DNA of 64,000 nt from an uncultured Bacillota bacterium (GTDB lineage Bacteria > Bacillota_I > Bacilli_A > Culicoidibacterales > ZOR0006): positions 1 to 64,000 of the forward strand of contig CAMFJD010000008.1 of the NCBI GenBank assembly GCA_945956935.1, in the 5' to 3' direction. Numbering within the stretch: position 1 is the stretch's first letter; each line of letters begins with the position of its first letter. Below are positions 1-64,000 of the stretch, piece by piece. The notes under the pieces are model-generated. The model saw nothing but the letters and a program-made list of their open reading frames with translations. It did no database searches and had not been told where the DNA came from. The position numbers were made by a program, and so were the translations under genes.

Positions 1-80
1 TTATTTTAAACTTTCGTAGGTGGAAACGCGTTTAAAAAAGAGAGCGATGACACCGATGCCAAAAAATAAAGCAAATAAAA

Positions 81-112
81 AAAGCAAAGGAAAAAACTTT
101 GCTTTTTTTATT
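81..112. terminator. Bidirectional intrinsic terminator
   Basis: A 9-bp stem AAAGCAAAG/CTTTGCTTT (81-89 and 97-105) is followed by a T-run on the plus strand and a T-rich tract on the minus strand. It lies just past the 3' end of the S51 peptidase gene and would end its minus-strand transcript. Confidence 0.6.
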
Positions 113-776
113 TTTTATAGAATCGACTAACTTTCCCAAGCTCTTTAGGTGTTCCATTGACGATAAGTAAGCCACCGTTGTTGGAAATAGCATAAACATT
201 TGAAGCACCATAATCAAGTGCTGAACGAATAAATTCTGATTGACGATCAGTCGAACTATAGTGAACTTCAATAAAAAATGGCACATCGGTAATCGCTAAA
301 CCAGGTAATGCCTCAAATTTCTTAAATTTGCGATCCGGTGAGAGTGAATACTGTGGCAGTTGTACAAGTGCACCAGCACTTACACCAATAATCATCTTCG
401 GAATTGTTTGTAGTGCATCAACTAATCCTTTGTTTACGAGTCGTTCTTGTAAACGTTGTGGCAATCCACCCGGTAAAAAAACAACATCGCATTTATGCAT
501 AAGTTTGATGATATCTTCTTGTGAATCTTCAAAATAATTAGCCCAACGAATATCACTTTCGTAAATACCGTATTTCAAAAATGGTGAAATAATATCACGA
601 TAATACGTTCCATTTTTTCCATAGCTTTGTTCCCAATCACGTGACGTCTTGAGAAGCTTAGGGCTGAATGAAAATGGTAAAATCAATACCTTCGTTGATG
701 GTTGTAGATATTGCTTCAATTGTGGCATTGCCCAGGCACTGTCAAAATTATTTTGACTCAATAATAATTGAATCAT
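108..776 (-). CDS. Peptidase S51 family (dipeptidase E-like)
   Basis: Cytoplasmic serine peptidase of the S51 fold, related to aspartyl dipeptidase PepE. The nucleophile motif GVSAGALV, a preceding FLPGG turn and a late NGG loop are visible in order, as in S51 enzymes with a Ser nucleophile in GxSxGA. I chose the ATG at 776 because AAGGAGGA sits 8-9 nt upstream; the longer reading frame to 851 has no such site. About 222 residues is normal for the family. The substrate cannot be read from sequence. It is monocistronic and ends at the hairpin at 81-105. The family is clear; the exact specificity is not. Confidence 0.85.
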   Translation of the reverse strand: MIQLLLSQNNFDSAWAMPQLKQYLQPSTKVLILPFSFSPKLLKTSRDWEQSYGKNGTYYRDIISPFLKYGIYESDIRWANYFEDSQEDIIKLMHKCDVVFLPGGLPQRLQERLVNKGLVDALQTIPKMIIGVSAGALVQLPQYSLSPDRKFKKFEALPGLAITDVPFFIEVHYSSTDRQSEFIRSALDYGASNVYAISNNGGLLIVNGTPKELGKVSRFYKK

Positions 777-927
777 GCACGATCCTCCTTCCTCTTTTAT
801 CACTTCAATTCTATCATATAGATTCACCATGATGTTATAAACTTCATGCAATATTTACTGAAAAAATACACAAAGGTAATCTAAAAAAAAACATCAAAAC
901 AACTCTAAATGACATAAAAAAGTCTAA

Positions 928-957
928 ATGACAAATAAATGATTATTATGGTATAAT
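928..957 (+). promoter_or_regulatory. Sigma-A promoter with extended -10
   Basis: ATGACA (928-933), an 18-bp spacer and TGGTATAAT (949-957) make a near-consensus extended -10 promoter about 70 bp before the nuclease start. It lies in the otherwise empty 777-1028 gap. Confidence 0.6.
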
Positions 958-1028
958 AATAGTGAAAAATATAGAGTTTGAGTGAGAAACCAAAAAGAAT
1001 AACATAATCAACAAAAAGGAAAATAAAA

Positions 1029-1901
1029 ATGAAAGAGTATAATCAACTATTACATCAATTATTAGCAAGCCAAATAAAGCATCAATTACCAATATGTCAA
1101 CCGTTATCAAAAGCAGCAGCAGTTGTTTTTGTATTAGAAAAAGGTGAAACATATTTTGAACATACAAAAATAGTCTATGTAGGCCATAGTAATAATATCG
1201 CTAAACGGTCACGGCAATTATTTTATGGACAAAGTCATTTGCGCCAACTTGTTCAGCATGCATTAAGGAAATCAGAGCAATCAATGCCATATGAATCATA
1301 TATTGAGCAATATTTTGAACTAGTATGCATCTATACACCGACAGAAGATTATGCAAAAAAAATGGCGCAACAAGTGATTTTAACTTTACAAAAGGATCAA
1401 TTTTTTCAACCAACTATGAATTGGATTGGAAATAAAGTACATGAACCAATGCTTAGCCAAACAAAGCTTTGGCAAGCATTTGCTCCACAATCACTTGAAT
1501 TAGATATTGATGCAATGATGGATTTTTTAGAATTAGTGATGAATCAACCTCATATACATACATCATTACTTGATTGGAGTAATGAAATATTACAACAACA
1601 TAGCAACCAGTTTCCTGTGCGAAAAATTCTGAGGTTACGAACAGAATGGATTCGTAATCCATATGTTAAAGCGTACACGTTAAAGCGAGCGGCAGGCTAC
1701 TGTGAACTTTGTAATCAAAAAGCTCCATTTCAGTTGGCAGATGGACAACCATACTTAGAAGTGCATCATATCATCCCCTTACAGGAAGATGGACCAGATA
1801 TAATTGAGAATTGCGTAGCACTTTGCCCAAACTGTCATCGAAAAATACACTATGGAGCTGAAGAAATAGATACTGAACACTTAAAAAACAAACAAAAATA
1901 G
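1029..1901 (+). CDS. GIY-YIG-like / HNH endonuclease fusion
   Basis: Predicted DNA endonuclease of 290 aa. The N-terminal third has a GIY-YIG-like pattern (VFVLEKG, then IVYVGHSNN followed by R residues at about 35-65). The C-terminus (about 225-275) is a classic HNH of the McrA type, with a zinc knuckle CELC...CPNC around HHIIPL and NCHRKIH. The HNH call is firm; the GIY-YIG call rests on pattern and could be only a look-alike. The middle region is unassigned. A weak AAAGG precedes the ATG. The gene stands alone with its own promoter and no methylase neighbour, so it could be a type IV-like restriction or homing-type nuclease. Confidence 0.75.
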   Translation: MKEYNQLLHQLLASQIKHQLPICQPLSKAAAVVFVLEKGETYFEHTKIVYVGHSNNIAKRSRQLFYGQSHLRQLVQHALRKSEQSMPYESYIEQYFELVCIYTPTEDYAKKMAQQVILTLQKDQFFQPTMNWIGNKVHEPMLSQTKLWQAFAPQSLELDIDAMMDFLELVMNQPHIHTSLLDWSNEILQQHSNQFPVRKILRLRTEWIRNPYVKAYTLKRAAGYCELCNQKAPFQLADGQPYLEVHHIIPLQEDGPDIIENCVALCPNCHRKIHYGAEEIDTEHLKNKQK

Positions 1902-1969
1902 TTATAAAAGTTGACGATAGTAACAAAAAGTTTGATAATGAAATCATATGAAAGAGGGAGGAAAGAATT

Positions 1970-2866
1970 TTGTTTGAAAATTTTCAATTGTTTTGGAAAA
2001 AAAGTTCAGCAGATCAACTTGGTTTGTTAAGTGCACAAATTGCCTATACGTTATTATTAGCACTGTTTCCATTTTTTATTTTATTAATTATTATTTTAAA
2101 TACGTTTCAAATTAATCCTGAATTAATTCAAAATATTTTTGTATCTATTTTGCCTGAAACAACTTATGAACTCGTTGTCAGTGTTTTATTGGAAACAACG
2201 AGTGAAGCAACACGACTGTTTACTCCATTAACTTTTGTTGCATTTATTTCGATGGCAGCCGGACTTATGCCACTGCTTCATGCACTAAATCGGATTTATG
2301 GTATACAGGAGAAGCGTTGTTATCCAAGACAATATATTACTTCGTTTTTAGGAACTATTTTCTTAATGACAGGAATTGTTGCAAGTTTAATTTTTTCAAT
2401 TATTGATATTTATTTATGGAGTTTTCTTGTTAATTTGATACCGTTTCTTGAGCAGTATACGCTCATTTACCAAATTATTCAACAAGTCATACCGGCATTG
2501 TTATTTGTAACAAGCTTGACGTTAATCTTTTTTGTGCTTCCATATGAACACCGTGGATTGAAGCATGCATTTATAGCTGCTATATTTAGTACAGTATTTT
2601 GGCTCGTCGCTACAACAGGATTTAGCTTTTATGTAACAAATATTAGTACAAAATATTCGCAATTATATGGTGGATTAGCAGCAGTTATCGCTTTAATTAC
2701 ATGGCTATATGTCACTGCATTCACACTCCTATGGGGTATTGAATGTAGCAATGCTATTTTTTTACATCAACCGTTACAAACAAATAATTTTTTGAAACAG
2801 ATAGATACACTTTGGGAGTTTATTGGTAGTTTACCAAACAAATTGAAACAGCGTTATTTGAAATGA
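1970..2866 (+). CDS. YihY/BrkB family membrane protein
   Basis: Integral membrane protein of 298 aa in the YihY/virulence factor BrkB family (formerly mis-assigned as RNase BN). It has about six hydrophobic segments, an N-terminal SAQIAYTLLLALFPF block typical of the family and a late YGGLAAVIALITWLY block. Start is TTG at 1970, supported by GGGAGGAAAG 6-10 nt upstream; no ATG fits as well. Function is unsettled for the family. It lies 46 bp before the first ABC gene on the same strand and may be co-transcribed. Confidence 0.85.
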   Translation: MFENFQLFWKKSSADQLGLLSAQIAYTLLLALFPFFILLIIILNTFQINPELIQNIFVSILPETTYELVVSVLLETTSEATRLFTPLTFVAFISMAAGLMPLLHALNRIYGIQEKRCYPRQYITSFLGTIFLMTGIVASLIFSIIDIYLWSFLVNLIPFLEQYTLIYQIIQQVIPALLFVTSLTLIFFVLPYEHRGLKHAFIAAIFSTVFWLVATTGFSFYVTNISTKYSQLYGGLAAVIALITWLYVTAFTLLWGIECSNAIFLHQPLQTNNFLKQIDTLWEFIGSLPNKLKQRYLK

Positions 2867-2869
2867 CAA

Positions 2870-2929
2870 GGGAGGGAAGCATATATGAATACTGTTTATA
2901 TATGCGTAAGATATGCTAACAGTTCATAA
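2870..2929 (+). promoter_or_regulatory. Leader peptide and hairpins overlapping the ABC gene start
   Basis: A strong Shine-Dalgarno (GGGAGGG, 2870-2876) is placed for an ATG at 2885, which opens a 14-codon peptide MNTVYICVRYANSS ending at 2929. The ABC gene's own ATG at 2913 has no good site and lies inside this reading frame in another phase. Two inverted repeats fall here: GCATATAT/ATATATGC (2879-2886/2898-2905) and ACTGTT/AACAGT (2891-2896/2918-2923). The layout suggests translational coupling or attenuation. Confidence 0.45.
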
Positions 2930-4847
2930 CGTTACGAAGACATATTATTTCAAAAATGGTCAAGAAAACGTGTTACAAGATGTGACAATTGCCTTTCCAA
3001 GTGGGAAAGCAACAGCTTTATTGGGGCCATCCGGTAGTGGAAAATCAACATTATTAAATATTATTGGAGGATTAGATAACGCCTATCAAGGGGAGGTCTG
3101 CTTATTTGGACAATGTTTGAATCGACAAAATCGAGCGTTGTATGATAGCTATCGTTTAAATCAGGTCGGTTTTGTGTTCCAATCATTCTATTTAATGGAA
3201 CAACAAACTGTTTCAGATAATGTTACACTTGGTTTATTGCCATTAAAGTTACCGACAAAGGAAATTGAATCACGTGTTGCATCAGTCCTTGAGCAAGTAG
3301 GGTTACAGGAGTTTGCACAAGTTAAAGCTAATCTCTTGTCAGGAGGGCAAAAGCAACGCGTTGCCATTGCGCGTGCATTAGTGAAAAATCCAGCAATTAT
3401 TATTGCTGATGAGCCAACTGGAGCGTTAGATAGTGAAACAGCAGCACAAGTGCTTGAACTGCTACTGTCATTTAAAAAAGATGGAAAAATTGTCATTATT
3501 GTGACACATGATGAAGATATTGCCCAAAAATGTGATTATATCGCACGAATTCAGGATGGAAAAATTTTACAAAGTCCACCAAATGAGGATAAACCAAAGC
3601 AACTTACATGGAAAAAACCAAAGTTTAGTTGGAGAGAGTCGCTACGATTAATGATGCATAATTTATGGCAACGTAAAACCCGAAATGCGATTATGTCAGG
3701 CTTTGCTTCAATAGGAATTATTTCACTCATTTTGACGACATCACTTGGTATTGGTGCACAGCTATATTTGCAACAACAAGTTGACCGTGAATTTAATCCG
3801 AAAGAAGTAGTGATTACGACAAGTGATCGGTCGCAACCAATTGAACAAACATTTATAAATGAACTGAAAAATGATGAACGAGTTGCAAGTGTTGAAACTG
3901 CATACCCAATTATTTTGACTAAAGTTACATATGATGATACAGCAGCAGGTGGAAGTCCAACAATCAGTGTACCTGATCTCACTCAAAATCAAGCCGATCG
4001 AATGAATGTTCTGTATGGTACACTTCCAATAACAACTGAAATTGCGTTAGCAATTCAAGAAGATTATGCAAAAAAGTTAGTAGATAATCCAGAGGAACTT
4101 GTTGGGAAAACCGTCCGATTAGTAGCCAGCGGTTACCAAGAAGACGCTCAAATAGTAGAAGTTTCGGCAACAATTACTGGTATTTTTGGTGAGCCAAAAG
4201 ATGAAAATGGTCGGAGTTTTGACTCAGGTCCACGTTCAGCAAATGGTGTGAACTATGTTACATCAAAAGCATTAAATCAAAAAATCATTGGAGATTCAAC
4301 AGGTGTTACTGAAGAGCAACTAGAATATCGCGTGTATACGAGCGACATTAATCCCGCCAAAGATATTGCAGCCTTAGCAAGGGATAAAGGATATCGTGCC
4401 GTAGCGGTTGCAGATGTTGTAGGAACTATCAATCAATTATTTGATGGTATTCGTGTCGTACTAACGAGTATTGGTTTTATTAGCGTTTTTGTTGCAGGAA
4501 TGATGATTGGAATAGTAATGTATATTTCAGTCATTGAACGGACAAAAGAAATTGGATTAATGCGGGCATTGGGGTATAGACGCTTTGATATTGGACGAAT
4601 TTTTTTAGGTGAGTCAATTGCAATTGGATTCATTACTGGGGTTGTTGGATGTATTGTTGCATATAGCCTCAGTTTTGGGGTTAATATTGGATTTTACGAT
4701 TTAGTCGGTTTTGATATTGTATCGATACCGTGGACATCATTTGTGGCAGCTTTGACAATTGCTATGACAATGGGACTGCTTGGAGGGATTATCCCGGCTA
4801 TCATTGCAGCTAGAAAAGATCCAGTTGTCGCTTTGCGAACAGAGTAA
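2913..4847 (+). CDS. ABC transporter ATPase-permease fusion (MacB-like), subunit 1
   Basis: A 644-aa fusion: N-terminal ABC ATPase (Walker A GPSGSGKST about 38-46, signature LSGGQKQR, Walker [13 protein letters not shown]), then a first membrane helix at about 260, an extracytoplasmic MacB-type periplasmic-core-like domain, and three C-terminal FtsX-type helices. MacB-type systems use mechanotransmission to extrude peptides, antibiotics or lipoproteins rather than import. The paralogous next gene (13 bp on) is probably its heterodimer partner. The start ATG at 2913 lies within an upstream leader peptide. Substrate unknown. Confidence 0.88.
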   Translation: MLTVHNVTKTYYFKNGQENVLQDVTIAFPSGKATALLGPSGSGKSTLLNIIGGLDNAYQGEVCLFGQCLNRQNRALYDSYRLNQVGFVFQSFYLMEQQTVSDNVTLGLLPLKLPTKEIESRVASVLEQVGLQEFAQVKANLLSGGQKQRVAIARALVKNPAIIIADEPTGALDSETAAQVLELLLSFKKDGKIVIIVTHDEDIAQKCDYIARIQDGKILQSPPNEDKPKQLTWKKPKFSWRESLRLMMHNLWQRKTRNAIMSGFASIGIISLILTTSLGIGAQLYLQQQVDREFNPKEVVITTSDRSQPIEQTFINELKNDERVASVETAYPIILTKVTYDDTAAGGSPTISVPDLTQNQADRMNVLYGTLPITTEIALAIQEDYAKKLVDNPEELVGKTVRLVASGYQEDAQIVEVSATITGIFGEPKDENGRSFDSGPRSANGVNYVTSKALNQKIIGDSTGVTEEQLEYRVYTSDINPAKDIAALARDKGYRAVAVADVVGTINQLFDGIRVVLTSIGFISVFVAGMMIGIVMYISVIERTKEIGLMRALGYRRFDIGRIFLGESIAIGFITGVVGCIVAYSLSFGVNIGFYDLVGFDIVSIPWTSFVAALTIAMTMGLLGGIIPAIIAARKDPVVALRTE

Positions 4848-4860
4848 GGGAGGTATTGAA

Positions 4861-6807
4861 ATGTTACTATTAAAAAAATTAAATAAATCATATCAATTAC
4901 CAGATGGTACAACATTACCCGTACTCAAAGATATGGATGCAACGTTTCAGCAAGGGGAACTGGTAGCAATTCTTGGAAAATCAGGATGCGGTAAATCGAC
5001 ATTATTAAACGTTCTTGGTGGTTTGGATAATGAATATGATGGTGAAGTGATCTTTGATAACCAAACATTGAAAAGTCGGAATTTAGATACATATCGCTTA
5101 GAAGATGTTGGATTCATTTTTCAATCGTTTCAACTTATCCCTCATTTATCATTGCTTGATAATGTTTTACTTGCATTTAATAAACAAAAAATGAGCCAAA
5201 ATGAAAAAATTAGCCGTGCAAAGGCATTACTACACGATGTAGGATTAGGAGATTATATTAATAAAAAAGTTACAATGCTCTCAGGTGGACAAAAGCAACG
5301 TGTTGCTATTGCACGAGCTTTAGCTAATAATCCAAAAATTATTTTAGCTGATGAACCAACAGGTGCACTTGATTCAAAAACAGCCGATCGTGTTTTTGAA
5401 CTATTAGAGGCAATTGCTTCTAGTGGAAAACTTGTGTTGATTGTTACTCACAACAAAGAGCTTGCCAAACGCTGTGATCGAATTGTTGAGTTGAATTACG
5501 GCGTCATTCAAGAAGACCTGCATATACATGAGCGGACAGTGCAGCAATCAATAGAGGCATCAATACAATTCAAACAACGAATTTCATATGGACAGTCAGT
5601 TATTTTAGGGTTAAAAAACATACGTTATCGACTTGGACGAACAATTTTTTTGAGTATTGCTGCAGCTATTGCCATTGCTTCAGTTGTATTGACACTGTCT
5701 CTTGGTGGTGCGGTTCAGAGTAATATTCGAGATTCTTTTATTAACGGTGCTGATTTACTCGCTTTTGATATCTCATCAACGAATGATGGGTTTGATATAA
5801 GTGATCGTGAAGAACTTGCTAAAAAGTACAATATCCGGACAGGATTCAAATTGGCAATTGCTGATCCGAATGTAATTATTGATGGAAAAGCTGAAGCATT
5901 ACCAATCGCAGAAAACCAGAATACACTTAATTTCGCAAGCTTTTTTGGTGGTGATACAAAAACAATCAGTCCATTTTTGAAAATACCGGCGTCATATGTA
6001 TTTGTTTCCGGAAGTGTGCCACAATGGGATGATGAAAAGTCAATTGCTATTAGTGAAAAAATAGCATCTGATTTTGGATTAGCAATAGGAGATCAAGTGA
6101 CATTGAGTGGGTTATATATAAATCCTATTGCAAGTTTAAAAGGTGATGTAGTGAACTATGATGGATTAACAATTACAGGTATTTACACAGATGAAAATGG
6201 AACACAGCCAATTATTTTCAGCGATCGTTTGAGTGAATCATTAGCACAAGAGTCACTTGGAGGCACAAACTTGACATTTGCATCAATGTCTGGGGTAGCG
6301 AAAGATGAAGCACAAATTCAAACGATTATTGATGAATATGGTGCAAATGAAGAGTACCGTGTTATCACTTCTGCAACAACGTTACAAACAGTAGATACTA
6401 TTTTTGCAACAATTCGAATTGTTTTAACAGCAATAGCATCTATTTCTTTACTTGTAGCAGGTGCTATGATTGGAATCGTCATGTTTGTGAATGTGGTTGA
6501 ACGTAAAAAAGAAATTGGTTTATTAAAAGCAATAGGCTATACAAAAACAGAAATTCGTCGTATTTTCTTTACAGAAGCAAGTGTGACAGGTTTAGTTGGT
6601 GGATTGGCAGGAGTGAGCGTATCGGGTGGTATTGCATTACTCGCAAATAATATTTCACAACAGCTGTATGAATTGAATATCATTGATATAACAACGGTAA
6701 CTATTGTTGTTGCATTGATGATTGCAGTCGTTATTGGAGGTATTGGAGGATTATTTCCAGCAATACAAGCATCTAAAGTTGATCCAATTGATTCACTACG
6801 AAACTAA
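4861..6807 (+). CDS. ABC transporter ATPase-permease fusion (MacB-like), subunit 2
   Basis: A 648-aa paralogue of the preceding gene with the same order: Walker [10 protein letters not shown], signature LSGGQKQR, Walker [12 protein letters not shown], a membrane helix, an extracellular core-like domain and three FtsX helices. ATG 4861 follows AAGGGAGG, which overlaps the end of the upstream gene, so the pair is likely translated as one operon and forms one exporter. A strong terminator follows. Substrate cannot be inferred. Confidence 0.88.
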
Positions 6808-6820
6808 ATCTCTTTAATGT

Positions 6821-6853
6821 AAAGAGCACATAACTAGTATGTGCTCTTTTTTT
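6821..6853 (+). terminator. Intrinsic terminator after the ABC pair
   Basis: Perfect 12-bp stem AAAGAGCACATA/TATGTGCTCTTT (6821-6832/6838-6849) with a 5-nt loop and a T7 tail. Confidence 0.85.
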
Positions 6854-6959
6854 ATTTTCATAAAAAAATAATCACTTAATGAATGGGAAAAGAGTAAACT
6901 AACTAAAAAGAAAATAATAATGGAAGGGAGTTTGGAATGAGATGTAAATAATAATCTGT

Positions 6960-7019
6960 AAGGAGGTGAATCCGAATATTACACGAGTGACTTGCTTTGC
7001 TAGTATAAATATTCGGAGA
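6960..7019 (+). promoter_or_regulatory. Decoy ribosome site and SD-sequestering hairpin
   Basis: AAGGAGGTGA (6960-6969) is a full match to 16S rRNA but no ATG/GTG/TTG lies at a normal distance. Directly after it, CCGAATATT (6972-6980) pairs perfectly with AATATTCGG (7008-7016), whose last bases overlap the CGGAGA ribosome site of the next gene. A leader peptide starting at a rare ATT, or a standby site, would fit. Confidence 0.4.
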
Positions 7020-7023
7020 ATAT

Positions 7024-7770
7024 ATGGAGAAAAAAGAACACTATTTCAAATTAAACAGCAGAACAGTCTTTACAATTGTATTTCCACTTATCATGAGCAT
7101 GCTTTTTCTATTCATTTGTGCACTTTTCTATTTTCCAATCGATATAGATGAAATCTTCCGTGGAACAAGTGGCCTTGGGTTTACTATTATTTTCATTTTT
7201 GGTTGGTTTTATGTGAGTGTTTTAGCAGGAGGATTTAGTGCGTTGTATAGTAATCGACAATTTTTGACATTTATTGCTTATTTAGTGGCACTTTTTAGCT
7301 TTGGTGCTATTTCATCTTCTCAAGGAAATATATTAGCTGGTCTTTTAGTCTACTACATTTTCATCTATGCAATAAGTTGGTTTATTTTGCAATTTCTGAC
7401 ATTATTTGAAGCCCGTAAACACAATTTAGTGCCCTTACCATTCAAAGAACTAAGCTATTTGTTATTACCAGTTTTCATGAGTGCTGTTTACATTATTACG
7501 AGTTTTTTATTACAGAATCGTGCGTTTAATACAGCAGATATATACTTAATTATAGGTGGTGCATTACTTGCAACGAGTTACGGAATTTTTATGGGGTATG
7601 TGAATAAATTACCATATACGGCCAGTATCATCACGATATTGAGTATTTTATCAATTGGAATAGTCAAAGCTGAAGGCTTTACTGCTTTTCAAACATATGC
7701 CATTGTGAGCAGTGTTTTGTATCTGGTGGCAAGTTTTGGTATACCATTTATCATTCGTCGCCTGAAATGA
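7024..7770 (+). CDS. Polytopic membrane protein, unknown function
   Basis: A 248-aa protein with about seven or eight hydrophobic segments spread over its length and short polar loops, the first at about 15-35. No motif was recognised. ATG 7024 is 5 nt after GGAG, which is partly buried in the hairpin 6972-7016. It is preceded by a terminator and followed by one, so it is monocistronic. Compatible with a small permease or a stress-response membrane protein; no function is assigned. Confidence 0.75.
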   Translation: MEKKEHYFKLNSRTVFTIVFPLIMSMLFLFICALFYFPIDIDEIFRGTSGLGFTIIFIFGWFYVSVLAGGFSALYSNRQFLTFIAYLVALFSFGAISSSQGNILAGLLVYYIFIYAISWFILQFLTLFEARKHNLVPLPFKELSYLLLPVFMSAVYIITSFLLQNRAFNTADIYLIIGGALLATSYGIFMGYVNKLPYTASIITILSILSIGIVKAEGFTAFQTYAIVSSVLYLVASFGIPFIIRRLK

Positions 7771-7843
7771 AAATGGAGCGTTCTAGATAAAATATAATTG
7801 TAATGAATGTAATAATTTTGGAAATATAAAATTTTAGACAATT

Positions 7844-7884
7844 AAGGATTAAATTCTATCAATTTAGAATTCAATCCTTTTCAT
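7844..7884 (+). terminator. Intrinsic terminator
   Basis: A 15-bp stem with one mismatch (7844-7858/7865-7879) and a short T tract ends the membrane protein transcript. The rest of the 7771-8126 gap contains only this, the minus-strand terminator at 8077-8103 and AT-rich sequence in which I see no gene. Confidence 0.7.
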
Positions 7885-8070
7885 TTTGCTGTCACTTGTT
7901 CGTCACTATAAGTAGTTATGAAGTTAGTATTGAAAATCTCAATCTCATGATAATTCAATGATTTCACGAAACAGACAATATTACTTGTAATACTTTTATA
8001 GGTGAGAGAGTGTGTGATGCATTTTTCAGGTGTATTGTAATTTGTTGTTCTTTTGTCAGTTTGGTGTACA

Positions 8071-8103
8071 AAAACACCCTAGTATTAAGACGTAATACTA
8101 GGG
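8071..8103 (-). terminator. Intrinsic terminator of mscS
   Basis: Perfect 11-bp stem CCCTAGTATTA/TAATACTAGGG (8077-8087/8093-8103); on the minus strand it is followed by TGTTTTTGT. It lies 24 bp after the mscS stop codon. Confidence 0.8.
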
Positions 8104-8126
8104 ATAAAAGACTGAACAATCGTTTC

Positions 8127-8942
8127 TTATGATAAGTTTTTCATGTGGACATCGAGTTGTGGAAAGGGAATTTCAATATGTGCTGCATCAAATGCGAGCT
8201 TCACTTCTTCAATAATTGCATAATGAGTTGGCCAGTAAACTTCTGTCTCACACCAAGCCCAAACAATTAATTGCACAGAGCTATCAGCATGTTGACTCAC
8301 ACCGATAAATGGTGCGGGATTATCAAGTATATTTCTATGTTTAGTTAATACTTGTTCAATGACTTGCTTTGCTTGAGTGATATCAGTTTGATAGCTAATT
8401 CCAAACACAAACTCAAGGCGACGTGTCGGTTTCATTGTATAGTTAACAATGGTACCGTTCGCAAGTGATCCATTTGGAATGAACACGACTTTATTATCAA
8501 CGGTAACAAGTTCAGTATAGAACATTTTAATTGCTTCAACATTCCCAGATATATCACCATTTTTGATGAAATCACCAACTTTAAATGGTCGAATAAATAA
8601 AATTATGACACCACCAGCGAAATTACTAAGACTTCCTTGCATTGCCAAACCAATTGCTAAGCCAGCAGAAGCAAATAAGGCTGCTAGACTAGCAGTATCT
8701 AAACCAACAATACCCATCACAAGTAAAATTAAAATAGCACGAAATGCAGTTGAAATTAATGCATCCAAGAAGACAACAAGTGTTTCATCAAGTGAACGTT
8801 TACGCATGAGGGACGTGATAACTTTGACAAAGTGATTGACTAGCCGCCAACCAACGAGTAAAACAATAATACCAACTAAGAATGTAATGCCATTTTGAAC
8901 AATCCAATTTAGAAAATTAGTAATTAATACATTAAAATCCAT
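8127..8942 (-). CDS. Small-conductance mechanosensitive channel (MscS family)
   Basis: A 271-aa MscS-family channel that opens under membrane tension to release solutes on osmotic downshift. Three N-terminal helices are visible; TM3 is the Gly/Ala-rich block ASAGLAIGLAMQGSLSN, followed by the FIRPFKVGDFI beta-domain motif. Start ATG 8942, 8 nt after GGAGG. That ribosome site is wholly inside a 13-bp perfect hairpin followed by eight U (see 8943-8987), so expression probably depends on that structure being opened. Confidence 0.92.
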   Translation of the reverse strand: MDFNVLITNFLNWIVQNGITFLVGIIVLLVGWRLVNHFVKVITSLMRKRSLDETLVVFLDALISTAFRAILILLVMGIVGLDTASLAALFASAGLAIGLAMQGSLSNFAGGVIILFIRPFKVGDFIKNGDISGNVEAIKMFYTELVTVDNKVVFIPNGSLANGTIVNYTMKPTRRLEFVFGISYQTDITQAKQVIEQVLTKHRNILDNPAPFIGVSQHADSSVQLIVWAWCETEVYWPTHYAIIEEVKLAFDAAHIEIPFPQLDVHMKNLS

Positions 8943-8987
8943 AAAAAAAACCTCCAAATACGTTTGTTAGTGTAACGTATTTGGAGG
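8943..8987 (-). promoter_or_regulatory. Terminator hairpin that also buries the mscS ribosome site
   Basis: A perfect 13-bp inverted repeat (8951-8963/8975-8987, loop 11 nt). On the minus strand its 3' arm ends in GGAGG, the mscS Shine-Dalgarno, followed immediately by U8 and the start codon. The structure is at once an intrinsic terminator for the upstream bioY operon and a ribosome-site blocker. Confidence 0.7.
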
Positions 8988-9029
8988 ATAAAAACAACAA
9001 GTGTTCGATGATAATTTTTTATGAATTTA

Positions 9030-9425
9030 TTAAGTTTTTGAGCACCAAATATTCATGCAAATGCCACTCTGATACCATTCGCATGTATGACAACAAGCAG
9101 TAAAGGTAGTAATATTCATTTTTTGTTTGAGTTGTTGTATGAGCTGCTGATAATGATATGGTGTATCACATGATAAGTGAAACGCCTGTAACACAGCAAG
9201 ATCAATTGCTAGTACTTTTTGGTCTGTAATACAACGGCGCTGACTATCCAATGATGGACAAGCAGCACAAATTGGATCACTTGCGAGTTTTAAAATTACT
9301 ATTGTATCAGGTTGTTGAAGATTGAATAATACTGTCTGAAAATTTTGAACGAACGCATCTGAATAGCCAAATCCACGAAATGCTTCGGTACATAAGAGGT
9401 GGTGTGGACGTAATGTTATCATCAT
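9030..9425 (-). CDS. DUF1284 domain protein
   Basis: A 131-aa protein with the N-terminal LRPHHLLC signature of DUF1284 and a total of eleven Cys, including CAAC...C and CCHTC...C clusters suggesting a metal or Fe-S centre. No biochemical role is established for the family. ATG 9425 overlaps the bioY stop by 4 nt (ATGA), so it is translationally coupled to the biotin transporter gene. A second Met follows directly, so the start could be 9422. Confidence 0.82.
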   Translation of the reverse strand: MMITLRPHHLLCTEAFRGFGYSDAFVQNFQTVLFNLQQPDTIVILKLASDPICAACPSLDSQRRCITDQKVLAIDLAVLQAFHLSCDTPYHYQQLIQQLKQKMNITTFTACCHTCEWYQSGICMNIWCSKT

Positions 9426-9967
9426 GATGGCAGTGTTTGTTGAAATGCAGGATGATTCGCAACTTTTTTGCCAATTATGATAGCGAGTAGTGATTTAATA
9501 ATCGCAAAAAATAAGAATGGCCAGAAACAAGCAATGAGTGCTTGTTCAAAAGATACACCCATGACAATCATAAATTGTCCACTACCAATTAATAGATTTC
9601 CAATAGATACAAGAACAGCAGTACTAAATAAAAGGCTGAACCTATTCGTTTGCTTATATACTAAGCCAAGAATATATACCATGAGCGGAAACGACCATAA
9701 AAATCCACCTGTTGGACCAATTAGTACTTGAGCACCACCGCTCATTTCAGCAAAAACTGGAAGTCCAAGTGCACCCAATAAAATGTATAAGCAGATAACC
9801 AATGTCCCTAAACGTGCACCAGCAATAAAAGCAAGTAAGAGGACAACAAGTGTTTGCAAAGTAAAAGGGACACCACTAGCAAAAGGGATTGAAATTTGCG
9901 ATAAAATTGCAGTGAGTGCGGCTAAAATAGCACAAAATGTTAACTCTTTCGTTGTAAAATGAAACAT
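9422..9967 (-). CDS. bioY: Biotin transporter substrate-binding subunit BioY
   Basis: A 181-aa S-component of an ECF-type biotin transporter with six hydrophobic helices. The family blocks PFTLQTL, AGARLG, LGALGLPVF and GPTGGFLW are all present in order. It works alone at low efficiency or with EcfAA'T, which are not in this window. Its minus-strand promoter is TTGACA-17-TATACT (10000-10028), with a palindrome over the -10, consistent with repression when biotin is plentiful. It is translationally coupled to the DUF1284 gene. Confidence 0.95.
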   Translation of the reverse strand: MFHFTTKELTFCAILAALTAILSQISIPFASGVPFTLQTLVVLLLAFIAGARLGTLVICLYILLGALGLPVFAEMSGGAQVLIGPTGGFLWSFPLMVYILGLVYKQTNRFSLLFSTAVLVSIGNLLIGSGQFMIVMGVSFEQALIACFWPFLFFAIIKSLLAIIIGKKVANHPAFQQTLPS

Positions 9968-9982
9968 AGCAAAAACTCTCCT

Positions 9983-10028
9983 TGTTATAACTTATACAGA
10001 GTATAACGGAAAATACTTTGATTGTCAA
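9983..10028 (-). promoter_or_regulatory. bioY promoter and palindromic operator
   Basis: Minus-strand TTGACA (10023-10028), 17-bp spacer, TATACT (10000-10005). The dyad TTATAC-AGA-GTATAA (9992-10006) covers the -10 and a second short palindrome GTTATAAC lies at 9984-9991. BirA is the expected repressor for bioY, but the match to its usual box is only partial. Confidence 0.5.
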
Positions 10029-10041
10029 AATAAAAAACAAC

Positions 10042-10072
10042 TTGACCTAGAGTTAACTTTAAGGAGTATGAT
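10042..10072 (+). promoter_or_regulatory. MerR-type promoter (19-bp spacer)
   Basis: TTGACC (10042-10047), a 19-bp spacer centred on GTTAAC, then TATGAT (10067-10072). The overlong spacer and dyad are the hallmark of MerR-activated promoters. Two more with the same spacing lie at 12137-12167 and 14311-14341, the last at a merR gene. Confidence 0.7.
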
Positions 10073-10103
10073 TGAATAGTAATGAAAAAAGGAGGATTAT
10101 TTT

Positions 10104-10223
10104 ATGAGTGAACAAGAATTCGGTACATTATATCAGCAGATGAATCAGCAATTTGCTAATCAGGATCCAGAGCTTTTTAAAATTTGGACACAATTTAGTA
10201 TAGAACAAGTACAGCAAGAATAG
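10104..10223 (+). pseudogene. 5' segment of CMD-cupin gene, cut by in-frame TAG
   Basis: A 39-codon reading frame starting at ATG 10104 after AAGGAGGA and ending at TAG 10221-10223. It is in the same frame as the following 10236-11267 gene with only four codons between. Its ending (PELFKIWTQFS) looks like the natural N-terminus of carboxymuconolactone decarboxylase proteins of this type, so the intact gene would run 10104-11267 (387 codons). Either a nonsense mutation, a sequencing error, or an amber codon that is read through or followed by reinitiation. Confidence 0.7.
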
Positions 10224-10235
10224 GAATTAGATGAA

Positions 10236-11267
10236 TTGACGCAAGCAATCACAACAGTCGCATTGCTACTTGGAAGTTACGCAGTTGATGAATTTGAAAA
10301 TGCAAGTGAACGATTACTCATCAAAGGAATAGCACCTGAAGTTATCCAAGAAGTGGTGTATCAAGCGGTACCGTATTTAGGAATAGGACGTGTAAAACCA
10401 TTTTTGCTCGCGCTGCATGCTGTTTTTGAACGACAAAAGATTAATACACCATTAACAACGAGAAATCAAGTGGAGACGCAGACACGTTTTGAAAAGGGAG
10501 TCGAAGCACAGGTAGCAATATTTGGTCCACATATGAAAGAATTTAGTGAAACAGGTCCAAATATAACAAAGCATATTCGCCAATGGTTAGTAAGTAATTG
10601 TTTTGGTGATTATTATACACGACGTGGTCTTGACTATAAACAGCGCGAATTAGTGACACTGTGTTACTTAGCAGCACAAGGGGGATGTGAGCCACAATTG
10701 AAAAGTCATATCCATGCTAATTTAAGACTTGGAAATGATAAAGAATTATTAATTGCTATTTTATCCCAAGCCGTTCCCTATATCGGTTATCCACGTGTTT
10801 TAAATGCGATTGATTGTATTCAATCAGTTGTTGATGAATCAGTTGCAAAGGAGAAACAGATACCTTATTTAAGTGCGTTTCCAATCGGTGAAGCAAATGT
10901 AAAATTTGCTAAATATTTTACAGGTGAAAGTTTTTTACACATGTTATCAATACAGCAAATAACAGTTGCAAATGTGACTTTCGCACCAAAGTGTCGAAAT
11001 TATTGGCATATTCACCATGCTAAAAGCGGAGGTGGACAAATTCTAATTGTGACAGCTGGGGAAGGATATTATCAAGAGTGGGGGAAACCAGTGCGAAAAC
11101 TAGTAGCTGGTGATGTTGTAAATATTCCAGCAGGTGTTAAACATTGGCATGGAGCAAGTGATAGTCAGTGGTTCCAACATCTGGCAATTGAGGTAGCAGG
11201 AGAAGAAACGTCAAATGAGTGGTTTGAAGCGCTTGGTGATGAGGCATATGCGGAACTAACGAAATAA
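10236..11267 (+). CDS. Carboxymuconolactone decarboxylase-like / cupin fusion
   Basis: Two AhpD/CMD-type domains (about 1-70 with AVDEF; about 85-210 with GGCEPQLKSHIHANL) followed by a C-terminal cupin (about 230-330, WHIHHAKSGGG and PAGVKHWHG metal ligands). Such fusions are linked to quinone, carbonyl or peroxide stress, but the reaction is unproven. The reading frame starts at TTG 10236, with AGGA about 10 nt upstream, but this is probably only the residue of a longer gene interrupted by TAG at 10221. It sits behind a MerR-type promoter. A terminator shared with the opposite gene follows. Confidence 0.8.
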   Translation: MTQAITTVALLLGSYAVDEFENASERLLIKGIAPEVIQEVVYQAVPYLGIGRVKPFLLALHAVFERQKINTPLTTRNQVETQTRFEKGVEAQVAIFGPHMKEFSETGPNITKHIRQWLVSNCFGDYYTRRGLDYKQRELVTLCYLAAQGGCEPQLKSHIHANLRLGNDKELLIAILSQAVPYIGYPRVLNAIDCIQSVVDESVAKEKQIPYLSAFPIGEANVKFAKYFTGESFLHMLSIQQITVANVTFAPKCRNYWHIHHAKSGGGQILIVTAGEGYYQEWGKPVRKLVAGDVVNIPAGVKHWHGASDSQWFQHLAIEVAGEETSNEWFEALGDEAYAELTK

Positions 11268-11269
11268 GC

Positions 11270-11355
11270 AAAAGGAGTAGCATCTGATGTGACTCCCAAA
11301 GTTAGACATGAAACGCTAACGACTGGGTGTAATACATATATGCTGCTCCTTTTTA
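11270..11355. terminator. Convergent terminator with nested stem-loop
   Basis: Outer stem of 14 bp with one G-U (11270-11283/11340-11353) serves both converging genes. Inside it is a second hairpin (GTTAG/CTAAC at 11301-11305/11316-11320 plus CCCA/TGGG). The inner sequence resembles the termini of IS3-family elements, possibly a relic; this is only a visual impression. Confidence 0.6.
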
Positions 11356-12042
11356 TTCTTTAATATATACCTGTTTTATACGACGGGCTTCTTCTAAGGC
11401 AATGGAATTATTGAGTTTATACGTAAAGTTTTTTCGATAATTTTGTGCAAAGTACGTTGCAAATAATACATTAAGTAAAAATAAAATCGATTCTTCCGTT
11501 GAAAAATTACTAATTTTCTTGTATAAGCGTTCCCGCGAGGAAATGGTAAATGTCAAAGGAATCATTTGACGCATGTAATTATCTCCAGCACTTGTAATAC
11601 CTATGAGTGAGACACGTTTGCGTTGTAAAAGTGGGATAAGTTGTAGTGGATCACGTCCACCATCATTACCAGAATAGGAAATAAGTAATGCGACATCTTG
11701 TGATTTGAGTGATGAGGCAATAATACCACTTTCTCCAATTGCAATCACTTCAACAATTCGACCGATACTGGCCATTTTTCTTCGAAAGAGTTCTGCAATA
11801 AGATTGTTGGGATTCATCCCAAAAATAACAATTCGCTGTGCGTAGACAAGTTGTTTAACAGCTTGTTGGATAAGATTATCATCGAGTTGATCCGCTGTAT
11901 CTTGTATTGCTTCAATTTGAATTGTTGCCATATTTTGTATAATTGTTTGAACATCATCACCTTCATTGAACGGAATATTTGGATCAATATGTGAGTAGTG
12001 GATTTGTTCATGTGAATCGAGATGATACTGGAAACGGAACAC
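11353..12042 (-). CDS. RpiR-family SIS-domain protein lacking its HTH
   Basis: A 229-aa protein whose middle (about 60-190) is the SIS sugar-phosphate-binding domain of MurR/RpiR regulators (IVIFGMNPNN, LLISYSGNDGGRD, LIGITS). Family members have about 75 extra N-terminal residues forming the HTH_6 DNA-binding domain. Here the reading frame begins at GTG 12042, directly after a TGA. Upstream minus-strand DNA shows a degenerate VERFF-type trace in another frame before running into the aldo/keto reductase promoter. Likely a truncated, non-DNA-binding remnant or an SIS-only ligand-binding protein. Confidence 0.7.
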   Translation of the reverse strand: MFRFQYHLDSHEQIHYSHIDPNIPFNEGDDVQTIIQNMATIQIEAIQDTADQLDDNLIQQAVKQLVYAQRIVIFGMNPNNLIAELFRRKMASIGRIVEVIAIGESGIIASSLKSQDVALLISYSGNDGGRDPLQLIPLLQRKRVSLIGITSAGDNYMRQMIPLTFTISSRERLYKKISNFSTEESILFLLNVLFATYFAQNYRKNFTYKLNNSIALEEARRIKQVYIKE

Positions 12043-12136
12043 TCAAACGTTCGAAGAAAAAATCTTTCTACTGGTATAAACAAGTGATTGCCACAAATGG
12101 AAATGATTTATCAAGTAATAACCTGGAATAAAAGTC

Positions 12137-12167
12137 TTGCTATGGAGTTCACTTTAAGTGTTATACT
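12137..12167 (+). promoter_or_regulatory. MerR-type promoter of the aldo/keto reductase
   Basis: TTGCTA (12137-12142), a 19-bp spacer containing GGAGTTCACTTTAAG, and TATACT (12162-12167). Spacer length and dyad sequence resemble those at 10042-10072. Confidence 0.65.
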
Positions 12168-12199
12168 TAGCATATGTAGGAATAAGGGGGGAATATAAA

Positions 12200-13189
12200 A
12201 TGGAATATGTACAATTAGGACAATCAAATTTACATGTATCCCGTATTTGTATGGGGTGTATGGGATTTGGTGATGCAAATAACGGACAGCATACATGGAC
12301 ACTTGACGAAGCGAAGACACGTGAAATAGTTAAATCAGGTCTATTAGCAGGCATTAATTTTTTTGATACAGCACTCGTGTACCAAAATGGGACAAGTGAG
12401 CAATATTTAGGTCGTGCGCTAAAAGATTTCGCTAAGCGTGAGGACGTAGTTGTCGCGACTAAATTTTTACCACGGACACAGGCGGATATTGAGGCAGGTA
12501 TCAGTGGTCAAGAGCATGTAGAACGTATGTTAAACCAAAGCTTAAGAAATTTACAAATGGAATATGTTGATTTATATATTTATCACATGTGGGATTATCA
12601 CACGCCACTTTATGATATTTTAGAGGGTCTTGCGAATGTGGTGAAACAGGGAAAAGTACGCTATATTGGTATTTCGAATTGTTATGCTTGGCAATTATCA
12701 CAAGCAAATGCAGTTGCTGAGCGAGCAGGATTTCCAACATTTATCTCAATACAGGGACATTACAACTTAATTTTCCGTGAGGAAGAACGAGAAATGGTAC
12801 CATTTTGTAATGAAAATGAGATTGCTTTAACACCATATAGTGCACTTGCTGGCGGGAGATTGTCAAAACAGCCGGAGGAAACATCCAAACGATTAGAAGA
12901 AGACAGCTATGCAAAAGGGAAGTATGATCACATGATAGCATATGATCAAGTAATTATTGAACGCGTAGCAGAGTTAGCGGCGAAATATAACGTTTCAATG
13001 ACAACGATTTCATTGGCGTGGTTATTAACAAAAACGACTGCTCCGGTTGTTGGGATGACGAAAATGAGCCATATTAAAGGAGCAGTTCAAGCAGTTGATA
13101 TCCAATTAACACAAGCTGATATTCAGTATTTAGAATCATGTTATGTTCCGCATCAATTGGTCGGTGTTATGGCGCAAAATAAAAAATGA
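12200..13189 (+). CDS. Aldo/keto reductase
   Basis: A 329-aa NADPH-dependent aldo/keto reductase, (beta/alpha)8 barrel. The catalytic tetrad is visible: Asp in FFDTALVY, Tyr in the same block, Lys in VVATKF and His in YIYHMWDYH. C-terminal cofactor-loop block PVVGMTK. ATG 12200 is preceded by AAGGGGGGAA; the longer frame to 12158 would start inside the promoter. Probably reduces toxic aldehydes or ketones, in keeping with its MerR-type promoter and the neighbouring CMD-cupin and MerR genes. Substrate unknown. Confidence 0.93.
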   Translation: MEYVQLGQSNLHVSRICMGCMGFGDANNGQHTWTLDEAKTREIVKSGLLAGINFFDTALVYQNGTSEQYLGRALKDFAKREDVVVATKFLPRTQADIEAGISGQEHVERMLNQSLRNLQMEYVDLYIYHMWDYHTPLYDILEGLANVVKQGKVRYIGISNCYAWQLSQANAVAERAGFPTFISIQGHYNLIFREEEREMVPFCNENEIALTPYSALAGGRLSKQPEETSKRLEEDSYAKGKYDHMIAYDQVIIERVAELAAKYNVSMTTISLAWLLTKTTAPVVGMTKMSHIKGAVQAVDIQLTQADIQYLESCYVPHQLVGVMAQNKK

Positions 13190-13195
13190 TAACGA

Positions 13196-13236
13196 GAAAA
13201 CCCGAAAGTTTACGCATTCTTTCGGGTTTTCTTTTA
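13196..13236. terminator. Convergent intrinsic terminator
   Basis: Perfect 13-bp stem GAAAACCCGAAAG/CTTTCGGGTTTTC (13196-13208/13219-13231) with T-rich tails on both sides, between the aldo/keto reductase and the phosphatase. Confidence 0.85.
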
Positions 13237-13239
13237 TTT

Positions 13240-13836
13240 TTATACGATTGATAACGATGAAAAATCATGTTGAATTATTTCAATAAATGTAAATTCACCA
13301 TCTTCATATTCATATTTAAGAATACAACAATTTTGGAATTGTCCAGGTAATTCTTCGCGAGTATTGCGTTTGAGGTAAAAGCTGTAGCAAGCACCTGCGT
13401 GGCTGACAGCTAAGACAGTATCGTGATTGTCTTGCTGCATGATTGTTTGCATTGCGGTTTCCATACGTGTTTGGACGGTTTCAAAGTGTTCACCATCATA
13501 GGCGACAAAAAAATCATCAAAGTGTGGGACTCCGGGCTTATGCTTTGGATTTAGTGCTTCACTCTCACCTTCAAATAAACCAAAATCCCATTCTTTTAGT
13601 GCTTTGAGCCTTGTATAGGGTAAATCAGTGATGATTTCCAATGTATCTGATGCACGTTCTTGAGTTGAACAATATGCTGCATCAAAAGAAATCGCTTGTG
13701 TTTCAAAATATTTTTTGGCAATGTGTGCTTGTGCAATCCCAGTTTCAGTGAGTGGTGAATCGCATGAGCCTTGAACTTTTTTCATCATGTTAAAACGTGT
13801 CTGTCCGTGTCTCATTAAATACAATGTTTTTTTCAT
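13240..13836 (-). CDS. Histidine phosphatase family protein
   Basis: A 198-aa member of the phosphoglycerate mutase-like superfamily. N-terminal LMRHGQTRFN carries the catalytic phospho-His and Arg; the second motif VSHAGACYSF supplies the C-terminal His. Start ATG 13836 follows AGGGGG; the frame to 13872 lacks a site. It begins 51 bp after merR and is probably in the same MerR-controlled operon. It could be a sugar-phosphate or nucleotide phosphatase; specificity is not readable. Confidence 0.9.
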   Translation of the reverse strand: MKKTLYLMRHGQTRFNMMKKVQGSCDSPLTETGIAQAHIAKKYFETQAISFDAAYCSTQERASDTLEIITDLPYTRLKALKEWDFGLFEGESEALNPKHKPGVPHFDDFFVAYDGEHFETVQTRMETAMQTIMQQDNHDTVLAVSHAGACYSFYLKRNTREELPGQFQNCCILKYEYEDGEFTFIEIIQHDFSSLSIV

Positions 13837-13886
13837 AGTAAAATCCCCCTTGTGCAAATAGATAAGAATCAACTAGAAATTAGTAA

Positions 13887-14258
13887 TTATTGCGCTATTT
13901 TTTCATGTTGATCGAGTTGTTGTTGATACATAGCAACTTTTTTATCAAGATACGCAAGTGTATGTTGGAGTTGATCCATTTTTTCAACTGTCTGTAGACG
14001 TTGTTTTTCTAATAATTCTAATCTGAGTGGTAATGTTGCTGGACCTTGTTCGTATAACTCAATAAAATGAACTATTGTTTCAAGTTCCATACCTGATCGC
14101 TTCATACAAAAAACAAAATTAAGATGCTCAAGATCTGTTTTTTTAAAGTGGCGAATCCCATTACGTTTTTCAATTGGACCAATGAGACCAATTTTCTCAT
14201 AAAAACGGATCGTATCAGCACTTACCCCAAACTGTTCACTTACTTCTTTAATTTTCAT
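13887..14258 (-). CDS. MerR family transcriptional regulator
   Basis: A 123-aa regulator: winged-HTH (MKIKEVSEQFGVSADTIRFYEKIGLI), then a dimerisation coiled coil (about 75-118). It has a single Cys at residue 51 (FVFCMKRSGM), the position of the conserved Cys in AdhR/NmlR-like aldehyde sensors. Its own promoter on the minus strand has the same 19-bp spacing as those before the CMD-cupin and aldo/keto reductase genes. By inference it is an autoregulating activator responding to reactive carbonyls. Confidence 0.93.
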   Translation of the reverse strand: MKIKEVSEQFGVSADTIRFYEKIGLIGPIEKRNGIRHFKKTDLEHLNFVFCMKRSGMELETIVHFIELYEQGPATLPLRLELLEKQRLQTVEKMDQLQHTLAYLDKKVAMYQQQLDQHEKIAQ

Positions 14259-14310
14259 TAATTGGCACTCCTTACAATTTACTTATTATTTCATTTGATT
14301 CTATACCTCT

Positions 14311-14341
14311 ATTGTAAACCTTAGACATGGCTCTAAGTCAA
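14311..14341 (-). promoter_or_regulatory. MerR-type autoregulatory promoter
   Basis: On the minus strand TTGACT (14336-14341), 19-bp spacer with the dyad CTTAGAG...TCTAAGG, then TACAAT (14311-14316), 53 bp before the merR start. Confidence 0.65.
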
Positions 14342-14469
14342 GGGAAATCAATAAAAGAAATATGGAAAAAATTGATTTGATAGGTGAACAAGTAACTAAA
14401 AGAAGCGACTATATGTTTGAAGGTAATTGATCATTATTATATAGGTGTGAGGGATGAGTCGTGAGATGT

Positions 14470-14958
14470 TCACATTATATGAAGATTTGTTATAAAAGAT
14501 ACAAGTGCTAGTATTTCTTTTGTGAGTTGAGCAATTAAATACTCACTATCGGACAAATCGATATCTTTGTTTAAACGTACTTTGAAAATATAGTCAACGG
14601 TGGAAGGATGTGGATTTAATATGTATGGGATTGATTTATCAATAAAATAATCATGATACAGGCACTGGATTTTACGATTATATCCTGAAATCCATATTTC
14701 AAAACGAAAATCAGCATGCACAAATACAACTTGAAGTTTCACACCTATGCTGTTTAATTCTGGTGATAGCAGTTGAAAGTATGAAAAGTCCATACGATTT
14801 TCAATGATGTTCCCAGAAAAAGAAAAATTTACGAGTGTGTGTGCTAGTTGTCTACGTATAAATCGAAAGAGTGTCATAAATTCTTGATAGTCTTGTTGTA
14901 GATTAGTTGTTTCGAGTAGGTATTTATATTCGTTTAATTTTTGTACGTCGAATTTCAT
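14470..14958 (-). CDS. DUF7000-like hypothetical protein
   Basis: A 162-aa soluble protein with the block FSFSGN...MDFSYFQLLS and a later FEIWISGYNRKIQ. These resemble the uncharacterised DUF7000 family of Bacillota, but I cannot confirm it. ATG 14958 follows GAGGAGAGGA; the upstream frame to 14988 begins before that site. No signal peptide or membrane segment. It stands alone; function unknown. Confidence 0.65.
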   Translation of the reverse strand: MKFDVQKLNEYKYLLETTNLQQDYQEFMTLFRFIRRQLAHTLVNFSFSGNIIENRMDFSYFQLLSPELNSIGVKLQVVFVHADFRFEIWISGYNRKIQCLYHDYFIDKSIPYILNPHPSTVDYIFKVRLNKDIDLSDSEYLIAQLTKEILALVSFITNLHIM

Positions 14959-15055
14959 CGGAATCCTCTCCTCTGTAAAGTTGTTCAAGTAATGTCAGTA
15001 TACTTAGAGTACAGAGGAAAGAAAAGGACTATTACAAGTAATAGTACGTGAAAAT

Positions 15056-15114
15056 TTGACAATTCTTTGTAGTCTATATTATAATATCAAATGATAATAG
15101 TCTAATTAGACTAC
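15056..15114 (+). promoter_or_regulatory. Promoter with PadR-type operator
   Basis: TTGACA (15056-15061), 18-bp spacer, TATAAT (15080-15085). A perfect 16-bp palindrome TAGTCTAATTAGACTA (15098-15113) lies just downstream and an extra half-site GTAGTCTA (15069-15076) lies within the spacer. The PadR protein encoded second in this operon is the likely ligand. Confidence 0.7.
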
Positions 15115-15138
15115 AAGGAAGAAAGAGGAGTGAGAGTA

Positions 15139-15993
15139 ATGATACAATCAGTATTAATGCTAGGACAGTCAAATATGGCTGGAAGAGGATTTTTGGATGA
15201 AGTACCGATGATTATCAACGAGAGAATTCAAATGTTACGTAATGGACGATGGCAAATGATGATGGAACCAGTGAACTATGATCGACCTGTTGCAGGAGTA
15301 GGGTTAACGGGCTCGTTTGCACAACAGTGGTGTCAAACAAATGATACGGGAAGTATTGGGTTGATTCCATGCGCGGAAGGCGGGAGCACTATTGATGAAT
15401 GGGCACCTGATGGTATATTATTTCGACATGCGGTTATTCAAGCAAAATTTGCAATGGAAACTAGTGAGTTAACAGCAATTTTGTGGCATCAAGGAGAGAG
15501 TGATAGTTACAATGGGAAGTATATTGACTACTACGAAAAATTACATGTAATTATAGAGACATTGAAAAAAGAATTACATCTCGGCGATATTCCTATAATT
15601 ATTGGTGGATTACCTGATTTTCTTGGAAAAACAGGTTTTGGACAAAATTGTGTTGAGTATCAGCAAATCAATGAAGTGTTAGTAAAATTCGCCAAAGAAC
15701 AAGAAAATTGTTATTTTGTTACAGCAGTAGGATTAACGGCGAATCCTGATGGTATCCATATCAATGCGACTTCTCAGCGAAAGTTTGGTTTGCGTTATTT
15801 TGAGGCATTTGATAAAAAACGTCATGTTCTGAATCCACTCAAAGATGAGGATACTTTGATACAGATGTTGATGGATAGGACACAAACAGAAAATGAACGC
15901 ATGTATAGCATTAGCATGGAGTTTGCGCTTGGAAGTATCACATATGAAGATTTTGTAACTAAAGCTACATTGATTCATCAGACAAATGAATGA
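15139..15993 (+). CDS. SGNH-type carbohydrate esterase (sialate O-acetylesterase-like)
   Basis: A 284-aa hydrolase of the CE6/DUF303 type. Visible blocks: GQSNMAGRG (nucleophile Ser, about 12-20), CAEGGSTIDEW, WHQGESD and DGIHIN (catalytic Asp-His). It probably removes acetyl groups from sugars. It is cytoplasmic since there is no signal peptide, so the substrate is likely imported. ATG 15139 follows AGAGGAG; the GTG at 15130 is too close to that site. First gene of a pair with a PadR regulator, under a palindromic operator. Confidence 0.88.
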   Translation: MIQSVLMLGQSNMAGRGFLDEVPMIINERIQMLRNGRWQMMMEPVNYDRPVAGVGLTGSFAQQWCQTNDTGSIGLIPCAEGGSTIDEWAPDGILFRHAVIQAKFAMETSELTAILWHQGESDSYNGKYIDYYEKLHVIIETLKKELHLGDIPIIIGGLPDFLGKTGFGQNCVEYQQINEVLVKFAKEQENCYFVTAVGLTANPDGIHINATSQRKFGLRYFEAFDKKRHVLNPLKDEDTLIQMLMDRTQTENERMYSISMEFALGSITYEDFVTKATLIHQTNE

Positions 15994-16022
15994 AAAATAC
16001 ACACAGAGAGTGAGAGGAATAA

Positions 16023-16538
16023 ATGATTCCGTTACTTATTTTAGGGTTAATACAGGAAAATCCTGGTGCACACGGATACGAACTTTTATCACTAATGGAA
16101 CAACGCCATTATACATATATCGTAAATTTTACAAAAGGATCATTTTACTATAATATTCAAAAGCTAGAAGAAAAAGGATATATTCAAAGAATTCACAGAG
16201 TAGAAAGTGTGAGAGAGACACAAAATTATGTTATTACTGAGTCAGGAAGACAAGAATTCGCAAAACTTATGGATAGCTATGGTTCTAAAACAGAATATAT
16301 TAATTTACCGTTTTATGGGCCGATGTTATTTTTTGATGATTATCCACAAGCAGACCTAGTGAGAATACTTGAGCGGCAAATCGGGCAAACAAAAGAGCGT
16401 ATTATGTTATTAGAACAATCAATCGAGCATAATACTGATGTATCACGGTATTTTAAATTGATGATGGAAAATTCACTGGCACACCATAAAGTAAATCTTG
16501 AGTGGTTTGAAAAATTGGTAAAAGAATTATGTGAATGA
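16023..16538 (+). CDS. PadR family transcriptional regulator
   Basis: A 171-aa PadR repressor: N-terminal winged helix (LLILGLIQENPGAHGYELLSLM...), the beta-wing YVITESGRQEF, then a C-terminal helical dimerisation region with a Vir-like helix pair. It lies 29 bp after the esterase gene. It likely represses both genes through the 16-bp palindrome at 15098-15113; the inducer is unknown. Confidence 0.92.
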   Translation: MIPLLILGLIQENPGAHGYELLSLMEQRHYTYIVNFTKGSFYYNIQKLEEKGYIQRIHRVESVRETQNYVITESGRQEFAKLMDSYGSKTEYINLPFYGPMLFFDDYPQADLVRILERQIGQTKERIMLLEQSIEHNTDVSRYFKLMMENSLAHHKVNLEWFEKLVKELCE

Positions 16539-16628
16539 GAATTAATAAGTGATGAGTACAATGATGAATTGACAGTATAGTCAAATCCGCGTAATCCACG
16601 GAGGGTACTTGCTAGAAGAGTACAAAAT

Positions 16629-16665
16629 AAAAAGTGATGCGAATGAAGCATCACTTTTTATTTAG
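16629..16665. terminator. Convergent intrinsic terminator
   Basis: 12-bp stem AAAAAGTGATGC/GCATCACTTTTT (16629-16640/16648-16659), T-rich on both sides, between padR and the peroxiredoxin gene. Confidence 0.85.
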
Positions 16666-17303
16666 TCTTGATCTACTTGATGATAACTTGCAAAAACTTC
16701 GTCAATGTCAGCACGTTTTGTATAGTCAGCATCAACATGAGCAAAGACAATTTTACCACTAGAATCGATGACGAAAGTTGCCGGAATCGGTAATCTATTT
16801 TCATCATTTCCTTGTGATTTTTGTAAGTCAATGCCAAATTGCTCATAGATACGTGAGGTATTTTCACCTAATGTGAAAACAAGTTTTAATTTTTCGGCAA
16901 ATTGATTGTTTTCATCGGTTAAAACAGTAAAGCCAAGATTATCAATGTGTATTCCTTGGTCAGCTTTTTCAGGTGAAATAGCAAACAGAGGAATATCGGG
17001 CTGTTGTTGTAACTGCTGGTTGTATGCTTGTAATTCTAAATTGCAATATGGGCACCAAGCACCACGATAGAACTTAATAATTGCGGGTTTTCCCTGTATG
17101 AGTTTGTAGAGTGATACAGGCTCTTGTAAGTGATTGAGTAGCTGAGCATCTGGCAAGTAATCCCCAATAGTATATGAAGAAGACTCAATACCAGATGCTC
17201 GTAAATCCTGTGTATCAGCGTCTAATTCAACAAGTAATGGTGTAGCGATTTGTGATTCAACACTCGCTTTATGTTTGTCTAATTGTACTTGTAATTTTTC
17301 CAT
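16662..17303 (-). CDS. AhpC/TSA family peroxiredoxin-like protein
   Basis: A 213-aa thioredoxin-fold protein with the peroxiredoxin block FYRGAWCPYC, in which the first Cys is the peroxidatic candidate and a CxxC is formed. A helical N-terminal extension of about 55 residues precedes the fold, as in the peroxiredoxin-like family. Start ATG 17303 follows AAGGGGGAT. Likely reduces peroxides in the cytoplasm with thioredoxin or another donor. Monocistronic. Confidence 0.9.
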   Translation of the reverse strand: MEKLQVQLDKHKASVESQIATPLLVELDADTQDLRASGIESSSYTIGDYLPDAQLLNHLQEPVSLYKLIQGKPAIIKFYRGAWCPYCNLELQAYNQQLQQQPDIPLFAISPEKADQGIHIDNLGFTVLTDENNQFAEKLKLVFTLGENTSRIYEQFGIDLQKSQGNDENRLPIPATFVIDSSGKIVFAHVDADYTKRADIDEVFASYHQVDQD

Positions 17304-17581
17304 TATAAATCCCCCTTTGATGGAAAAGATAAATTTCATATGCTGCGGAAATGAAATTTGTAGGACATATCAACTTGGTATTTTTGATAATATCTACAAT
17401 TTCATCATACTAGATGAAGCACAAAGAAACAAAGGGAATGCTTTATGAAAACCAAACGTAAATAAATATGAGTTGAATAGAAATTTTTTTACGGGAGTCA
17501 GTCCATTAAAAAAACGAAAAATTAATAATTTTCGTCTTATGTGATATGTAGAGAGTAAAATGAATAGTTTGAAACAGAGGG

Positions 17582-18106
17582 TTACTTTACAGTAATCCAA
17601 TATCGTTGAACAACATGATCACCTTCAACGACTTCGTTTTCAAGCAATCCCCCATTTTTGATAATAGTTTTAGCAGAGGCAATGTTATCTTTATCACATG
17701 TTATGAGCACTTGAGATAACTCGAGTCTCCGGCACTCTTTCAATGCGAGTGATAACATTTCGGTAGCATATCCTTGATTCCTTGCTGACTTTCGAATACT
17801 GTAACCAATATGTCCACCAGTTTGTAATAACTTGTCATTTAAATAATGGCGAATATCAATCATACCAATTAAATCGTTATTTTCAGTTGAAATAGCAAGA
17901 TAGGTATGGGAAGGAACGAGCCCTAGTTTTGCTGTATTACTATGCAAATTATCAGAACATGATTGACACCATGATTCAAACGAGGGAGCATCTTTTAATC
18001 CAGCACAGCCATGCAACGTATCATTATTTTCGATAAACTCTTGTTTGTAAGCTAACACTATTTCTTTATGGCGAAATGTTGGTAATACTAATTTTAATCG
18101 TGCCAT
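17582..18106 (-). CDS. GNAT family N-acetyltransferase
   Basis: A 174-aa GNAT acetyltransferase. Motif A is GYSIRKSARNQGYATEML (acetyl-CoA pyrophosphate loop, RNQGYA) and motif B is NIASAKTIIKNGG, typical of RimJ/RimL-like members. ATG 18106 follows a TAGGAGG site. The acceptor is unknown. The 17304-17581 gap upstream of the peroxiredoxin shows no gene; only an imperfect inverted repeat GAAATTTGTAG/CTACAATTTC frames part of it. Confidence 0.92.
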   Translation of the reverse strand: MARLKLVLPTFRHKEIVLAYKQEFIENNDTLHGCAGLKDAPSFESWCQSCSDNLHSNTAKLGLVPSHTYLAISTENNDLIGMIDIRHYLNDKLLQTGGHIGYSIRKSARNQGYATEMLSLALKECRRLELSQVLITCDKDNIASAKTIIKNGGLLENEVVEGDHVVQRYWITVK

Positions 18107-18271
18107 ATTATTTCCTCCTAGTTATATATACTGAAAAATTCTATTATCCAAACGAATCATACCATGAGTTGTTAATTTGTTATATTTAATTATTTATGAA
18201 TATAATCAGTTTTGATCTTTCAAAAATTTTGCATATAAATTATAATTAAGTATAAAAGGAGTGTTAAAAAA

Positions 18272-18673
18272 ATGAAACCAGTAGTGAGCGTTGTTGCAGC
18301 TTTAATTTACAATGATAAAAATGAATTGTTTATAGCTCAAAGAAATGAGCATATGACATTTCCGCTTATGTGGGAATTTCCCGGCGGAAAAGTTGAAGAA
18401 GGAGAAGCACACCATGTTGCATTAGCACGGGAGTTGCAAGAAGAACTTGCTATTGATACAGTAGTAAATAAAGAACGTGTGGCAAAAACACAGTGTGAAT
18501 TACCAAAAGTAATGCTTGAGCTACATTTTTATATTGTTCAAACCTTTAGTGGTGAGCCTACTTTACATGAACATACAGATGCAAAATGGGTAGCTGTTTC
18601 TGATTTAGATGAGTCTATGTTTGCGCCTGCGGATCAAGAGGTTGTGAGACAACTGAAAAGAGAGGTAAAATAG
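18272..18673 (+). CDS. MutT-like Nudix hydrolase
   Basis: A 133-aa Nudix pyrophosphohydrolase with a full Nudix box beginning GGKVEEGE and ending RELQEEL (about residues 38-60). The opening VVAALIYNDKNELFIAQR and the late AKWVAVSDL are typical of the 8-oxo-dGTP/CTP hydrolase group. Its stop codon touches the ATG of the helicase gene (TAGATG), so the two are coupled. Such Nudix-helicase pairs recur in Bacillota and may act together rather than in general sanitation. Confidence 0.9.
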   Translation: MKPVVSVVAALIYNDKNELFIAQRNEHMTFPLMWEFPGGKVEEGEAHHVALARELQEELAIDTVVNKERVAKTQCELPKVMLELHFYIVQTFSGEPTLHEHTDAKWVAVSDLDESMFAPADQEVVRQLKREVK

Positions 18674-21583
18674 ATGAGTGATACGACATACAGTCAGTTA
18701 CGTGAAAGTATTGAAGTCGGCTTCTTTGATGCACAGTATTCTCATGGATTTGATGAAAAATATTTACCACAATTTTTGGTCAATGATCGTGAACAAAAGA
18801 AAAAGGTGATTGATCAACTCGATCGTGAACTTAAGTATTCTGATTATTTTTGGTTTTCAGTTGCGTTTATGACCACGGGTGGAGTCGCAGTGTTAAAACA
18901 ACAATTACAAGTGTTGGAACAGCGAGGGATACAAGGGAAGATTCTTGTGTCACAATATCAAAATTTTACACAACCACAGGCTTTACGGGAAATTTTAAAA
19001 TTATCAAACATTGAATTGCGGATGGCTACTGTTGGAAACTATCATGCAAAAGGTTATTTATTTGATCGTGCCGATAATTATACGTTGATTGTTGGAAGCA
19101 GTAACTTAACAGAACAAGCATTAACACAAAATCAAGAATGGAATTTAAAAGTTGTTACAACAAAAAAAGCAAAATTAGCGCATGAAGCATTAGCTGAGTT
19201 TCAGTCTGCTTTTGAAAATGCAGAGGTCGTAACACAAGAGTTTATTACTCAGTATGAGCAAGTATATGAACAGACAAAACAAAGCTGGAATAGTCTTGCA
19301 CATGTGAAACGAACGGAAACTCAACTACAGCCAAATAAGATGCAATTACAAGCATTAAGGGGAATAAATGATCTGTATAATCGTGGAAAGACGAAAGCAT
19401 TGCTTGTTTCTGCCACTGGAACAGGAAAAACATATTTGTCTGCTTTTCATGTGAAAGAGAAGAGCCCGAATCGTTTTCTATTTCTTGTTCACCGTGAAAA
19501 TATTGCTCGTGCGGCATTAGAGAGTTACCGTAAAGTGCTTGGGAAAAACGTGTCACTAGGTATTTATAGTGGAAATGAAAAAAGTGAAGCGGATTACTTA
19601 TTTGCGACGATTCAAACAATGTCCCAAACACATCATATGGAAACATTTGATAAAAATCATTTTGATTATATTGTGATTGATGAAACACATCGTGCAGGAG
19701 CAAAGAGTTATAAAAAGATTCTTGAATATTTTAATCCGCGATTTTTATTGGGAATGACTGCAACGCCTGAACGAACAGATGGTTTCGATGTTTTTTCACA
19801 ATTTGATCATAATTTAGCTTATGAAATTCGGTTGCACCAAGCATTAGAGCAAGAAATGCTCTGTCCTTTTCATTATTATGGTGTGAGCGATTTAATTATT
19901 GATGGTGAGATGATTGATGAGAAAAGTGATTTTAATCGACTAGTTGTTGATACTCGTGTAGATTATATCTATGAAAAAATGATGTTCTATAGCTGTGATG
20001 ATGGAAAAGTACGTGGACTTATTTTCTGTTCACGGAATGAAGAAGCTACAGAAATCGCGTACAAGTTATCATTAAAAGGATTACGCACATTAGCATTATC
20101 TGGAAAAGCAAGTGAAGTTGAGCGGCAGCGTGCAATTGAACGTTTGGAATTATCACATGACGATGAACAAAAACTAGATTATCTCTTAACAGTAGATATT
20201 TTTAATGAAGGTATTGATATACCAGCAGTAAATCAAGTTGTCATGTTGAGACCAACTCAGTCAGCAATTGTTTTTGTACAGCAACTTGGTCGTGGATTGA
20301 GAAAAACACAAGATAAGCAATATTTGACGGTCATCGACTTCATAGGAAATTATGCTAATAACTTTTTAGTGCCAGTTGCATTATTTGGTGATCAAAGTTA
20401 TAACAAAGACCATTTAAGGCAATTGATTGTTCAAGGTACAACGCAAATGCCAAGTAGCTGTAGTGTTCATTTTGATGAAATTGCGAAAAAGCAAATTTTT
20501 AAAGCAATCGACACACAAAAATTGAATGCACGGAGAAATTTAATTGAAGATTATAAGCAGCTAGAATATAAAATTGGGTATCAGCCAATGATGATGGATT
20601 TTATTCGTTTTGGATCACGTGACCCATATCAATATGTTCAAAATGCTAAGTCATATTTCAATTTCGTACAAAGTTTAGATAAGAAAAGTGAGAGTTCATT
20701 GAATGAAAAAGCAGAACAGTTACTCGTTGGTTTCCAAAATGATGTGTTAAATGGACAACGTATCACTGAAGTAGTTGCTTTAGATATCTTAATCAAGCAG
20801 CATACAGTAACGTATGAACAATTGCAAACACAGTTATGGGATACATACCGACTAACATTCAATGAATCAGATTGGCACAGTTGCCTTTTAAATATTCAGC
20901 TTCGCTTTACACGTGATAAGTATAATGGGGTGCTTGTCCCATATGCTGAAAAATACGACCTATCTATTATACGTATATCAGCAAAGACAGCGTCGATATC
21001 ACCCGATTTTATTGAATTATTGAATAATTCGATTTTCCGAACATATCTTTGTGACGCTGTTGCGTATGCGCGTCATCGTTTTGACAAGGATTATCGCTAT
21101 GATATATATCGTGCAGGATTTCTATTAGGACGAAAATATAGTCGGAAAGATGTTTTCCGTATTTTAAATTGGGAAGAAAATCCTGTAGCTCAAAATGTTG
21201 GTGGTTATATGATAAGTAAAGATCAAACGAATTGTCCTATTTTTGTTACATATCATAAAAGTGAGGATATTAGTGAAACAACTCAGTATGAAGATCAATT
21301 TTTGAATGAGAGTTTAATAGAATGGTACTCTAAGTCCGGAAGAACATTAGGAAGTAATGATGTTCAGTTGATTTTATCGGCTCAAGAAAAGGGAATGAGA
21401 CTTCCACTATTCGTCAAAAAAAATGATGATGAAGGAATTGACTTTTATTATCTTGGTGATATGTATCCTGTTCCACATTCACAACAACAGCTTAAACTAG
21501 CCGGAAAAAACATTGTACAACTAAAGTTCCAACTCTGTGATGGTATGGATGATAAATTGTATGAATATATGACAACTGAATAG
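18674..21583 (+). CDS. PLD-nuclease / SF2 helicase / DUF3427 protein
   Basis: A 969-aa multidomain protein. The N-terminal phospholipase D-like half-site NYHAKGYLFD (HxKxxxxD, about 115-125) is followed by SSNLTEQAL. An SF2 helicase core follows with Walker A SATGTGKT (about 245), DETH box (about 335), LLGMTATPERTDG and motif VI QQLGRGLRK (about 535). The remaining 400 residues match the DUF3427 type. By family it is a DNA-acting helicase-nuclease, often thought to be a defence component. Coupled to a Nudix gene. The partner pair is intact with no frameshift. Confidence 0.88.
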   Translation: MSDTTYSQLRESIEVGFFDAQYSHGFDEKYLPQFLVNDREQKKKVIDQLDRELKYSDYFWFSVAFMTTGGVAVLKQQLQVLEQRGIQGKILVSQYQNFTQPQALREILKLSNIELRMATVGNYHAKGYLFDRADNYTLIVGSSNLTEQALTQNQEWNLKVVTTKKAKLAHEALAEFQSAFENAEVVTQEFITQYEQVYEQTKQSWNSLAHVKRTETQLQPNKMQLQALRGINDLYNRGKTKALLVSATGTGKTYLSAFHVKEKSPNRFLFLVHRENIARAALESYRKVLGKNVSLGIYSGNEKSEADYLFATIQTMSQTHHMETFDKNHFDYIVIDETHRAGAKSYKKILEYFNPRFLLGMTATPERTDGFDVFSQFDHNLAYEIRLHQALEQEMLCPFHYYGVSDLIIDGEMIDEKSDFNRLVVDTRVDYIYEKMMFYSCDDGKVRGLIFCSRNEEATEIAYKLSLKGLRTLALSGKASEVERQRAIERLELSHDDEQKLDYLLTVDIFNEGIDIPAVNQVVMLRPTQSAIVFVQQLGRGLRKTQDKQYLTVIDFIGNYANNFLVPVALFGDQSYNKDHLRQLIVQGTTQMPSSCSVHFDEIAKKQIFKAIDTQKLNARRNLIEDYKQLEYKIGYQPMMMDFIRFGSRDPYQYVQNAKSYFNFVQSLDKKSESSLNEKAEQLLVGFQNDVLNGQRITEVVALDILIKQHTVTYEQLQTQLWDTYRLTFNESDWHSCLLNIQLRFTRDKYNGVLVPYAEKYDLSIIRISAKTASISPDFIELLNNSIFRTYLCDAVAYARHRFDKDYRYDIYRAGFLLGRKYSRKDVFRILNWEENPVAQNVGGYMISKDQTNCPIFVTYHKSEDISETTQYEDQFLNESLIEWYSKSGRTLGSNDVQLILSAQEKGMRLPLFVKKNDDEGIDFYYLGDMYPVPHSQQQLKLAGKNIVQLKFQLCDGMDDKLYEYMTTE

Positions 21584-21860
21584 CCTCTATGAGTATATGT
21601 GTATGGAACGATAGCATTTGTTTCTATTTTAATACAGCAGTGTGAATTTAATTGCTAGAAAACAAGAAAAGTTTAGTAAATGGAAACTTATCAAGAGCAG
21701 AAAATAGGTCGAAAAATTCGTCAGGTCGTAATGCCCATTTAGATAACAAGCACTGTTAGGTGTATTTTGATGTTTGAGGGTTTGGGCTCGTAAGGTGCGG
21801 ATTGATGTAGGTCATGACAGGGCTCATAAACTAATTATTATATGATAGGAAGAATAACAT

Positions 21861-23159
21861 ATGCTATTTGATGAAAGAGATTTAAATGTTTTTGATAGTA
21901 TCGAGTCGAGAAAATATTTTAAGGAGATACTACAGTCTTATTATAGTCAAAACTATCGTGCAACTATAGTAATGTTGTATTCGTTTGTTATTTACGATTT
22001 ATTAATGAAGTTACAAACAATGGCAAATGAAGGAGATAAAAAGGCTAAGACAAAAATAGACTCAATAAATAAAATGATTGATGATGATGAAAAATACTCA
22101 AAAGTTGAGAACGAGGTAATTGATTTTTACAAGGAAAACAGTCCGCTATATTTCAATAAATTTGTAGAAGATGTTGAATATTTAAAAAATTGTAGAAATA
22201 AGTGTGCACATCTCAAAATTAATGATAATTCTCTATTTGTGCCAAGTGATTATCATGCACGAATGTTAATTTGTTCTATGTATGACAATGTTCTTTCTGT
22301 AAAAGCTCCTTTTATCATGGATTTGTTTTCCATCGCAAATTCAGATGTGGAATTGTATGCATCTACAATTTCAAGCTTTTCATCTGACGGATTGGATGTA
22401 GCAATAAATCAAAACATAAAAAACAAATATTTAAAGAGAATGACATATGATTCTATAAAAAAATCATATAAAACATTTATCAGGCTGCTGCTTGTTTCAA
22501 ATGATGAAAATTGTGAAAATAATGCTTTCGGCTTATATGCGTTTGCATATGCGATGACAGATTATATTGTAAAAGAGGGATTTACACAAATTTATCAAGA
22601 AACTGATGTGACGAATATATTTGATCGTATTGATATAGATGTAATAAAATCAAGTTCATCTCGTAGAAATGCTCTTATTTCTTTAATTACACATTTTACA
22701 ATTATAATGGATTTAATTAGGACTAATACGGTATTGTTTGATCTTATTAGTAAAGAAGTATTGTTGAACCCGAATGGTATTGGTATGTATAGATTATTCT
22801 ATCCTAGAGAAGCAAAAACAGTGTATTCGTTTTTCTTGGAAAATACTGACTTAAGACAACCATATTATACTGAAGAAATATATGCTTGTTTAAAAGATAG
22901 TGAAAATTTCGACATAGATGAATATATGACTGAAATGGTCAAAGCAATTCCAGGATTCAATGGATTTTCAGATGCGGATTATTTTATGGAATCTTTAATA
23001 GCTCATATGGAAGAGGTATCGCTTGATGTTATGAATGATATTATGAAAAAATACAATTCCAATTCACAATGCAAAAATAGAGGTAAGCATGCATCGGATT
23101 TAAAAATTGTAAATGCATATATTAAAGAGAAAACTGAATTAATAGAGGAAAAAGTATAA
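21861..23159 (+). CDS. HEPN-like protein (RNxxxH motif), unknown
   Basis: A 432-aa soluble helical protein. Around residues 105-120 it has LKNCRNKCAHLK, which fits the R-x(4)-H (RNxxxH) active site of HEPN ribonucleases; the surrounding helices (IVMLYSFVIYDLL ahead, YHARMLICSMY behind) fit a HEPN four-helix bundle. The C-terminal 280 residues are unassigned. Its base composition is more AT-rich than its neighbours and it lies next to recombinase genes, which suggests recently acquired cargo, perhaps a toxin or abortive-infection effector. No antitoxin gene is visible beside it. Upstream, 21584-21860 holds no gene that I can see. Confidence 0.6.
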   Translation: MLFDERDLNVFDSIESRKYFKEILQSYYSQNYRATIVMLYSFVIYDLLMKLQTMANEGDKKAKTKIDSINKMIDDDEKYSKVENEVIDFYKENSPLYFNKFVEDVEYLKNCRNKCAHLKINDNSLFVPSDYHARMLICSMYDNVLSVKAPFIMDLFSIANSDVELYASTISSFSSDGLDVAINQNIKNKYLKRMTYDSIKKSYKTFIRLLLVSNDENCENNAFGLYAFAYAMTDYIVKEGFTQIYQETDVTNIFDRIDIDVIKSSSSRRNALISLITHFTIIMDLIRTNTVLFDLISKEVLLNPNGIGMYRLFYPREAKTVYSFFLENTDLRQPYYTEEIYACLKDSENFDIDEYMTEMVKAIPGFNGFSDADYFMESLIAHMEEVSLDVMNDIMKKYNSNSQCKNRGKHASDLKIVNAYIKEKTELIEEKV

Positions 23160-23187
23160 TATTATTTATATGATAATAAAAGAAACA

Positions 23188-23224
23188 AAACAAATCCCTG
23201 CCAACATCAAAGTTAGCAGGGATT
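23188..23224 (-). terminator. Intrinsic terminator of the recombinase module
   Basis: 9-bp stem AATCCCTGC/GCAGGGATT (23193-23201/23216-23224) extended by AAC/GTT, followed on the minus strand by TTGTTTTGTTTC. Confidence 0.65.
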
Positions 23225-23237
23225 GTTCGTATCTAAT

Positions 23238-24800
23238 CTACCCATCAATTTCAACACTAACACCGGATTTGAATTCCACAACAAAGTGATTATCAAAGAC
23301 GGTGATTTTTTGTAGTAGTCGATTTACTAGATTTTCATCATATTCAGTTAGTGTGGTAGGCTGGGCCTTAATGAAATCTTGCAGTTCAGCAATTCGCTTA
23401 ATGTGGTCATCTCTGGTGACACCTTCAAGTTCTGATTTGTGTTTTAATTCCCTAAGTTCAAATATCTCCTCAGCAAGGGCATCATAATCGTCCTTGTTAT
23501 TTGCTTTTTTGAGTAGTTCCTTTTGCAGTGCCATAAGTTTGGCATCAATGTCGGATTCTGAAACTGCACTAGAAGCTTTTACTACTGTGGCGATATTTTC
23601 TTGTAGTACACTGAGGTAGCTGGTTTTATCGCTTAGCACCTTGTTAATGGCTTCTACAATTGTATCTTGTAGCAGGAGCTCGTCTACTGTTCTAGCCTTG
23701 CAAGCAATACCAGTATTCTCTAAGCGGCTAATGCAGCACCAAACAATGGACTTACACCCGCGATTGTTCCAATGGATCCGCCTAAATGCAACACCACAAC
23801 CACCTCAGATTACCTTCTGGGATAAGATGTGGCTTCCGCTATAAACGCGTTTCTTGCCGGCGCTATCGGTTTTAACAAGGTGTCTGTTGATTAGTTCTTG
23901 CTGGACTAGCATAAATAAGTCTTTAGGAATAATGGCTTCGTGGTTATCTTCTACATAATATTGTGGTGCAGCACCTTTATTCTTAACTCGCGTTTTGGTT
24001 AGGTAATCGGTAGTAATGGTCTTTTGTAGCAGTGCATCACCCATATATTTTTCGTTTCTAAGAATAGAAGTAATATTGCTGGTGTGCCATTTTGCATTAC
24101 CGGCTCCGTTTAGAATACCATCATCCATAAGTCCTTTGGCTATCTTATTGGAACTAAAACCTTCTAGATATTCCCGGAAGATTCGTTTTACAACTTCAGC
24201 TTCCTTTGGTTCAATAATTAAGTTACCATCAGCATATTTGGTGTAACCAAGAAGTCTTTTTGCATTAATAACAACTTTTCCTTGCTGGTAGCGGTATTGA
24301 ATTCCCATTTTAACGTTCTGGGAAAGTGACTGACTTTCTTGCTGGGCCAAAGAAGCCATACTGGTTAAAAGCACTTCGCCCTTAGAATCCATGGAGTTGA
24401 TATTTTCTTTTTCGAATAATACAGGTATGTTCTTATCTTTTAATTGCCTGATGTATTTTAAACAATCCAGTGTATTTCTAGCAAAGCGGCTAATTGATTT
24501 TGTAATAATCATATCAATGTTGCCAGCTTTGCATTCATCAATCATTTTGTTGAATTCTTCACGCTTTTTTGTGTTGGTTCCTGATATACCATCATCAGCA
24601 TAAATGCCTGCGAGAGTCCATTCTGGATTGGCTTCAATAAACTTTGTATAGTGTTCAATTTGAGCTTCATAGCTTGTCGTCTGTTCATCACTATCTGTAC
24701 TAACACGACAGTAGGCGGCTACTCGTAGCTTTGGTTTTTTAGCTTGTTTTACATTGTTTCGAAGCTGTGGTCTTGCAGGAATAAAAGTAACATTTGCCAT
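23238..24800 (-). pseudogene. Large serine recombinase, interrupted by in-frame TGA
   Basis: Full frame of 520 codons from ATG 24800. Resolvase domain with catalytic Ser in [13 protein letters not shown] (about residue 34) and [11 protein letters not shown], a recombinase domain ([24 protein letters not shown]), a zinc ribbon, and a C-terminal coiled coil ending FKSGVSVEIDG. A TGA at 23805-23807 replaces the first Cys codon of the zinc ribbon (KVI-stop-GGCG) and splits it into 331 and 172-residue pieces in one continuous frame; the rest of the ribbon (GC...C) is intact. It is the integrase of a decayed mobile element. The translation may simply stop, leaving the catalytic domain without its DNA-binding tail. 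Confidence 0.85.
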
Positions 24801-25072
24801 TATAACACCTCGCTTCTAATTAAGCTGTAGATGTATTCAGCCTGCATAATTGGATCAGAATAGTTTTCTATAATTTCATGCATATAAAATTTAGTAGGTA
24901 TATGCGTAATCTTTTCTTTTTGCTTTAGCTCTGTACGTCCAAGTTTTGCGGCGAGTATTGCAATTTCTTCTCGTACCTGCGTAAAGGTATCTTCATCAAT
25001 AATTGGCGGGTAAAAGTCATCGCCTAAGTAAATGCGATTACACATCATACGTTTTGCTGTACCATGGTTAGT
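24800..25072 (-). pseudogene. C-terminal remnant of a second serine recombinase
   Basis: An 82-aa open frame from ATG 25048, extended upstream without a start (NHGTAKR before MMCNRIYLGDDFYP). This matches the middle-to-late part of tandem site-specific recombinases, which normally begin about 200 codons earlier. A TAA just before about 25072 and unrelated sequence beyond mark the junction. It overlaps the next recombinase start by a few bases, as in intact tandem recombinase operons, so the truncation is probably the left edge of a deletion. Confidence 0.65.
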
Positions 25073-25173
25073 TTATTGTTTCGAACATTTAAATAAAAAT
25101 GAAAAATTACCTATATCCGTCTAGAAAAATCTGATATAATACGAGTAAATTTAAGTCGTTAGGTGGGGAATGT

Positions 25174-25359
25174 ATGGATACGACATTGTATAGGTCAAAA
25201 AAAGATCGTGTAATCACAGGTGTATGTGGAGGTATTGCTGAATACTTTGGTTTTAATACACTAACACTACGCATATTGTTTGTTCTTTTTTGTGGATTCA
25301 CGTTATGGCTTTATATTAGCTTAGCTATTTTAATGCCCGAAAAAAATATATATTACTAA
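25174..25359 (+). CDS. PspC domain membrane protein
   Basis: A 61-aa PspC-type protein: N-terminal LYRSKKDRVITGVCGGIAEYF followed by one transmembrane helix (about 30-55). Small stand-alone PspC proteins are common in Bacillota; roles in envelope stress are proposed for the family. ATG 25174 follows GGTGGGGAA. A terminator with an 11-bp stem follows at 25366-25401. Confidence 0.9.
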   Translation: MDTTLYRSKKDRVITGVCGGIAEYFGFNTLTLRILFVLFCGFTLWLYISLAILMPEKNIYY

Positions 25360-25365
25360 AATTGT

Positions 25366-25406
25366 AAGCCCTTTAACTGTCAGCAGACTTTTAAAGGGCT
25401 TTTTGT
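25366..25406 (+). terminator. Intrinsic terminator after pspC
   Basis: Stem AAGCCCTTTAA/TTAAAGGGCTT (25366-25376/25391-25401) with a T-rich tail. Confidence 0.85.
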
Positions 25407-25528
25407 TTGTATGGAAAGATATGGCGTGAATTGATAGAAATAAGGCATTTTATGATGTTCGAAAGATATGAATGATTCGTTATAATGTGTGTATCACATA
25501 AGAAAGCGAAGTAAGAGGAAAGAAATTA

Positions 25529-25725
25529 TGAAGAATCAAACAGCAAGCAACAGATGGATTAGGAAGTGAATTTTGTCGTATTCATGCAGCAAAAGGATTC
25601 GATTTATTTTTGGTAAGTCGAAGTCAAGGAGCACTGGAGCAATTAAAAAAAGAACTCATAACAGAATATGAAATTACAGTTCATATTTTAGCAATTGATT
25701 TATCGGAAGAAGCTAGAATAACTAC
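25529..25725 (+). pseudogene. Short-chain dehydrogenase N-terminal remnant
   Basis: After an ATG at 25529 with AGAGGAAAG upstream, five codons match an SDR start. A short deletion then shifts the frame within the TGxxxGxG nucleotide-binding motif. The shifted frame reads ATDGLGSEFCRIHAAKGFD, LFLVSRSQGALEQLKKELI and VHILAIDLSEEA, a clear Rossmann N-terminus, before unrelated sequence begins near 25725. The remaining two thirds of the gene are missing. Confidence 0.7.
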
Positions 25726-25758
25726 AAAATTCCTTTCTATGGATACCTATGGTATAAT

Positions 25759-25768
25759 GGAAAGGAAT
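25759..25768 (+). promoter_or_regulatory. Extended -10 promoter for ywbE
   Basis: TGGTATAAT near 25761-25769 about 45 bp before the ywbE start; no convincing -35 hexamer. It lies just past the SDR remnant. Confidence 0.4.
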
Positions 25769-25812
25769 TTTTTGTTTTTTAAACAAACAGTGAAAGTGAG
25801 TCGGAACGAATT

Positions 25813-26028
25813 ATGGATGGGAAAAAGCGAAGTAATATTCACGTTGGTGCACATGTGGCAGTTGTACAAAAACAAGATCAACGGACAGGAAAGTTGACAG
25901 AAGGTGTCGTTCAACGACTCTTAACAAAGTCACCAAATCATCCACACGGCATTAAGGTAATGTTGACATCAGGCATTGTTGGACGAGTACAACACGTTGT
26001 TGAACAGACGCAGAAGAAGGAGGAATAG
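25813..26028 (+). CDS. YwbE family protein (DUF2196)
   Basis: A 71-aa protein matching the YwbE family along its whole length: R-x-NIHVGAHVAVVQKQDQRTGKLTEG, then SPNHPHGIKVML and GIVGRV. A single small beta-rich fold; function is unknown. It lies 3 bp before the ArsC-like gene and is likely co-transcribed. ATG 25813 has only a weak upstream site (GGAACG). Confidence 0.88.
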   Translation: MDGKKRSNIHVGAHVAVVQKQDQRTGKLTEGVVQRLLTKSPNHPHGIKVMLTSGIVGRVQHVVEQTQKKEE

Positions 26029-26031
26029 TCG

Positions 26032-26373
26032 ATGAATATTCAAATATTCGGCACAAAAAAGTGCTTTGAAACAAAAAAAGCACAACGCTATTTTCAAGAA
26101 CGGAAAATTAAGTTCCAATTTATCGATTTGAACGAAAAAACATTAAGTAAAGGTGAGTTTACAAGTGTGAAGCAAGCAGTCGGTGGTATTGATGCAATGA
26201 TTAATCTCAATGCTAAAGACAAGAAAACTGTCATGTTAATTCAATATATCACACCGGATGCAAAAGAAGTAAAAGTATTTGAAAATCAACAAGTATTACA
26301 AACGCCAATTGTTCGAAATGGAAAACAAGCAACGATAGGTTATCACCCTGATATTTGGCAATATTGGGAATAA
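26032..26373 (+). CDS. ArsC/Spx family thioredoxin-fold protein
   Basis: A 113-aa ArsC-family protein. The N-terminus IQIFGTKKCFETKKAQRYFQ has a single Cys at residue 11 where Spx has CxxC and ArsC has its catalytic Cys; the cis-Pro loop LQTPIVRNG is present. Similar YffB-like proteins are of unproven function; it could be a glutathione- or thiol-dependent reductase. ATG 26032 follows AAGGAGGAA. A strong shared terminator follows. Confidence 0.85.
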   Translation: MNIQIFGTKKCFETKKAQRYFQERKIKFQFIDLNEKTLSKGEFTSVKQAVGGIDAMINLNAKDKKTVMLIQYITPDAKEVKVFENQQVLQTPIVRNGKQATIGYHPDIWQYWE

Positions 26374-26376
26374 TAG

Positions 26377-26440
26377 AAAAACCATACTGATACAGTCAGC
26401 ACTCAATGATGTGTACGCTGTTATCAGTATGGTTTTTTTA
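26377..26440. terminator. Convergent terminator
   Basis: 16-bp perfect stem (26377-26392/26422-26437) with a 29-nt loop and T-runs on both strands, between the ArsC-like gene and the first GGDEF gene. Confidence 0.85.
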
Positions 26441-28270
26441 ATGAGATAAGTCTTTATAGTTCATACAAGTGTTACGACCGGATCCTTTTGCGGCATAGAG
26501 AGCAGTATCGGCTTGTTCAAGAATTATTTTGAAAAAGTCATCTGTTATTAGTGAATATTCGTTTGAAGCGACATATGTATACCCAATGCTAGCAGTTACA
26601 CGAGCGGTTTCATCGATTCCATGATGTGCATAGTTTTTGTGAGAGAGTTGCACTTGAAAATCAGAAAGTGCACGTTTAAATAATTGTGGAGATTGAGATT
26701 TTCCAATGACTAAAAATTCTTCACCACCGTAACGAACAATATCATATTCAGTAAGACATTTTTTTAATAGCATAGCAAAGTTTGCAAGTAATTGATCTCC
26801 TTTGAGATGTCCATAAAAATCGTTATACCGCTTGAAAAAATCGATGTCAATCATAGCTACTTGGAGTGGTTCATCATGAGCTAACTGTGAAACGAGTTCT
26901 TCAAGATAACGGCGATTGTGTAATGAAGTGAGTTGATCTTTAAAAACAAGTTGCTGTAAAGTATCTTTTTCATCACGATTTGAAATAATTTGAACCTCTA
27001 AATTTTTAGTATCGAATTCAGAAATAATTGAAGTTAAATAGTAATGATTATGTTCATGAAATAGATCACTTTTAATTTTAGCGCTTTTTTCTGCATGTGT
27101 GAGTGCCAGTTTGAATTGTTTTTGCGATTCATAGAAACGTGAGAGGAGGTCATGAGCGAAAGCGAGCGAGTAATACTGCTGATGTTGTTCACTTAAGGCA
27201 ATACAGTATTCAAGCTTTGCAATTGCTTGCGAATATTGATGTTGTTTAATTAGAATTTGACCTTCAAGCGAGCTCCACATAATATCCGGTCTCGTTGCGG
27301 CTAATCGTGGTACAAGTAAAGGAACAATGGCAGCTGTTTTAGTTTGTAATTCAGCAAGTTTAGCATCATCTAAAGTTGGTTGTGAAATAAGTTCATATAT
27401 TTTAATGTAATAGAGTGTGAATAAAATACTGCGTTTTTTTTGAGCGTCACTTGTATTGAATGCATGTACTTTGTTCCAAAGCATCGCTTGGCGTTCGACA
27501 TCTTTTGTCGAAATTGCAACACTAATTGCATTTAAAAGAGCACGATTATAGTATAATTCATCTATATCACCATTATATGGTAAATCCAAGAGTCGGTCAT
27601 AATAACTATTTGTTAATTGTTCATCAAAATTAAAGGAAGCACAGTATGCGAGACTAATCCAACACAGTTTGGCGAGTGGCGAATGACTTAAATCATGTGA
27701 ATCAACATACTGAAGTGTTTTTTCTAGATAAATCTGTGCCAAAGGTACATTTTGTGTACGCATAAGGTAGAAATAGCCAATTTCATAGTAAATTTGAGCA
27801 GTAAAATTTGAAGAAGGAAGAGAAGGAATGAGTTCTAAAAGCTGAAGATTTAAATAAAAGCTACGAGCATGCTGCTCAGGCACTTTATGTGTCATAATTA
27901 CAAGTTGTGTAAGTAAGTAACAAAAATATTCACTTGGAAGAGCATTGCGGAGTTTTTCGAGTAATTTTGCCGTATTATCAGGAGTAAAGAGGCATTCTGC
28001 TACCGTTGAATAAATAGTCCAAAAATAGTGTGAATGTTTTGGAAGTACTGTTGAGTCAACCATTTGTAAAATATGATGAGCTTGTAAATAATCATCTTGA
28101 TAGCACGCAATAATTCCATGTAAATATTGCATAAATTGTTTGGTTTCAAAACTAGTTGTATCAGTTGAAATAAGTTGTTGTTGAAATTCTGCAAGTTGAT
28201 CATCAGAAAAAATAAATTCAGGATGGAAGAGAAGTAGCTCTTCAAGTTCAATGTGAAATGCTGAAATCAT
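26438..28270 (-). CDS. TPR-GGDEF diguanylate cyclase, architecture B
   Basis: A 610-aa soluble protein: about 430 residues of TPR-like helical repeats (begins ELLLFHPEF), a short linker helix (IISNRDEKDTLQQL), then a GGDEF domain (DQLTSLHNRRYL ... DIDFFKRYNDFYGHLKGD ... RYGGEEF). The active-site GGEEF and metal Asp are intact, so it should make c-di-GMP. The RxxD inhibitory site is absent. No membrane segment or signal peptide, so TPRs probably sense a partner protein or peptide. ATG 28270 overlaps the stop of the upstream A-type gene by 4 nt (ATGA), so the A-B pair is coupled. Confidence 0.9.
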   Translation of the reverse strand: MISAFHIELEELLLFHPEFIFSDDQLAEFQQQLISTDTTSFETKQFMQYLHGIIACYQDDYLQAHHILQMVDSTVLPKHSHYFWTIYSTVAECLFTPDNTAKLLEKLRNALPSEYFCYLLTQLVIMTHKVPEQHARSFYLNLQLLELIPSLPSSNFTAQIYYEIGYFYLMRTQNVPLAQIYLEKTLQYVDSHDLSHSPLAKLCWISLAYCASFNFDEQLTNSYYDRLLDLPYNGDIDELYYNRALLNAISVAISTKDVERQAMLWNKVHAFNTSDAQKKRSILFTLYYIKIYELISQPTLDDAKLAELQTKTAAIVPLLVPRLAATRPDIMWSSLEGQILIKQHQYSQAIAKLEYCIALSEQHQQYYSLAFAHDLLSRFYESQKQFKLALTHAEKSAKIKSDLFHEHNHYYLTSIISEFDTKNLEVQIISNRDEKDTLQQLVFKDQLTSLHNRRYLEELVSQLAHDEPLQVAMIDIDFFKRYNDFYGHLKGDQLLANFAMLLKKCLTEYDIVRYGGEEFLVIGKSQSPQLFKRALSDFQVQLSHKNYAHHGIDETARVTASIGYTYVASNEYSLITDDFFKIILEQADTALYAAKGSGRNTCMNYKDLSH

Positions 28271-30123
28271 GTTAAAACCTCCGAGTCATGAGAAAAAATC
28301 CGATGAGTAATCATATTTCTTCCCGATAATTTTGATTGATAGAGTAGGGTGTCAACTTGATCAAAAGCGTGTTCGAAGCTGTAGTGATAAGCATCGAGCC
28401 AAAGACATCCCATACTGACGGTTACATAGTTTGTTCGTGGATTTGGAAACTCAATTGCGAGTTGTTTAAGTTGAGTTTGAATTGTTTTAGAAATTTCACG
28501 AATACGGTATTCATTTTGCTCAGATAAAAGAATTAGGAATTCTTCACCACCAAATCGAAAAGCATATTCGCTTGGTTCAAGTGAATATTGAATAATCTCG
28601 GCAATTTGACGGAGTACACGGTCACCTTCAAGATGACCAAAAGTGTCATTATAACATTTGAAATAATCAACATCAATGAGGATGTATCCGTTTGGAGTGT
28701 AGTTTTGTGCCAATAGCTCATTTAAATAATGGCGAGAGTATAAATGGGTGAGTGTATCGTGACGATATTGTGTTTGTAAAAGTTGTTTTTCGTTGTGTAA
28801 GCGTATCACTTTTGTTTTCTGTAATTTTGCCTCAAATTGTTTATGAATCCGATGCACATGGCTGCTACGCTGAATAGAGCTCCAATCATTTAACAGTAGC
28901 TCATAGCTTCTAAATGATTGAAGTGCTTGTTTTTCATCATTGAGTTTTTGGAAACAATGAGCGATTTTTTTACATATTTGTGTACGTTCGTATAAAGAAT
29001 CAGTGTTTTGTAATTGAGCATATGTTTGATAACTCTGATAAACAGCAAGCTGCCGTCGAGCACAGGTAATGTTATTTAACGGTGCGATAGCAAGTAAATC
29101 AGCTTCAAGCAATAAAAGATCTCTATCTATTTGTAGAAGATGAAAATGTTCCCGAATAGCTATATACTCATGAACAATTGTTTGAAATCGTGACCAAAGT
29201 GTAGTGAAACAAGCGTTTTTTTTCTGTAATTCAATTCGAATCTCTAATTTTTTAGCAATGATTGTAAGTTCAGTCTGAAGATTAGCCTTATGAATTAATG
29301 GCCAAACTTGCTGTAAGTAAATATATGCACGTTTTTCGTATCCGAGTGTAATTGCAGATTTTGCAGCATTAATTAAAGCGATACTGTGTGACGTATCATT
29401 AATATGGTCAAAATCAGGATTGTCAACAATTTGCTGGTAATATTTAAAAGCTTCATTTTCGAGTTGAGCATGCTCATAAACATAAGCAATCATGGATAAA
29501 AAACCAGATTCGTAGTTGATAAAATGATACATTTGGGCACGATCGAGCCCATGTAGTAAAATATCCATAGTGGTCTCTAAGTTGTAATTAATTTGTACGG
29601 TTACACTCGCAATAAAATAAAATCCAAAAACAGAAACAGGATGATGACAATTGTTCACTAGTTCTAAAGCATCATTAATGAGTATATTAAGCAATGCACG
29701 TAAGTTTACTACTTTCCTAAGCGTAACAAGCAAATTGTTACAAAGTAAAACAGCATATTCGACAGGAACATGTTGTTTCCAAGTATTAAAATCGTTAACG
29801 GCTGCGATAAGTGATTCATCGGTTTGGCAATCGGTCAATACATATAAAATTTTTTCTAATGTATCAAACAGAAAATGAAAGCGAGTGTCAATAGATGAAC
29901 GATGAATCTTGCGGATGTGTGTAAAACAATATTGACGTTCAAATTTACAAAAGTTGACTAATACATGTGCAAATAATCCGTGCTGTGAAGAAGGGAATTT
30001 TGCACTGAGCTGTTGTACTTTTGCTTCAATCTGGCAAAAATGTGCATTTTTTGTATCGAGTAAATCGCCAAAACAATATGTTTGAAGTTGTTCAATTAAA
30101 GGAATAAAAGCGTGATCATTCAT
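28267..30123 (-). CDS. TPR-GGDEF diguanylate cyclase, architecture A
   Basis: A 618-aa soluble protein. N-terminus LIEQLQTYCFGD, TPR-like helices to about 440 (including the conserved YYQQIVDNPDFDHIN repeat), then a GGDEF domain (LTHLYSRHYLNELL, DVDYFKCYNDTFGHLEGD, FRFGGEEF). Catalytic residues are intact; the I-site position reads EPSE, so product inhibition is unlikely. It is the first gene of an overlapping A-B pair. The ribosome site before ATG 30123 is weak (only CTTGG), unlike its paralogues. Confidence 0.88.
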   Translation of the reverse strand: MNDHAFIPLIEQLQTYCFGDLLDTKNAHFCQIEAKVQQLSAKFPSSQHGLFAHVLVNFCKFERQYCFTHIRKIHRSSIDTRFHFLFDTLEKILYVLTDCQTDESLIAAVNDFNTWKQHVPVEYAVLLCNNLLVTLRKVVNLRALLNILINDALELVNNCHHPVSVFGFYFIASVTVQINYNLETTMDILLHGLDRAQMYHFINYESGFLSMIAYVYEHAQLENEAFKYYQQIVDNPDFDHINDTSHSIALINAAKSAITLGYEKRAYIYLQQVWPLIHKANLQTELTIIAKKLEIRIELQKKNACFTTLWSRFQTIVHEYIAIREHFHLLQIDRDLLLLEADLLAIAPLNNITCARRQLAVYQSYQTYAQLQNTDSLYERTQICKKIAHCFQKLNDEKQALQSFRSYELLLNDWSSIQRSSHVHRIHKQFEAKLQKTKVIRLHNEKQLLQTQYRHDTLTHLYSRHYLNELLAQNYTPNGYILIDVDYFKCYNDTFGHLEGDRVLRQIAEIIQYSLEPSEYAFRFGGEEFLILLSEQNEYRIREISKTIQTQLKQLAIEFPNPRTNYVTVSMGCLWLDAYHYSFEHAFDQVDTLLYQSKLSGRNMITHRIFSHDSEVLT

Positions 30124-30372
30124 AAAAGTACCAAGTTTCTATAAAGTATCGATTAATTAAAATACAATCGTGAAGTTAGATTGTTAAAAAATATGAAGGG
30201 TATAAATAAAACAAGTATTTTATTTGTTTTCTCACATATATATTACCATGAAATAGTGAAAAAAGCATTTGTTTTGATAAATATCATATATATATATCAT
30301 TATAAATTAATTTTAAAGGCCAAAAATACATGCATTATGTATTCGTGTTTAGATAAATATTTCTATTACATA

Positions 30373-30394
30373 AAAAAGACACTTGAAAGTGTCT
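30373..30394 (-). terminator. Intrinsic terminator of the second GGDEF pair
   Basis: Minus-strand hairpin AGACACTT/AAGTGTCT (30377-30384/30387-30394) followed by TTTTTTA. The rest of the 30124-30405 gap is AT-rich without a gene. Confidence 0.7.
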
Positions 30395-30405
30395 ACCAGT
30401 ATTTT

Positions 30406-32235
30406 TTAGCAATTAATGTTTTCAAAGGCAAAACATTGGTTACGACCAGCTGCTTTAGCAGCGTAAAGTGCTTGATCAGCTTGATTAATTAGTTGAGTAA
30501 AAAGTATTTGATCCGTATGAGTTCCACCACTTACATAACTATATCCAATACTTGCACTAACGATTGCAGTATCATTGATACCATGATGAGTATAGTGACG
30601 ATGGTTGAGTTGTACTTGGAAATCACGTAAAGCACGAATAAATAATTGTTGTGAATGAGCATGACCAACAACGAGGAATTCTTCACCACCATAACGAATA
30701 ACTTCATAATCACTTAAACAAGTCGCCAATAATGATGCAAAGTTGATAAGGAGTTGATCGCCTTTCAGATGACCATAGAAATCATTATATTTTTTAAAAA
30801 AATCAATATCAATCATAGCAATTTGAATAGGCAGTGATGTTGGCAATTTATCCATAAATTGTTGAAGATAATGTCGATTATGAAGCTTAGTAAGTTGATC
30901 TTGAACGACAAGTGATTCAAGCTGTTCTTTTTCACTTCGATTAGAAATAATTTGAATTTCAAGATTTTTATTGTCAAACTCTGAAATTAGCGAAGTTAAA
31001 TAATAGTGATTATGTTCATGGAATGAACGCGATTTGATGTCAGCACTAGCTTTTGCATGTATAAGTGCCGATGAAAAATCAGCTTGTTCTTCATATACAC
31101 TCGATAGAATATCATGTGTGAGAGAACGCGAATAGTGTTGTTGGTACGTTTCACAAAGTGTTAGTGATTGATGGAAATATTGAATTCCCTCTGAAATGTT
31201 TCCTTGCTTCAAACAAATTTGACCATGTAAAACAATCCACATAATATCTGGGCGACTAGCTGTAAGTCGCATTTCGATTAAAGGAAGTAATGCTTCAATT
31301 TCACATTTCAAGGGGGCTAATTTTTGAAGATCAATTGTTTCTGCTTGTAATAGTGTTTGAATTTCAATATACAATTCTGTAAAACGAAGTGAACGTCTTT
31401 TTGCAAGATCAGTTGTTGTAATAGATGTAAATGTATCTTGAATTTCAGTTATAAATATATCATTTTGATTAGCAATAGACATACTATAGGCATTGTTAAG
31501 TGCACGTATATAGTAGAGTTCATCAATATCATTGCGATAAGGATGAGCCAGAAGTTGTTCATAATATGTGTATGCTAATGTTTCATCACGATTAAAGTAA
31601 GCACAATATGCAAGATTAATCCAACACATTTTCGTTAGTGGAGTTACGAAATCAGAGGATTTATTTTGACTAAAAGACAATGTTTTTTCAAAAAAGAGTT
31701 GTGCTAACGGAATGTTTTGTGAGCGAAATAAATAAAAGCAAGCAATTTCATAATATGTTTGTATAGTAAGCGCCGTGTGCTCTAAAGAAGGCAGTAATTC
31801 TAACAGTTGTAAATTTAAATAGAAGCTACGAGCTTGTTCGCTTGCATAATTATGAGTGATGATTACAAGCTGAGCAAGAAGGTAGGAAAATTTATCAGGT
31901 GCAAGGAGCGTCCGCAATTCGGATAATCGTTGTGGGATTTGCATCGGTTCAAAAATACAGTGAGCGATTGCGTGATAAATAGTGAAAAAAGCTTGTGATT
32001 CAGTTGGTAAATATGAGTGATTAATCATATGAAAATGTTGTAGTGCTGTTTGATAATCTTCACGACAGCAAGCAAGAATCCCAATGAGATAATCTTTATA
32101 GTGCTTCAGTGTTGGATCGGTTATTTTTATTTGTAACAGTTCAGACTCAAAAGCTGATAATTGTTCATCGGAGTAAATGAACTCAGGGTGAAAGAGCAGG
32201 CGGTGTTCAAGCTCTCCGTAAAAATTAGGTAACAT
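30406..32235 (-). CDS. TPR-GGDEF diguanylate cyclase, architecture B
   Basis: A 609-aa paralogue of the 26438-28270 gene, alignable from its opening (HRLLFHPEFIYSD) through TPR-like repeats to the GGDEF domain (LTKLHNRHYLQQF, DIDFFKKYNDFYGH, RYGGEEFLVVG). I set the start at ATG 32235 since AAGGAGC is 8 nt upstream and the N-terminus then matches its paralogue; the open frame extends to 32379 without support. Its ribosome site overlaps the end of the upstream A gene, so this is again an A-B pair. No RxxD site. Confidence 0.88.
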   Translation of the reverse strand: MLPNFYGELEHRLLFHPEFIYSDEQLSAFESELLQIKITDPTLKHYKDYLIGILACCREDYQTALQHFHMINHSYLPTESQAFFTIYHAIAHCIFEPMQIPQRLSELRTLLAPDKFSYLLAQLVIITHNYASEQARSFYLNLQLLELLPSLEHTALTIQTYYEIACFYLFRSQNIPLAQLFFEKTLSFSQNKSSDFVTPLTKMCWINLAYCAYFNRDETLAYTYYEQLLAHPYRNDIDELYYIRALNNAYSMSIANQNDIFITEIQDTFTSITTTDLAKRRSLRFTELYIEIQTLLQAETIDLQKLAPLKCEIEALLPLIEMRLTASRPDIMWIVLHGQICLKQGNISEGIQYFHQSLTLCETYQQHYSRSLTHDILSSVYEEQADFSSALIHAKASADIKSRSFHEHNHYYLTSLISEFDNKNLEIQIISNRSEKEQLESLVVQDQLTKLHNRHYLQQFMDKLPTSLPIQIAMIDIDFFKKYNDFYGHLKGDQLLINFASLLATCLSDYEVIRYGGEEFLVVGHAHSQQLFIRALRDFQVQLNHRHYTHHGINDTAIVSASIGYSYVSGGTHTDQILFTQLINQADQALYAAKAAGRNQCFAFENINC

Positions 32236-32248
32236 AGTGTAAAGCTCC

Positions 32249-34084
32249 TTATAGTGTTGGCGATGTTTCAAATATGAGTGTATTACGACCAGAATTTTTT
32301 GCACGATAAAGTAATGCATCAACGCATTCAAATGCAAGTTCAAATTCTGGCGCTTGATTTGGAAAGTAACAAAGACCAATGCTTGTAGTTAATCGCTTAT
32401 GCGGGCTATTTGGGAAAGTAAGGGGTTGTTCAAGCAATTGGCTTTGAAGAGATGTTGCGAGGAATTCCATACGTTTAGTATCGCAATGGAAAAAGAGGAT
32501 TAAAAATTCTTCGCCACCAAATCGAACAGCATATTCATCAGAACGTAATAAATGTTGAATATGAGTACCGACTGATTTAAGTGCAGAATCACCTTGAAGG
32601 TGACCAAAAGTATCGTTGTATAATTTGAAATAATCGATATCAAGTAATAAATACCCAAATGGACGATTAGGTTGTTCCAATAAACTATTGAGGAAATAGC
32701 GTGAATAGAGCTGTGTTAATGGATCAAAATTTGATTTTGCTTGAAGCGAATGTGTATCTCGTTTTAGTTTTTGAACTGTATCACGTTGCAAATTCGCTTC
32801 AAAATTTTGGTGTGCACGTTGTAAAGTAGACTGTCTCTGTGTTTGAATCCAGTTTGTAAAAACTTGTTCATATTGACGGAAGAACGTTAATGCTTGCTCA
32901 GGCTGATTTAACGTATCATAACAATGAGTAACGGCTTGGTACACTGACATTAATTCAAAGCTTTTGTTAAGAGCAAGTGAATGATGGTATTGAAGATACG
33001 CAAAGTGAGCCATAAGTTGAAAAGTTGTGGCGACCTCTTGTTGAGAAGTATCCATCGAACGTAAACGGACTTCAAGTGTAAGTAAATTTGTTTCTAAACG
33101 TGAAATATGAAATTTACTTCCTAAAGTCATATAATTTTGCACGAGTTGACTATAGCGATGCCAGAGTGCGTGGCTAGAATCATTTTCTAAGAGGCAGTCA
33201 ATTTCAATGAGGACCATTTCTTTAATAAGTTGTAGTTCAGTTAAGCGATTTGATTTCTCTATGAGAGTTGAGAGTTGTTTCACATATTTAATCGCAATGA
33301 TTGGTTTGTCCAATTTCAGAGCAATCATTGCGATATTTAAGAGTGTTAGTGACCTTGATGTAGCATTGATATGGTCAAACTCAGGATTATCAATGATACG
33401 TTGATAATATTTTAAAGCTTCGCTCGTAAGGTTCAGTTGTTCATATATATGAGCAACTGTTGTAAGAATAGCTGCTTCATAGTCAATAAAATGGTAATAT
33501 TTAGCAAGTTGCCAAGCTTTTAAAGATAATTCCATAGCATAGTCAAGTTGACCTTTGGAATGAAGAGCAGAAATTGAAGCTAAATAGTAGCAAGACACTA
33601 CAACAGGATGAGAAAAACTATCGATGAGGTGTAATAAATCCTTCAGCAAAGCTGTGGATATTTCCGAAAATTGTGAGTATGGACGAAAAGAAGTGATTAC
33701 CTTACTGAGTACGAATGCATGGTATTCTGGTGCAACAGTTTCCTTCCAGCGTATTAAATGAGTGAGAGTTTTTTGAATTTTTTCAAAGTTAGGAAGATCG
33801 GTCCGAATTTTAATGATGAAGCGTAATGTTTGAAAGAGCGGAAGACAGCATTTAGAAAGCGTATGTTCCGTTATTTTTTCAATTAATTGGTTACATTTAG
33901 AAACATCAAGGTGAGCAAATGCAAGCGTAGCATGTAAAAATTGAGTGTCACTTGAAGTGTGGACTGGTAGTGTTTGGATATGTTGTTCCAACCTTAGAAA
34001 ATTTTGTGAAGAAATATCAATCACATCACCAAAGCAAAGTGACTCGAGTTGTTGAATGAGGAAAAAAAGTTGATTTTGATTCAT
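32249..34084 (-). CDS. TPR-GGDEF diguanylate cyclase, architecture A
   Basis: A 611-aa A-type paralogue: opening LIQQLESLCFGDVID, TPR-like helices with YYQRIIDNPEFDHIN, linker, and GGDEF (LTQLYSRYFLNSLL, DIDYFKLYNDTFGHLQGD, VRFGGEEF). Active site intact; the I-site position reads RSDE, one change from RxxD. Start ATG 34084 follows GGGAGG. First gene of a pair with 30406-32235. Confidence 0.88.
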   Translation of the reverse strand: MNQNQLFFLIQQLESLCFGDVIDISSQNFLRLEQHIQTLPVHTSSDTQFLHATLAFAHLDVSKCNQLIEKITEHTLSKCCLPLFQTLRFIIKIRTDLPNFEKIQKTLTHLIRWKETVAPEYHAFVLSKVITSFRPYSQFSEISTALLKDLLHLIDSFSHPVVVSCYYLASISALHSKGQLDYAMELSLKAWQLAKYYHFIDYEAAILTTVAHIYEQLNLTSEALKYYQRIIDNPEFDHINATSRSLTLLNIAMIALKLDKPIIAIKYVKQLSTLIEKSNRLTELQLIKEMVLIEIDCLLENDSSHALWHRYSQLVQNYMTLGSKFHISRLETNLLTLEVRLRSMDTSQQEVATTFQLMAHFAYLQYHHSLALNKSFELMSVYQAVTHCYDTLNQPEQALTFFRQYEQVFTNWIQTQRQSTLQRAHQNFEANLQRDTVQKLKRDTHSLQAKSNFDPLTQLYSRYFLNSLLEQPNRPFGYLLLDIDYFKLYNDTFGHLQGDSALKSVGTHIQHLLRSDEYAVRFGGEEFLILFFHCDTKRMEFLATSLQSQLLEQPLTFPNSPHKRLTTSIGLCYFPNQAPEFELAFECVDALLYRAKNSGRNTLIFETSPTL

Positions 34085-34254
34085 AAAACCTCCCAATAAA
34101 CGTTGTCTATATCAATATATAATTAATTTATAGAGTTACTTACTAATGTATCATATTTTAGGTGGTAAAAACATGATTTTATGGAATTTTGTTTCTAAAT
34201 CATCAAAAATATGATTTTAAACTATTTGAATAGTCTAGGCGATTAGATTAATAA

Positions 34255-34282
34255 AAAGCAATGATTTGAGAATCATTGCTTT
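34255..34282 (-). terminator. Intrinsic terminator downstream of the split GGDEF gene
   Basis: 12-bp perfect stem AAAGCAATGATT/AATCATTGCTTT (34255-34266/34271-34282), followed on the minus strand by TTATTAATC. Confidence 0.75.
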
Positions 34283-34286
34283 GCGG

Positions 34287-36117
34287 TTAAAGAGTATGAA
34301 TGCTATCAATGACGATTTTAGAAGTATTTCGTCCTGAAGATTTAGCAGTATATAATAGAGTATCAATACATTCAAATGCTTGATTGAATGAGCGTGGAGC
34401 ACTAAGCCAAAGTCCACCGATACTTGTCGTAACAATACCGTGAGGACTCGCGGAAAAAGGAATTGCTAATGTGTGAAATGCATGATGAATAGCGTAAGCA
34501 AGTTGAGTAAAGCGTGCTTGATCATCGTGGAAACATAGGATTAAAAATTCTTCACCACCAAAGCGAAAAGCATATTCGTTTGTCTGGAGTAACGATTGAA
34601 TAGCATGAGCAAGCTTATGCAAAATAGTATCACCTTCTAAGTGACCGAATGTATCATTATATGTTTTGAATAAATCAATATCAAGTAATAAATACCCATT
34701 GGGTTGTGTGTGTTTACTTAGTAATTCATCGAGATAATGACGTGAATAAAGACCAGTTAAAGCATCATGTTGGTATTGGTTTTGTAAAGCATGTGCCGCA
34801 TGTGTAAGTTGATTATTATGAGCTTTTTGAAATGAAGATTCTAGTTGTTTATGTGTATAAATAACGCGTTTAGACTGCATCCATTGTGAGAAGGCTTGTT
34901 CGTACAAACGGAAATAATGAAGCGCTTGTGCTGACTGTTCAATTTGATCGTAACAATCTGCGATTGAACGATAAATAGTTGCCAATTCATATTTTCGATC
35001 GAAATCCTGTGAATTTAATAATGTAATTGCGGCAAGATTTGCTTGTAATTTCATTTGAATACCTTTGCTTGAATTGTCATTAGATAAGGATTGGATTGTA
35101 GCTTCTAGCTCTAACAATGAACGCTCAAAAGGAGAAAAATGAAAATGATTTCGTTTACTTGTGTAAGTTTTGACGAGTGCTTTGTATTGTTCCCATAGTT
35201 GTGCGTAAGAAAATTCATTTGAGAAACAACGAACTTCTAATAAGATTAAATCGCGAAGAATGGAGAGTTCAGTACATCTATTTGATCGTTCAATAAGTGA
35301 TTCGAGCTGTTGTACATATTGGCTTGCTTGATTATACTTTTTCATTTTAATAGCGAGAGAAGAGATATTTAATAATGATAATGCTCGTGATGCAGTATTA
35401 ATCTGATCATATTCAGGGTTATCAATAATCTTTTGTTGGTACTTAAATGATTCTTCGATGAGTTGTTCATTTTCATAAATAATTGCAATACCATTTAAAA
35501 AAGATACTTCGAAATTGATGAAATGATGTTGTTTAGCTAATGTAAAACCATTAAGTGCTAAATCCATCCATTGATTTTTCATTCATTTGCAAAGAGAGAG
35601 ATACGCTATAGTAGTATGCTGCTACCACAAGTGGATGTTCAAATGATTGTACACGCTGCAATAATTCAGTCATAATTTCATGTGCCAGTGTAAAATGTTT
35701 AGGAAGAGAGCGTAAAGTAACAAGAAAATGAATCATCGTAAAGATAATGAACTCTGGTGGTGCAAAAGTTTTCCACTCGCTGAAAGAAACAAATATTTTT
35801 TTGATGGTTGCACTGCTTTCAGTGTGAGCTTGTAAACGTACGCGAATAATGAATGTTAATGAATTGTAGAGTGGTGCATAAGACTCATTGAGTGTTTGAG
35901 TATCAATTTGTAGCAATGCTTGGCTAGCCTCATCAGTTTTAAATTCACAAAGTGAAAGGAGTGTGAGGAGAATAAAATAGTGACTGTCTTTAGAATGATT
36001 TAGAGCAAGTATTTGTTGCTTTAAATCAACGAATTGTTGACTGTCAGCATCAATAAGATCACCAAAAGCTAAAGTTTGCAACTGTTCAATTAAAGTGTCA
36101 ATCTGTAAATAAGTCAT
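34287..36117 (-). pseudogene. TPR-GGDEF diguanylate cyclase A, split by a 4-bp duplication
   Basis: Two overlapping frames, 35551-36117 (N-terminal 188 aa) and 34287-35582 (431 aa), together make one complete A-type protein. The break is a tandem duplication ATCC-ATCC on the plus strand (35562-35569); removing one copy restores MDLALNGFT continuity with the paralogues. The C-terminal part keeps TPRs and an intact GGDEF domain (FRFGGEEF) and has an in-frame ATG at 35582 near the first part's stop, so a reinitiated truncated cyclase is possible. ATG 36117 follows AGGTGG. Could be a recent mutation or a slipped-strand switch. Confidence 0.8.
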
Positions 36118-36283
36118 AAGCTATCTACCACCTAATAATAGAAATAAATGAAACATTATCTGATAAACTCAAAGGTAAGTAACAAGAAAATTGTTTGAAT
36201 ATTCTTGTATTGTAACGTATGTATAGCTGTAAAATCAAGAGGCTGCAGTAAACAGAAATAAGGAAGATAGGATTGTATACTTA

Positions 36284-38113
36284 TTATTCACTAAAAACAA
36301 TCGTATTACGACCAGCAGATTTAGCTTTGTAAAGGAGCGTGTCGACCTCGCTGAATGCATCTTCAAATGCGTAACGAGCCAGTTGATCTAAAAAGCAACC
36401 AATACTTATGGTTAACTGCTTATTGGTTGATGTATGAAATGGGATTGCTTGTTGTTTAAGGGAACTATGTATATGTTGTGTTAACTGTTTGATTCTGTTT
36501 GAATTAGGATGACAACAGATGATGAGAAACTCCTCGCCACCAAACCGAAAAGCGTACTCATGTTCGATTAATGCTTCTTTGATAAGTGAACCGAGTTGTT
36601 TTAATATATGATCGCCTTGAATGTGTCCAAATGTATCGTTATAGAGTTTGAAGTGATCAGCATCAATTAAAATATAACCAAATATTTTAATTTTATTACT
36701 CAACAATTGATTGAGAAAATGTCGTGAATACAGACCAGTTAATGAATCGTGATGATACTTTGTTTCAAGGCATTTATTGTCTGTTTTAAGGGTTTTTATT
36801 TTTTCTTTTTGAAGAAGTGATTCGAATTGTTTATGAAGTTTATGAATTAAAGTTTTTCGTTGCTGTTTCATCCATGCATTCATTTTCTCTTCATACAATC
36901 GAAAATAATAGAGTGATTGATAAGAATCGTCTAACATTTGGAAACAACGAGCAATTTTTTTATGTATTTGTGCAGAGTCGTATGTGTAATCGATACTGAG
37001 CGTATGTGTGTATGTTAAATAACCAAAATAACAACGCAGCTGATGTAGAGCCATCGTTTGAGTATCAGTTGTTAAAAGTGAATAAATTTTCGCCTCAAGT
37101 AGCAGTAAGTCTGTTTCAATTCGAGTAATATGAAATTGATTTCCAAGATTTGTATAAGTTTTTACTATTTGACAAAAGCGTTCGTGAGCATGTTGAAAAG
37201 ATATATCTGTTTCATCACATTCCATAGACAGTTCAAGCATATGAGCGATTAACGAAAGGCTTGTTTTTCTATTTGAGTGTTCAATAATAGGCCATAATTG
37301 TTTGAAGTAAGGTGCAGCTGAAGCAGAATCGTTTGTTTTAATTGCAATTAAGATAAAATTAAGTAGAGCAAGTGAACGTGATGTTTGGTTAATTTGATCA
37401 AACTCAGGATTATCAATAATTTGTTTATAGTATCGATATGTTTCTGAAATAAGTTGCCCACCCTCATACAGATAAGCGATTGACATAATAATACCAGCTT
37501 CAAAATTGATACATTCATAATAACGAGCACGTTCGAGTGCTTTTAAGAGCATATTCATTTTATCTTGGATTGGAATATTAAAGTGAATTGCGATTGTAGC
37601 GTAATAATAAAACCCTGCAGCAGATGCAATATGATCAAGTTTGTCTGCTTTAGTAGCAATTTCAATAATGATTTGATCGAATAGTTGTGAAAATTCATTG
37701 TATCCTCGTAGTGATGAAATAAATTGTGACAGGACAATGATATGATATTCGATAGGTGCAGTTATTTGCCAAAGTTGATAGCGGGAAAAGACACTATACG
37801 TCGTTTGAATATCAGGAATAGCTTTACGCATATCGATGCTCAATTGTAACATGTCAAATAAATAACGATATGTTTGAGTTATGTTTTCGCGTTTAATAGA
37901 AGCGAGTAAGTCGTCGCATTCATCAAGCCGTAAATGACAAAACGAGACCAATGCACAAGCTAAATAATAATCAGGATGTGGTGACGAAACTGTATAATAG
38001 TGTTGAAGTTGCTTTTCTATGAATAAAAATTGAGTGCTTTGAATATCAGTTAAATCACCGAAGCAAATTGTTTGAAGTTGATCAATAAGTGAAGTGAGCT
38101 GTTGTGTATGCAT
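36284..38113 (-). CDS. TPR-GGDEF diguanylate cyclase, architecture A
   Basis: A 609-aa A-type protein: LIDQLQTICFGDLTD, TPR-like repeats with YYKQIIDNPEFDQIN, then GGDEF (LTGLYSRHFLNQLL, DADHFKLYNDTFGHIQGD, FRFGGEEFLIIC). All catalytic residues are present; the RxxD position is not conserved. ATG 38113 follows AAGGAGGGAA. It lies 47 bp after the next upstream gene with no terminator between them, so it is probably the last gene of a 39360-36284 operon. Confidence 0.9.
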   Translation of the reverse strand: MHTQQLTSLIDQLQTICFGDLTDIQSTQFLFIEKQLQHYYTVSSPHPDYYLACALVSFCHLRLDECDDLLASIKRENITQTYRYLFDMLQLSIDMRKAIPDIQTTYSVFSRYQLWQITAPIEYHIIVLSQFISSLRGYNEFSQLFDQIIIEIATKADKLDHIASAAGFYYYATIAIHFNIPIQDKMNMLLKALERARYYECINFEAGIIMSIAYLYEGGQLISETYRYYKQIIDNPEFDQINQTSRSLALLNFILIAIKTNDSASAAPYFKQLWPIIEHSNRKTSLSLIAHMLELSMECDETDISFQHAHERFCQIVKTYTNLGNQFHITRIETDLLLLEAKIYSLLTTDTQTMALHQLRCYFGYLTYTHTLSIDYTYDSAQIHKKIARCFQMLDDSYQSLYYFRLYEEKMNAWMKQQRKTLIHKLHKQFESLLQKEKIKTLKTDNKCLETKYHHDSLTGLYSRHFLNQLLSNKIKIFGYILIDADHFKLYNDTFGHIQGDHILKQLGSLIKEALIEHEYAFRFGGEEFLIICCHPNSNRIKQLTQHIHSSLKQQAIPFHTSTNKQLTISIGCFLDQLARYAFEDAFSEVDTLLYKAKSAGRNTIVFSE

Positions 38114-38160
38114 AATGAACTTCCCTCCTTTTAAATTGTTTCATTAAATTACAAACAGTA

Positions 38161-38967
38161 TCACTGAATGTTACTGTGTAGCTGATCGTTGAAAATTGTT
38201 GTATTTCGTCCAATTGATTTTGCCTTATAAAGAAGTTTATCAACAGATGTGAATGCTTCCTCAAATGAGTATTGAGTGGTTTTATCAAAGAAACACCCCA
38301 TACTGACAGTTAGTTTTTGTTTTGAAATTGTGTGAAATGGAATATCTGCTCGCTGTATTAAATCATGAATTTCATGTGTTAATTGAATGAGTCTATTTGC
38401 AATTGGATGGAAGCAGATGATGAGAAACTCCTCGCCACCAAAACGAAAAGCGTACTCATTATGAAGTAACGTTTGTTGTATAATTTCACTGACCTGTTTC
38501 AAAATATGATCGCCTTGAATATGTCCAAATGTATCGTTATAAAGTTTGAAGTGATCAATATCAATTAATATATAGCCATGAATTTCTTTGTTTTTAGCTA
38601 ACAATTGGTTTAGATAGTTACGTGAATAGAGACCAGTTAAGGCATCGTGTTGATATTGATTGTTCAAAGCATCTTTTGTTTCTGAGAGTGTTTGGATTTT
38701 GGCTTGTTGTGTCGTTGCTTCAAATTGTTTATGAATTTTTTGAACGTGTGCTATTTCTCTTTGGCGCTGCCATGTTGAAATCGATTGTTCGTAGTTGCGG
38801 TGGAAGCGTAGTGCTTGTGCGAATTTTAACGCCACGGTATCTTGTGATTGAAGGCGCTTGATATGATATTCAAGTAGTTTAAATTGTTCACTTTGAGTAT
38901 CGACAATATCTCCAAGGCATAACAGTTCTAATTGATCGATAAAAGTATATATATGTATTTCTTTCAT
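38161..38967 (-). CDS. Minimal GGDEF protein, TPR region deleted
   Basis: A 268-aa protein that begins exactly like A-type paralogues (FIDQLELLCLGDIVDTQ) but jumps after about 50 residues to the linker helix before the GGDEF domain, so about 340 TPR residues are missing in frame. The GGDEF domain is complete (LTGLYSRNYLNQLL, DIDHFKLYNDTFGHIQGD, FRFGGEEF). It may be a sensor-free, constitutive cyclase. ATG 38967 follows TGAGGTTT. Most similar to 36284-38113, from which it may have arisen by duplication and deletion. Confidence 0.85.
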   Translation of the reverse strand: MKEIHIYTFIDQLELLCLGDIVDTQSEQFKLLEYHIKRLQSQDTVALKFAQALRFHRNYEQSISTWQRQREIAHVQKIHKQFEATTQQAKIQTLSETKDALNNQYQHDALTGLYSRNYLNQLLAKNKEIHGYILIDIDHFKLYNDTFGHIQGDHILKQVSEIIQQTLLHNEYAFRFGGEEFLIICFHPIANRLIQLTHEIHDLIQRADIPFHTISKQKLTVSMGCFFDKTTQYSFEEAFTSVDKLLYKAKSIGRNTTIFNDQLHSNIQ

Positions 38968-39006
38968 AATAGAAACCTCAGTTGAAAATATCTGTGCAGT
39001 ATAATA

Positions 39007-39360
39007 TTAATATAATACACGAAAATAAATAAGAATATTAATTAAAACACCAGTAATAAGTGGTATGAGCCAAAGAATACCGATGAGTTGACCAGAAACA
39101 AGTTGCATCATTAATAATTGAAAACTGATAATAGAAATAGAAGTTGCAAAAATACATAAATAAGCCGTGTGCCTTGTTTTTCTTGCACGATATAACTGTT
39201 GAAAGGCTGGCCAAGCAAATAATAAAGCGATAACAAAACAAATCGCTGCAATGATAACTAGTGAATTACCGAGTTGCCAATAGTTGAAAAATTGCAAAAT
39301 TTTTGAAATGATTGAAAGTAAAATACCACTAATAAGAAAACTAGTTGTAATAGTTGACAT
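39007..39360 (-). CDS. Four-helix membrane protein, unknown
   Basis: A 117-aa protein with four evenly spaced hydrophobic helices and a short basic loop (YRARKTRHTA) in the middle. Start ATG 39360 follows GGAGAG. It is the first gene of the run leading into the GGDEF genes 38161 and 36284 with only 39 bp between, so it may act with them. No family recognised. Confidence 0.65.
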   Translation of the reverse strand: MSTITTSFLISGILLSIISKILQFFNYWQLGNSLVIIAAICFVIALLFAWPAFQQLYRARKTRHTAYLCIFATSISIISFQLLMMQLVSGQLIGILWLIPLITGVLINILIYFRVLY

Positions 39361-39563
39361 AAATTCTCTCCTTATGTATATCACACATATATTGTTATGA
39401 ATTACAGAAACATTGATGTATCATTATATTAATCTAACACAAAAAAATGAGATGAGACTATTTTTTTACAAAACTTATCTTTTTATAATGAAAAAATAAA
39501 AAATGCGCTCTCATTCGTGAGTAAGCGGTGAATTTTTGATTTTGTATCGTTTGAACAAAAATG

Positions 39564-39572
39564 TGCTATACT
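39564..39572 (+). promoter_or_regulatory. Extended -10 promoter of the two-component operon
   Basis: TGCTATACT (39564-39572) 50 bp before the response regulator start; no strong -35 at 17 bp. Confidence 0.45.
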
Positions 39573-39621
39573 CAAAGTAATAAAATAATTGAATTCAAAA
39601 GGCAGTAGGAGGAGGTTATGT

Positions 39622-40293
39622 ATGGCGAAAATTATGATTGTAGAGGATGAACCTACTATTCGAATAGAACTTGCGACATTACTTACAAGGTATGGGTATG
39701 AAGTACAGACACCGACCAATTTTCAAAACATTTTAGCAATAATTGAACGTGAGGATCCTGATTTAATTCTATTAGATTTACAGTTGCCTTATTATGATGG
39801 ATATCATATATGTAGGACTATTCGTGAAACATCAATGGTGCCAATTATCGTAGTAACAAGCCGCAATAGTGAATTTGATGAGGTGATGAGTATGAATTTA
39901 GGAGCGGATGATTTTCTGACTAAGCCGTATCATGAACAAATTTTGCTTGCTAGAATTCAATCAGTCTTAAGACGAACAATGCAACAAAATAAAGAACAAG
40001 ATACGCTCACATATCAAGGGCTAGGACTCGATTTAAAGCAAGGAACTGTCTCATATGGGGATGAAGTGAGTGATTTAACGAAAAATGAATTTAAAATTTT
40101 GATTTGCTTGCTTCAACAACCAGAAACAATTGTGAGCCGAGATGAATTGATGGATTATTTATGGGCATCCGACATGTATATTGATACAAACACACTGACA
40201 GTAAATGTGAATCGACTGCGAAAAAAATTGGAGCAAATAGGTGCTGGTAATCGAATTGAAACTAAACGAGGAATGGGGTATGTCTTGAGATGA
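39622..40293 (+). CDS. OmpR-family response regulator (BceR-like)
   Basis: A 223-aa regulator: receiver domain with acidic pocket (IVEDE), phosphoacceptor Asp in LILLDLQLP and Lys in FLTKPY, then an OmpR/PhoB winged helix (LTKNEFKILICLL ... TLTVNVNRLRKKLE). ATG 39622 follows AGGAGGAGG. It overlaps the kinase gene by 4 nt. With the ABC genes downstream it forms a BceRS-BceAB-type antibiotic-sensing module. Confidence 0.93.
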   Translation: MAKIMIVEDEPTIRIELATLLTRYGYEVQTPTNFQNILAIIEREDPDLILLDLQLPYYDGYHICRTIRETSMVPIIVVTSRNSEFDEVMSMNLGADDFLTKPYHEQILLARIQSVLRRTMQQNKEQDTLTYQGLGLDLKQGTVSYGDEVSDLTKNEFKILICLLQQPETIVSRDELMDYLWASDMYIDTNTLTVNVNRLRKKLEQIGAGNRIETKRGMGYVLR

Positions 40294-41306
40294 ATGGTTG
40301 GCAATATTTCAAAGATAAACTTGGGTTTATAAGTGTTCAGCTATTTATTTACGGATTAGTCATGCTTAGTTGTTCTATTTGGGAAATTCCATTTATCATT
40401 TGTTTCTTAATAACCTTATTATGGTTTGTGCCATTATGTACATATTTTATGTATGAATATTGGCGAATACAAGCGTTTTATAAAGAAACAACGAGACTGG
40501 TACAGACTTTGGATCAAGCGTATTTATTACCAGTTGTGATGAAAAAACCACAATTCCTTACAGGGAAAATAGTGTTTGAATGGCTCAACATAACGAATCG
40601 TGATATGCATGAGCATGTTAAGCAAGCCACGATAGAAAATATGGAATATCAAACATATGTTGCAACGTGGGTTCACGAAATCAAAACACCATTAGCAGCC
40701 TTGAATTTATTGTTACAACATGTTGAGGTGCAAAAACGTTTCGAGATGAAAAAACAGTTACAGCATGTAGAAGCATATGTCGAACAGGCTTTATATTATG
40801 TAAAAAGTGCTCAAGCAAATGAAGATTATCATGTGAAACAATTCATTGTACAGACGGTGATTCGTCGAGCAATTCAAACACATGCGCTTGCTTTGCGAGC
40901 GAAAAACATTCAAATTGTTTTAGCAGATGAGAAGACACCTGTTGCCAGTGATCCTAAATGGGTGCAATTCATTTTTCAACAAATTATTCAAAATGCTTGT
41001 CAGTACAGTTATGAAAATACGACGATTACAATTGAAGTTACCAATGAAAATGAAGCTGTTCAAGTTATATTTCGTGATCAGGGGATTGGTATCATTGCAC
41101 ATGAACTACCACATGTGTTCAAAAAAGGTTATACTGGAAGTAATGGGCGTGAATTTTCACCATCTACGGGAATTGGGCTGTATATTAGTCAACGACTAGC
41201 ACAAAAATTGCACTTGCAATTAGTAATCGAAAGTGAACAGCAGATTGGAACAACAGTAAGTGTGGTGTTTCCTCTCAGTACACATCAAAGCATATGTATA
41301 CAATAG
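40290..41306 (+). CDS. Intramembrane-sensing histidine kinase (BceS-like)
   Basis: A 338-aa kinase with two N-terminal helices separated by almost no extracellular loop (about 12-60), as in BceS/GraS kinases that sense via their partner transporter. H-box WVHEIKTPLAAL (about 130), N-box QNACQYS, and G boxes DQGIGI and STGIGLYIS follow. ATG 40290 overlaps the regulator stop. It likely phosphorylates the upstream regulator in response to flux through the ABC transporter encoded downstream. Confidence 0.93.
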   Translation: MNGWQYFKDKLGFISVQLFIYGLVMLSCSIWEIPFIICFLITLLWFVPLCTYFMYEYWRIQAFYKETTRLVQTLDQAYLLPVVMKKPQFLTGKIVFEWLNITNRDMHEHVKQATIENMEYQTYVATWVHEIKTPLAALNLLLQHVEVQKRFEMKKQLQHVEAYVEQALYYVKSAQANEDYHVKQFIVQTVIRRAIQTHALALRAKNIQIVLADEKTPVASDPKWVQFIFQQIIQNACQYSYENTTITIEVTNENEAVQVIFRDQGIGIIAHELPHVFKKGYTGSNGREFSPSTGIGLYISQRLAQKLHLQLVIESEQQIGTTVSVVFPLSTHQSICIQ

Positions 41307-41326
41307 GGCCATAGCCCTTTTTATTT
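41305..41326 (+). terminator. Short intrinsic terminator
   Basis: AGGGC-CATA-GCCCT (41305-41318) followed by TTTTTATTTTT separates the two-component genes from the transporter genes. Confidence 0.65.
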
Positions 41327-41353
41327 TTCACGTGTCTGTATGAGTAATGAAAT

Positions 41354-41373
41354 CTTACGAAAATGTTCGTTAG
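41354..41373 (+). promoter_or_regulatory. Candidate response-regulator operator
   Basis: Near-palindrome CTTACGAA-AATG-TTCGTTAG (one mismatch), about 85-100 bp before the ABC ATPase start. Its location fits a binding site for the upstream response regulator, as BceR-type regulators control their transporter genes. Confidence 0.45.
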
Positions 41374-41455
41374 TTGCAAGGAGAATGTATGGAAGATTGT
41401 CTGCAACAACTTTATACTAAGAAGTGTAAAAGGATGAAATAAAGGAGCAATGAAG

Positions 41456-42220
41456 ATGAAACCAATTTTACAAGTACAAGCAGTTGAGAAATATTATGGG
41501 AATAAAAGCCAAATGACAAAAGCATTGGATGTAGTTGATTTAGAAGTAAATAAAGGTGAATTTGTCGCAATAATGGGACCATCAGGTTCGGGTAAGACGA
41601 CGTTGTTGAACTGTTTAGCAACAATAGACACAGTGACAACAGGTAATATTATTGTGAATGAGCGTGATGTAACACGGTTGAGTGGACAAGCATTAGCAAA
41701 ATTTCGGCGTGATGAGCTGGGGTTTGTTTTTCAAGACTTTAACTTACTTGACACATTGACAGCGTTTGAAAATATTGCCTTAGCATTAACAATTCAAAAA
41801 GTACCAGCGAAAGAAGTTCGTGCACGAGTAGAAGCAGTGAGTGAAAAACTCGGAGTGAAAGAGTTTTTAACAAAATATCCGTATGAATTATCAGGGGGAC
41901 AGCAGCAGCGTATTGCTGCAGCCCGTGCAATCGTGACGAATCCAACGCTTGTATTAGCCGATGAACCAACTGGAGCACTCGATTCACAGTCTGCACGTCA
42001 ATTATTGACATTATTTGAACAATTACACCAAGAGCTTGAAGCTACACTAGTGATGGTGACACATGATCCATTTACAGCAAGCTATGCTCAACGTATCGTC
42101 TTCTTGAAAGATGGGAAATTTTTTACCGAATTAACGCGCGGAGATTTAAGTCGACAAGCATTTTTTACGCGTTTAATGGAAGTAGTGAGCCTACTTGGAG
42201 GTGAACAAAATGTATTGTAA
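41456..42220 (+). CDS. Peptide-antibiotic ABC transporter ATPase (BceA-like)
   Basis: A 254-aa ABC ATPase with Walker A GPSGSGKTT, Q-loop FQDFNLLDTL, signature LSGGQQQR, Walker [13 protein letters not shown] and the switch His in MVTHD. Start ATG 41456, 8 nt after AAAGGAG; the ATG at 41450 is too close to it. It overlaps the permease gene by 11 nt. BceAB transporters free cell-wall precursor cycle targets from peptide antibiotics such as bacitracin. Confidence 0.93.
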   Translation: MKPILQVQAVEKYYGNKSQMTKALDVVDLEVNKGEFVAIMGPSGSGKTTLLNCLATIDTVTTGNIIVNERDVTRLSGQALAKFRRDELGFVFQDFNLLDTLTAFENIALALTIQKVPAKEVRARVEAVSEKLGVKEFLTKYPYELSGGQQQRIAAARAIVTNPTLVLADEPTGALDSQSARQLLTLFEQLHQELEATLVMVTHDPFTASYAQRIVFLKDGKFFTELTRGDLSRQAFFTRLMEVVSLLGGEQNVL

Positions 42221-44252
42221 AATGGCCGTCAATAACGTGCGAAAAAGTACACGTGATTATACGATTTATTTTTTAACGCTTGCTCTTGGTGTATGTTTGT
42301 TTTATGCATTTAATTCAATTAGTGATCAGGGAGCATTTGAACAGATTAGTCAGCGACAAGCAAGTTATGTTCTTGTACTTGGGAAGTTAATGGAAGTATT
42401 ATCAGTCGGTATTTCATGTGTTTTAGGTGCGTTAATTGTATATGCAAATAATTTTTTGATTAAACGTCGGAAACGTGAATTAGGTGTATATGCAACGCTT
42501 GGGATGAGTAAATGGCGAGTAGCATCAATTTTGACAATTGAAACGTTTCTTGTTGGGGCAATTGCTCTCGTTGTCGGATTAGGGATAGGTATTATTGTCT
42601 CACAAATTTTATCCACATTTGCTACACAAATGTTTGCAGTGCCACTTACTGAATATCGTTTCTTATGGTCACCGCGTGCAGCTTGGTTGACATGTATATA
42701 TTTTATTGCTATTTTCGGTATCGTCTTGATTTTCAATAGTTTTGTTGTCGCAAAACAACGATTGATTGATCTGTTAGGAGCTCCAAGACGGAATGAACGT
42801 CTGAAACAGCCAAAAACATGGCAAGTTATTTTGGTTGGTATAAGTGCAGTAGCTATATTAAGCATTGCTTATTGGGGAGCCATGAAAATTGGTCTTGATC
42901 CTGGCCATCCTTATTTTTGGGGACCGATTCTTTTAGGAGTATTAGGAACTTTTTGTGTATTTTATAGTTTAGATGGAAGTGTTCTTTTGTTCGTACAGCA
43001 GAACGAAAAACGCTATTTAAAGGGGACGCGAATGTTTGCATTCCGTCAAATGTATAGTAAAATTCAGACGAATTATGTATCGATGACTGTTATTTGCTTA
43101 TTGTTATTTATGACAATTGGTGCGTTATCGACAAGCTTCGGATTTAAAACTGCTTTTGAAAAGGATCTAGATTTAAAAACACCGTTTGATGCAAGTGGCG
43201 TTTATTATGTGTATGATGGACCTCAAGGTATCGACTTGCGTTCGGTAATTGAACGAAAAGGATTTTCGTTTGATGCACAAGATGAAATCATTCAATTTAA
43301 TTATTACCATATCGATACGAACGTAAAAGCACTAATGGCGCAACAAGCAAGTAATAAAGAAGAACAATCGCTAATAGAAGATACATACTATGTGAATGAT
43401 CCGCATATTATCTCTGTTTCGGATTACAATAAATTACAGGCAATGCAAGGGAAAGAACAACTTATATTGGCTGAGGATGAGGTAATGTTAGTTGGACAAT
43501 GGCCAGCAATTGAAGCAACAATGCAACAGTTTATTCAACAATCACAAACCATTCGAATTGGGGAACTCGATTATGATTTAGTGAATGCTGAGAAGCAGCC
43601 AGAGTTAGTACCATTAACAACGATGACACAAATGACGTTAACATCATATGCATTAATCGTGCCTGACTATGTTGTACACACCGATGGTACATTTGTATTA
43701 CAGCAAATTATCAATATAAATTTGAGCAGTGATGACCAACAGCGCTTGCAGAAGCTCGATGATGTGTTTCTTCGTTTTTATGATGAAGATGATACTATCT
43801 CACAAGGGTATTTTTATGGATTGACGAGAACAGGTATAATTGAAGAAAACTCAGGATTTACGAATATCATTTTATTTATCGGATTGTATTTGAGTTTTAT
43901 CTTAATGATTGTAAGTGTAGCGATTTTAGCACTTCAACAACTCTCTGAAACTGCAGATAGCTTACCTAGATATAAAACGTTACAACGGCTTGGGGTTCCA
44001 ACAAAGGAGATAAAGCGGATAATTGCTATACAAGTCGGTGCATACTTTACAATTCCGTTAGGATTAGCACTCATTCATGCCGTTTTTGGTGTGATTATCG
44101 TTCAACGCTATCTTGCGACACTTGGCAAACCAGATATTTTAGTGAGTGCAAGTATGACAGCAATTATTTGTTTGATTTTATATGGTGGCTATGCGGTTGC
44201 GACATACTGGATTTGTTTTCAGCAGGTGAGAGAGAATTGTGGAATTGAATAG
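42210..44252 (+). CDS. Peptide-antibiotic ABC transporter permease (BceB-like)
   Basis: A 680-aa permease with FtsX-type helices: one near the N-terminus, groups of three at about 60-180 and 210-320, a large extracellular domain (about 330-550) between helices 7 and 8, and three C-terminal helices. This is the BceB layout. ATG 42210 follows GGAGGTGA inside the ATPase gene. It senses and handles cell-wall-active peptides with the ATPase, and signals to the kinase. Confidence 0.92.
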   Translation: MYCKMAVNNVRKSTRDYTIYFLTLALGVCLFYAFNSISDQGAFEQISQRQASYVLVLGKLMEVLSVGISCVLGALIVYANNFLIKRRKRELGVYATLGMSKWRVASILTIETFLVGAIALVVGLGIGIIVSQILSTFATQMFAVPLTEYRFLWSPRAAWLTCIYFIAIFGIVLIFNSFVVAKQRLIDLLGAPRRNERLKQPKTWQVILVGISAVAILSIAYWGAMKIGLDPGHPYFWGPILLGVLGTFCVFYSLDGSVLLFVQQNEKRYLKGTRMFAFRQMYSKIQTNYVSMTVICLLLFMTIGALSTSFGFKTAFEKDLDLKTPFDASGVYYVYDGPQGIDLRSVIERKGFSFDAQDEIIQFNYYHIDTNVKALMAQQASNKEEQSLIEDTYYVNDPHIISVSDYNKLQAMQGKEQLILAEDEVMLVGQWPAIEATMQQFIQQSQTIRIGELDYDLVNAEKQPELVPLTTMTQMTLTSYALIVPDYVVHTDGTFVLQQIININLSSDDQQRLQKLDDVFLRFYDEDDTISQGYFYGLTRTGIIEENSGFTNIILFIGLYLSFILMIVSVAILALQQLSETADSLPRYKTLQRLGVPTKEIKRIIAIQVGAYFTIPLGLALIHAVFGVIIVQRYLATLGKPDILVSASMTAIICLILYGGYAVATYWICFQQVRENCGIE

Positions 44253-44255
44253 GAA

Positions 44256-44305
44256 GAAAAAGACTGTGTAGTACAATCATGAACTATACGGTTCTTTTTC
44301 ATTAA
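44256..44305 (+). terminator. Intrinsic terminator after the Bce-like operon
   Basis: Long stem with two G-U pairs and one bulge (44256-44272/44283-44300); the arms themselves give an AAAAAG/CTTTTT base and T-rich tail. Confidence 0.65.
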
Positions 44306-44432
44306 TTTGTAAAAGGATTTAAGCACGTCTGTTTCCTTTTGGCAACAAGCGTTGTATAATGGAAAATGAAAGTACCTGATGGCAGCAATTAGATTGCCAA
44401 ATTTAAATCATAGAAGTAGAGGGAAACAAATT

Positions 44433-45338
44433 ATGAATCAAAAACCATTCCATTCAGGATTTATCTCAATTGTTGGACGTCCAAACGTCGGAAAATCAAC
44501 TTTTTTGAATGCCATTGTTGGCCAAAAAGTAGCAATTATGAGTGATAAACCGCAAACAACGCGAAATAAAATTCAAGGGGTTGTCACAACACCACAAGCA
44601 CAATATGTTTTTGTTGATACACCCGGTGTGCATAAACCACAACATGAACTTGGAAAATTTATGACTGATACAGCATTGAAATCAGTTGCTGGTGTTGATG
44701 CTGTTATTTTCATGTTAAATGCATCAGAAGAAATAGGGACAGGTGACCGTTTTATTATTGAGCATTTAAAAAATATCCATAAACCAGTCATCTTAGTTGT
44801 CAATAAAATTGATTTGTTAACGAAAGAGCAAGTGTTTAAATTTATTGATCAAGCAAAATCAGAAATGGATTTTGCTGAAATTGTGCCAATTTCAGCAAAA
44901 GATCACAAAAACTTGGATGTTTTACTTGAAGTTTTATATAACTATTTAGAAGAAGGACCGCAATATTATCCTGAAGGTCAAGTCACTGATCATCCTGAAC
45001 GCTTTATCATGGCTGAAATTGTTCGTGAAAAAGTATTATGGCACACGCGTGAAGAGATTCCACATTCAGTCGCAGTAACAATTGAAGATATCACGCGTGA
45101 TGAAGATGGCCGTTTAGAAGTTATGGTTGCAATTATTGTTGAACGTACAAGTCAAAAAGGAATTATTATTGGTAAAAATGGTCAAATGTTAAAACGTATC
45201 GGTACAGATGCACGTAAAGATATCAATCGTGTTCTAGGAACAAAAGTACATTTGCAAACATGGGTGAAAGTAGTGAAAGACTGGCGCAATAAACAAATCC
45301 ATTTGAATGATTTTGGCTACCAAAAAGATGAATACTAA
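44433..45338 (+). CDS. era: GTPase Era
   Basis: A 301-aa ribosome-assembly GTPase. G1 GRPNVGKST, G3 DTPGVHKP, G4 NKID and a C-terminal KH domain with the IIIGKNGQMLKRIG loop that binds the 3' end of 16S rRNA. Start ATG 44433 after AGAGGGAAA; the frame to 44379 is unsupported. The stop codon overlaps the recO start (TAATG), the usual Bacillota order. Confidence 0.97.
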   Translation: MNQKPFHSGFISIVGRPNVGKSTFLNAIVGQKVAIMSDKPQTTRNKIQGVVTTPQAQYVFVDTPGVHKPQHELGKFMTDTALKSVAGVDAVIFMLNASEEIGTGDRFIIEHLKNIHKPVILVVNKIDLLTKEQVFKFIDQAKSEMDFAEIVPISAKDHKNLDVLLEVLYNYLEEGPQYYPEGQVTDHPERFIMAEIVREKVLWHTREEIPHSVAVTIEDITRDEDGRLEVMVAIIVERTSQKGIIIGKNGQMLKRIGTDARKDINRVLGTKVHLQTWVKVVKDWRNKQIHLNDFGYQKDEY

Positions 45339-46075
45339 TGCATAATCAAATAAAGGGAATTGTGACACGTCGTATTGATTTCAAGGAAAATGATGAAATC
45401 ATCAGTGTGTACACACCAACATTAGGTCGTGTACCACTTTTGGTGCGTGGTGCGAAACGTGCGAATAGTCGGTACAAAGCACTCACACAGTTGTTTACTT
45501 ATGGTGATTTTACAATTTCACAACGTGAAGGACTATCATTGTTATATCAAGGGGAAACAATTGACTACTTTAACCAGATCAAAGCTGATTATGATAAAAT
45601 GAGTCATGCTGCCTACTTGTGTGAACTTGTGAATCAAGTAAGTCAAGATTACGAACCAGATAAAGAGCTGTTTGAATGGTTTTTAGCTATATTACAACTA
45701 TATAATACGAGCGTTGAATTAGCAGGTTTGACCCATGTATTTGAGTTGCAAGTGTTACAACGACTTGGTATTGGTTTGCAGTTGTATGGATGTAGCATAT
45801 GCAACTCCCAACATATTGTAGGTTTATCATTAACTATGGGTGGACTTGTCTGTGCACAACATGTGAGCCAAGATGATCGCTTTTTAGTGACGGATCCAGT
45901 TGTAATCAAAACATTATTGGCATTGAACCGTCAAACAATTGATACGCTTGCCAATGTCCGTTTACCAAAAGAAACAGTTCAAGTACTTCGGCAAATATTT
46001 AATTATCTATTTGAAAATTACTCAGGTGTATACTTAAAAAGTCAAAAATTTCTAACAGTACCAACAAAGTTGTAA
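45338..46075 (+). CDS. recO: DNA repair protein RecO
   Basis: A 245-aa recombination mediator that helps RecR load RecA on gaps. N-terminal OB fold (GIVTRRIDFKENDEIISVYTPTLG), then a helical region with a Cys cluster (YGCSICN ... GGLVCAQH) typical of RecO zinc sites. ATG overlaps the era stop. Confidence 0.95.
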   Translation: MHNQIKGIVTRRIDFKENDEIISVYTPTLGRVPLLVRGAKRANSRYKALTQLFTYGDFTISQREGLSLLYQGETIDYFNQIKADYDKMSHAAYLCELVNQVSQDYEPDKELFEWFLAILQLYNTSVELAGLTHVFELQVLQRLGIGLQLYGCSICNSQHIVGLSLTMGGLVCAQHVSQDDRFLVTDPVVIKTLLALNRQTIDTLANVRLPKETVQVLRQIFNYLFENYSGVYLKSQKFLTVPTKL

Positions 46076-46092
46076 AAAACGATGTTCGGTAC

Positions 46093-46121
46093 TTGTTTTT
46101 TTCTATTATATGCTATATAAT
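46093..46121 (+). promoter_or_regulatory. Promoter of the glyS T-box operon
   Basis: TTGTTT (46093-46098), 17-bp spacer, TATAAT (46116-46121), just after recO. Confidence 0.6.
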
Positions 46122-46129
46122 TAAATCAC

Positions 46130-46445
46130 AAATTTGGGTCTTGACTTGAGCTTTTTTCCTATGCACAAGTTCAGAAGCAAATCTATAATGAAATTCACGA
46201 AGAAGGGAAGAGTACTCTGTTGACGTACCAACAAGCGAGCTTGGGATCGGTGGAAGCCAAGTGGAACACGCAATTGACGAACGGAACCTGGAGTGATGAA
46301 TCAAAAAAGTGATTTTCAGGTGTTTATTGATTGATACAAGATATAAACAAACAAGCCTGGAAATAAATAGGGTGGAACCGCGAGTGAACTCGTCCCTATG
46401 TATTGTCTTTTAGGCAAGCATAGAGATGGGCTCACTCTTTTATAT
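46130..46445 (+). promoter_or_regulatory. Glycine T-box riboswitch
   Basis: The conserved T-box AGGGTGGAACCGCG lies at 46369-46382 and is followed by a 19-bp terminator stem (46382-46400/46419-46437) and T-run; the antiterminator is the alternative fold of the T-box region. Stem I with an AGCGAGC-type distal element lies at about 46185-46300. The likely specifier is GGA at 46283-46285 (Gly), tentative. Uncharged tRNA-Gly pairing would permit read-through into glyS. Confidence 0.92.
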
Positions 46446-46461
46446 TAAGGAGGAATTTACC

Positions 46462-47838
46462 ATGGCAAATCATACAATGGAACAGCTCGTAAACCACGCA
46501 AAAGCGCAAGGTTTCGTATATCAAGGAAGTGAAATTTATAACGGATTAGCAAATACTTGGGATTACGGACCACTTGGTGTGGAATTAAAAAACAACTTAA
46601 AGAAATTATGGTGGAAGAAATTTATCCAAGAATCACCGTATAATGTTGGATTAGATTCAGCAATTTTAATGAACCCGAATGTGTGGGTAGCATCGGGTCA
46701 TGTTGGTGGATTCTCAGATCCATTAATGGATTGTAAGGCATGTAAGACGCGCCATCGTGCTGATAAATTAATTGAAGATTTTTCGAACCAAGAAATCGTA
46801 GCTGATGGATGGACAAATGAACAAATGCAAAGTTATATTACTGATAATGGGATTAAATGTCCCGACTGTGGTGCCACTGACTTCACGGATATTCGTCAAT
46901 TTAACTTAATGTATAAAACATTCCAAGGTGTTGTTGAAGAAGCGAAAAATGTTGTGTACATGCGTCCTGAAACAGCGCAAGGGATTTTTGTTAACTTCAA
47001 AAATGTACAACGTACATCACGTAAAAAAGTACCATTTGGAATTGGACAAATTGGAAAATCATTCCGTAACGAAATTACACCAGGAAATTTTATTTTCCGT
47101 ACACGTGAGTTCGAACAAATGGAATTAGAATTTTTCTGTAAGCCAGGAACGGATTTAGAATGGCATGAATTTTGGAAAAATGCAGCACAACAATTCTTGT
47201 ACAATTTAGGATTAAATCCTGAAAATATTCGTATGCGTGATCATGATCAAGATGAATTATCACACTATTCAAATGCGACAAGTGACCTTGAATATAAATT
47301 CCCATTTGGTTGGGGAGAGTTATGGGGAATCGCTGATCGTACTGATTATGATCTTCGTCAGCATCAAGAACACTCAAAACAAAGCATGGAATATCATGAT
47401 CCACAAACAAATGAGAAGTATATCCCATATTGTATTGAACCATCAGTTGGGGTTGATCGTTTAATGTTGGCAATTATGAACGATGCGTATGATGTTGAGC
47501 AAATTGATGAAAAAGATTCACGTGAAATTATGCGCCTACACCCAGCTTTAGCACCGTATAAAGCGTGTGTTTTACCATTAGTAAAAAAATTAAGTGAGCC
47601 AGCATTAGATGTATATGCAACATTAGCGAAAGACTTTATGATTGAATATGATGAAGCTGGAACAATCGGGAAACGTTACCGTCGTCAAGATGCTATCGGA
47701 ACACCATTCTGTATTACAGTTGATTATGATACATTAGAAGATCAAAGTGTAACTGTTCGTCACCGTGATACAATGGAACAAACACGTGTACACATTGATG
47801 AACTAAAGTCATACATAGAAGCAGCAATGCAATTTTAA
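46462..47838 (+). CDS. glyS: Glycine-tRNA ligase (alpha2 type)
   Basis: A 458-aa class II synthetase of the dimeric type. N-terminal [25 protein letters not shown], a zinc pair CKAC...CPDC, motif 2 [14 protein letters not shown], motif 3 SVGVDRLM and the C-terminal anticodon-binding domain with [18 protein letters not shown] 46462 follows AAGGAGGAA. Expression is controlled by the T-box leader upstream. Confidence 0.96.
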
Positions 47839-47883
47839 GCTAACAATACGAATAATAAAATAGCGTGTGGAAGGAGGATTAGC

Positions 47884-49653
47884 ATGGCGAAATTACCAGA
47901 ACCATTTATTGATACAGTGAGACAATCTGCAGATATTGTTGAAGTGATTGGAGATTATATTGCCCTTGAAAAACGTGGGCGTAATTATTTTGCCTGCTGT
48001 CCGTTTCATAATGAAGATACACCCTCAATGTCAGTATCACCAGAAAAGCAAATTTTCCATTGTTTTGGATGTCATGAAGGTGGAAATGTTTTTAGCTTTG
48101 TAATGAAATATTTACACATTTCGTTTGTTGAGTCTGTTTTATTACTCGCCGAGAAATACGGTGTGACATTGCCAGAAGGTGATTTTACACCACAAGCAAA
48201 AGTACAGATTGCACCACAGTTACAGCGATTGTATGATATCAATGAATGGGTTGATAAATTATACAAACAAGTACGAGTGAGTCCACAAGGTGTACACGCA
48301 CAAAACTATTTACATCATGTACGGCAATTAAGTGATGCAACAGTAGAAATGGTTGAAATTGGCTTCGCACCAAGAGAACATGTTCTTGAAGCATTTTTGA
48401 GAAGTCGAGATTTAGCAATTGAAGATGCCATGCAACTGGGTCTTGTTCACGGACAAGAGACAAGTAATAAATACGATGCGTTTTTTGGGCGAATAGTTTT
48501 TCCAATTCACGATGTTCATAATCATGTTATTGGATTTAGTGGGCGGGTGTTTTCAACAGAAGATAGTGATAAACCAAAGTACTACAATAGCCCGGAATCA
48601 CCAATTTTCCAAAAAGGAAAGCATTTATATTTTTTACACAAGGCAAAAGACTATGCAAGGCGACAACAGTTCATTGTTCTAACTGAGGGTGTTATGGATG
48701 TTGTGGCATTTGTGAATGCGCAAGTGTATGGAACTGTGGCATCATTGGGTACCGCATTTACGCTAGAACAAGCAAAATTATTGAAGCGCTATACAAACAC
48801 AGTTGTTATTTGTTATGATGGTGATTTAGCAGGGCGAAAAGCAACGTTGGCAGCTGCAAAACTACTAGAGCAACAACGTATTGAAGTGAAAGTTGCATAC
48901 TTACCAGATGGACAAGATCCAGATGATTATGGAAAACAAGCAGGAGTACAAGCACTGATTAGACTTGTTCAAGAGCCAATTACATTGTTGGAATTTAAAT
49001 ATCGATCATTGCGTACTGGATTTCATTTGAGTAATTATGATGATCGGAAACAATATATTGTTCTGATGCTACAAGAATTAGCTCAGTTAGAAAATCCAAT
49101 TGATAAAGAACTCTATTTACAGCGTTTATCTGTTGAATTTGAAATCAATTTGAGCACGTTGCAGCAGCAGCTTGAGCAATTACAAGTCACCGTAAATCAT
49201 GCAAGACACCAAGCAATTGTTATTCCACAGCAGCAACATCGTTATCGTAAAGAAGAAGTAGCAGAACGTCATATTATCTTTGCTATAGCATCATCAATTG
49301 AGTATGCTAAACGTTACCAACAACAATTAAATTTCTTGTATGATGATCAATTACGAGCAATTGCTTACTATATTTTATCGGCATATCGACAACGAGATAC
49401 AATCTCAATTAGTGAACTTGTTGAATATATGAACGAAGAACAAGAACTTGTGAAAATTTTTAGTGAAATCGTTCACAGCTATGATGTGAAGATGATAAAT
49501 GAAGTATATTTTATTGATTGTATGGCTACGGTGAAAAATCGTGTGAATGACGATGCAATTAAAAAACTCGAAGATCAGCTAAAACTCGCCACAAATGAAG
49601 AAGAGAAGGTAGCATGTTTTTTAGAGATTATGAAAATAAAAAATAAAGGTTAA
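47884..49653 (+). CDS. dnaG: DNA primase DnaG
   Basis: A 589-aa primase: zinc-binding domain ([11 protein letters not shown] ... HCFGCHEGG, about 38-62), TOPRIM core ([22 protein letters not shown], about 260-315) and a helical C-terminal helicase-binding region. It makes RNA primers at the fork with DnaB/DnaC helicase. It is followed 13 bp on by rpoD, the conserved macromolecular synthesis operon order. ATG 47884 follows GGAAGGAGG. Confidence 0.96.
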
Positions 49654-49666
49654 CGGAGGGTCACAT

Positions 49667-50869
49667 ATGTCAAAAGAGCAAGTAATTCCACAAGAACTAC
49701 AAGATAGTTTAAAAGAGTACGCAAAAGCACAAAAAAGCTATATTACACATGAGCAAGTGATTGATGAAATCGCAGCATTCCCTGAGATTGATCCAATTGA
49801 TGTGATGAAATTTTTATTGGAAAATAAAATCAATGCAGTTGAAGAACTTGATGATAACACAATTGACGCTGAAGAGTTGAAAGCTGAAGAATTAGAAAGT
49901 GAAGATTTAGATGATTTATCAATTGATGAAACAATTATAGGTCCTGATATTGAAGCGGATGAATTTAAAGATGATATTAGTGATAAATTACTCGATAAAA
50001 AACTTGATGTTGAAGATATCGGAATTCGAATTAATGATCCAGTACGTATGTATCTAAAAGAAATCGGGCGTGTTGATTTGCTGACACAAGACGAAGAAAT
50101 TGAACTTGCACAAATCATTGCAGGTGATGATCCATTTCGTGCAGAAATTGCTAAACAACGTTTAGCTGAAGCAAACTTACGTCTTGTTGTAAGTATTGCG
50201 AAACGTTATGTTGGACGCGGTATGTTATTTTTAGATTTAATCCAAGAAGGAAATATGGGATTAATTAAAGCGGTTGAAAAATTTGACTATGAAAAAGGGT
50301 TTAAATTTTCAACATATGCAACATGGTGGATTCGTCAAGCAATTACACGTGCAATTGCTGACCATGCACGTACGATTCGTATTCCAGTTCACATGGTCGA
50401 GACAATTAATAAGTTGAACCGTATTCAACGTAGTTTGGTTCAAGAATTGGGTCGTGAGCCAGAACCTGAAGAATTAGCAGCAGCTATGGAATTACCTGTC
50501 GACAAAATTCGCGAGATTTTAAAAATTTCACAAGAACCTGTATCATTAGAGACGCCAATTGGTGAAGAAGATGATTCACACTTAGGAGATTTCATTGAAG
50601 ATCAAGATTCAGTTTCACCAACTGAATATGCGACCAATGAAGTATTAAAAGAACAAATCCGTGATGTATTAGAACGTTTAACTGATCGTGAAGAACGTGT
50701 TTTACGTTTACGTTTCGGTTTAGATGATGGTCGTACTCGTACATTAGAAGAAGTAGGACAAGAATTTGGCGTAACACGTGAGCGTATCCGTCAAATTGAG
50801 GCAAAAGCACTGCGTAAATTACGTAACCCATCAAAAAGTAAACATCTTAAGGATTTCATGGAAAAATAA
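49667..50869 (+). CDS. rpoD: Primary sigma factor RpoD/SigA
   Basis: A 400-aa sigma-70. A short acidic region 1.1, region 1.2 ([11 protein letters not shown]), region 2 with the -10 recognition helix ([21 protein letters not shown]), region 3, and region 4 HTH ([22 protein letters not shown]). ATG 49667 follows CGGAGGGT. It recognises the TTGACA/TATAAT promoters seen throughout this window. Confidence 0.97.
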
Positions 50870-50935
50870 TGAATATGCCTTTTGATACGCATTTAATCCA
50901 GTAAATAAAAGCTTTCATGTTTTTGTTTCAAAGGT

Positions 50936-50958
50936 ATTGATAACAAATTGATAACAAA
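50936..50958 (+). repeat. Tandem repeat near the element boundary
   Basis: ATTGATAACAA occurs twice in tandem (50936-50946 and 50947-50957), between the rpoD stop and the first gene of the integrative element. It may be part of the attachment region, but the other end of the element is outside the window. Confidence 0.35.
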
Positions 50959-50992
50959 AAACCACGAAAAATTCAATTTTCGTGGTTTTTTT
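50956..50992 (+). terminator. Intrinsic terminator after rpoD
   Basis: 15-bp stem AAAAAACCACGAAAA/TTTTCGTGGTTTTTT (50956-50970/50977-50991) with a T tail; it may serve both strands. Confidence 0.85.
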
Positions 50993-51011
50993 ACGCTATT
51001 CAGGCGATTTC

Positions 51012-51040
51012 TTGATTTAGGTACTCAACTATGATACAAT
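51012..51040 (+). promoter_or_regulatory. Promoter of the type I toxin-like gene
   Basis: TTGATT (51012-51017), 17-bp spacer, TGATACAAT (extended -10, 51032-51040). Confidence 0.65.
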
Positions 51041-51061
51041 TTCGCTTGAAAGAAGTTTATT

Positions 51062-51315
51062 GCGGTAGCAAATCCATTTATGGAGGTGTTGCCTATGATT
51101 TTTTTCTTCGCTTACTTCCAAGAAGGGAGTAAGCATGGTAGATGTCTTAGGAATCATAGCGATCATGACAGCATTTTTTACAATGCTCAAAGTAATCGTA
51201 GATTTTCTTACAGCTAGTTTTGAACTAAGCGAAAAGGTTTCTAACAAAAGAAAAAAACAGCAATAGACTTTGGCGAGTTAAGCTGTTTTTTAACGTTTTA
51301 TTTAACTGCTACCGC
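51062..51315 (+). promoter_or_regulatory. Long-range 5'-3' inverted repeat in the toxin-like mRNA
   Basis: GCGGTAGCA (51062-51070) near the expected transcript start is the exact complement of TGCTACCGC (51307-51315) after the small gene. Such 5'-3' locks keep type I toxin mRNAs untranslated. Together they frame the 43-aa gene; the antisense RNA, if any, has not been located with certainty. Confidence 0.45.
51135..51266 (+). CDS. Small membrane protein, type I toxin/holin-like
   Basis: A 43-aa protein with one hydrophobic helix (VLGIIAIMTAFFTMLKVIVDFL) and a basic, charged tail (KVSNKRKKQQ), the design of type I toxins such as the Fst/TxpA group. ATG 51135 follows AAGGGAG. A second short frame (ATG 51095) with its own GGAGGTG overlaps its start in another phase, suggesting coupled or occluded translation. 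No family assignment is possible by eye. Confidence 0.6.
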   Translation: MVDVLGIIAIMTAFFTMLKVIVDFLTASFELSEKVSNKRKKQQ

Positions 51316-51332
51316 TTTAGACGGCTTGCATT

Positions 51333-51366
51333 AAGGAGTCATGTTGTCGCATGGCTCTTTTCTTTT
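51333..51366 (+). terminator. Terminator of the toxin-like transcript
   Basis: GAGTCATG/CATGGCTC with one G-U (51336-51343/51350-51357), extended by AAG/TTT pairs, and a T-rich tail. Confidence 0.7.
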
Positions 51367-51503
51367 TCATTATATCAAAAATACGAATGAAAGCAAATAA
51401 AAAGTAGATGAGTAGTTTTGAATTTCGGATACTTTACTTTTGTTCACAAACACAGCGTTTTAAATGTATAAAAGTAAAGTGATGGTAATATGTATGAATG
51501 TAA

Positions 51504-51612
51504 TTGATTTTTCTGGAAAATTCGGTATAATTAAAAGTGCAAATGATACATTTTTTAATACATGTTGCCCTTGTGGAAACAATAAGTCAAGAAGGATTAT
51601 ATCCTTCTTTTT
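51504..51612 (+). ncRNA. Short terminated leader RNA upstream of fic
   Basis: A promoter TTGATT-16-TATAAT (51504-51509/51526-51531) would start a transcript near 51538 that meets an intrinsic terminator, AAGAAGGAT/ATCCTTCTT plus T-run (51589-51612), before the fic gene. The product would be a 70-75 nt RNA; read-through would give fic mRNA. Either an attenuator or a small regulatory RNA. Confidence 0.5.
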
Positions 51613-51642
51613 GTATATAATTAGTGAAAAGGAGTTTTTTGA

Positions 51643-52443
51643 ATGAACACAAAATCATATTTAAAACGATATCTTAACGATGTTATTTATTCACAAGCTT
51701 TTTCAGAGGGAATTGCAGCAACATTCCCAGAAACTGAAAGAATATTGGAAGGTAAGAAAGTTGATGGTATTTCTAGTAGTGACTATGAGGTCATCATATC
51801 TCTAAAACGTGCATGGCAATATATTTATGATAATTTAGGTAAAGACTTTTACTATGAAGATATTGCTCTATTAAATGCCATTGTCAGTGATGCTACAAAT
51901 GATCGCCCTGGTCAATTAAGACAAGAAGATGTTTTTGTTCGTGATAAAGATAATAACCGTTGGTATCCTGAATTGCCAAAAGAATATGATGTTAGAGATA
52001 CAATTTTTAAGCTGAATCAAATAAATGATCCACTCGAAAAAGGTTTTGCATTTTTTGCATATTTTACTAGAAGTCAGGTTTTTAATAATTGTAATAAGAG
52101 AACATCGTTTTTACTAGCAAATAAAGTATTTTTAGAAAATGAGTTAGGTATCTTATACCCAACTCCTAATGCAGCTAAAGATCAAGAATATAAAATTGAA
52201 TTAGTTGAATATTATAAATCACAGAATACAGATAAACTATTTAAATTGTTGCTCGAAAATAATTTTCATAATTACAAATTAGATTCGATTCGAAAAGAAA
52301 GTAAGTCCGAAACTGTACCATGCCATATTGTTTTAGAAGTAATTAAATCTTCCACCGAATCAATAAAATCTGATGTATATGACTTTTGTGGTGTAACAAA
52401 AGAAGAAGTACATGGATTAACTAAAGACCACCAAGAACGTTAA
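51643..52443 (+). CDS. Fic-like protein with degenerate active-site motif
   Basis: A 266-aa Fic-fold protein: N-terminal inhibitory-helix-like TFPETERILEGKKV followed by DYEVIISLKRAW, and a core motif at about 150-165 reading SQVFNNCNKRTSFLLAN. Canonical Fic has HxFx(D/E)GN(G/K)RxxR; here His is Gln, the acid is Asn and the first Gly is Cys, while N, K and R are kept. AMPylation by the usual His is therefore unlikely. The C-terminal 80 residues are unassigned. ATG 51643 follows AAAGGAG. Element cargo, possibly a toxin or defence protein with altered chemistry. Confidence 0.7.
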   Translation: MNTKSYLKRYLNDVIYSQAFSEGIAATFPETERILEGKKVDGISSSDYEVIISLKRAWQYIYDNLGKDFYYEDIALLNAIVSDATNDRPGQLRQEDVFVRDKDNNRWYPELPKEYDVRDTIFKLNQINDPLEKGFAFFAYFTRSQVFNNCNKRTSFLLANKVFLENELGILYPTPNAAKDQEYKIELVEYYKSQNTDKLFKLLLENNFHNYKLDSIRKESKSETVPCHIVLEVIKSSTESIKSDVYDFCGVTKEEVHGLTKDHQER

Positions 52444-52466
52444 AAAGAGCCATCAGGCTCTTTTTT
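52442..52466. terminator. Convergent terminator between fic and int
   Basis: 10-bp stem AAAAAGAGCC/GGCTCTTTTT with an ATCA loop; T-rich on both strands. Confidence 0.8.
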
Positions 52467-52467
52467 G

Positions 52468-53604
52468 TTACAGACGATTGAGGAATGATAAAATTTCATC
52501 CTCTTTTTCAGGAAATAAATGCGCATATATTTCTAGTGTAGTTGTGACACTTGCGTGTCCTAGCCGTTGCTGCACCATAAGTGGTTCAGCACCACCATTG
52601 ATGAGTAAACTTGCATGGCTATGCCGCAAATCATGAAAATTGATATTTGGAAGTCCTAGCTTCAATAAAATCCCTTTCTTTTTATAAAGTAAATTTGAAT
52701 ATAAAATAGGATTTATTTTTTCATCTGAGAAAATGAACCATTCATCTGAAAAATTTTTATATACTTGATCAGCTTCTAAATACCGATCGAATATCTCAAT
52801 AACTTGTTTTGGTATAGAAATCATTCTGATTGATGAGCTTGTTTTTGGAGTAGATATACTAGATTCATATTTACCAGTATCTTTATTGATGCCATAAACC
52901 GCATTTTGATAAATGGATATTTTTTTCTTTTGAAAATCAATAGCAGAGTATGTTAAAGCTAATAATTCACTAACACGCATCCCAGTTAAATACAAAACTT
53001 CCAAAATATCTTTTAATAATTGATGTTCTTCAGGAATTTGATCTAGAAATGAATAAATCTGTTTATGCGTGTAACATTTCATTTGATTCGGTTTTTTGAT
53101 TTCAGCATATTTTGGTGGTGAAAATTTATGATGCATTTTAGGAATATCATAATGCTTTTCAGCATACTTAATCATTGCCATAAAGACACTGTGTAACTCT
53201 TTTGCACTTGAAAGCTGTAGTGGCTTATACTTGGAATCTTTAGGCGGATTAAAAAGAGATTCATGTAGTGCAACAATATGAGCATTTGTGAGGTTTTTTA
53301 AAGCAACGTTTCCTATAAAAAATCGCACTCGTCCGTTCAATGATCCAACTATACCTTTGAGTGTATTTGGTTTAACAATTTTTTTCTTATCTTCGATATA
53401 GATATCTATTAAATCACTGATAGTCCAATTCACACTGTTGTAAACACCGTTATTTAATGATCCAATAAATTCATGTTCAGCAGCAAGTGCAGCACGTCTA
53501 GTTTTAAATCCACGTTTCAATTTCTGTTTTTTATTTCCTTGTATATCTGTGTAACGAACACTAAAATACCAATTTTTATTATTACTTTCTTTATATACTG
53601 ACAT
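52468..53604 (-). CDS. int: Tyrosine integrase
   Basis: A 378-aa phage/ICE integrase: N-terminal AP2-like arm-binding domain (NWYFSVRYTDIQGNKKQKLKRGFKTRRAA), core-binding SAM-like domain, and catalytic domain with Arg in LTGMRVSELLAL, HxxR in HDLRHSHASLL and RLGHASVTTTLEIYAHL with the nucleophile Tyr. ATG 53604 follows GGAGAG. It marks the left part of the element inserted next to rpoD. The 54-bp repeat array lies just upstream. Confidence 0.95.
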   Translation of the reverse strand: MSVYKESNNKNWYFSVRYTDIQGNKKQKLKRGFKTRRAALAAEHEFIGSLNNGVYNSVNWTISDLIDIYIEDKKKIVKPNTLKGIVGSLNGRVRFFIGNVALKNLTNAHIVALHESLFNPPKDSKYKPLQLSSAKELHSVFMAMIKYAEKHYDIPKMHHKFSPPKYAEIKKPNQMKCYTHKQIYSFLDQIPEEHQLLKDILEVLYLTGMRVSELLALTYSAIDFQKKKISIYQNAVYGINKDTGKYESSISTPKTSSSIRMISIPKQVIEIFDRYLEADQVYKNFSDEWFIFSDEKINPILYSNLLYKKKGILLKLGLPNINFHDLRHSHASLLINGGAEPLMVQQRLGHASVTTTLEIYAHLFPEKEDEILSFLNRL

Positions 53605-53669
53605 AACTATCTCTCCATTTATGTAAATTTTTTATTGTCAAAAAGACAATTTTAGTGGGTTTTAGTTTT

Positions 53670-53878
53670 GTGGCACAAGAGTGCTACAAAGGGTCTACAA
53701 TGTGGCACAAACTTCATTATTTTGTGCCACAAGAGTGCTACAAAGGGTCTACAATGTGGCACAAACTTCATTATTTTGTGGCACAAGAGTGCTACAAAGG
53801 GTCTACAATGTGGCACAAACTTCATTATTTTGTGCCACAAGAGTGCTACAAAGGGTCTACAATGTGGCACAAACTTCA
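53670..53878. repeat. Four 54-bp tandem repeats
   Basis: Three full units (53670-53723, 53724-53777, 53778-53831) and a 47-bp partial fourth. They are identical except that units 1 and 3 begin GTGGCAC and units 2 and 4 GTGCCAC, so the array arose by doubling of a 108-bp dimer. Each unit ends with GTGGCAC plus an AT-rich stretch, so GTGGCAC/GTGCCAC can form hairpins within or between units. Unit length is a multiple of three, and several frames stay open with an 18-residue periodic sequence, probably meaningless. No spacers, so not CRISPR. The rest of the 53605-54013 gap holds the terminator at 53888-53914. Confidence 0.9.
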
Positions 53879-53887
53879 AGAAATGAC

Positions 53888-53918
53888 AAAAACCACTCGA
53901 ATTGAGTGGTTTTTTATA
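53888..53918. terminator. Bidirectional terminator beside the repeats
   Basis: 11-bp stem AAAAACCACTC/GAGTGGTTTTT (53888-53898/53904-53914); T-rich on both strands. Confidence 0.75.
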
Positions 53919-54013
53919 ATACTATTATATCATGTCGAAATGACAATTTTAAGTCTTTTTGACAAATTCGTGTTGTTCGCTAACTTTTGAAATTAATAAG
54001 AATAAATTGGATT

Positions 54014-54286
54014 CTAGTTGTCAAAAGTAGCTATCTGCGCTTGTAATTCTAAAATTTCTGAATGCTGCTCTTGAATAATTTTTTTATATGATTCTATTTG
54101 TGTTTCATATTCCAGTTCATAATCAGCACGTTGTTCATCAAGTGAATGTAGTTGATCTTGTACTACTGATAGCCTATTTTTACCATTGATAAGCTGATCA
54201 TTTAGTAGAGTAATCTCTTTTTTATTTTTGTTTTTTCCTAAGATGTAGGCAATGCCAGCAACACTTAAAATAATTATGAAATTCAT
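54014..54286 (-). CDS. Membrane-anchored coiled-coil protein
   Basis: A 90-aa protein with an N-terminal hydrophobic helix (residues 2-18, FIIILSVAGIAYILG), a Lys-rich turn and a long coiled coil (about 25-85). The topology fits a small membrane-tethered scaffold, such as phage or conjugation accessory proteins. Start ATG 54286 follows AAGGAGTAA. No family recognised. Confidence 0.65.
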   Translation of the reverse strand: MNFIIILSVAGIAYILGKNKNKKEITLLNDQLINGKNRLSVVQDQLHSLDEQRADYELEYETQIESYKKIIQEQHSEILELQAQIATFDN

Positions 54287-54314
54287 AGATTTACTCCTTA
54301 TTCTATATTTGTGG

Positions 54315-54527
54315 AAAAGTATCGTTAGCCTAGTAATTTAGGGGGTGCATTTTTTACACCCCTGATTTTATGGGACAAATGCATAAAAAGTATCGTTAGC
54401 CTAGTAATTTAAGGGGTGCATTTTTTACACCCCTGATTTTATGGGAGTGCATTTTTTGCACCCCCTATTTTACTGATGTAACAACTATGAAAGCAGTAAT
54501 TTAGGGAGTGCATTTTTTGCACCCCTT
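54315..54527. repeat. Two 61-bp direct repeats and four related hairpins
   Basis: Copies at 54315-54375 and 54386-54446 differ by one base. Each contains a GGGGTGCATTTTTTACACCCC-like hairpin, and two more hairpins of the form GGAGTGC-ATTTTTT-GCACCCC follow at about 54443-54466 and 54503-54525. The first stem is 6-7 bp with T-rich loop. They lie between the repressor and coiled-coil genes (gap 54287-54592). They could act as transcription attenuators or protein-binding iterons. Confidence 0.8.
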
Positions 54528-54544
54528 ATATACTATATAAAGAA

Positions 54545-54564
54545 TATACTTATTTATAAGTATA
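54545..54564. promoter_or_regulatory. 20-bp palindrome downstream of the repressor gene
   Basis: TATACTTAT-TT-ATAAGTATA is perfectly symmetrical and followed by another ACTTATACTT. Possible operator for one of the element's regulators. Confidence 0.35.
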
Positions 54565-54592
54565 CTTATACTTCTCAAGGGAGAGAGGAAAT

Positions 54593-55201
54593 CTAAAATT
54601 CATCGCTACAAGACCATATCAATTTACCTAAAATCTCAATATTCTGTTTTTTCAAATCAATAATTTCAGAGTTATATTCATCAGAATAGCTATCTGGTTT
54701 TAAGACAACCGTTTCATCATCTAAACGATAAAACCGTTTTAACGTAGCATCTTGATGATCAACCAAAATAACAGCTATTTCACCATTCTCAACTGTGCTT
54801 TGTTTTTTGATGATGGCTATTGCTTTATCATGTAGCACTTTAGACATAGAATCACCATGTACTCGTAAAGCAAATAAATCAGAACCGTATTTCATAAAGA
54901 TTGGAGCAGGAATATACACTTCACCTTCAAATGAGGATATAGCCATGATAGGTGTACCCGCAGGAATTTTACCAATGATCGGCAATGAGTCATTTGAAAT
55001 GCCTAAAATAAAATCACTAGATACACCGAAAATTTTTGATAAATTCGAAATAACTTCCGTTGGTGGAGAAGCGTAACCTGTTTCATAGTTACTTATAGAT
55101 TGTTTAGAAAGGCGTAATTGATTAGCCAATTCTTGCTGGGTCATTTTATTTTTTTGTCTAAGATATTTTATTTTTTCTGAAATAATATTTTCAGAAACCA
55201 T
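54593..55201 (-). CDS. CI/LexA-type repressor (XRE HTH plus S24 peptidase)
   Basis: A 202-aa repressor: N-terminal XRE helix-turn-helix (MTQQELANQLRLSKQSISNYETG) and a C-terminal S24 self-cleavage domain with Ala-Gly cleavage-site-like IPAGTP, catalytic Ser in VHGDSMSK and Lys in DATLKRFY. It would keep the element quiet and be cleaved on RecA activation in the SOS response. Start ATG 55201 follows GAGGGTGA. Divergent from the Cro-like gene. Confidence 0.93.
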   Translation of the reverse strand: MVSENIISEKIKYLRQKNKMTQQELANQLRLSKQSISNYETGYASPPTEVISNLSKIFGVSSDFILGISNDSLPIIGKIPAGTPIMAISSFEGEVYIPAPIFMKYGSDLFALRVHGDSMSKVLHDKAIAIIKKQSTVENGEIAVILVDHQDATLKRFYRLDDETVVLKPDSYSDEYNSEIIDLKKQNIEILGKLIWSCSDEF

Positions 55202-55267
55202 GAATATCACCCTCTCTTATTTACGAATAAATAAAGTATACAACCAAGAAGCGCACTTTTTTAATGA

Positions 55268-55321
55268 GTACAAAATAAATGTACAATTTCATTGGACAAT
55301 GACTTTTTGGTATGATATAAT
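55268..55321 (+). promoter_or_regulatory. Operator and promoter of the Cro-like gene
   Basis: 17-bp dyad GTACA-AAATAAA-TGTAC (55268-55284) upstream of TTGGAC (55292-55297), 18-bp spacer, TATAAT (55316-55321). ATTGGACAAT and ATTGGACTAT repeats flank the -10. It is the expected CI/Cro switch region. Confidence 0.6.
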
Positions 55322-55370
55322 TGGACTATAGAGCTTTTAAAAAACAATTTAGTTGTATTGGAGTGTGTTT

Positions 55371-55577
55371 ATGAGAATGGAATTGAAACAAGCAAGACAA
55401 GCAAAAGGCTTAACACAAAAAGAGTTAGCTGACAAAATAGGTACTAGCAAATCTGTTATTAGTAATTATGAAACAGGATATGCTACACCAAAATTAGACC
55501 GAATGATTAAACTTTCTGAAATCTTAGACGTAGATATATCAATATTTTTAAAAAAAGATGTAGTTGATAATACCTGA
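55371..55577 (+). CDS. Cro-like XRE-family regulator
   Basis: A 68-aa helix-turn-helix protein (LKQARQAKGLTQKELADKIGTSKSVISNYETG) consisting of little more than the XRE domain, like phage Cro. Its HTH shares SNYETGYATP-type wording with the CI repressor, so they probably bind related operators. ATG 55371 lies 6 nt after GGAG. It starts the rightward operon of the element. Confidence 0.88.
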   Translation: MRMELKQARQAKGLTQKELADKIGTSKSVISNYETGYATPKLDRMIKLSEILDVDISIFLKKDVVDNT

Positions 55578-55717
55578 ACGGAGAAAACAAAGAAAGCACC
55601 ACCAAAACGAAGTAATAGTTGCAACTCAAAAGAGGTTCATTGCAATTTTAAGTGATTTGACTGGTGCACAACGTGATTTTCCGACAACATTCCACGATAC
55701 AGAAAACGGTGATACAC

Positions 55718-56749
55718 ATGATGAATAACTTGAGATTAGACCGGAAACCAACGTTTGTTGCAATTCCAGTTGAAATAATTGATACGCAAGTACTTAATCC
55801 GATGGAAAAAGTACTCTATCTGACCTTATATCGGATAGCTGAACAAAATCAAAACTTCCCAACTACTAGCAAATTAATGGAAACATTACATGTGAAATCA
55901 AAACATACTGTTTTAAAGCACATAAAAAGTTTACAAGAAAAACAACTATTAGTTGTTGAGCCAGTATTTAACGAGTTAGGAATGCAAGAAGCAAATTCAT
56001 ATACGCTGAATACTCAAAATTTATTTTTTGACAATTCATTGATACATAAAGAGATTGCAAAGCAATTTCAAGCGATTGTCGGTGAATTAGACGTATCTGA
56101 ATTAGAATTATTATCTTTAACATCTAAAGCCTACGAAATTCATGCGGAAAACGCTGTTAGAGAGCTTGTAGTTAAATTCTTTACACTGAATCATGAAGAG
56201 CAAGAAAAACCGTTAGAGGGGCTTTTAAAACGTTTAGAAGATGATGTTGTGATGGTGCTAGAACAAACAGAAGCTGAAAAGCAATTTTTAAATACATTTG
56301 TTGATCCAAGCTCAAAAGATAAAGCAACGTTTAATCGACTCATTAAGCAATACCCTGAAGGTGTTGTTCAATATGCACTTGAGAGTGTAAAAGGAAAAGA
56401 TGCACAGCAAAATTGGGCATATATTACAGCTACAATCAAACGTCTATCTGAAACTTGCGTAACGTATGAAGAATGTATCGAACATAAGAAAGCATATTTT
56501 GCTAAGCAAGATGCACTTAACGAAGAAAAGAAAAAAGAGCAACTAAAAAAACAAAAATTAGTTACTCGTTTGATTAATTTGGGTACATTTGGTGAGGTTC
56601 AAAATATTGCTGCATACACTAAAAAAGTACTTGCTGATGAAAATTACAAAAATTTAGATGCTTGTGAATTATTCGACTTGCTGACAGGTCAAAATCATTT
56701 GTGGGCTTCAGATTATGATAAACAAGTATTTGATATTTTATATGCGTAG
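55718..56749 (+). CDS. Replication initiator/DnaD-like helix-turn-helix protein
   Basis: A 343-aa protein. N-terminal winged helix (MEKVLYLTLYRIAEQNQNFPTT and a recognition helix at HTVLKHIKSLQEKQLL) as in RepA-N and phage replisome organisers, a helical middle, a DnaD-like segment (FNRLIKQYPEGVVQYALESVKG) and a basic coiled coil. It likely starts or loads replication of the excised element. Start is one of two ATGs at 55718/55721 with only GGTGA upstream. The 55578-55717 gap has an ATG-less open frame only. Confidence 0.75.
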   Translation: MMNNLRLDRKPTFVAIPVEIIDTQVLNPMEKVLYLTLYRIAEQNQNFPTTSKLMETLHVKSKHTVLKHIKSLQEKQLLVVEPVFNELGMQEANSYTLNTQNLFFDNSLIHKEIAKQFQAIVGELDVSELELLSLTSKAYEIHAENAVRELVVKFFTLNHEEQEKPLEGLLKRLEDDVVMVLEQTEAEKQFLNTFVDPSSKDKATFNRLIKQYPEGVVQYALESVKGKDAQQNWAYITATIKRLSETCVTYEECIEHKKAYFAKQDALNEEKKKEQLKKQKLVTRLINLGTFGEVQNIAAYTKKVLADENYKNLDACELFDLLTGQNHLWASDYDKQVFDILYA

Positions 56750-56766
56750 AAGGAGGTGGCAAATAG

Positions 56767-56949
56767 ATGGTAATTACAGAAAATAAGTGTATGTGTAACG
56801 GTGGTTGTGGTCATGAATTTCATGATGGGGAAGATTTTTTTCGATTAATTACTGGTTCTGGAGATGTTTATCTTTGTAGTGATGATTGCATTGTATCTTA
56901 TTTGGATATGACTGGTTATTTAGAAAGAGAGAAGGTGGAAAGAGTATGA
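56767..56949 (+). CDS. Small Cys-rich (zinc-binding) protein
   Basis: A 60-aa protein with CMCNGGCGHEF near its start and LCSDDC at about residue 37, a treble-clef-like zinc pattern. ATG 56767 follows AAGGAGG. It overlaps the next gene by 4 nt. Unknown role in the element's early operon. Confidence 0.75.
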   Translation: MVITENKCMCNGGCGHEFHDGEDFFRLITGSGDVYLCSDDCIVSYLDMTGYLEREKVERV

Positions 56950-57299
56950 TTGTAGAATTTGAAAACGCTGAAAATAAAAGTGTTAAATTAGATTTGGAAA
57001 CACTCGTTGGTAAAGGTGTAAGGGTGGTGTCATTAACAGCTATCGTTAATTTAGAAAATTATATTGACGATTATGCTGAACCATATTTAATTCGCAAGAA
57101 TAGAAGTCACAAGGGTAAAATTTTACTAAGCGATTATTCCTATCGCTTATATATGAGCGATAATGTTGTAACAGCGATTAATCTAGAAAATCAATCTGTT
57201 GAAATTCATAACACTTACTGCGGATATGATTATGATTTAGGCTTTGAATTTATTTGGATAGCTCCTGATGGAGAGTGTGCATTTGAAGTAGAAAAATAG
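56946..57299 (+). CDS. Hypothetical protein of the element
   Basis: A 117-aa mainly beta protein without recognisable motifs, rich in acidic residues and Tyr. ATG 56946 overlaps the upstream stop (ATGA) and follows GAGAAGGTGG. Co-translated with its neighbour. Confidence 0.65.
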   Translation: MIVEFENAENKSVKLDLETLVGKGVRVVSLTAIVNLENYIDDYAEPYLIRKNRSHKGKILLSDYSYRLYMSDNVVTAINLENQSVEIHNTYCGYDYDLGFEFIWIAPDGECAFEVEK

Positions 57300-57310
57300 G
57301 GGGTAAAAAT

Positions 57311-57481
57311 ATGAAAGTACAAAAAAAAGATGTTGAAACAGGTCAAGTAATTGCAGAGTATCGTAATTTAGAAGAAGCAGCTATTGCAAATTTCATGAAA
57401 ATTGGGGAATTACTTGAACATTTGCATGGATGGTTAGATCATCAAGATGAATTTTATTTTGAATATGTAAAACAGGGATGA
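57311..57481 (+). CDS. Small hypothetical protein (56 aa)
   Basis: Starts with ATG 57311 after AGGGGGTAA, ends at TGA 57479-57481. The sequence opens MKVQKKDVETGQVIAEY and has a helical, acidic C-terminus. Good ribosome site and tight packing with both neighbours support a real gene. No family recognised. Confidence 0.6.
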   Translation: MKVQKKDVETGQVIAEYRNLEEAAIANFMKIGELLEHLHGWLDHQDEFYFEYVKQG

Positions 57482-57486
57482 TTTCA

Positions 57487-57759
57487 ATGACGAAAACACA
57501 ATTTTTAAAAGGGATTGAATTATTACATTTGAAATTTTCAGTATTTGACAAAAAAACCATGACAACATGGCATTTCACCAAGCAAGAAATACAATCATTG
57601 TATTCAGAAATTTCAAATATGAATTACAAACAATATATGACAGTATGTATTCAATGCAGTAAAGCTACAGATCCACCAAAAATAGAAACAATAAAAGAGC
57701 AACTTGGGGTTAAGGATGCAACAATAGGACAACTTGATTTATTTACAATCGAAACATAG
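57487..57759 (+). CDS. Hypothetical protein of the element
   Basis: A 90-aa protein with no recognised domain; the last third contains a CIQC pair and ends QLDLFTIET. I chose ATG 57487, 6 nt after AGGGATGA; an in-frame ATG at 57478 overlaps the upstream stop and cannot be excluded. Confidence 0.6.
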   Translation: MTKTQFLKGIELLHLKFSVFDKKTMTTWHFTKQEIQSLYSEISNMNYKQYMTVCIQCSKATDPPKIETIKEQLGVKDATIGQLDLFTIET

Positions 57760-57791
57760 ACAAATAAAAACACACTAAAGGAGAATTTATT

Positions 57792-58736
57792 ATGATTTAC
57801 GCAATTGATTTAGGAAACGGATTTTCAAAAAGAACATTTGGAGCAGAAACTTTCATTGATCCAACCGTATATGCTTTTCCAAACACATTCTTTGGAGATG
57901 GAGATAAATTAGCAATCAGTATTAACAATCAACAAGCTTTCTTATTAGGAAATGATGCGGTGAATAGTGGGCAACCATTACAGTATGTTTTAGGTGATTC
58001 GAACATAAAAAGATATGAATCTGATGCTTATAAACAACTTGTATTAGCTTTCATTGCGAAGGATTTAAAAGATAATATCACAATTGAAAAGCTTGTATTA
58101 GGACTTCCAATTGACCATTTCAAAGCTAAAAAAGATGCACTCGTTAAATCGTTTGCGAAAACAAAAAATTTAGCAATGTGCAATGGAGAATCGTACTTAA
58201 TTGATATCAAGGAAGTAATGGTTGTTCCCCAACCAATGGGAACATATATCCATACTTTAAACTCACAAAAACAAGAAGTAACATTGATTGTCGATGCAGG
58301 ATATGGAACAGTTGATGTTGCTGAACTCACAGGTTTAAATTCAGTGCGCAATTTTGGTGCGGATATTGGCTTGAAACAAGCATTTATCGAGATTAATTCT
58401 TACCTCAAAGAAACGTATGCAGATTGCCATATCAGTGTTGGAACAGTACACGATGCGCTCTTGAATGGATTGAAGTATAAAGGTGCATATATTGATATTT
58501 TCGAAGATGAATTTATTCAACAAGCGCTGAAAAATCACTTTGATAGACTGTATGCAATGTTAGTTGAAAATTATGGTTCATTTACAAAATTTGATAAAGT
58601 CATTTTCACTGGCGGAACAGCGGAAATGCATAAAAAACACATTGAAGCAAAAGAAGAACCAAATTTTATCATTGTAAAAAACCCACAAACAGCCAACGTG
58701 GAAGGATTTTACACTTTTGGTAAAACAATGAAGTAA
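57792..58736 (+). CDS. parM: ParM/StbA-family actin-like ATPase
   Basis: A 314-aa actin-like protein of the ParM/StbA type. Phosphate 1 loop AIDLGNGFSK (residues 4-13), phosphate 2 VDAGYGTVDV (about 165-174) and adenosine motif FTGGTAEMH (about 277-285) are all there. It polymerises to push DNA copies apart, suggesting the element has a plasmid-like phase. No adjacent ParR; the small DNA-binding candidate is at 59760. ATG 57792 follows AAAGGAGAA. Confidence 0.88.
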   Translation: MIYAIDLGNGFSKRTFGAETFIDPTVYAFPNTFFGDGDKLAISINNQQAFLLGNDAVNSGQPLQYVLGDSNIKRYESDAYKQLVLAFIAKDLKDNITIEKLVLGLPIDHFKAKKDALVKSFAKTKNLAMCNGESYLIDIKEVMVVPQPMGTYIHTLNSQKQEVTLIVDAGYGTVDVAELTGLNSVRNFGADIGLKQAFIEINSYLKETYADCHISVGTVHDALLNGLKYKGAYIDIFEDEFIQQALKNHFDRLYAMLVENYGSFTKFDKVIFTGGTAEMHKKHIEAKEEPNFIIVKNPQTANVEGFYTFGKTMK

Positions 58737-58769
58737 ATTGGAGAATAGGTTGAATAGGGAGGATTTAAA

Positions 58770-59525
58770 ATGAATACTAATATGAAAAATACTATAATAT
58801 CATCACCAGATATATATACTGATATTATATTGGAAATTGCAAGAAAATCGGTAGATTCCATTAATGATATTATTGGTATGTCAAAAAATGCAAAGACAAA
58901 TAAAAGAAAAATACAAAGATGTTATATCATTATGGAATATTTTACAAGATCTGATTTATATTTAGTTCGTGCGTTCAATCGAATTGGTGAAATCAGTTAT
59001 TACGGCCGTCAATTAGACTTTTTTTCACCATCAATATTATCATTAGATATTCTCGACCGTATCGATGGTTACGAGTTTAATTCTTTTCTAAAAAGTGTAG
59101 GTATTGATGAACAGATATTGATAAGAACTTGGGGTGAAAACGTGGATTTTAAGGTTGTGGTTGATTATGGATTCCTGACATGTCTTATGAATGATATTCT
59201 TCCAATACTCAAGTGTAATGTGAAAGTAGGAGAATATCAAAATGAGAAATTTAATGATCAATTTAGTAGAGATTCAGAAATTAAAGCAATACAAAAACTA
59301 ATAGATTCAATAAGAGATTGTTTACTTGAATTTGATGAAGTATTTCTTGAAATGAGAGTAATTAGTGCTAATCTTGACTTAATTAAAGTTAATGACTATA
59401 ACACTCGTATGATTATAGAAAATTCATTTCCGCTTCCAGAGCTAGCATTATCTATGTTAGGTATTATATGCTGTACATTATTTGCTGTCTGGGGTGTATT
59501 ATATCTGGGGGGAGTTTTACATTAA
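58770..59525 (+). CDS. Hypothetical protein with C-terminal membrane anchor
   Basis: A 251-aa protein, helical and soluble for about 225 residues, then one C-terminal transmembrane helix (LSMLGIICCTLFAVWGVLYLGG). Tail-anchored topology with the bulk in the cytoplasm. ATG 58770 follows AGGGAGG. More AT-rich than its neighbours. No family recognised; location among element genes suggests cargo. Confidence 0.65.
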   Translation: MNTNMKNTIISSPDIYTDIILEIARKSVDSINDIIGMSKNAKTNKRKIQRCYIIMEYFTRSDLYLVRAFNRIGEISYYGRQLDFFSPSILSLDILDRIDGYEFNSFLKSVGIDEQILIRTWGENVDFKVVVDYGFLTCLMNDILPILKCNVKVGEYQNEKFNDQFSRDSEIKAIQKLIDSIRDCLLEFDEVFLEMRVISANLDLIKVNDYNTRMIIENSFPLPELALSMLGIICCTLFAVWGVLYLGGVLH

Positions 59526-59709
59526 TGGCTATTGGGTAAAGGGAAGAGATGGGGAACCATTGAAATTAAGTACTGAATTTAGCGATCTAGTCTACACTGA
59601 TAACAAAGAAGATGTTATTAATTTTATTAAAACTTTGAAGCAAAAAGATGCTAGTCACGACTATGCATTAGTTACAATAACAATTGATTTAAGTGATATT
59701 AAATACTAA
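59482..59709 (+). CDS. Small hypothetical protein, start uncertain
   Basis: The open frame extends from a TTG at 59482, but this overlaps the membrane anchor of the previous gene. The best ribosome site, GGGGGGAG (59507-59514), is 6 nt before an ATT at 59521 that touches the upstream stop codon (ATTAA). From there the protein (INGYWVKGRDGEP...) has 62 residues and looks like a complete small alpha-beta domain. A rare ATT start is therefore possible. Function unknown. Confidence 0.55.
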   Translation: MLSGVYYIWGEFYINGYWVKGRDGEPLKLSTEFSDLVYTDNKEDVINFIKTLKQKDASHDYALVTITIDLSDIKY

Positions 59710-59715
59710 AAGATT

Positions 59716-59752
59716 AGGGGTATCTACTCCCCTTTCTATTCTTTAAAGGGGG
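59716..59752 (+). promoter_or_regulatory. Mutually exclusive hairpins before the 59760 gene
   Basis: AGGGG/CCCCT (59716-59720/59729-59733) competes with CCCCTTT/AAAGGGG (59729-59735/59745-59751). The second covers the GGGGGA ribosome site of the next gene, so the CCCC tract can toggle between freeing and hiding it. Confidence 0.45.
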
Positions 59753-59759
59753 AATAATT

Positions 59760-60119
59760 ATGATCCGTTTGCGCTTGAGAAAAGATGAAGATAAATCAAT
59801 TATTGCTTTTTCTAAACAAAAATATATCTCTCACGAATTGAGAGTTGCAATTAAAATATTGATGTATTTGAAAGAGTATTTCCAAAATGAATCGGCTGAT
59901 GATGTGTTTCTGTTATTACGGCAAATATTGCCAAAAAAAGAAAGCAACGAAACGACAGATAATCATGAAAAAATCATTGAGCAAAACCAAAAAGATGAAG
60001 AACAACAAGTGATTAAAGCAACAGTAAAAAAAGAGCAGCAAGAATTGAATGAAACTGAAGTAGCAGATGAAGAGATTTCATCCGATGTTGCAAATCAATT
60101 GATGGCGAATTTCTTATGA
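59760..60119 (+). CDS. Small basic/acidic protein, possible ParR-like partner
   Basis: A 119-aa protein: N-terminal basic region (MIRLRLRKDEDKSI, HELRVAIKILMYLKEYF) that could be ribbon-helix-helix, then a highly charged, Glu/Lys-rich disordered tail. Size and layout fit a ParR/StbB-type adaptor for the ParM gene about 1 kb upstream, but that is inference. Overlaps the next gene by 4 nt. Confidence 0.55.
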   Translation: MIRLRLRKDEDKSIIAFSKQKYISHELRVAIKILMYLKEYFQNESADDVFLLLRQILPKKESNETTDNHEKIIEQNQKDEEQQVIKATVKKEQQELNETEVADEEISSDVANQLMANFL

Positions 60120-61183
60120 TAGAGTTTTTAAAGTCATTTGCAGATTGGCTTGTAGAATATGAACCGATTATGCTTAATGGATCAGTTCAAAATTCCATTT
60201 ACAAGCACATAGATGCTGAAAAATACAGATTAAATGCATTCTTAGACATGATTTTTTTAGAAAAAAAGGGATATTCAGTTACAGAAATTGTCTTTTTTCT
60301 CTCATTTGGTCGTGAATCCATTGAATATATATCAAAATGGATGCCTAGCAAGTATCGAAAAACGATATTGAAATACTTAGCAACAAATAATCTTGAAGTG
60401 GCTAGAAGCTTCATGATTCAAAATATGGATACAATTATGACAATTCGAGTATCGACAGCAAAAGGAAAACATACGCTACAAACAAGTCTAGGTGCAATTA
60501 TCGTAACATTACTAGATAATATTTTGTCACAAGATGGTGAATATGCATTTGAACATATTTATCAGCTAGCAGACATATATACAGAACGTTTTGAAGCTCT
60601 GGAAGCGCTTAATACGCTACACGAATTATCTTTACAAGATCAAGAAGTTATCAAGTTTCTGTTAATTGTATCATCTGATTTCCTGAATTTAAGAGTACAC
60701 GATGTATTTCCAATTGGGTTAATTGAAGAGGCTATCTATATGGCTTACGGAGAAGAAAATCAATTTTATTTGTGGATTAAACACTGTCGTGAAATGCAAA
60801 GTAAGATAGATACTTTGGAAGAGCAATTGCAAGAAGCAAATATGAAAATCATGATTCTTGAAAAAAACACCTTCGCACATGAAGAAAATAAAAAGATTAT
60901 TTATGTTGGTAATAGTGCAAGAAAAAATGATATAGCAAAAGAAGTATCAGTATATACGCATGATTACACTATATTAGATGGGTTTGATGATATTAATCGA
61001 ATCATTCCACAAGGGCGAAATGCTGATGTAATTATTGTTGACACACAATATATTGCACACTCTGTCTATCATCTTTTGATGAATAATTACAAATCAAAAT
61101 TGGTGTTGCTGAATAGATCAGGAATGCTGACTTTAAAAACAACATTACAAGGAATGTGTAAGGGGGAAAATAAATGGATATAA
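60116..61183 (+). CDS. DUF2325-like protein
   Basis: A 355-aa protein: helical N-terminal 240 residues, a coiled coil (about 225-260), and a C-terminal Rossmann-like domain (IIYVGNSARKNDIA ... ADVIIVDTQYIAHSVYHLL ... LVLLNRSGMLTL) that resembles DUF2325. ATG 60116 overlaps the upstream stop. The last 50 codons are duplicated in degenerate form at 61523-61580. Function unknown. Confidence 0.65.
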   Translation: MIEFLKSFADWLVEYEPIMLNGSVQNSIYKHIDAEKYRLNAFLDMIFLEKKGYSVTEIVFFLSFGRESIEYISKWMPSKYRKTILKYLATNNLEVARSFMIQNMDTIMTIRVSTAKGKHTLQTSLGAIIVTLLDNILSQDGEYAFEHIYQLADIYTERFEALEALNTLHELSLQDQEVIKFLLIVSSDFLNLRVHDVFPIGLIEEAIYMAYGEENQFYLWIKHCREMQSKIDTLEEQLQEANMKIMILEKNTFAHEENKKIIYVGNSARKNDIAKEVSVYTHDYTILDGFDDINRIIPQGRNADVIIVDTQYIAHSVYHLLMNNYKSKLVLLNRSGMLTLKTTLQGMCKGENKWI

Positions 61184-61542
61184 AAAAAGTAAAAGAAGGA
61201 GAGCGACTGTTGTTTGTAGGTAGATTTGATGGGATTTATTTTAAACATTCAAAACCCAAACAAGGTATTTTACTACACACACAGTTAAATAAAGTCGAAA
61301 AATATAAATTTAAAAAAATAAAATGTTTAGAAAATAATTTATCTTTTAAAGAGATGGATTTTAACTATGGTAAACAAATTCAATTATTAAAGCCAATAAA
61401 AGGACAACATATAGTTTTCTTTGCGAGAATAGCAAGAAAAAAAGGAAAATATATTTTACAAAACCCAACGAAAATGAAACGTGTAACAATACAAGAGCTA
61501 GATGACTTAATGGCAAGTAGACGAATAGATCAGGAATGTTGA
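61174..61542 (+). CDS. Hypothetical basic protein of the element
   Basis: A 122-aa Lys-rich protein without recognised motif. ATG 61174 follows AGGGGGAAAA within the end of the previous gene (10-nt overlap). Its last residues (RRIDQEC) are read out of phase through the degenerate copy of the DUF2325 gene end, so its natural C-terminus may have been changed by that duplication. Confidence 0.6.
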   Translation: MDIKKVKEGERLLFVGRFDGIYFKHSKPKQGILLHTQLNKVEKYKFKKIKCLENNLSFKEMDFNYGKQIQLLKPIKGQHIVFFARIARKKGKYILQNPTKMKRVTIQELDDLMASRRIDQEC

Positions 61543-61580
61543 CATTGAAAACTACTTTAAAAGGAATGTATGCGGGGTGA
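61523..61580 (+). pseudogene. Degenerate duplicate of the DUF2325 gene end
   Basis: About 57 bp matching 61111-61168 with about a dozen differences. One frame reads NRSGMLTLKTTLKGMYAG then stop, against NRSGMLTLKTTLQGMCKG in the intact gene. A fragment left by duplication or replacement. Confidence 0.65.
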
Positions 61581-61584
61581 AAGA

Positions 61585-61737
61585 ATGAATAAGTATTATG
61601 CAGTAAAAAAAGGTCGTAAAGAAAATGTTATTGTACGATCATGGGGTGAGTGCAAGAAATTAGTGCATAAATATCCAAGTGCAAAATATAAAAGCTTCTT
61701 AACAAGAGAAGCAGCAAAAAAATATTTACAACATTAA
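61585..61737 (+). CDS. Stand-alone RNase H1 N-terminal (viroplasmin-like) domain
   Basis: A 50-aa protein matching the hybrid-binding/caulimovirus viroplasmin domain: YYAVKKGR, SWGECKKLVHKYPSAKYKSF, then TREAAKKYL. In RNase H1 this domain grips RNA-DNA hybrids or dsRNA; here there is no nuclease domain, so the gene encodes only the binder. ATG 61585 follows GGGGTGAAA; the TAA is 9 nt before the structured guide RNA. By inference it could stabilise R-loops formed by the neighbouring CRISPR effector. Confidence 0.8.
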   Translation: MNKYYAVKKGRKENVIVRSWGECKKLVHKYPSAKYKSFLTREAAKKYLQH

Positions 61738-61745
61738 TTAAAATC

Positions 61746-61835
61746 TTCAGGAGGTTTAGCCCTGAAAAGCTCGTGTAAACTTGTATCTAAAAGATATAAA
61801 TGAGCGAGAAACTATGTATTTGAGATAGGAAAATC
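61746..61835 (+). ncRNA. tracrRNA-like RNA ending in an anti-repeat
   Basis: Stem 1 TTCAGG/CCTGAA (61746-61751/61761-61766); stem 2 GCTCGT/ATGAGC (61769-61774/61800-61805) containing a hairpin TATCT-AAA-AGATA (61784-61796). Then 61811-61835 can pair with the CRISPR repeat in 23 of 25 positions (blocks of 6, 5, 7 and 5 bp). The anti-repeat lies only 8 nt before repeat 1, so read-through RNA can fold as a cis single-guide with spacer 1 at its 3' end. Confidence 0.7.
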
Positions 61836-61843
61836 AAATAAAG

Positions 61844-61999
61844 GATGTAGTCCTATCAGAAATAACATAGTACTAAAACATCGTGATTTCAATCTTCGTT
61901 CGTGCTTCTGATTTAGTCCTATCAGAAATAACATAGTACTAAAACACATCGAGCAAAAAGCTTCAAATCCAAAATGATTTAGTCCTATCAGAAATAACA
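61844..61999 (+). CRISPR. Mini CRISPR array: two spacers
   Basis: 36-nt repeats at 61844-61879 and 61910-61945 (one mismatch, at the fourth base), 30-nt spacers at 61880-61909 and 61946-61975, and a third repeat truncated after 24 nt (61976-61999). The repeat ends in ACTAAAAC. The degenerate final repeat and the adjoining anti-repeat indicate plus-strand transcription. No cas1/cas2 nearby. The reverse complement resembles Cas9-type repeats, an alternative reading. I found no match of either spacer elsewhere in this window by eye. Confidence 0.85.
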
Positions 62000-62018
62000 C
62001 ATATATGAGGAAACTAAT

Positions 62019-63215
62019 ATGGGAAAAATAATAATAAATAAAGGATATAAATTTAGAATATATCCCAATAAAGAGCAAGAAATACTTATTCAAAAAACTT
62101 TCGGTTGTTGTCGATTTGTATTCAATTACACATTAGCTACACATAAAAGATTGGAAGATACAATATGGGAAATAACTCAAGGATTAGTTGAAAATGGAAC
62201 TTTAGAAAAAAATACATATAAGTCTAAATTTTTTAATAAGTTTTCAGCCACTAAAGCATTACCAGAGTTGAAATCGAATCATGAATTTCTTAAGGAAGTT
62301 GATTCAAATGCGTTGATTGCTGAAATAGGGAATTTAGAAAAAGCTTACAAAAAATATTATCAAAAATCGAAAAGTAATCATAAAGTTGGAAAACCAAAAT
62401 TCAAACACAAAGAAAGTTCGAAAAAATATTCTACAAATCCACCTTCAAAATATGCAAAACCCACGATTAATAATGGTAAATATATCTGGGAAACACATAT
62501 TGTTTCATATGAAAATTCGCAAATAAAAATAAATAAATTAGGTTGGGTAAAAGCAAAGTTACACATGAAAATGGAGTGTATACGCATTTATGGAATGACG
62601 ATTAGCCAAAGTGCAACAGGAGAATATTACTGTTCATTGAAAACAGAAGAGGAAATAAGTGAACAAAAAAAAGGTGAATCTTCAGTAGGTATTGTTTTAG
62701 CTGACAATCCAATAATAGGACTTTCAAATGGATCAGTATTCGAGAATCCTAATGAATTTACTCAATTGGAACAAAAAATTAAAAAAGAACAAAAGATATT
62801 ATCACGCATGATGCCTGATTCAAATAGATACAATAAACAAAAATTAAAGGTAGCAAAACTTCACGAAAAAATAAGAAGAAAACGTGAATATAATTTGCAC
62901 TGTCTATCTAAAAAAATTGTAAATGAATATGATGAAATGGCGTTAGTGACGGTTAAAGGAATAGGTACTGCCAATATAAATACGCTTGGATTATACGCAT
63001 TATCGGAAATGATTCGGTATAAAGCAGAGTGGCAAAATAAGTTGTGTGAAAAATCCACTATTTCAAATGAACATATTCAAACATGTTCAGAATGTGGTGT
63101 AATCAACGCAGGGAAGATAAGTACTGATTATTGGAAATGTTCATCATGTGAACAGCAACATAAGACAATAGTAAATATTGCCAAAAATATACATAATGTA
63201 AAGAGGGAAGGTTGA
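62019..63215 (+). CDS. Nuclease-dead TnpB/Cas12-like RNA-guided protein
   Basis: A 398-aa TnpB/Cas12f-type protein. The family N-terminus (YKFRIYPNKEQEILIQKTFGCCRFVFNY) and WED/REC body precede a RuvC domain whose acidic residues are all lost: RuvC-I GIDLG reads GIVLA (about residue 227), the RuvC-II glutamate position reads LVTVKG, and HDRD of RuvC-III reads HKTI. The zinc ribbon TCSECG...CSSCEQQH is intact, as is full length. It should bind guide RNA and DNA but not cut, as in TldR repressors and Cas12m. It begins 19 nt after the CRISPR array. ATG 62019 follows GAGGAAA. Confidence 0.88.
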   Translation: MGKIIINKGYKFRIYPNKEQEILIQKTFGCCRFVFNYTLATHKRLEDTIWEITQGLVENGTLEKNTYKSKFFNKFSATKALPELKSNHEFLKEVDSNALIAEIGNLEKAYKKYYQKSKSNHKVGKPKFKHKESSKKYSTNPPSKYAKPTINNGKYIWETHIVSYENSQIKINKLGWVKAKLHMKMECIRIYGMTISQSATGEYYCSLKTEEEISEQKKGESSVGIVLADNPIIGLSNGSVFENPNEFTQLEQKIKKEQKILSRMMPDSNRYNKQKLKVAKLHEKIRRKREYNLHCLSKKIVNEYDEMALVTVKGIGTANINTLGLYALSEMIRYKAEWQNKLCEKSTISNEHIQTCSECGVINAGKISTDYWKCSSCEQQHKTIVNIAKNIHNVKREG

Positions 63216-63220
63216 TAACT

Positions 63221-63424
63221 ATGGCGAAATTGTCATCGTATGCTGATTATCCAGATGTGCTTCGAAAAGAGCATGTCGCAAGTTTAACAGGCTTCAGTGA
63301 GCGAAAAGCATTGTGCATAATCAAGGATTTAAATGATGAACTGAAGAAAAAAGGATATTATGTGATGCAAGGTCGTATTAGTAAGCAATATGTATTTGAA
63401 AAACTGAAAATACCGTTTGAATAG
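63221..63424 (+). CDS. Excisionase-like small DNA-binding protein
   Basis: A 67-aa winged-helix/MerR-like protein (VLRKEHVASLTGFSERKALCIIKDLNDELKKKGY) of the kind that acts as excisionase or accessory DNA-binding factor in ICEs and phages. ATG 63221 follows AGGGAAGG at the end of the effector gene, so it is co-expressed with it. It may assist excision or target choice. Confidence 0.7.
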   Translation: MAKLSSYADYPDVLRKEHVASLTGFSERKALCIIKDLNDELKKKGYYVMQGRISKQYVFEKLKIPFE

Positions 63425-63434
63425 GGGAAGCTTT

Positions 63435-63674
63435 ATGTGTGTAGATAAACGTGAATTATATTACTCTATAATACAAAAAAACAAAAAAGAAAAGAAAAAT
63501 TTAGAAGATCCAATTTATCGGTTGCAAGAATACGGCAATACGATTATTAATTCTAAAGAATATAAAAAATTAAATGATGAGTTATTTGAACTCTATCCAA
63601 CTCTAATAGTGAAAACACCATTCAATGAAAAATCAGCACAGTATTTAATTTTGGAAATAGGAAAAGGGGAATAA
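63435..63674 (+). CDS. Hypothetical protein of the element
   Basis: A 79-aa charged helical protein (KKNKKEKKNLED, SKEYKKLNDELFELYP) without recognised family. ATG 63435 follows AGGGGAAG; the frame to 63417 has no site. Confidence 0.6.
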   Translation: MCVDKRELYYSIIQKNKKEKKNLEDPIYRLQEYGNTIINSKEYKKLNDELFELYPTLIVKTPFNEKSAQYLILEIGKGE

Positions 63675-63676
63675 TA

Positions 63677-64000
63677 ATGATTATTAGGGCAGTAGTAAAT
63701 CAGTATGACTATTTAGTCAAACATGAAAGAATTACAAAACATGAATTACGATTAATATATGCAAATCCAGATACCAATGGGATTTGGGAGAATACAGAAG
63801 ATCTATTGGAAATTTTAACAAGGGAACATCATTTAAATTGTATTGTTGTTGATGAAACGGCGTTTAACAAGCGAGATTTTATACCATTTTTGTTGAAACT
63901 AAGAAAAAAAACTGGCGATCAAGTACGCTTAATTCCAATAACAACAAACAAAGAAATCATTCCAGATTTAGTATCAAAACAATTAAATCAATTTTTTGAG
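63677..64000 (+). CDS. Partial gene of unknown function, runs off the window
   Basis: 108 codons from ATG 63677, 2 nt after the upstream stop and after AAGGGGAA; no stop before the window end. The alternating pattern LNCIVVDETAF ... VRLIPITTN resembles a receiver/Rossmann N-terminal domain, as found before ATPase domains in conjugation or pilus proteins. No firm identification. Confidence 0.6.
   Translation, partial: MIIRAVVNQYDYLVKHERITKHELRLIYANPDTNGIWENTEDLLEILTREHHLNCIVVDETAFNKRDFIPFLLKLRKKTGDQVRLIPITTNKEIIPDLVSKQLNQFFE

What the first reader, a model, noticed from the sequence alone, without database searches (positions are those of the whole stretch)
61811..61909. Anti-repeat 8 nt before repeat 1: a genetically encoded single-guide RNA
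61811-61835 pairs in 23 of 25 nt with repeat 61844-61879 and the loop is AAATAAAG. The order structured RNA, anti-repeat, repeat, spacer is the type V-F guide layout, but joined in cis, so spacer 1 would be part of one RNA while spacer 2 would need trans tracrRNA.
Basis: seen in the sequence. Interest (0 to 1): 0.85.

Follow-up and report, generated by a model that had tools for sequence, protein, structure and literature searches.

The report
Dead TnpB with unsplit guide array
A mobile element carries a nuclease-dead relative of the transposon protein TnpB whose only nearby guide RNA is a self-folding single guide that has grown into a two-spacer CRISPR-like array, which looks like a halfway stage between a transposon guide RNA and a CRISPR system.

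Summary
The hairpin is real. 61811-61835 pairs with the repeat 61844-61879 across the 8-nt loop AAATAAAG: 21 base pairs by MFE, not 23 of 25; z = -6.3, 0 of 200 shuffles as stable. It heads a 2.6-copy array (36-nt repeats, 30-nt spacers, period 66) ending 20 nt before a 398-aa ORF. That ORF is not a Cas12f. It is a TnpB (top PDB hit ISDra2 TnpB) with all three RuvC catalytic residues replaced (D226V, E310V, D384I), an intact predicted fold and no room for a guide RNA downstream. On the + strand the RNA has the order of a TnpB omega-RNA: stem 1, internal hairpin, long terminal hairpin, 8-nt handle, guide. The stem-1 loop (GGUUUAG) can pair with the guide-adjacent CUAAAAC, as in the ISDra2 pseudoknot. 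A viral TnpB locus (L150) independently shows the same layout. Best reading: an unsplit TnpB-type single guide whose 3' arm plus guide was multiplied into a mini-array for an RNA-guided DNA binder/repressor. Unexplained: read on the other strand, the repeats resemble those of the host's own II-A array (25/36) with the identical 36+30 unit. A minus-strand Cas9 guide is disfavoured, not excluded. No protospacers were found; covariation could not be tested.

The parts
61746..61766 (+). Hairpin 1 ('stem 1'); its loop 61753-61759 GGUUUAG can pair with the guide-adjacent CUAAAAC (61873-61879)
   Evidence: loop-handle match 6/7, shuffled loops reach it in 2.1% (whole upstream region: 27%)
61769..61806 (+). 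Internal hairpin of the scaffold
   Evidence: + strand 61738-61843: z -3.12
61811..61835 (+). Anti-repeat (5' arm of the long terminal hairpin)
61836..61843 (+). Loop AAATAAAG joining anti-repeat and repeat 1
61844..61879 (+). Repeat 1; the last 8 nt ACUAAAAC are the unpaired guide-adjacent handle
61880..61909 (+). Spacer 1 (30 nt)
   Evidence: no database match
61910..61945 (+). Repeat 2
61946..61975 (+). Spacer 2 (30 nt)
   Evidence: no database match
61976..61999 (+). Truncated repeat 3: keeps the anti-repeat-pairing part, lacks the 3' handle
62019..63215 (+). Nuclease-dead TnpB (398 aa); RuvC D/E/D replaced by V226, V310, I384; zinc-ribbon cysteines kept
61744..61768 (-). Terminator-like hairpin if the minus strand is transcribed (rival reading); same DNA as hairpin 1

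Best explanation
The + strand encodes an omega-RNA-like single guide RNA for the downstream nuclease-dead TnpB. Stem 1, an internal hairpin and the long anti-repeat/repeat hairpin form the scaffold, and an 8-nt handle precedes a 30-nt spacer. The 3' arm of the terminal hairpin plus guide has been multiplied into a two-spacer array in the 5' leader of the effector mRNA. The protein loads guide 1 from the cis-folded RNA, and can use guide 2 when the anti-repeat pairs with repeat 2, possibly after RNase III cuts the duplex. It then binds DNA next to a TAM without cutting and blocks transcription or replication of a rival element or host gene. Shown here: the hairpin, the array, loss of all three catalytic residues in an otherwise intact predicted fold, absence of any guide-RNA space downstream, and the omega-RNA-like order of elements. 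Inferred: transcription of the + strand, the pseudoknot, RNA loading, repression, and use of both spacers.
For: Hairpin z -6.26. RuvC D, E and D replaced while nearly all of about 84 retrieved relatives keep them. AF2 pLDDT 86.9; Foldseek top four hits are all TnpB, then Cas12f and Fanzor. The next ORF starts at or just after the stop codon, leaving no downstream guide RNA, whereas active relatives have theirs at the 3' end with the order terminal hairpin, short handle, guide, the guide boundary being visible from diverging copies. The ISDra2 omega-RNA pseudoknot joins the stem-1 loop to nt -6 to -2 of the scaffold, and that RNA is called a natural sgRNA (PMC10097598); the window has GGUUUAG in the hairpin-1 loop facing CUAAAAC at -7 to -1. 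L150, a viral TnpB with intact RuvC, has the same order upstream of its gene: GGUAC in the first hairpin, internal hairpin, anti-repeat/repeat hairpin, handle with GUACC, four repeats. The surrounding genes from 55664 to the contig end run on the + strand.
Against: Read on the minus strand, the repeat resembles the host II-A repeat (25/36; 0 of 20,000 shuffles) with the identical 36+30 unit, which a TnpB-derived repeat would not predict. A terminator-like hairpin points to the minus strand. The pseudoknot match is short (p 0.02 for the loop, 0.27 for the whole region). No close relative, so no covariation. No protospacer, so no TAM. No RNA data.
Confidence: 0.64

Rival explanations
1. The minus strand is used: a type II-A mini-array with its own tracrRNA, reading spacer, repeat (GUUUUAG...), loop, anti-repeat, tail, terminator. 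It would be a naturally encoded sgRNA that lets the element borrow the host Cas9 against rivals, or for regulation as tracr-L does.
For: The host has a complete II-A locus with 45 repeats. The repeat is 25/36 identical in II-A orientation with the same 66-nt period. A terminator-like hairpin lies at the right end. MGE mini-arrays that use host CRISPR machinery are known (PMC11656645).
Against: In the minus fold the first 8 nt of the repeat (GUUUUAGU), the Cas9 lower stem, are unpaired, whereas the host duplex includes them. The element repeat does not pair with the host tracrRNA above chance (-14.6 against -13.0 +/- 2.5 for shuffles; own host pair -46.3). By eye the tail shows no host-like nexus or GC-rich hairpins. 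Known viral mini-arrays carry repeats identical to the host's (PMC11656645), and this one does not. The leader-side repeat is truncated and runs into the effector gene, and no neighbouring gene of the operon is on this strand.
Confidence: 0.15
2. RNA-based anti-CRISPR: transcripts of the array mimic repeat or anti-repeat and sequester the host crRNA or Cas9.
For: The + strand repeat pairs with the host crRNA repeat better than shuffles (-20.3 against -10.1 +/- 2.8). Repeat mimics (Racrs) occur across MGEs and most CRISPR types (PMC10651486).
Against: The pairing is far weaker than that of the host tracrRNA (-46.3). Racrs are solitary repeats, not arrays with two distinct 30-nt spacers. It does not explain the scaffold or the adjacent dead TnpB.
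Confidence: 0.07
3. Inert relic: a dead tnpB next to a decaying array, kept by chance.
For: Truncated third repeat, only two spacers, all catalytic residues lost, no close relatives.
Against: Full-length ORF with a high-confidence predicted fold, zinc ribbon and N-terminal motif kept; near-identical repeats; a strongly non-random RNA fold.
Confidence: 0.14

Closest known systems
TnpB omega-RNA (ISDra2 and relatives; PMC10097598)
   Same: Protein family; order of stem 1, inner stems, terminal hairpin, handle, 3' guide; stem-1 loop to handle pseudoknot (suggestive here); one continuous 'natural sgRNA'
   Different: RuvC dead; guide RNA upstream of the gene instead of at its 3' end; repeat-spacer units multiplied into an array; 30-nt spacers
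TldR, nuclease-dead TnpB repressors (PMC13418256)
   Same: Same kind of catalytic loss; found on mobile elements; a csrA-linked TldR has an RNase III-split dual guide from an expanded stem-loop, called a potential intermediate of crRNA-tracrRNA systems
   Different: TldR guides lie downstream and hold one guide; no array seen in the passages read; partner genes such as fliC or csrA were not found in the part of the element read
TranC / LaTranC, transposon-CRISPR intermediates (Jin et al. 2025, title known only from a reference list; PDB 9jfo)
   Same: TnpB-like effector combined with CRISPR-type RNA (recalled); detectable sequence relation
   Different: Paper not held and details recalled only; the window protein is much closer to ISDra2 TnpB and is catalytically dead
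Cas12m (type V-M)
   Same: RuvC unable to cut, binding without cutting, enriched on mobile elements (PMC11013384 and PMC10442227 abstracts; PMC11656645)
   Different: The window protein is 398 aa and TnpB-like, with an anti-repeat-containing scaffold; sequence relation to Cas12m only at profile level
tracr-L / Cas9 natural single guide
   Same: A naturally encoded single guide; the minus strand would have this layout
   Different: Lower stem unpaired, tail without resemblance by eye to the host tracrRNA

Membership tests
Type V-F (Cas12f) | Effector belongs to Cas12f rather than TnpB | tested here: not met
   Best PDB sequence and fold matches are ISDra2 TnpB; NCBIfam TnpB models score best. 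PADLOC's best model is a Cas12f one, but those models also match ordinary TnpB such as L150, and more strongly.
Type V-F (Cas12f) | CRISPR array with tracrRNA-like anti-repeat on the strand placing the guide 3' of the repeat | tested here: met
   (+ strand)
Type V-F (Cas12f) | Active RuvC nuclease | tested here: not met
TldR (nuclease-dead TnpB) | TnpB homologue with RuvC catalytic residues lost | tested here: met
TldR (nuclease-dead TnpB) | Single guide RNA downstream of the gene | tested here: not met
   Next ORF abuts the stop codon; the guide candidate is upstream
TldR (nuclease-dead TnpB) | RNA-guided repression of a defined target | not testable with these tools
   No convincing target found
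TnpB omega-RNA | Stem-1 loop to guide-adjacent handle pseudoknot | tested here: inconclusive
   6/7 match in the right loop, p 0.02 (loop) or 0.27 (region); analogous GGUAC:GUACC in L150 (region shuffles 0.12)
Type II-A array using host Cas9 | Repeat pairs with the host tracrRNA | tested here: not met
   -14.6 against -13.0 +/- 2.5 for shuffles
Type II-A array using host Cas9 | Own tracrRNA with paired lower stem (GUUUU) | tested here: not met
   First 8 nt of the repeat unpaired in the minus-strand fold
Type II-A array using host Cas9 | Repeat of II-A type with 36+30 unit | tested here: met
RNA anti-CRISPR (Racr) | Solitary repeat mimicking the host repeat | tested here: not met
   2.6 repeats with two spacers, 69% identical to the host repeat

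The most novel reading that the evidence does not exclude
A TnpB-type single guide has been given repeats that mimic the resident II-A array, so that the host's Cas1-Cas2-Csn2 can insert new 30-bp spacers in trans. A nuclease-dead TnpB on a mobile element thereby becomes an adaptive RNA-guided repressor: an unsplit omega-RNA caught turning into a CRISPR array by borrowing another system's adaptation machinery.
Probability: 0.22. Interest if true: 0.88.

Novelty: new variant of a known kind. Interest (0 to 1): 0.7.

Why it matters
How a one-guide transposon RNA became a multi-guide CRISPR array with separate tracrRNA is an open question. The proposed route is that an omega-RNA was split and its crRNA part later expanded into an array (PMC10097598). 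This locus has the array but not the split, next to a nuclease-dead protein, which suggests that expansion can come before splitting. The identical repeat and spacer lengths of the host's II-A array also make borrowing of a foreign adaptation module directly testable.

Tried and rejected
(1) Minus-strand Cas9 guide: tested by fold, lower stem and host-tracrRNA duplex; disfavoured. (2) Protospacers: exact 18-mers of both spacers in viral contigs, BLAST in phages and plasmids, back-translated spacer peptides, own and order-level genomes with mismatches. Nothing above chance; the best self hit (contig C20, 21/30) has two mismatches in the first 16 nt. (3) Host spacers against the element: no match above shuffled controls. 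(4) Other copies of the repeat: none elsewhere in the own genome, in 391 further genomes, in viral contigs, phages or plasmids. (5) Closer dead relatives or covariation: relatives found only at about 22-38% overall identity. (6) Same locus in the sister genome: it carries 97-98% identical element segments, but the matching assembly stops at window 58012. (7) L196's array downstream of a TnpB is judged an unrelated type I-like array. (8) Conservation counts for the N-terminal motif are biased, because relatives were fetched by matching peptides of the query.

Full report
Observation. The hairpin exists as described. 61811-61835 folds back on repeat 61844-61879 through AAATAAAG with 21 base pairs. 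The segment 61738-61879 folds at -39.3 kcal/mol, z -6.26, with no shuffle reaching it. The array has two full 36-nt repeats, a truncated third, and two 30-nt spacers, period 66. The complementary strand forms the same helix (z -4.57), so the fold alone is strand-blind.

Effector. The ORF 62019-63215 begins 20 nt after the truncated repeat. Its closest solved relative is ISDra2 TnpB by sequence (E 3e-33) and by fold (on a model with mean pLDDT 86.9). All three RuvC catalytic residues are replaced: D226V, E310V, D384I. The retrieved relatives keep them in 95-99% of cases, and the lid region after motif II is shortened. The four zinc-ribbon cysteines are kept. This is the pattern of nuclease-dead TnpB repressors (TldR, PMC13418256). 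It is not a Cas12f by the tests run. Because relatives were fetched by peptides of the query, conservation of the N-terminal motif is partly an artefact of retrieval.

Where is its guide RNA? Active relatives carry the omega-RNA across the 3' end of the gene. Copies in Sporosarcina (L035, L037, L097) are near-identical up to GGTTCAAC and then diverge, which marks the guide boundary; the scaffold ends with a long terminal hairpin and a short handle. The window gene has no such region: the next ORF starts at or just after its stop codon. The only guide-like RNA nearby is upstream.

Architecture. On the + strand the order is hairpin 1 (61746-61766), internal hairpin (61769-61806), anti-repeat/repeat hairpin (61811-61871), handle ACUAAAAC (61872-61879), spacer. 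The ISDra2 structure shows that nt -6 to -2 of the omega-RNA pair with the loop of stem 1, and its authors call the omega-RNA a natural sgRNA (PMC10097598). The window has GGUUUAG in the loop of hairpin 1 and CUAAAAC at -7 to -1: six of seven pair. Shuffled loops do this in 2.1% of trials, shuffles of the whole region in 27%, so this is supportive but not proof.

A second case. Of 185 loci with a TnpB relative screened for period-repeat arrays, one viral contig (L150, TnpB with intact RuvC) has four repeats directly upstream of the gene, an anti-repeat just before repeat 1, GGUAC in the first hairpin and GUACC in the handle. Its scaffold sequence differs, yet the order and both long-range pairings recur. 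Its repeat shares GAAA-TA-CATAGTAC with the window (p about 0.013, same strand only). L150 also appears to keep a conventional omega-RNA-like sequence downstream, so its TnpB need not depend on the array.

The awkward fact. Read on the minus strand the window repeat is GTTTTAGTACTATGTTATTTCTGATAGGACTAAATC. The same genome has a complete type II-A locus on contig C10 (cas9, cas1, cas2, csn2, 45 repeats, tracrRNA) with repeat GTTTTGGCGTTATGTTATTGTCGATAGTTCTCAAGC, 25/36 identical (0 of 20,000 shuffles) and with the identical 36+30 unit. On the minus strand the locus reads spacer, repeat, anti-repeat, tail, which is a Cas9 sgRNA layout. Against it: the lower stem GUUUUAG is unpaired in the cis fold, the repeat does not pair with the host tracrRNA above chance, the leader-side repeat is truncated, the tail shows no resemblance by eye to the host tracrRNA, and the operon runs on the other strand. 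I therefore put the Cas9 reading at 0.15. The shared 30-nt spacer length is better explained if host Cas1-Cas2-Csn2 made or enlarged the array. That is an inference and is offered as the novel case.

Mechanism proposed. One transcript from upstream runs through scaffold, array and effector gene. The cis hairpin with repeat 1 is favoured (0.89 in the ensemble), so guide 1 is loaded as a natural single guide. Repeat 2 has the same pairing segment and could be served when repeat 1 is cut away or by another transcript. The truncated third repeat lacks the handle, so it would not make a false guide out of the mRNA leader. The dead TnpB would bind DNA and block transcription, as TldR and Cas12m do. 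Targets are unknown: no protospacer was found.

Context. The locus sits in an integrated, probably conjugative element with a tyrosine integrase, an S24-type repressor, an actin-like ParM partition protein, a RadC-like protein and a weak T4SS-pilin match. A sister genome of the same genus carries 97-98% identical segments of the element but has no dead-TnpB match.

Verdict. The finding is real and the + strand single-guide reading is the best supported, but the label type V-F is not. It is a new variant of a known kind: a nuclease-dead TnpB with an unsplit guide and a two-spacer array. [quoted passage not shown] The unsplit guide, the dead nuclease and the II-A-like unit together raise it.

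Noticed in passing
L116 (G000 contig C10) 89-9270: Complete type II-A CRISPR-Cas locus of the host: cas9 (1337 aa), cas1, cas2, csn2, 45 repeats with 30-nt spacers, and a tracrRNA-like sequence at about 9173-9270; none of 14 host spacers tried had a BLAST match in the phage collection.
   Followed up: partly
L150 5290-6920: Viral TnpB with intact RuvC, a four-repeat array plus anti-repeat directly upstream, and an omega-RNA-like sequence downstream: a second locus with this layout, possibly able to use both RNAs.
   Followed up: partly
L196 7060-7700: TnpB relative with a 30-nt-repeat, type I-like CRISPR array shortly downstream on a viral contig.
   Followed up: no
window 61111-61173 and 61523-61585: 63-nt direct repeat (81%) spanning the 3' ends of two neighbouring ORFs, a sign of a past duplication within the element.
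   Followed up: no
window 61585-61734: 50-aa stand-alone RNase H1 N-terminal (Cauli_VI) domain immediately upstream of the guide-RNA region.
   Followed up: no
window 53655-53990: Tandem repeats beside the integrase gene, also present in the sister genome (L234).
   Followed up: no
window 52433-58012: Integrated mobile element shared in part with the sister genome G001 at about 78-98% identity; the matching G001 contig ends at window position 58012, so the array region cannot be compared.
   Followed up: partly
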